A stretch of 10,223 bases of DNA. It comes from a bacterium. Its GTDB lineage: Bacteria > JAJVIF01 > JAGGVT01. Location: contig JAGGVT010000033.1 of the NCBI GenBank assembly GCA_021157815.1, forward strand, positions 1 to 10,223, written 5' to 3'. Below, piece after piece: positions 1 to 10,223 of the stretch; within the stretch, counting starts at the first letter, position 1, and the number at the start of each line of letters is the position of its first letter. The translations under genes and the position numbers were made by a program. Under the pieces are notes generated by a model. The model was not told the origin of the DNA. It ran no database searches and saw only the letters and a program-made list of their open reading frames with translations.

Positions 1-30
1 ACCGAAAGTGAACACCGAATCGTTCTATCC

Positions 31-143
31 GTAAAAAGGGGACAGTCCACATAGGCTTCAAATCTGACGTTATCAATATACCATACTGCAAACCCTCTTT
101 TATACTGTATTTATTCACATGGTTGGGACAGCCCCCTTTTTAC
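31..143. repeat. Small inverted-repeat element with GGGGACAGTCC-type ends
   Basis: The left end GTAAAAAGGGGACAGTCC (31-48) is matched at 16 of 18 positions by the reverse complement of 126-143. The ends enclose about 77 bp of AT-rich DNA with no open frame. The left end also contains a small palindrome (GGAC-A-GTCC). Repeats of this general look, short A-run plus GGGGACAG, are often dispersed between genes and in some genomes accompany REP-associated tyrosine transposases of the IS200/Y1 type. That link is inference here, because no transposase is visible. It could also simply be a bidirectional hairpin at a gene boundary. Confidence 0.6.
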
Positions 144-208
144 TACCATCGTGGAATATTCTCAGGAATTATATATTTTCACTCTAACTTAACCGGACAC
201 TAGTGATC

Positions 209-237
209 TTGAGACATAAGGAAAAGTGAAATAAAAC
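209..237 (+). promoter_or_regulatory. Possible sigma70-like promoter for the small membrane ORF
   Basis: TTGAGA (209-214) is followed 17 nt later by TAAAAC (232-237). These match the -35 and -10 consensus at 5/6 and 4/6 positions. The site lies about 75 nt upstream of the ATG at 313. The region is AT-rich, so a chance match is quite possible. Confidence 0.25.
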
Positions 238-312
238 TATAGCCAGGTTAGTCATTTTTCAGCCGATAAAGGCGATTTTATTTTGAGATGCCATAAGGAA
301 TCAATTAAGTCT

Positions 313-543
313 ATGACCAAATACTCAAAATACAATACAGAAGGCAACAGGCGGAAAACCCGATGGGAATTGACCTTGAACCCGACTGTTACAATGCTTG
401 TAGTCGCGTTCTGTATTGGTGTGCTGCTTGTCTGGATAGGTTTGTTTGAGCATACGGTTAATCCGGGTGATGGCACTGTATCATCCGTTGCGGGTGATGC
501 ATACGCTCGAATTGTAAGTTTCGTGGATTCGGTCAGGAAATAA
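313..543 (+). CDS. Small single-pass membrane protein, function unknown
   Basis: This is a 76-residue open frame on the opposite strand from all other genes. The ATG at 313 is preferred because AAGGAA (295-300) lies 12 nt upstream, a slightly long but usable Shine-Dalgarno spacing. An in-frame TTG at 283 would add ten residues and has no better site. The protein has a basic polar N-terminus (RRKTR at about residues 13-17), one hydrophobic helix at about residues 26-45 (VTMLVVAFCIGVLLVWIGLF) and a C-terminal tail of about 30 residues. The positive-inside rule suggests a cytoplasmic N-terminus. I do not recognise a family. It ends 157 nt from the stop of the convergent C11 gene. An overlapping minus-strand frame (252-635) competes for this DNA but has neither a membrane helix of this quality nor recognisable motifs. 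It could still be a chance frame. Confidence 0.5.
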   Translation: MTKYSKYNTEGNRRKTRWELTLNPTVTMLVVAFCIGVLLVWIGLFEHTVNPGDGTVSSVAGDAYARIVSFVDSVRK

Positions 544-700
544 AAGTACAGTTTTTCAGGGACAACTAAATAGCCACTTCCCCGGCATGCCTGATTCACC
601 TTACAGATAATTGTTAGTTTTGTTCTGGACAGCATGACCGGGTTACAGTTACAATTTACGCGCGATCATGTGATATGTTTCCGATTTTCATAATCAAACA

Positions 701-2764
701 TCACTCGCTTACATCGAACGCATCAAGGAAATCATCCCAATGTGTATCTGAAAATCCGATTGTTACATAATCAGCGCGCCTGTTTGCGCAATCCTCGTGA
801 TTATAATTTGTCGGGAACCAGATTTGCCATCCGGTTTCATAATACGGGCACATGCTGGCGCCGTCTCCGGTATGTCCGCTTTCAATCATGGTTTCGGTGA
901 TAGCATCGGAAACGCCCTCCGCGGCATCGCGCAGGGATTGCGGCAATTCCTCAACGCTGTAAATATACTCAGCGAAAAGCCCCAGGTCCTTGACTCTGCC
1001 ATCGTTGCAGTACGCTCCCCACTTTCCTGTTAGTGTTCTGCATGATGCTATTTCAGTTCGATAATTATCAAGCGCGTCAATCAGTTCAAGCGAAAACGTA
1101 TCCAGAGCGGGAACAACTACAGTATCAATCATGCTGCATTCCCAGGCGGAATATGTAGCCGGCGCGGGTGAATATGCCAAATAATTGTTCACAAACTCGG
1201 ATGCAATATCCTGATAAGTGCAGGTTTCAGCATTATTAGCGATATATCCAAACAGTTCAGAATATTCCCATGATGATGCCCACATGACCGCTTCGGACGC
1301 CATGCATGTTTTTGTGACATCCTTAAACGTATATGCTGTTTCAATCCAGCCTAGCAGGCAGGATACGATTGCGATAAATTCAAACTGGTCAACAGATTCC
1401 ACCTCATCCAAAACAGTTCGGCAGGCATCCCGTATCTCCCAAACCTGCATCCCTCCGCAGGCGACAAGGAAATCATCGGGATCCGGCGCCCACCTGAATG
1501 GCCCGTTTCCATGCCCATAAGGAATGAAGCCGTATTTTTTCGCGGGATATTCACGCATCCCCCACCTGAGGAATTTTTCAACATACGCGATTTTCGCATG
1601 TGGGAGTCCGCCCGGAGGAATGACCTCGCCGCCATCATCAATGACCGGTGAGATTATCGTATCGTTGTAACCGTCCGGGTCTCTCTCGATTTTGAGGATA
1701 ACGTCATCAGGAGATGCGTCCTTGTCCCAGCATACGATGATGTTCATTTTTCCTTCAGGTGAGCCGATAACCTCCATCTCGTTAATGTCACCCTGGATGC
1801 GGTCACCGAGATTATCCTCCGTGAAATATAAGAGAAGAGTCCATTCTGTCAGCGCATCCTCTGTGACTGCGATTTTAACAAGGTCGTAGAGTTCGAGGCC
1901 ATTTGAATTTTCACTTGTCGCGATTATCGCAGCGATATAATCTCCCTGCGTAACCCCATTGATATTGGCAAGATTCAATCGCCACTTCGAATTTCCGACC
2001 TGTTCGAATTGGACAAATATTTCATTCGTTATCGCGGGACAGTATAGTTTGACTTCATCGACATCATCCTGCCAGTCGAGAACATCGACCTCGATTATGG
2101 TTTCTGAATTAGCAGTATCATATAGAATTCCCTGTGAGAAATTCTCGATTGCATAGGGTTCATCGCAGTTGCCGGGATAGCTGACATCGATTGCGTAATC
2201 GACGTAATCAACACCGGACGGCATATAAAACTGAAGCTGTTCAGTTAATTCCTGCTGGCTTGCGAAGGTTCTTTGCGGTTCGTTTTGTGCGTATGCTTTA
2301 AACGGGTTTATATCCGCGCCGTTTGGAATGTCCCAAAGGCTTGTCCAGTCATCTGGATTCATCAGGGTTACGCTGTTGTCGTTTGAGTAAATAATCAGGC
2401 GAGCGTCATAACCATCGAGAAGCAGACTGTTGGTAAGTGTTACGTTTACGCTAAGCATGCCTGTCAGCGGTTCGTAGTATGTTATTTCAGCTGACGGGAA
2501 ATGAAGATATTCCGTCACGTTGAAATGGAAATCCGCCTGACGCGCTGGAATGATACTCACATCCAGCGATTCGAAATCAAACTGGAATCGTCCTGCATTT
2601 AACAAAATTCGATTTGTCTGCCCCTCATCTACCTGAGCGACAGGCATTGTTAAATCCGAATCGTGTTCCTGTGATGGCTGTACCGGATTTACATGTCCGG
2701 CTGAGCATCCTGTGATGATTAGCATTAAAAGCGCTGTCAGGATATAGATGTTTTTGTTTTTCAT
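701..2764 (-). CDS. Clostripain-like (peptidase C11) lipoprotein, copy 2
   Basis: Predicted 687-residue secreted cysteine peptidase. I chose the ATG at 2764 because GTGAGA lies just upstream; an in-frame GTG at 2776 would add four residues. The signal peptide ends in a lipobox (ITGC, Cys20) followed by Ser, so it is probably an exported lipoprotein. Residues about 55-302 form the N-terminal module shared by all four large genes (NPFKAYA, DWQDD; Cys200/Cys242). The C11 domain starts at about 307 with WTLLLYFTEDNLGDRI and then INEME. It has the catalytic His in GHGNG (His418), the nucleophile in VSCLLGW (Cys469) and the C-terminal GWQIWFP signature (645-651). Clan CD C11 enzymes use this His/Cys dyad, usually cleaving after Arg or Lys. 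Here Val467 replaces the Asp normally two residues before the Cys, so specificity may differ. It is last in the gene row, behind about 400 nt of repeat DNA. The substrate is unknown. Confidence 0.88.
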   Translation of the reverse strand: MKNKNIYILTALLMLIITGCSAGHVNPVQPSQEHDSDLTMPVAQVDEGQTNRILLNAGRFQFDFESLDVSIIPARQADFHFNVTEYLHFPSAEITYYEPLTGMLSVNVTLTNSLLLDGYDARLIIYSNDNSVTLMNPDDWTSLWDIPNGADINPFKAYAQNEPQRTFASQQELTEQLQFYMPSGVDYVDYAIDVSYPGNCDEPYAIENFSQGILYDTANSETIIEVDVLDWQDDVDEVKLYCPAITNEIFVQFEQVGNSKWRLNLANINGVTQGDYIAAIIATSENSNGLELYDLVKIAVTEDALTEWTLLLYFTEDNLGDRIQGDINEMEVIGSPEGKMNIIVCWDKDASPDDVILKIERDPDGYNDTIISPVIDDGGEVIPPGGLPHAKIAYVEKFLRWGMREYPAKKYGFIPYGHGNGPFRWAPDPDDFLVACGGMQVWEIRDACRTVLDEVESVDQFEFIAIVSCLLGWIETAYTFKDVTKTCMASEAVMWASSWEYSELFGYIANNAETCTYQDIASEFVNNYLAYSPAPATYSAWECSMIDTVVVPALDTFSLELIDALDNYRTEIASCRTLTGKWGAYCNDGRVKDLGLFAEYIYSVEELPQSLRDAAEGVSDAITETMIESGHTGDGASMCPYYETGWQIWFPTNYNHEDCANRRADYVTIGFSDTHWDDFLDAFDVSE

Positions 2765-2789
2765 TTTTATTCTCACTAAATTTTAATAA

Positions 2790-2818
2790 GCACCATGTTA
2801 AAGAGCCTGGCGAGAAAG
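2790..2818. repeat. Diverged 29-bp repeat, copy A
   Basis: The 29 bp beginning GCACCATGTTAAAGAGCC match 10049-10077 at 25 of 29 positions. The two copies lie 26 and 113 bp upstream of the start codons of the first and last minus-strand genes, in the same orientation, and each is followed within about 65 bp by a separate inverted-repeat element. Its end (CTGGCGAGAAAG) loosely resembles the terminal inverted repeat of the element at 2983-3111 (CTGTTGAAAAAG, 9 of 12), so it may be one end of a decayed related element. Confidence 0.5.
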
Positions 2819-2880
2819 TCGATGCAAATGTCTACTGACATCACTAAGTTGTTCCTAAGTCAGACTAAGAATGATTTTCC

Positions 2881-3127
2881 GTCATTCCCGCGAAAGCGGG
2901 TTCTTTAGCCTGTCGTCAGGAATCCATTTTTCTTTTATAGAAGAGTTGCCATTTCTCATTTTAAATTGGATTCCCGCTTTCGGGGCTGTTGAAAAAGCCT
3001 ATTATATCCCAGACCGTAGGGTCAACTCTCCGTGGTTGCCCTGTATTTATGCCAATATTTAGGGTAGGCACAGAGACCTACCCCCTACATTCAGCCCTTT
3101 TTCAACAGCCCCTTTCGCGGGAATGAC
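2881..3127. repeat. Dispersed GTCATTCCCGCGAAAGCGGG inverted repeat, interrupted
   Basis: The left arm is 2881-2900 continuing at 2921-2926. The right arm is 2967-2982 continuing at 3118-3127. Joined, the arms are reverse complements over 26 bp. The right arm is split by a 129-bp insertion and the left arm contains 20 extra bases (2901-2920, with the small palindrome CCTG-tcgt-CAGG). Without the insertion the unit is about 112 bp. Each arm is itself a hairpin (CCCGC..GCGGG). Repeats of this kind are widespread between genes of many bacteria and have no coding potential. It lies between a propeller gene and the last C11 gene, so its RNA form could affect read-through or mRNA stability. Confidence 0.75.
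2983..3111. mobile_element. 129-bp MITE-like element inserted in the outer repeat
   Basis: Perfect 15-bp terminal inverted repeats (GGGCTGTTGAAAAAG at 2983-2997; CTTTTTCAACAGCCC at 3097-3111) are flanked by the direct duplication CTTTCG (2977-2982 and 3112-3117). The same bases can be read as 16-bp ends with a 4-bp TTTC duplication, so the exact boundary is ambiguous. Removing the element plus one duplication restores an uninterrupted right arm of the surrounding repeat, which is strong evidence for transposition. There is no transposase, so it was mobilised in trans. Inside are two hairpins with 8-nt loops: 3018-3042 (AGGG-CAAC/GTTG-CCCT with one bulged T) and 3062-3083 (GGGTAGG/CCTACCC). 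Confidence 0.85.
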
Positions 3128-3170
3128 AGGTCAATTGGCGAATAATGATTTCAGTGATCAATTCTGAATT

Positions 3171-5477
3171 CTATTTATTAAACAAAACCAAATACGCGTC
3201 GGTTTTGCCGTTTGATAAATTCTCATCGACAAGGTTTCCGGGATTAAAATCCGCGAGACTCTCGAAACCGCCTGTAACAATCACGTTTGAGGAATCACTT
3301 GCTATTCCATATCCGTAATCGTAATCTCCCCCACCCCATGTTACTGCTGAGATTAAACCGCCATCGTTGTCGATACGGGAAAGGAAGACGTCATCAGCAC
3401 CGTATGATGAATGCCAGTCCTCACCTGCTGATGGGTTAAAATCAACCGAGCCTGCAAAACCGCCTGTTATGAAAATGTTTCCGAGATTATCGATTGCCAT
3501 ATCGAAAGCCCAGTCACTGTATGAACCTCCCCATGTGCCTGCCCATTGGAATTCGCAGCCGTTATTGAATTTGCTTACGAATATGTCATAAGCGCCGTTT
3601 GATGCGTGTTCATCAATGCCAGCGCCGGGGTCGAAATCAACAGTATTTTGGAAGCATCCCGTGATAAATATATTTTGATCGATATCAATGTCGATTGCGT
3701 TTGCGATGTCCATTCCATAACCGCCAAACGATTGTGCTGAAACAAAATCAGCGTGCGTATCAAATTTGCTCAAGCAAATATCTGACACTCCGTTTGACTT
3801 GTGTAAATCCTCATCTACGGCAGGGTTGAAATCTACAGTTTTTTCAAAATCTGTAATAACAAAAAAGTTGTCTTCATCATCACCGATAACGCCTTTGCAG
3901 GTGTCCTCGCCAGCGCCGCCCCATGTTAGCGCGATGATGAAATCGCCATCCTCCTTGAACACAGTTATAAACGCGTCGTTTCTGCCGTTTGATATGTGGA
4001 TATCCTCTACGGCGGGATCAGGGTCGAAATCGGCGTCAATCCAGTAATTTCCGGTTACGAAAATATTTTCATACAAATCAAACGCGACACATTCCGTGTA
4101 TTCGTTTTTCGTTCCGCCCCACGATTGCCCCCAGATATAATTGCCATCCGGATCGAATTTGCTTAGAAAGGCGTCATACGGATACGGGCTTCCGGCATCA
4201 GATGTGCAGTGAATATCCTCTTCAGGACCGGGATCAAGGTCAACGCACAGGGCGAATATTCCTGTAACGTAGATATTTCCCAATGAATCGACTATGACAT
4301 CGCTGCCGTCATCCATAAGATAAGTTCCCCATGTCCGCGCCCAGAGAAAGTTTCCTTCGGAATCATACTTGCACAGGAATGAATCCCAGTCTCCTTCGGC
4401 GGTGTGTTCATCGACAGGCGCAAGCGGATTGAAATCGACTGTATTTCTGAAATGCCCGGTTACATAAATATTCCCGGAATCATCCACGGCAATTGAATGT
4501 CCGCTGTCATCACTGCTGCCGCCCAATGAGTGAGACCAGGCATAACCGCCATCCGGCATTGATGTGTTTTTGATTTCGATCTCAACAATGTCATACAGTG
4601 CGGTCAGGCCTGAGTTTTCGGATGATGCAATCACTGCGCCGATATATTTTCCCGGCATAGCGCCAGCGCTGTTTGTGATTGTTCCCGTCCATGTATTTGA
4701 ATTCCCTTGTGTTAATGGGACAATCTCATCGCTGATAACCGCGGGGCAATATAGAAGGACAGAGTTGACATCATCCTGCCAGTCAAAAACATCAACCTGT
4801 AAAATCGCCTGTGAATCTATTTCATAGCTGAGTTCATTATGATTGAAATTGGAAATTGAATATGGCTCACGGCAATTAACAGGCCATGATGCGTCAATCG
4901 CGAAATCGAGAGTATCAAATCCAGCTGGAAACCAGACCTGCAGACGTTCGGTATGCCGGGTATCATCGCCTTCAAATATTCGCTGCGGTTCGTTTTTCGC
5001 AAACGCCTTGAAAGGGTTTATCTGGCTTCCGCCAGCGATATCGAACAAGCCTGTCCAGTTGTCCGGATTTTTCAACCTGCAACCAAAATCATCGGTATAG
5101 ACAATCAGGCGCATATCGTAAGCAGTGTATTGAGTTGGATTTGTAACAGTGGCATCGACATCGAGAATTCCCGTAACAGGCTCCCAGCTATGTACTGTAA
5201 AAATCGGTGATGGCAGCCACGATGTTACATCATAGTGACTGCATAAAACTCGATTCCTGCTGACATCCAATTTTAATGAGCCGGGATTGAATTTCAGTGT
5301 CCATGCGCCAAGCAGATTTCTGCCCGAATCCTCTGAATTAATAACATCCGGCAAATCAGCGAGTGTGTTTATTTTCACTGGTGATGCAGATGGAATCGCG
5401 GGATTGTTTCCGCTTGAGGAACAGCCAATCGCAAAAAGCGCAACAATTGCCACCAGAAAATATACTGCTTTCTTCAT
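3171..5477 (-). CDS. Seven-repeat beta-propeller (SBBP-type) lipoprotein, copy 2
   Basis: This 768-residue predicted surface lipoprotein starts at the ATG at 5477, eight nt after GGGG (5486-5489). The signal peptide is MKKAVYFLVAIVALFAIGC with lipid-acceptor Cys19 followed by Ser. Residues about 53-303 are the shared N-terminal module (NPFKAFA at about 154, FDWQDD at about 231, Cys202/Cys244). From about residue 315 to the C-terminus there are seven repeats of about 65-70 residues. Each carries the pattern GNIYVTGxFxxTVDFxP, then xxNGxxDxFLSKFDxDGxFxWAxTWGG, characteristic of SBBP beta-propeller repeats. The V-D-F-type strands fall near 347, 412, 482, 548, 613, 678 and 742. Seven units ending flush at the C-terminus fit one closed seven-bladed propeller, a fold usually used for ligand or protein binding. 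There are no catalytic residues. The stop lies upstream of the repeat-rich gap; the C11 gene before it is 33 nt away, so these two are probably co-transcribed. Confidence 0.88.
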   Translation of the reverse strand: MKKAVYFLVAIVALFAIGCSSSGNNPAIPSASPVKINTLADLPDVINSEDSGRNLLGAWTLKFNPGSLKLDVSRNRVLCSHYDVTSWLPSPIFTVHSWEPVTGILDVDATVTNPTQYTAYDMRLIVYTDDFGCRLKNPDNWTGLFDIAGGSQINPFKAFAKNEPQRIFEGDDTRHTERLQVWFPAGFDTLDFAIDASWPVNCREPYSISNFNHNELSYEIDSQAILQVDVFDWQDDVNSVLLYCPAVISDEIVPLTQGNSNTWTGTITNSAGAMPGKYIGAVIASSENSGLTALYDIVEIEIKNTSMPDGGYAWSHSLGGSSDDSGHSIAVDDSGNIYVTGHFRNTVDFNPLAPVDEHTAEGDWDSFLCKYDSEGNFLWARTWGTYLMDDGSDVIVDSLGNIYVTGIFALCVDLDPGPEEDIHCTSDAGSPYPYDAFLSKFDPDGNYIWGQSWGGTKNEYTECVAFDLYENIFVTGNYWIDADFDPDPAVEDIHISNGRNDAFITVFKEDGDFIIALTWGGAGEDTCKGVIGDDEDNFFVITDFEKTVDFNPAVDEDLHKSNGVSDICLSKFDTHADFVSAQSFGGYGMDIANAIDIDIDQNIFITGCFQNTVDFDPGAGIDEHASNGAYDIFVSKFNNGCEFQWAGTWGGSYSDWAFDMAIDNLGNIFITGGFAGSVDFNPSAGEDWHSSYGADDVFLSRIDNDGGLISAVTWGGGDYDYGYGIASDSSNVIVTGGFESLADFNPGNLVDENLSNGKTDAYLVLFNK
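3174..4535 (-). repeat. Seven tandem propeller-repeat units in the second propeller gene
   Basis: About 1.36 kb is built from seven degenerate units of roughly 195-210 bp that encode the blades (protein residues 315-768). The recurring antisense signature GAAATC-AC-GT corresponds to the VDF strand and CCCCATGTT-type blocks to the TWGG turn. Blade 4 (about residues 538-551) has FVITDF in place of the usual YVTGxF, and blade 2 has CVDLDP in place of TVDFDP, so the units are clearly diverged and not recently amplified. Confidence 0.8.
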
Positions 5478-5485
5478 TATAGTTA

Positions 5486-5489
5486 CCCC
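5486..5489 (-). promoter_or_regulatory. Shine-Dalgarno of the second propeller gene
   Basis: GGGG on the minus strand lies eight nt before the ATG at 5477, inside the 33-nt gap after the upstream C11 gene. This supports the start and independent translation initiation within a shared message. Confidence 0.5.
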
Positions 5490-5510
5490 GGAAATCAGGC
5501 TTGTATTTCG

Positions 5511-7571
5511 TTAATACTCGTTGTCGTCGTACTCCATAAGGAATTCATCCCAGAGAGTTGCATCGGCAAATCCGATATTGTTAATTACATCACGAACTTT
5601 GTACTGGTACTCCTCATCGGGATTGTTGAACTGGTCGGTGAAAAGAATTTGCCAGCCTGTCGCGTTATAGTAACAACCACTGCCTGTATTGATTGTATCG
5701 AAGTAAATAAATGAATCGGTGATTGCATCCAGCATATTCTGCGCGGCATCAGTTAAATCCTGAGGCAGCGGTGGCTCGTATGCTATTAGATTTTCACAGA
5801 AGAAGCCGAGGTCGGTTATTCTGTAATCCTCGCAGTGATTTCCCCAGCTGTCTGACTGCGCGCGGCATTCCACAATTTCCGGCCTGTAAACTTCAAGATT
5901 ATCAAGAAGCGCTTGTGCAAGCACATTCACAGCGGGAATAGCGAGCGTCTCAACATCTTCACTTCTCCATGCGCCGTATGTAAACGCGCCTCCATGATAA
6001 AGAGTATTGCTGACAAAAAGTTCCGCGAAATCATATCCGTCCATATCAAGATTCTCAAGCAGTTCCGCAAGTACCTCTTCATACCAGCAACTACTGACAT
6101 ACATGACATATTCACTCGACCATACTGCCTTTGCGCATTCTCTCAGCCCATACGCCATTTCAATAAAACTCATCGTGCAGCTTTCCAAACCTACAAAATC
6201 AAGCTGGTCAACTTCAGGAAATATATCCAGAGCATCCATGACAGCATCATTGAATTCCCAGACACCCATGTCATCATAAAAACTCTTGTCTTCAGGAACG
6301 TGATAGTAAATTCCGTAGTTCCCGTGGCTCAGCACAATGAAGCCATATTTTTCAGCAGGATATTCGCGTATCGCAAATTTAAGAAAACGCGTTAGTGTCG
6401 CTGGATCAACCATATCCAGGCCATCCGGCGGAATAACTTCCCCGAAATCTTCAACAACTGGCGAGATAATTGTATTATTAAAGCCATCAGGGTCTCTTTG
6501 TATTTCAAGTATTACATCATCAGTAGTGCCGGTGATATCCCAACAGACAATCATGTTAAGATCGCCTTCCTGCGATCCGACCATCTCCATTTCGTTGATG
6601 TTGTCGCGCAGTGAATAGAGATTTTCCTCGTATGGATAATAGAAAATCGTCCAGTCTGCTTTGATGTTTTCATAGACATTTATCGAGACAAAATCATAGA
6701 GTGTGAAACTGCCTGAATTTTCAGATGTCGCGAGAATGACACCCGAATATTCACCCGCGGATGCTCCTTCATTATTAATAAGCAGCTGCCGCCATGTGTT
6801 TGTATCTATCCGCTCGAACGGTGTGAGTTGTACGCCTGTAATTAACGGGCAATAAAGAGAAACCGCGTTGGCATCATCCTGCCAGTCAAAGACATCGACT
6901 TCAATCATCGTGGACGAACCGACGGCATCTTTTAGCCTTCCCTGTTTGAAATTCTGGATTGAGTATGGTTCCTCGCAATTGTCAGGATAACTGACATCTA
7001 TCGCGTATTTTACCGTCCGGGTTAAATCGGGAAGGTAAATCTGGAGACGTTCTGTATGCTGCGCAAGAGGTTCGAATTCACGCTGGGATTGGGTTTTCGC
7101 GTATGCCTTGAACGGATTGATTTCCGCACCGCCGGGCTGGTCCCATTGGTTGGTCCAGTTATCGGGATTGCGGAGCGTAACGCCATAATCATCAGAGTAG
7201 ATAATCAGGCGAACATCATAACCGCCAAGTTGCATCGGATTGGTTATGGTTACATCAACGTCGACGATTCCCAGATACGGTTCATACGAAACAACCGAAA
7301 CCGCAGGATACGCAATGTTTTGCGTTACGTTGAAATGATCGGTCGCAGTTCGAATTTGCTCGGTTGTTGCGGTAAGCGAATCCGTATCAAACTCCATCGT
7401 CCATGTGCCAATCAGAGCTCGGCTGGACAAATTATCATCGGCCTGATTAACCGGCTGTTCGGAAATAGTGTCGGAACTCGATGTTTGCACCGGGTCGTTT
7501 CCACCGGATGAGCATCCAAGCATAAGAGCGAGCATAATCAACCCTGAAATAATTAGTATTGTTCTGTTCAT
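5511..7571 (-). CDS. Clostripain-like (peptidase C11) lipoprotein, copy 1
   Basis: Predicted 686-residue exported cysteine peptidase. The ATG at 7571 is preferred over the in-frame ATGs at 7592 and 7589 because GGAG lies 6 nt before it and because it gives a compact signal peptide ending MLGC (Cys20, then Ser). The shared N-terminal module spans about residues 53-300 (NPFKAYA, VDVFDWQDD, Cys199/Cys241). The C11 domain begins at about 305 with DWTIFYYPYEENLYSLRD and INEME. The catalytic pair is His416 (LSHGNYG) and Cys465 (LESCTMSF), and GWQILF (639-644) matches the usual C-terminal signature. Glu463 occupies the position two residues before the Cys where Asp is typical, so an acidic S1 pocket and Arg/Lys preference remain plausible. 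It is clearly homologous to the C11 gene at 701-2764. It lies 82 nt after one propeller gene and 33 nt before the other. The natural substrate is unknown. Confidence 0.88.
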   Translation of the reverse strand: MNRTILIISGLIMLALMLGCSSGGNDPVQTSSSDTISEQPVNQADDNLSSRALIGTWTMEFDTDSLTATTEQIRTATDHFNVTQNIAYPAVSVVSYEPYLGIVDVDVTITNPMQLGGYDVRLIIYSDDYGVTLRNPDNWTNQWDQPGGAEINPFKAYAKTQSQREFEPLAQHTERLQIYLPDLTRTVKYAIDVSYPDNCEEPYSIQNFKQGRLKDAVGSSTMIEVDVFDWQDDANAVSLYCPLITGVQLTPFERIDTNTWRQLLINNEGASAGEYSGVILATSENSGSFTLYDFVSINVYENIKADWTIFYYPYEENLYSLRDNINEMEMVGSQEGDLNMIVCWDITGTTDDVILEIQRDPDGFNNTIISPVVEDFGEVIPPDGLDMVDPATLTRFLKFAIREYPAEKYGFIVLSHGNYGIYYHVPEDKSFYDDMGVWEFNDAVMDALDIFPEVDQLDFVGLESCTMSFIEMAYGLRECAKAVWSSEYVMYVSSCWYEEVLAELLENLDMDGYDFAELFVSNTLYHGGAFTYGAWRSEDVETLAIPAVNVLAQALLDNLEVYRPEIVECRAQSDSWGNHCEDYRITDLGFFCENLIAYEPPLPQDLTDAAQNMLDAITDSFIYFDTINTGSGCYYNATGWQILFTDQFNNPDEEYQYKVRDVINNIGFADATLWDEFLMEYDDNEY

Positions 7572-7577
7572 TTTGCA

Positions 7578-7581
7578 CTCC
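7578..7581 (-). promoter_or_regulatory. Shine-Dalgarno deciding the C11 copy 1 start
   Basis: GGAG on the minus strand is separated by six nt (TGCAAA) from the ATG at 7571. The longer in-frame start at 7592 would place this motif inside the coding sequence and add MMNPECK before the hydrophobic signal core. Starting at 7571 also puts the lipobox Cys at residue 20, the same place as in the other C11 paralog. Confidence 0.65.
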
Positions 7582-7653
7582 GGATTCATCATTTAATTAA
7601 TTATATAATGTAAAGTAGCAAAGGATTAAAACCCTCTGCTATCCGTATAATAA

Positions 7654-9936
7654 CTAAGGAATATATCTCATTAAAAAAACATCAAGATAACCGTTTGTTG
7701 TGTAAACATCAAGGTCTGAGGCGGGATCGAAATCGACAGTGTATTGGAAATAACCGGTCAGGAAAATTTCATCACCGTTGACAGTTACACCGTAACCTCG
7801 TTCGCCGCCGTTTCCTCCCCATGTTTCAGCCCAGAGGTAATCGCCATCTGAATTGAACGCGCTGAGGTAGAGGTCGCTTCCGCCGTTGGTGTAATGTAAA
7901 TCCTCACCCGCGCCGGGATCGAAATCAACTGTACCTCGGAAACGTCCGGTTACATAAATATTTTCCAAATCGTCTTTTGCAATTGCGAAACTGTAATCAC
8001 CGTAGTAGTTATCGCTTCCCCATGTATCAGCCCACTGGAAATCGCCGTCACTGTTGAACTTGCTGAGGAAAATATCATCAGCGCCTTTTGATGTGTGTTC
8101 GTCTGATTCAAGACTCGGGTCAAAATCGACTGTACCGCGATAGTAGCCTGTTATGTATGTATTATCCGAACTGTCAGCAACAAGTTTCATTCCGATATCA
8201 TTCTGACTAGCTCCCCATGTTCGCGCCCAGATGAAATCACCGTCAGGATTGAACTTACTCACGAAGATATCGTATTTTCCATTCGGTGCAATATGGTTAT
8301 CCTCGCCATCACCCGGATCGAAATCAACCGTTTCCCGGAATGCGCCTGTTACGATTACATTATTCGATGTGTCAGTGTCAATTCCGTTGCAGAAATCCGA
8401 TTGCCCGGCTCCCCATGTTTGTGCCCAGATGAAATCACCATCCGCATTGAACTTACTGATAAATGCATCATCACTGCCATTGGATGATCGCTCATCAACA
8501 TCAATACCGGGATCGAAATCCCCTGTGCCTTGAAATTGGCCTGCAACATATACGTTGTCGTTGATATCAATCGCAACATCATTACCCAGTTGATAATCGC
8601 CATCTCCGCCCCATGTTAGCGCCCAGACCAGGTCACCAGCCGGATTGAACTTGCTCAGATATATATCTTCACCACCTATAGAAGTGCGCTCCTCAACGCC
8701 ATCGCCGGGATCGAAATCGACAGTACCGGTAAATCCGCCTGTTACATATATATTGCCCAGACTGTCAATTTCCATGCCAAACACTTCATCTACACCGTTG
8801 CCACCCCACGTCAACACCCAGATTAGATTCCATTCCTGGTCAATTTTGCTTAAGAAGATATCATTCGAACCGTGTGAAGAACGTTCATATACATAGGGTC
8901 TTGGATCGAAATCGACAGTGCCCTCGAAAATTCCGGTTGTGTATATATTTTCGGATTCATCAACAGCTACGCCAAATCCGCTGTCATAACCGCTTCCGCC
9001 CCAGATAACCGTGTTGCCATCCATTGCGGGCGCTTTTTTTATAAGGATATCAACCATGCTATATAAAGCGGTTGTTCCTGAGTTTTCTGACATCGCAATC
9101 ACGCAGGCTGTGTAGATTCCGGGTGATGCTCCTGTGTTGTTATAAAGCTGCATAGACCATTTTTTGGGATGAATCTGTGTGAATGGAACCACAGTCACGC
9201 CTGTAATTGACGGACACCAGAGGAGAACTGAATCAGCATCATCCTGCCAGTCGTAAACTTCTACTGTAACATCCGCTCGGCAGGTTTCCAGATGATAAAG
9301 CTCCTCCTGTGTGAAATTTTTTATTTCGTACGCCTCCCCGCAGTTTCCGGGATAGCTGGCGTCAATCGCGAAATCGAGCATTTCAATTCCAGCCGGGAAA
9401 TAAAGCTGAAGTTGCTGCGTGTTGGAATATCCCAAACCTGCAAACTCACGATTTTGAACACCCTTTGCGTATGCCTTGAACGGGTTGATAATCGAACCGC
9501 CGGGGATGTCATACAGCGCAGTGTAATCATCGGGATTTGTCAGCCTTGTTCCAAAATTATCCGAGAAGATAATCAGCCGTAAATCATACGCGCTGAATTC
9601 AAACGGATTCGTGATTGTGACATCAACATTGAGGATTCCCGTAATTGGATCAAAATTCTGAATGTAAACCAAGGGCGCGGGAAGCATCATGGTTGCATCA
9701 TAATGCGTGGCGACATCGCGATTGGGGGTTATCGACGCCTCCATCGATTGCGGATTGAAATTCAGTTTCCACGCACCAAGGAAATTACGGCTGGTGTCGC
9801 TATCCTGCATAACCGGCAATGCGAAATCAGCGCTCGTGTCAGTCGGCGTAACAGGCTGAGAGCCGTTCGATGAACATGCAAAGCCGATTGTAATAGTAAA
9901 GAGAATTACAAGTGAGAGGAAAATGGTTGATTTCAT
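7654..9936 (-). CDS. Seven-repeat beta-propeller (SBBP-type) lipoprotein, copy 1
   Basis: This 760-residue protein is the first gene of the row. The ATG at 9936 follows GGTGA by about 4 nt. The hydrophobic leader (residues 1-20) ends in GFAC (Cys21) followed by SSNG, an atypical lipobox because Gly and Phe sit where a Leu/Val and a small residue are usual. Lipidation is inferred mainly from its three paralogs. The shared N-terminal module is at about 51-301 (NPFKAYA at about 151, YDWQDD at 228, Cys199/Cys241). Seven SBBP repeats follow from about 311 to the end, with VDFDP strands at 341, 406, 473 (GDFDP), 537, 603, 670 and 734, each with a KFNxDGDFxWAxTWG segment. This fits a single seven-bladed propeller that probably binds a ligand or partner at the surface. 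The repeats are more regular than in the other propeller gene. The stop is 82 nt before the next gene. Confidence 0.88.
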   Translation of the reverse strand: MKSTIFLSLVILFTITIGFACSSNGSQPVTPTDTSADFALPVMQDSDTSRNFLGAWKLNFNPQSMEASITPNRDVATHYDATMMLPAPLVYIQNFDPITGILNVDVTITNPFEFSAYDLRLIIFSDNFGTRLTNPDDYTALYDIPGGSIINPFKAYAKGVQNREFAGLGYSNTQQLQLYFPAGIEMLDFAIDASYPGNCGEAYEIKNFTQEELYHLETCRADVTVEVYDWQDDADSVLLWCPSITGVTVVPFTQIHPKKWSMQLYNNTGASPGIYTACVIAMSENSGTTALYSMVDILIKKAPAMDGNTVIWGGSGYDSGFGVAVDESENIYTTGIFEGTVDFDPRPYVYERSSHGSNDIFLSKIDQEWNLIWVLTWGGNGVDEVFGMEIDSLGNIYVTGGFTGTVDFDPGDGVEERTSIGGEDIYLSKFNPAGDLVWALTWGGDGDYQLGNDVAIDINDNVYVAGQFQGTGDFDPGIDVDERSSNGSDDAFISKFNADGDFIWAQTWGAGQSDFCNGIDTDTSNNVIVTGAFRETVDFDPGDGEDNHIAPNGKYDIFVSKFNPDGDFIWARTWGASQNDIGMKLVADSSDNTYITGYYRGTVDFDPSLESDEHTSKGADDIFLSKFNSDGDFQWADTWGSDNYYGDYSFAIAKDDLENIYVTGRFRGTVDFDPGAGEDLHYTNGGSDLYLSAFNSDGDYLWAETWGGNGGERGYGVTVNGDEIFLTGYFQYTVDFDPASDLDVYTTNGYLDVFLMRYIP
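7657..9006 (-). repeat. Seven tandem propeller-repeat units in the first propeller gene
   Basis: About 1.35 kb encodes seven diverged units of about 65 residues (protein residues 311-760). The best conserved blocks are IYVTGxFxGTVDFDPG and the D(I/A)F(L/I)SKFN segment. Similarity is easier to see in protein than in DNA, so this is an old internal duplication. The last unit (FLTGYFQYTVDFDP then DVFLMRYIP) ends at the stop codon, consistent with a complete ring. Confidence 0.8.
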
Positions 9937-9994
9937 TATTTCACCATTAAAAGAAGAGAATTACATATATTTGTATTTCCAATATGTCGTATTT

Positions 9995-10022
9995 ATTATA
10001 GCATTAGTGGAAATAATTTCAT
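9995..10022 (-). promoter_or_regulatory. Candidate promoter of the four-gene row
   Basis: On the minus strand, TATAAT (complement of 9995-10000) is preceded by TGC, giving an extended -10. An ATGAAA (complement of 10017-10022) lies 16 nt further upstream and matches the -35 consensus at 4 of 6 positions. Transcription would start near 9988 and leave a leader of about 50 nt before the ATG at 9936. The perfect -10 is the strongest evidence. The organism's sigma factor preferences are unknown. Confidence 0.5.
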
Positions 10023-10048
10023 ATGGGGAATTTGTAGTAAAGGTTGCG

Positions 10049-10077
10049 GCACCATGCTAAGGAGCCTGTCGGGAAAG
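10049..10077. repeat. Diverged 29-bp repeat, copy B
   Basis: This is the partner of 2790-2818 (25 of 29 bases identical, same orientation). It lies just upstream of the candidate promoter of the first gene and 13 bp before the G/C-rich inverted repeat. The end GAGCCTGTCGGGAAAG looks like a transposon-type terminus, but no opposite end is visible in the window. Confidence 0.5.
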
Positions 10078-10090
10078 GTCATATTTATAT

Positions 10091-10216
10091 CCCATCCCCC
10101 CCTTAATCCCCCCGTGAGCGGGGGGAGATTTTTTTACATAATATCTGATCTATATACTATCGAAGGGGAGAAACAACACTCTCCCTCCCCGCTCGCGGGG
10201 AGGGCTGGGGTGGGGG
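10091..10216. repeat. G/C-rich inverted-repeat element at the right edge
   Basis: The two ends are imperfect reverse complements, each made of C-runs and a hairpin. The left hairpin pairs CCCCCC (10108-10113) with GGGGGG (10120-10125) around GTGAGC. The right hairpin pairs CCCTCCCC (10183-10190) with GGGGAGGG (10197-10204) around GCTCGC. The middle (about 10129-10180) is AT-rich and non-coding. This composition matches a class of dispersed intergenic repeats common in environmental bacterial genomes. The left hairpin is followed by seven T's (10129-10135) and could terminate plus-strand transcription, but no plus-strand gene reads toward it. The element may continue beyond the window. Confidence 0.6.
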
Positions 10217-10223
10217 CTTCTTG

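Follow-up and report, generated by a model that had tools for sequence, protein, structure and literature searches.

A shared, uncatalogued lipoprotein module carries many different C-terminal domains in an almost unstudied bacterial phylum

The window (the whole stretch of DNA analysed, 10,223 nucleotides) is the entire contig C118 of a draft genome, G000, which comprises 3.217 Mb in 221 contigs and is approximately 91% complete. It is filled by four consecutive minus-strand open reading frames encoding proteins of 760, 693, 768, and 691 aa. Because the window is a whole contig, the run of genes may continue beyond its ends, and four is a minimum. The features are listed below in the order of genes 1 to 4.

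9995-10022, minus strand: putative gene 1 promoter, ATGAAA-16-TATAAT with TG before the -10 element; a consensus match only, from a scan in which 19 promoter-like sites were found versus 22.6 expected by chance
7654-9936, minus strand: gene 1, lipoprotein of 760 aa, shared module plus seven-bladed SBBP propeller (open reading frame, PF06739, seven blade motifs)
9802-9936, minus strand: gene 1 signal peptide, lipidation Cys21 (nt 9874-9876), and tether CSSNGSQPVTP (from the sequence)
9025-9801, minus strand: gene 1 module, two predicted beta-sandwich domains (residues ~46-202 and ~203-304), the second Ig/FnIII-like (alignment and predicted structure)
7657-9024, minus strand: gene 1 SBBP propeller domain (PF06739, blade motifs)
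7616-7641, minus strand: terminator-like hairpin between genes 1 and 2 (consensus match only)
5511-7592, minus strand: gene 2, lipoprotein of 693 aa, shared module plus C11 peptidase (open reading frame, PF03415, phmmer matches to the C11 structures 6mzo and 6n9j)
7436-7592, minus strand: gene 2 signal peptide, lipidation Cys27 (7512-7514), and tether CSSGGNDPVQT (from the sequence)
6663-7435, minus strand: gene 2 shared module (alignment)
5514-6662, minus strand: gene 2 C11 domain with dyad His423 (6324-6326) and Cys472 (6177-6179), Glu at the S1 Asp position (PF03415, alignment to C11 structures)
3171-5477, minus strand: gene 3, lipoprotein of 768 aa, shared module plus seven-bladed SBBP propeller, lipidation Cys19 (5421-5423) (open reading frame, PF06739, motifs)
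4560-5339, minus strand: gene 3 shared module (alignment)
701-2776, minus strand: gene 4, lipoprotein of 691 aa, shared module plus C11 peptidase, lipidation Cys24 (2705-2707) (open reading frame, PF03415, motifs)
1859-2617, minus strand: gene 4 shared module (alignment)
704-1858, minus strand: gene 4 C11 domain with dyad His422 (1511-1513) and Cys473 (1358-1360), Val at the S1 Asp position (PF03415, alignment)

The gaps between the genes, in the same order, are 61, 33, and 394 bp, so gene 4 may be transcribed separately. A palindromic REP- or MITE-like repeat (CCCGCTTTCGCGGGAATGAC) lies in the 394-bp gap at 2870-3124 and includes an inverted pair (2970-2997/3097-3124); its 12-base core was present in 38 copies in the 926 kb sampled. 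Two small overlapping open reading frames (252-635, minus strand, and 283-543, plus strand) follow the cassette downstream, close to the end of the contig.

The initial annotation described C-termini that alternate between a seven-repeat SBBP propeller and a C11 cysteine peptidase, and profile searches agreed with this description. PF06739 matched genes 1 and 3 (E 1e-13 in 7654-9936 and 1e-20 in 3171-5477); the two scores were 73.8 and 51.3 bits versus a curated cut-off of 20.5, and each propeller contained the blade motif D-[FL]-[DN]-P seven times. PF03415 (Peptidase_C11) matched genes 2 and 4 (E 2e-17 in 5511-7592 and 3e-16 in 701-2776); the two scores were 60.4 and 64.3 bits versus a cut-off of 25.8. 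The propeller proteins resemble NF047494, the Leptospira LipL53 family, in being SBBP-repeat lipoproteins, and a partial match to that model was obtained (E 2.5e-33). However, the scores of 115.5 and 81.9 bits fall below the equivalog cut-off of 400, the N-terminal module is a different one, and the propellers have seven blades of approximately 65 residues.

The pairs His422/Cys473 and His423/Cys472 aligned with the dyad of C11 structures, and the His/Cys dyad was kept in all five module-linked copies compared, which together with the gathering score places these domains with clostripain and PmC11. Unlike those peptidases, the window copies are joined to a lipid-anchored module, and in both of them the S1 Asp is replaced. 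In PmC11, this residue (Asp177) lies in the S1 pocket two residues before the catalytic Cys and sets the preference for basic residues (PMC4850288); it is a highly conserved feature of C11 that is not needed for family membership. The corresponding position is Val in 701-2776 (VSC) and Glu in 5511-7592 (ESC), and Asp was kept in L083 (DAC) and in G001 (DVC). Judged by these substitutions, the cleavage preference of the window peptidases is probably unlike that of clostripain, and the preference for a basic P1 residue may be lost.

The N-terminal part of approximately 300 residues was 43-49% identical in the window genes to the first row of the alignment, and the invariant columns include INPFKA, DWQDD, CP, and SENS. 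With a lipidation Cys in all four proteins, the shared module, the common type of signal peptide, and the order of motifs claimed in the initial annotation were all recovered. The module had also been thought undescribed. No Pfam or NCBIfam model covered it in the four window genes, nor did any Pfam model in the approximately 50 members scanned, and its sequence matched no solved structure in the PDB. No described equivalent was found in the literature searched, which left out most subscription journals.

The module was predicted to consist of two beta-sandwich domains, in an AF2 model of intermediate quality (mean pLDDT 67.5, pTM 0.49). Comparison with known folds, a check proposed for the module at the outset, gave a candidate match for one of the two: on this moderate-confidence model, VIA-align related residues 203-303 to Ig/FnIII domains with Z up to 9.8. 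The fold search of the two-domain model was dominated by this second domain, and the first sandwich (residues ~50-200) was assigned no match. The structure prediction for the full-length C11 protein was poor (pLDDT 51). In their first sandwich, long-form modules (e.g., L110:7373-8632) have two invariant cysteines (PCxDC) that the short form found in the window lacks.

Across 45 diverse modules, the polar or charged residues D118, R120, D136, R163, D229, and Q231 were strongly conserved, which suggests that the module itself may bind something and may not be a passive stalk. One explanation carries this further and holds that the module is the functional part, binding a ligand or partner (e.g., by attaching to an outer-membrane complex shared by the family, to the S-layer, or to a polysaccharide), and that the C-terminal domains are accessory specificity units. 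A mere spacer would be expected to vary more at these six residues and at DWQDD and INPF, and the invariant PCxDC of the long form speaks for the same explanation. However, the conserved residues may equally be structural, no partner gene accompanies the module, and its fold matches generic Ig/FnIII domains; we find this explanation rather doubtful.

Each of the four window proteins has the signal peptide with a lipobox Cys that is typical of bacterial lipoproteins, followed by a C-S-x(n)-P tether. A strict rule recognised the lipobox in 80 of 91 family members, and nearly all of the other 11 show an evident lipobox. After the lipidated Cys, the residues read S-[SGNK]-...-P-[VTIL]-x-P, so that the tether of the family can be written C-S-x(2-5)-P-[VTILA]-x-P. 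The pattern C-[SAG]-x(1-7)-P-[VTAIL] was present in 66 of the 80 strictly called members versus 5 of 26 other lipobox proteins (Fisher p 8e-9), the latter being a small control set composed partly of mis-called open reading frames. Because this control is small and the members are related, the tether is a lead for a sorting signal and not proof of one; the motif may simply have been inherited along with the family. The lipoprotein export signal (LES) of Bacteroidetes consists of K-(D/E)2 or Q-A-(D/E)2 just after the lipidated Cys (PMC5080379). The present family resembles the LES and Sus-like lipoproteins in that a diderm genome encodes many lipid-anchored proteins with varied binding or hydrolytic domains, and in the short conserved motif directly after the lipidated Cys. 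In contrast, the motif here is uncharged (C-S-x(2-5)-P-V-x-P) and does not conform to the LES pattern, the shared folded module of 300 residues lies outside the LES concept, and surface export is putative.

A profile of the four window modules, the search suggested by the initial annotation, matched 78 places in G000. An iterated profile of 45 modules, for which 150 of the 327 candidates were scored, matched at least 146 places; the long-form profile (approximately 400 residues) matched at least 128, again from 150 scored candidates. After cross-hits and split pieces were removed by hand, the union came to about 136 loci, 55 of the short and 81 of the long form, an approximate count that includes some fragments. 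Their open frames sum to approximately 325 kb, or 10% of the 3.217-Mb assembly. The matched places numbered 140 in G001/G386, 129 in G003/G387, and 145 in G002, and the module was thus abundant in all four genomes of the phylum examined. These copies dispose of the possibility that it occurs only at this locus. Among 381 genomes outside the phylum, none gave a convincing match; 28 had weak ones (best E 7e-6), mostly to the signal-peptide end of the profile.

The module was also matched in records filed under other phyla. L055 (JAHIRU010000075.1), from a MAG filed as Nanoarchaeota, encodes a module-SBBP lipoprotein 39-50% identical to those of the window. This is the one close copy in the 0.9-Mb bin, which has a few long copies on two other contigs, and the L055 contig is probably a misbinned relative. 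The matches on L058 and L059 (CSMAG_1386, labelled Planctomycetota) have coordinates identical to those in G003 of the window's phylum, and the label is probably wrong.

The C-termini of approximately 50 module members were scanned. Propellers included SBBP, LVIVD, PQQ/ACSF4, PD40, and BNR types, and peptidases included C11, M23, and HExxH types; L093 contains the metallopeptidase-like motif AHEHGHALGY. The other C-termini were arylsulfotransferase, TIGR03790, PrcB_C/PrcB, PKD, fn3, glucodextranase B, beta-helix, and carboxypeptidase-regulatory domains, and one combination joined fn3 with LGFP and M23. Because the C-termini span so many families, the module is a general carrier and not the partner of two families, in line with the common carrier proposed in the initial annotation. 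In constant-N/variable-C families, such as polymorphic toxins and choice-of-anchor proteins, one constant carrier is likewise joined to many partner domains. A polymorphic-toxin-like system, with a toxic C-terminus swapped behind a constant N-terminus, would share with this family the constant 5' part, the varied 3' parts, and the sharp joins. However, the C-termini found here are propellers, PKD, fn3, and peptidases, that is, binding and hydrolytic effectors without a match to any toxin family. Moreover, the proteins are lipid-anchored at the constant end, and the gaps of 33-394 bp that separate the window genes contain no immunity-like small genes; such a system is highly improbable.

In a tree of 45 modules, the two window SBBP modules were sisters (SH-aLRT 99), as were the two window C11 modules (SH-aLRT 96). 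The maximum-likelihood (ML) tree of C11 domains also joined the window pair (97/98), with alternatives rejected at a p-AU of about 0.012; a five-row tree of the modules of C11 proteins alone left the pair unresolved (p-AU 0.116). An apparent conflict between the module and C11-domain trees, seen in raw identity (47% to L085 versus 43% between the window copies), was gone in the ML tree, in which the window pair were sisters. Along the like-for-like window pairs no breakpoint was detected, and synonymous sites were near background in both halves, which fits an old duplication of a two-gene unit. The duplication of a propeller/peptidase pair that the initial annotation had read from the window was therefore upheld for these four genes.

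The accompanying claim, that domain swapping had not been recent, held for the window and failed elsewhere in the genome, where swapping appeared recent and frequent. Separate trees for the N- and C-terminal parts agreed for the window C11 pair, and genome-wide the C-types were scattered over the module tree, with C11 and SBBP each at several separate places. Six C-types mapped onto this tree (22 labelled rows) required 12 changes versus a shuffled mean of 14.6 (range 12-17); because many of its branches are weak, this mapping is supportive only. Seven genes form a recent clade in which the modules were 65-93% identical in protein and most of the C-termini were unrelated. For example, the modules of L060 (PQQ) and L065 (PKD+BNR) were 82% identical in amino acids, and the C-termini had nothing in common; the DNA of the two genes aligned at 81% from 63 bases before the start codon to base 896, where the alignment ended. 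A breakpoint search without a prior placed the join between residues 296 and 305 in six of the eight pairs and between 331 and 346 in the two pairs involving L062; the statistics were higher than the permutation maximum by a factor of five to twenty. In L084a and L084b, both with PD40, four-fold sites were 78% identical in the module versus 47% in the C-terminus (p 2e-5), a contrast that selection on the protein cannot explain. Synonymous sites thus point to recombination. The reverse case was found in L077 and L114: their C-termini, both TIGR03790, were 67% identical over 433 residues, and their modules were too divergent for BLAST to align.

Parts of these data are compatible with swapping and parts with gene conversion of the module. 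It is possible, although we hold it only tentatively, that concerted evolution alone was at work, the C-termini having long been paired with their modules and gene conversion between unrelated neighbours homogenising the modules so as to mimic swapping. L084a and L084b suit such a process, as they are separated by 4 kb and share their C-type, with modules that are far more similar. However, L060, L065, L099, and L062 lie on different contigs, and L077/L114 have similar C-termini on differing modules, for which conversion between short- and long-form modules is not easily the source. A promoter-like sequence, TAGTAATAT-N14-TATAAT with TG before the -10 element, was found upstream of the L060, L061, L062, L065, and L084 copies. 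As a family-wide promoter it was rejected, since it is confined to the recent clade and is matched by 9 of 91 members, some of them loosely.

The explanation that we favour, and consider reasonably probable, is that this is an uncatalogued lipoprotein display module, in which a lipid-anchored stalk of two sandwich domains presents exchangeable C-terminal effectors at the outer membrane. A signal peptide II and the lipidated Cys, both seen in the sequence, would anchor the protein, the short conserved tether would follow, and the two predicted beta-sandwich domains (the second Ig/FnIII-like) would keep one effector off the membrane. Omp85 was found in all four genomes of the phylum, suggesting that these bacteria are diderm and that the outer membrane is the likely site; lipoproteins facing the periplasm are also possible. 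The stalk is reused at about 136 loci, which differ widely in their C-termini. Sequence comparison shows that, in one recent seven-gene clade at least, the 5' part (signal peptide, tether, module, and in most of the genes also the promoter) was recombined with differing 3' parts, the joins lying at the end of the module. The window genes represent an older duplication of a propeller-lipoprotein and peptidase-lipoprotein pair. Within such a pair, the probable task of the propeller is to bind a polymer or protein, and that of the C11 peptidase is to cleave a protein or polymer target or to process neighbouring lipoproteins.

A bolder version, possible in our view but clearly less so than the display module itself, is a phylum-wide display platform. 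A constant 5' cassette (promoter, signal, sorting tether, and stalk) would be actively recombined with unrelated effectors, and about a tenth of the genome would form a combinatorial repertoire of surface lipoproteins with its own surface-sorting signal. The module makes up approximately 10% of the genome, is present in all four genomes, and is absent from Pfam and NCBIfam; giving it a name would therefore supply annotations for considerably more than a hundred proteins in each genome of a phylum that has hardly been studied. With their sharp boundaries, the recombination joins provide a natural example of how lipoproteins evolve by modules, and the tether, being conserved, provides a candidate sorting signal for lipoproteins beyond the Bacteroidetes that is open to testing.

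Variety itself might instead be the selected trait, with a surface lipoprotein repertoire diversified by gene conversion to evade phages or predators. Recombination at the module boundary, the many paralogs in excess copy number (10% of the genome), and several interrupted copies as potential donors would suit antigenic or surface variation. However, such systems usually combine a short constant part with a homologous variable part, and the folds joined here are unrelated; catalytic residues are conserved, including the C11 dyad in five of five copies, and no single expression locus was seen. We regard surface variation of this kind as unlikely. Module genes interrupted by single stop codons or a frameshift were found on the G000 contigs C104 (two), C206, C215, C36, C98 (position 15533), C175, C188, and C195. 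They could be pseudogenes, donors, or assembly errors; stop-codon recoding is an unlikely cause, since the interrupted copies include TAA, TAG, and TGA alike.
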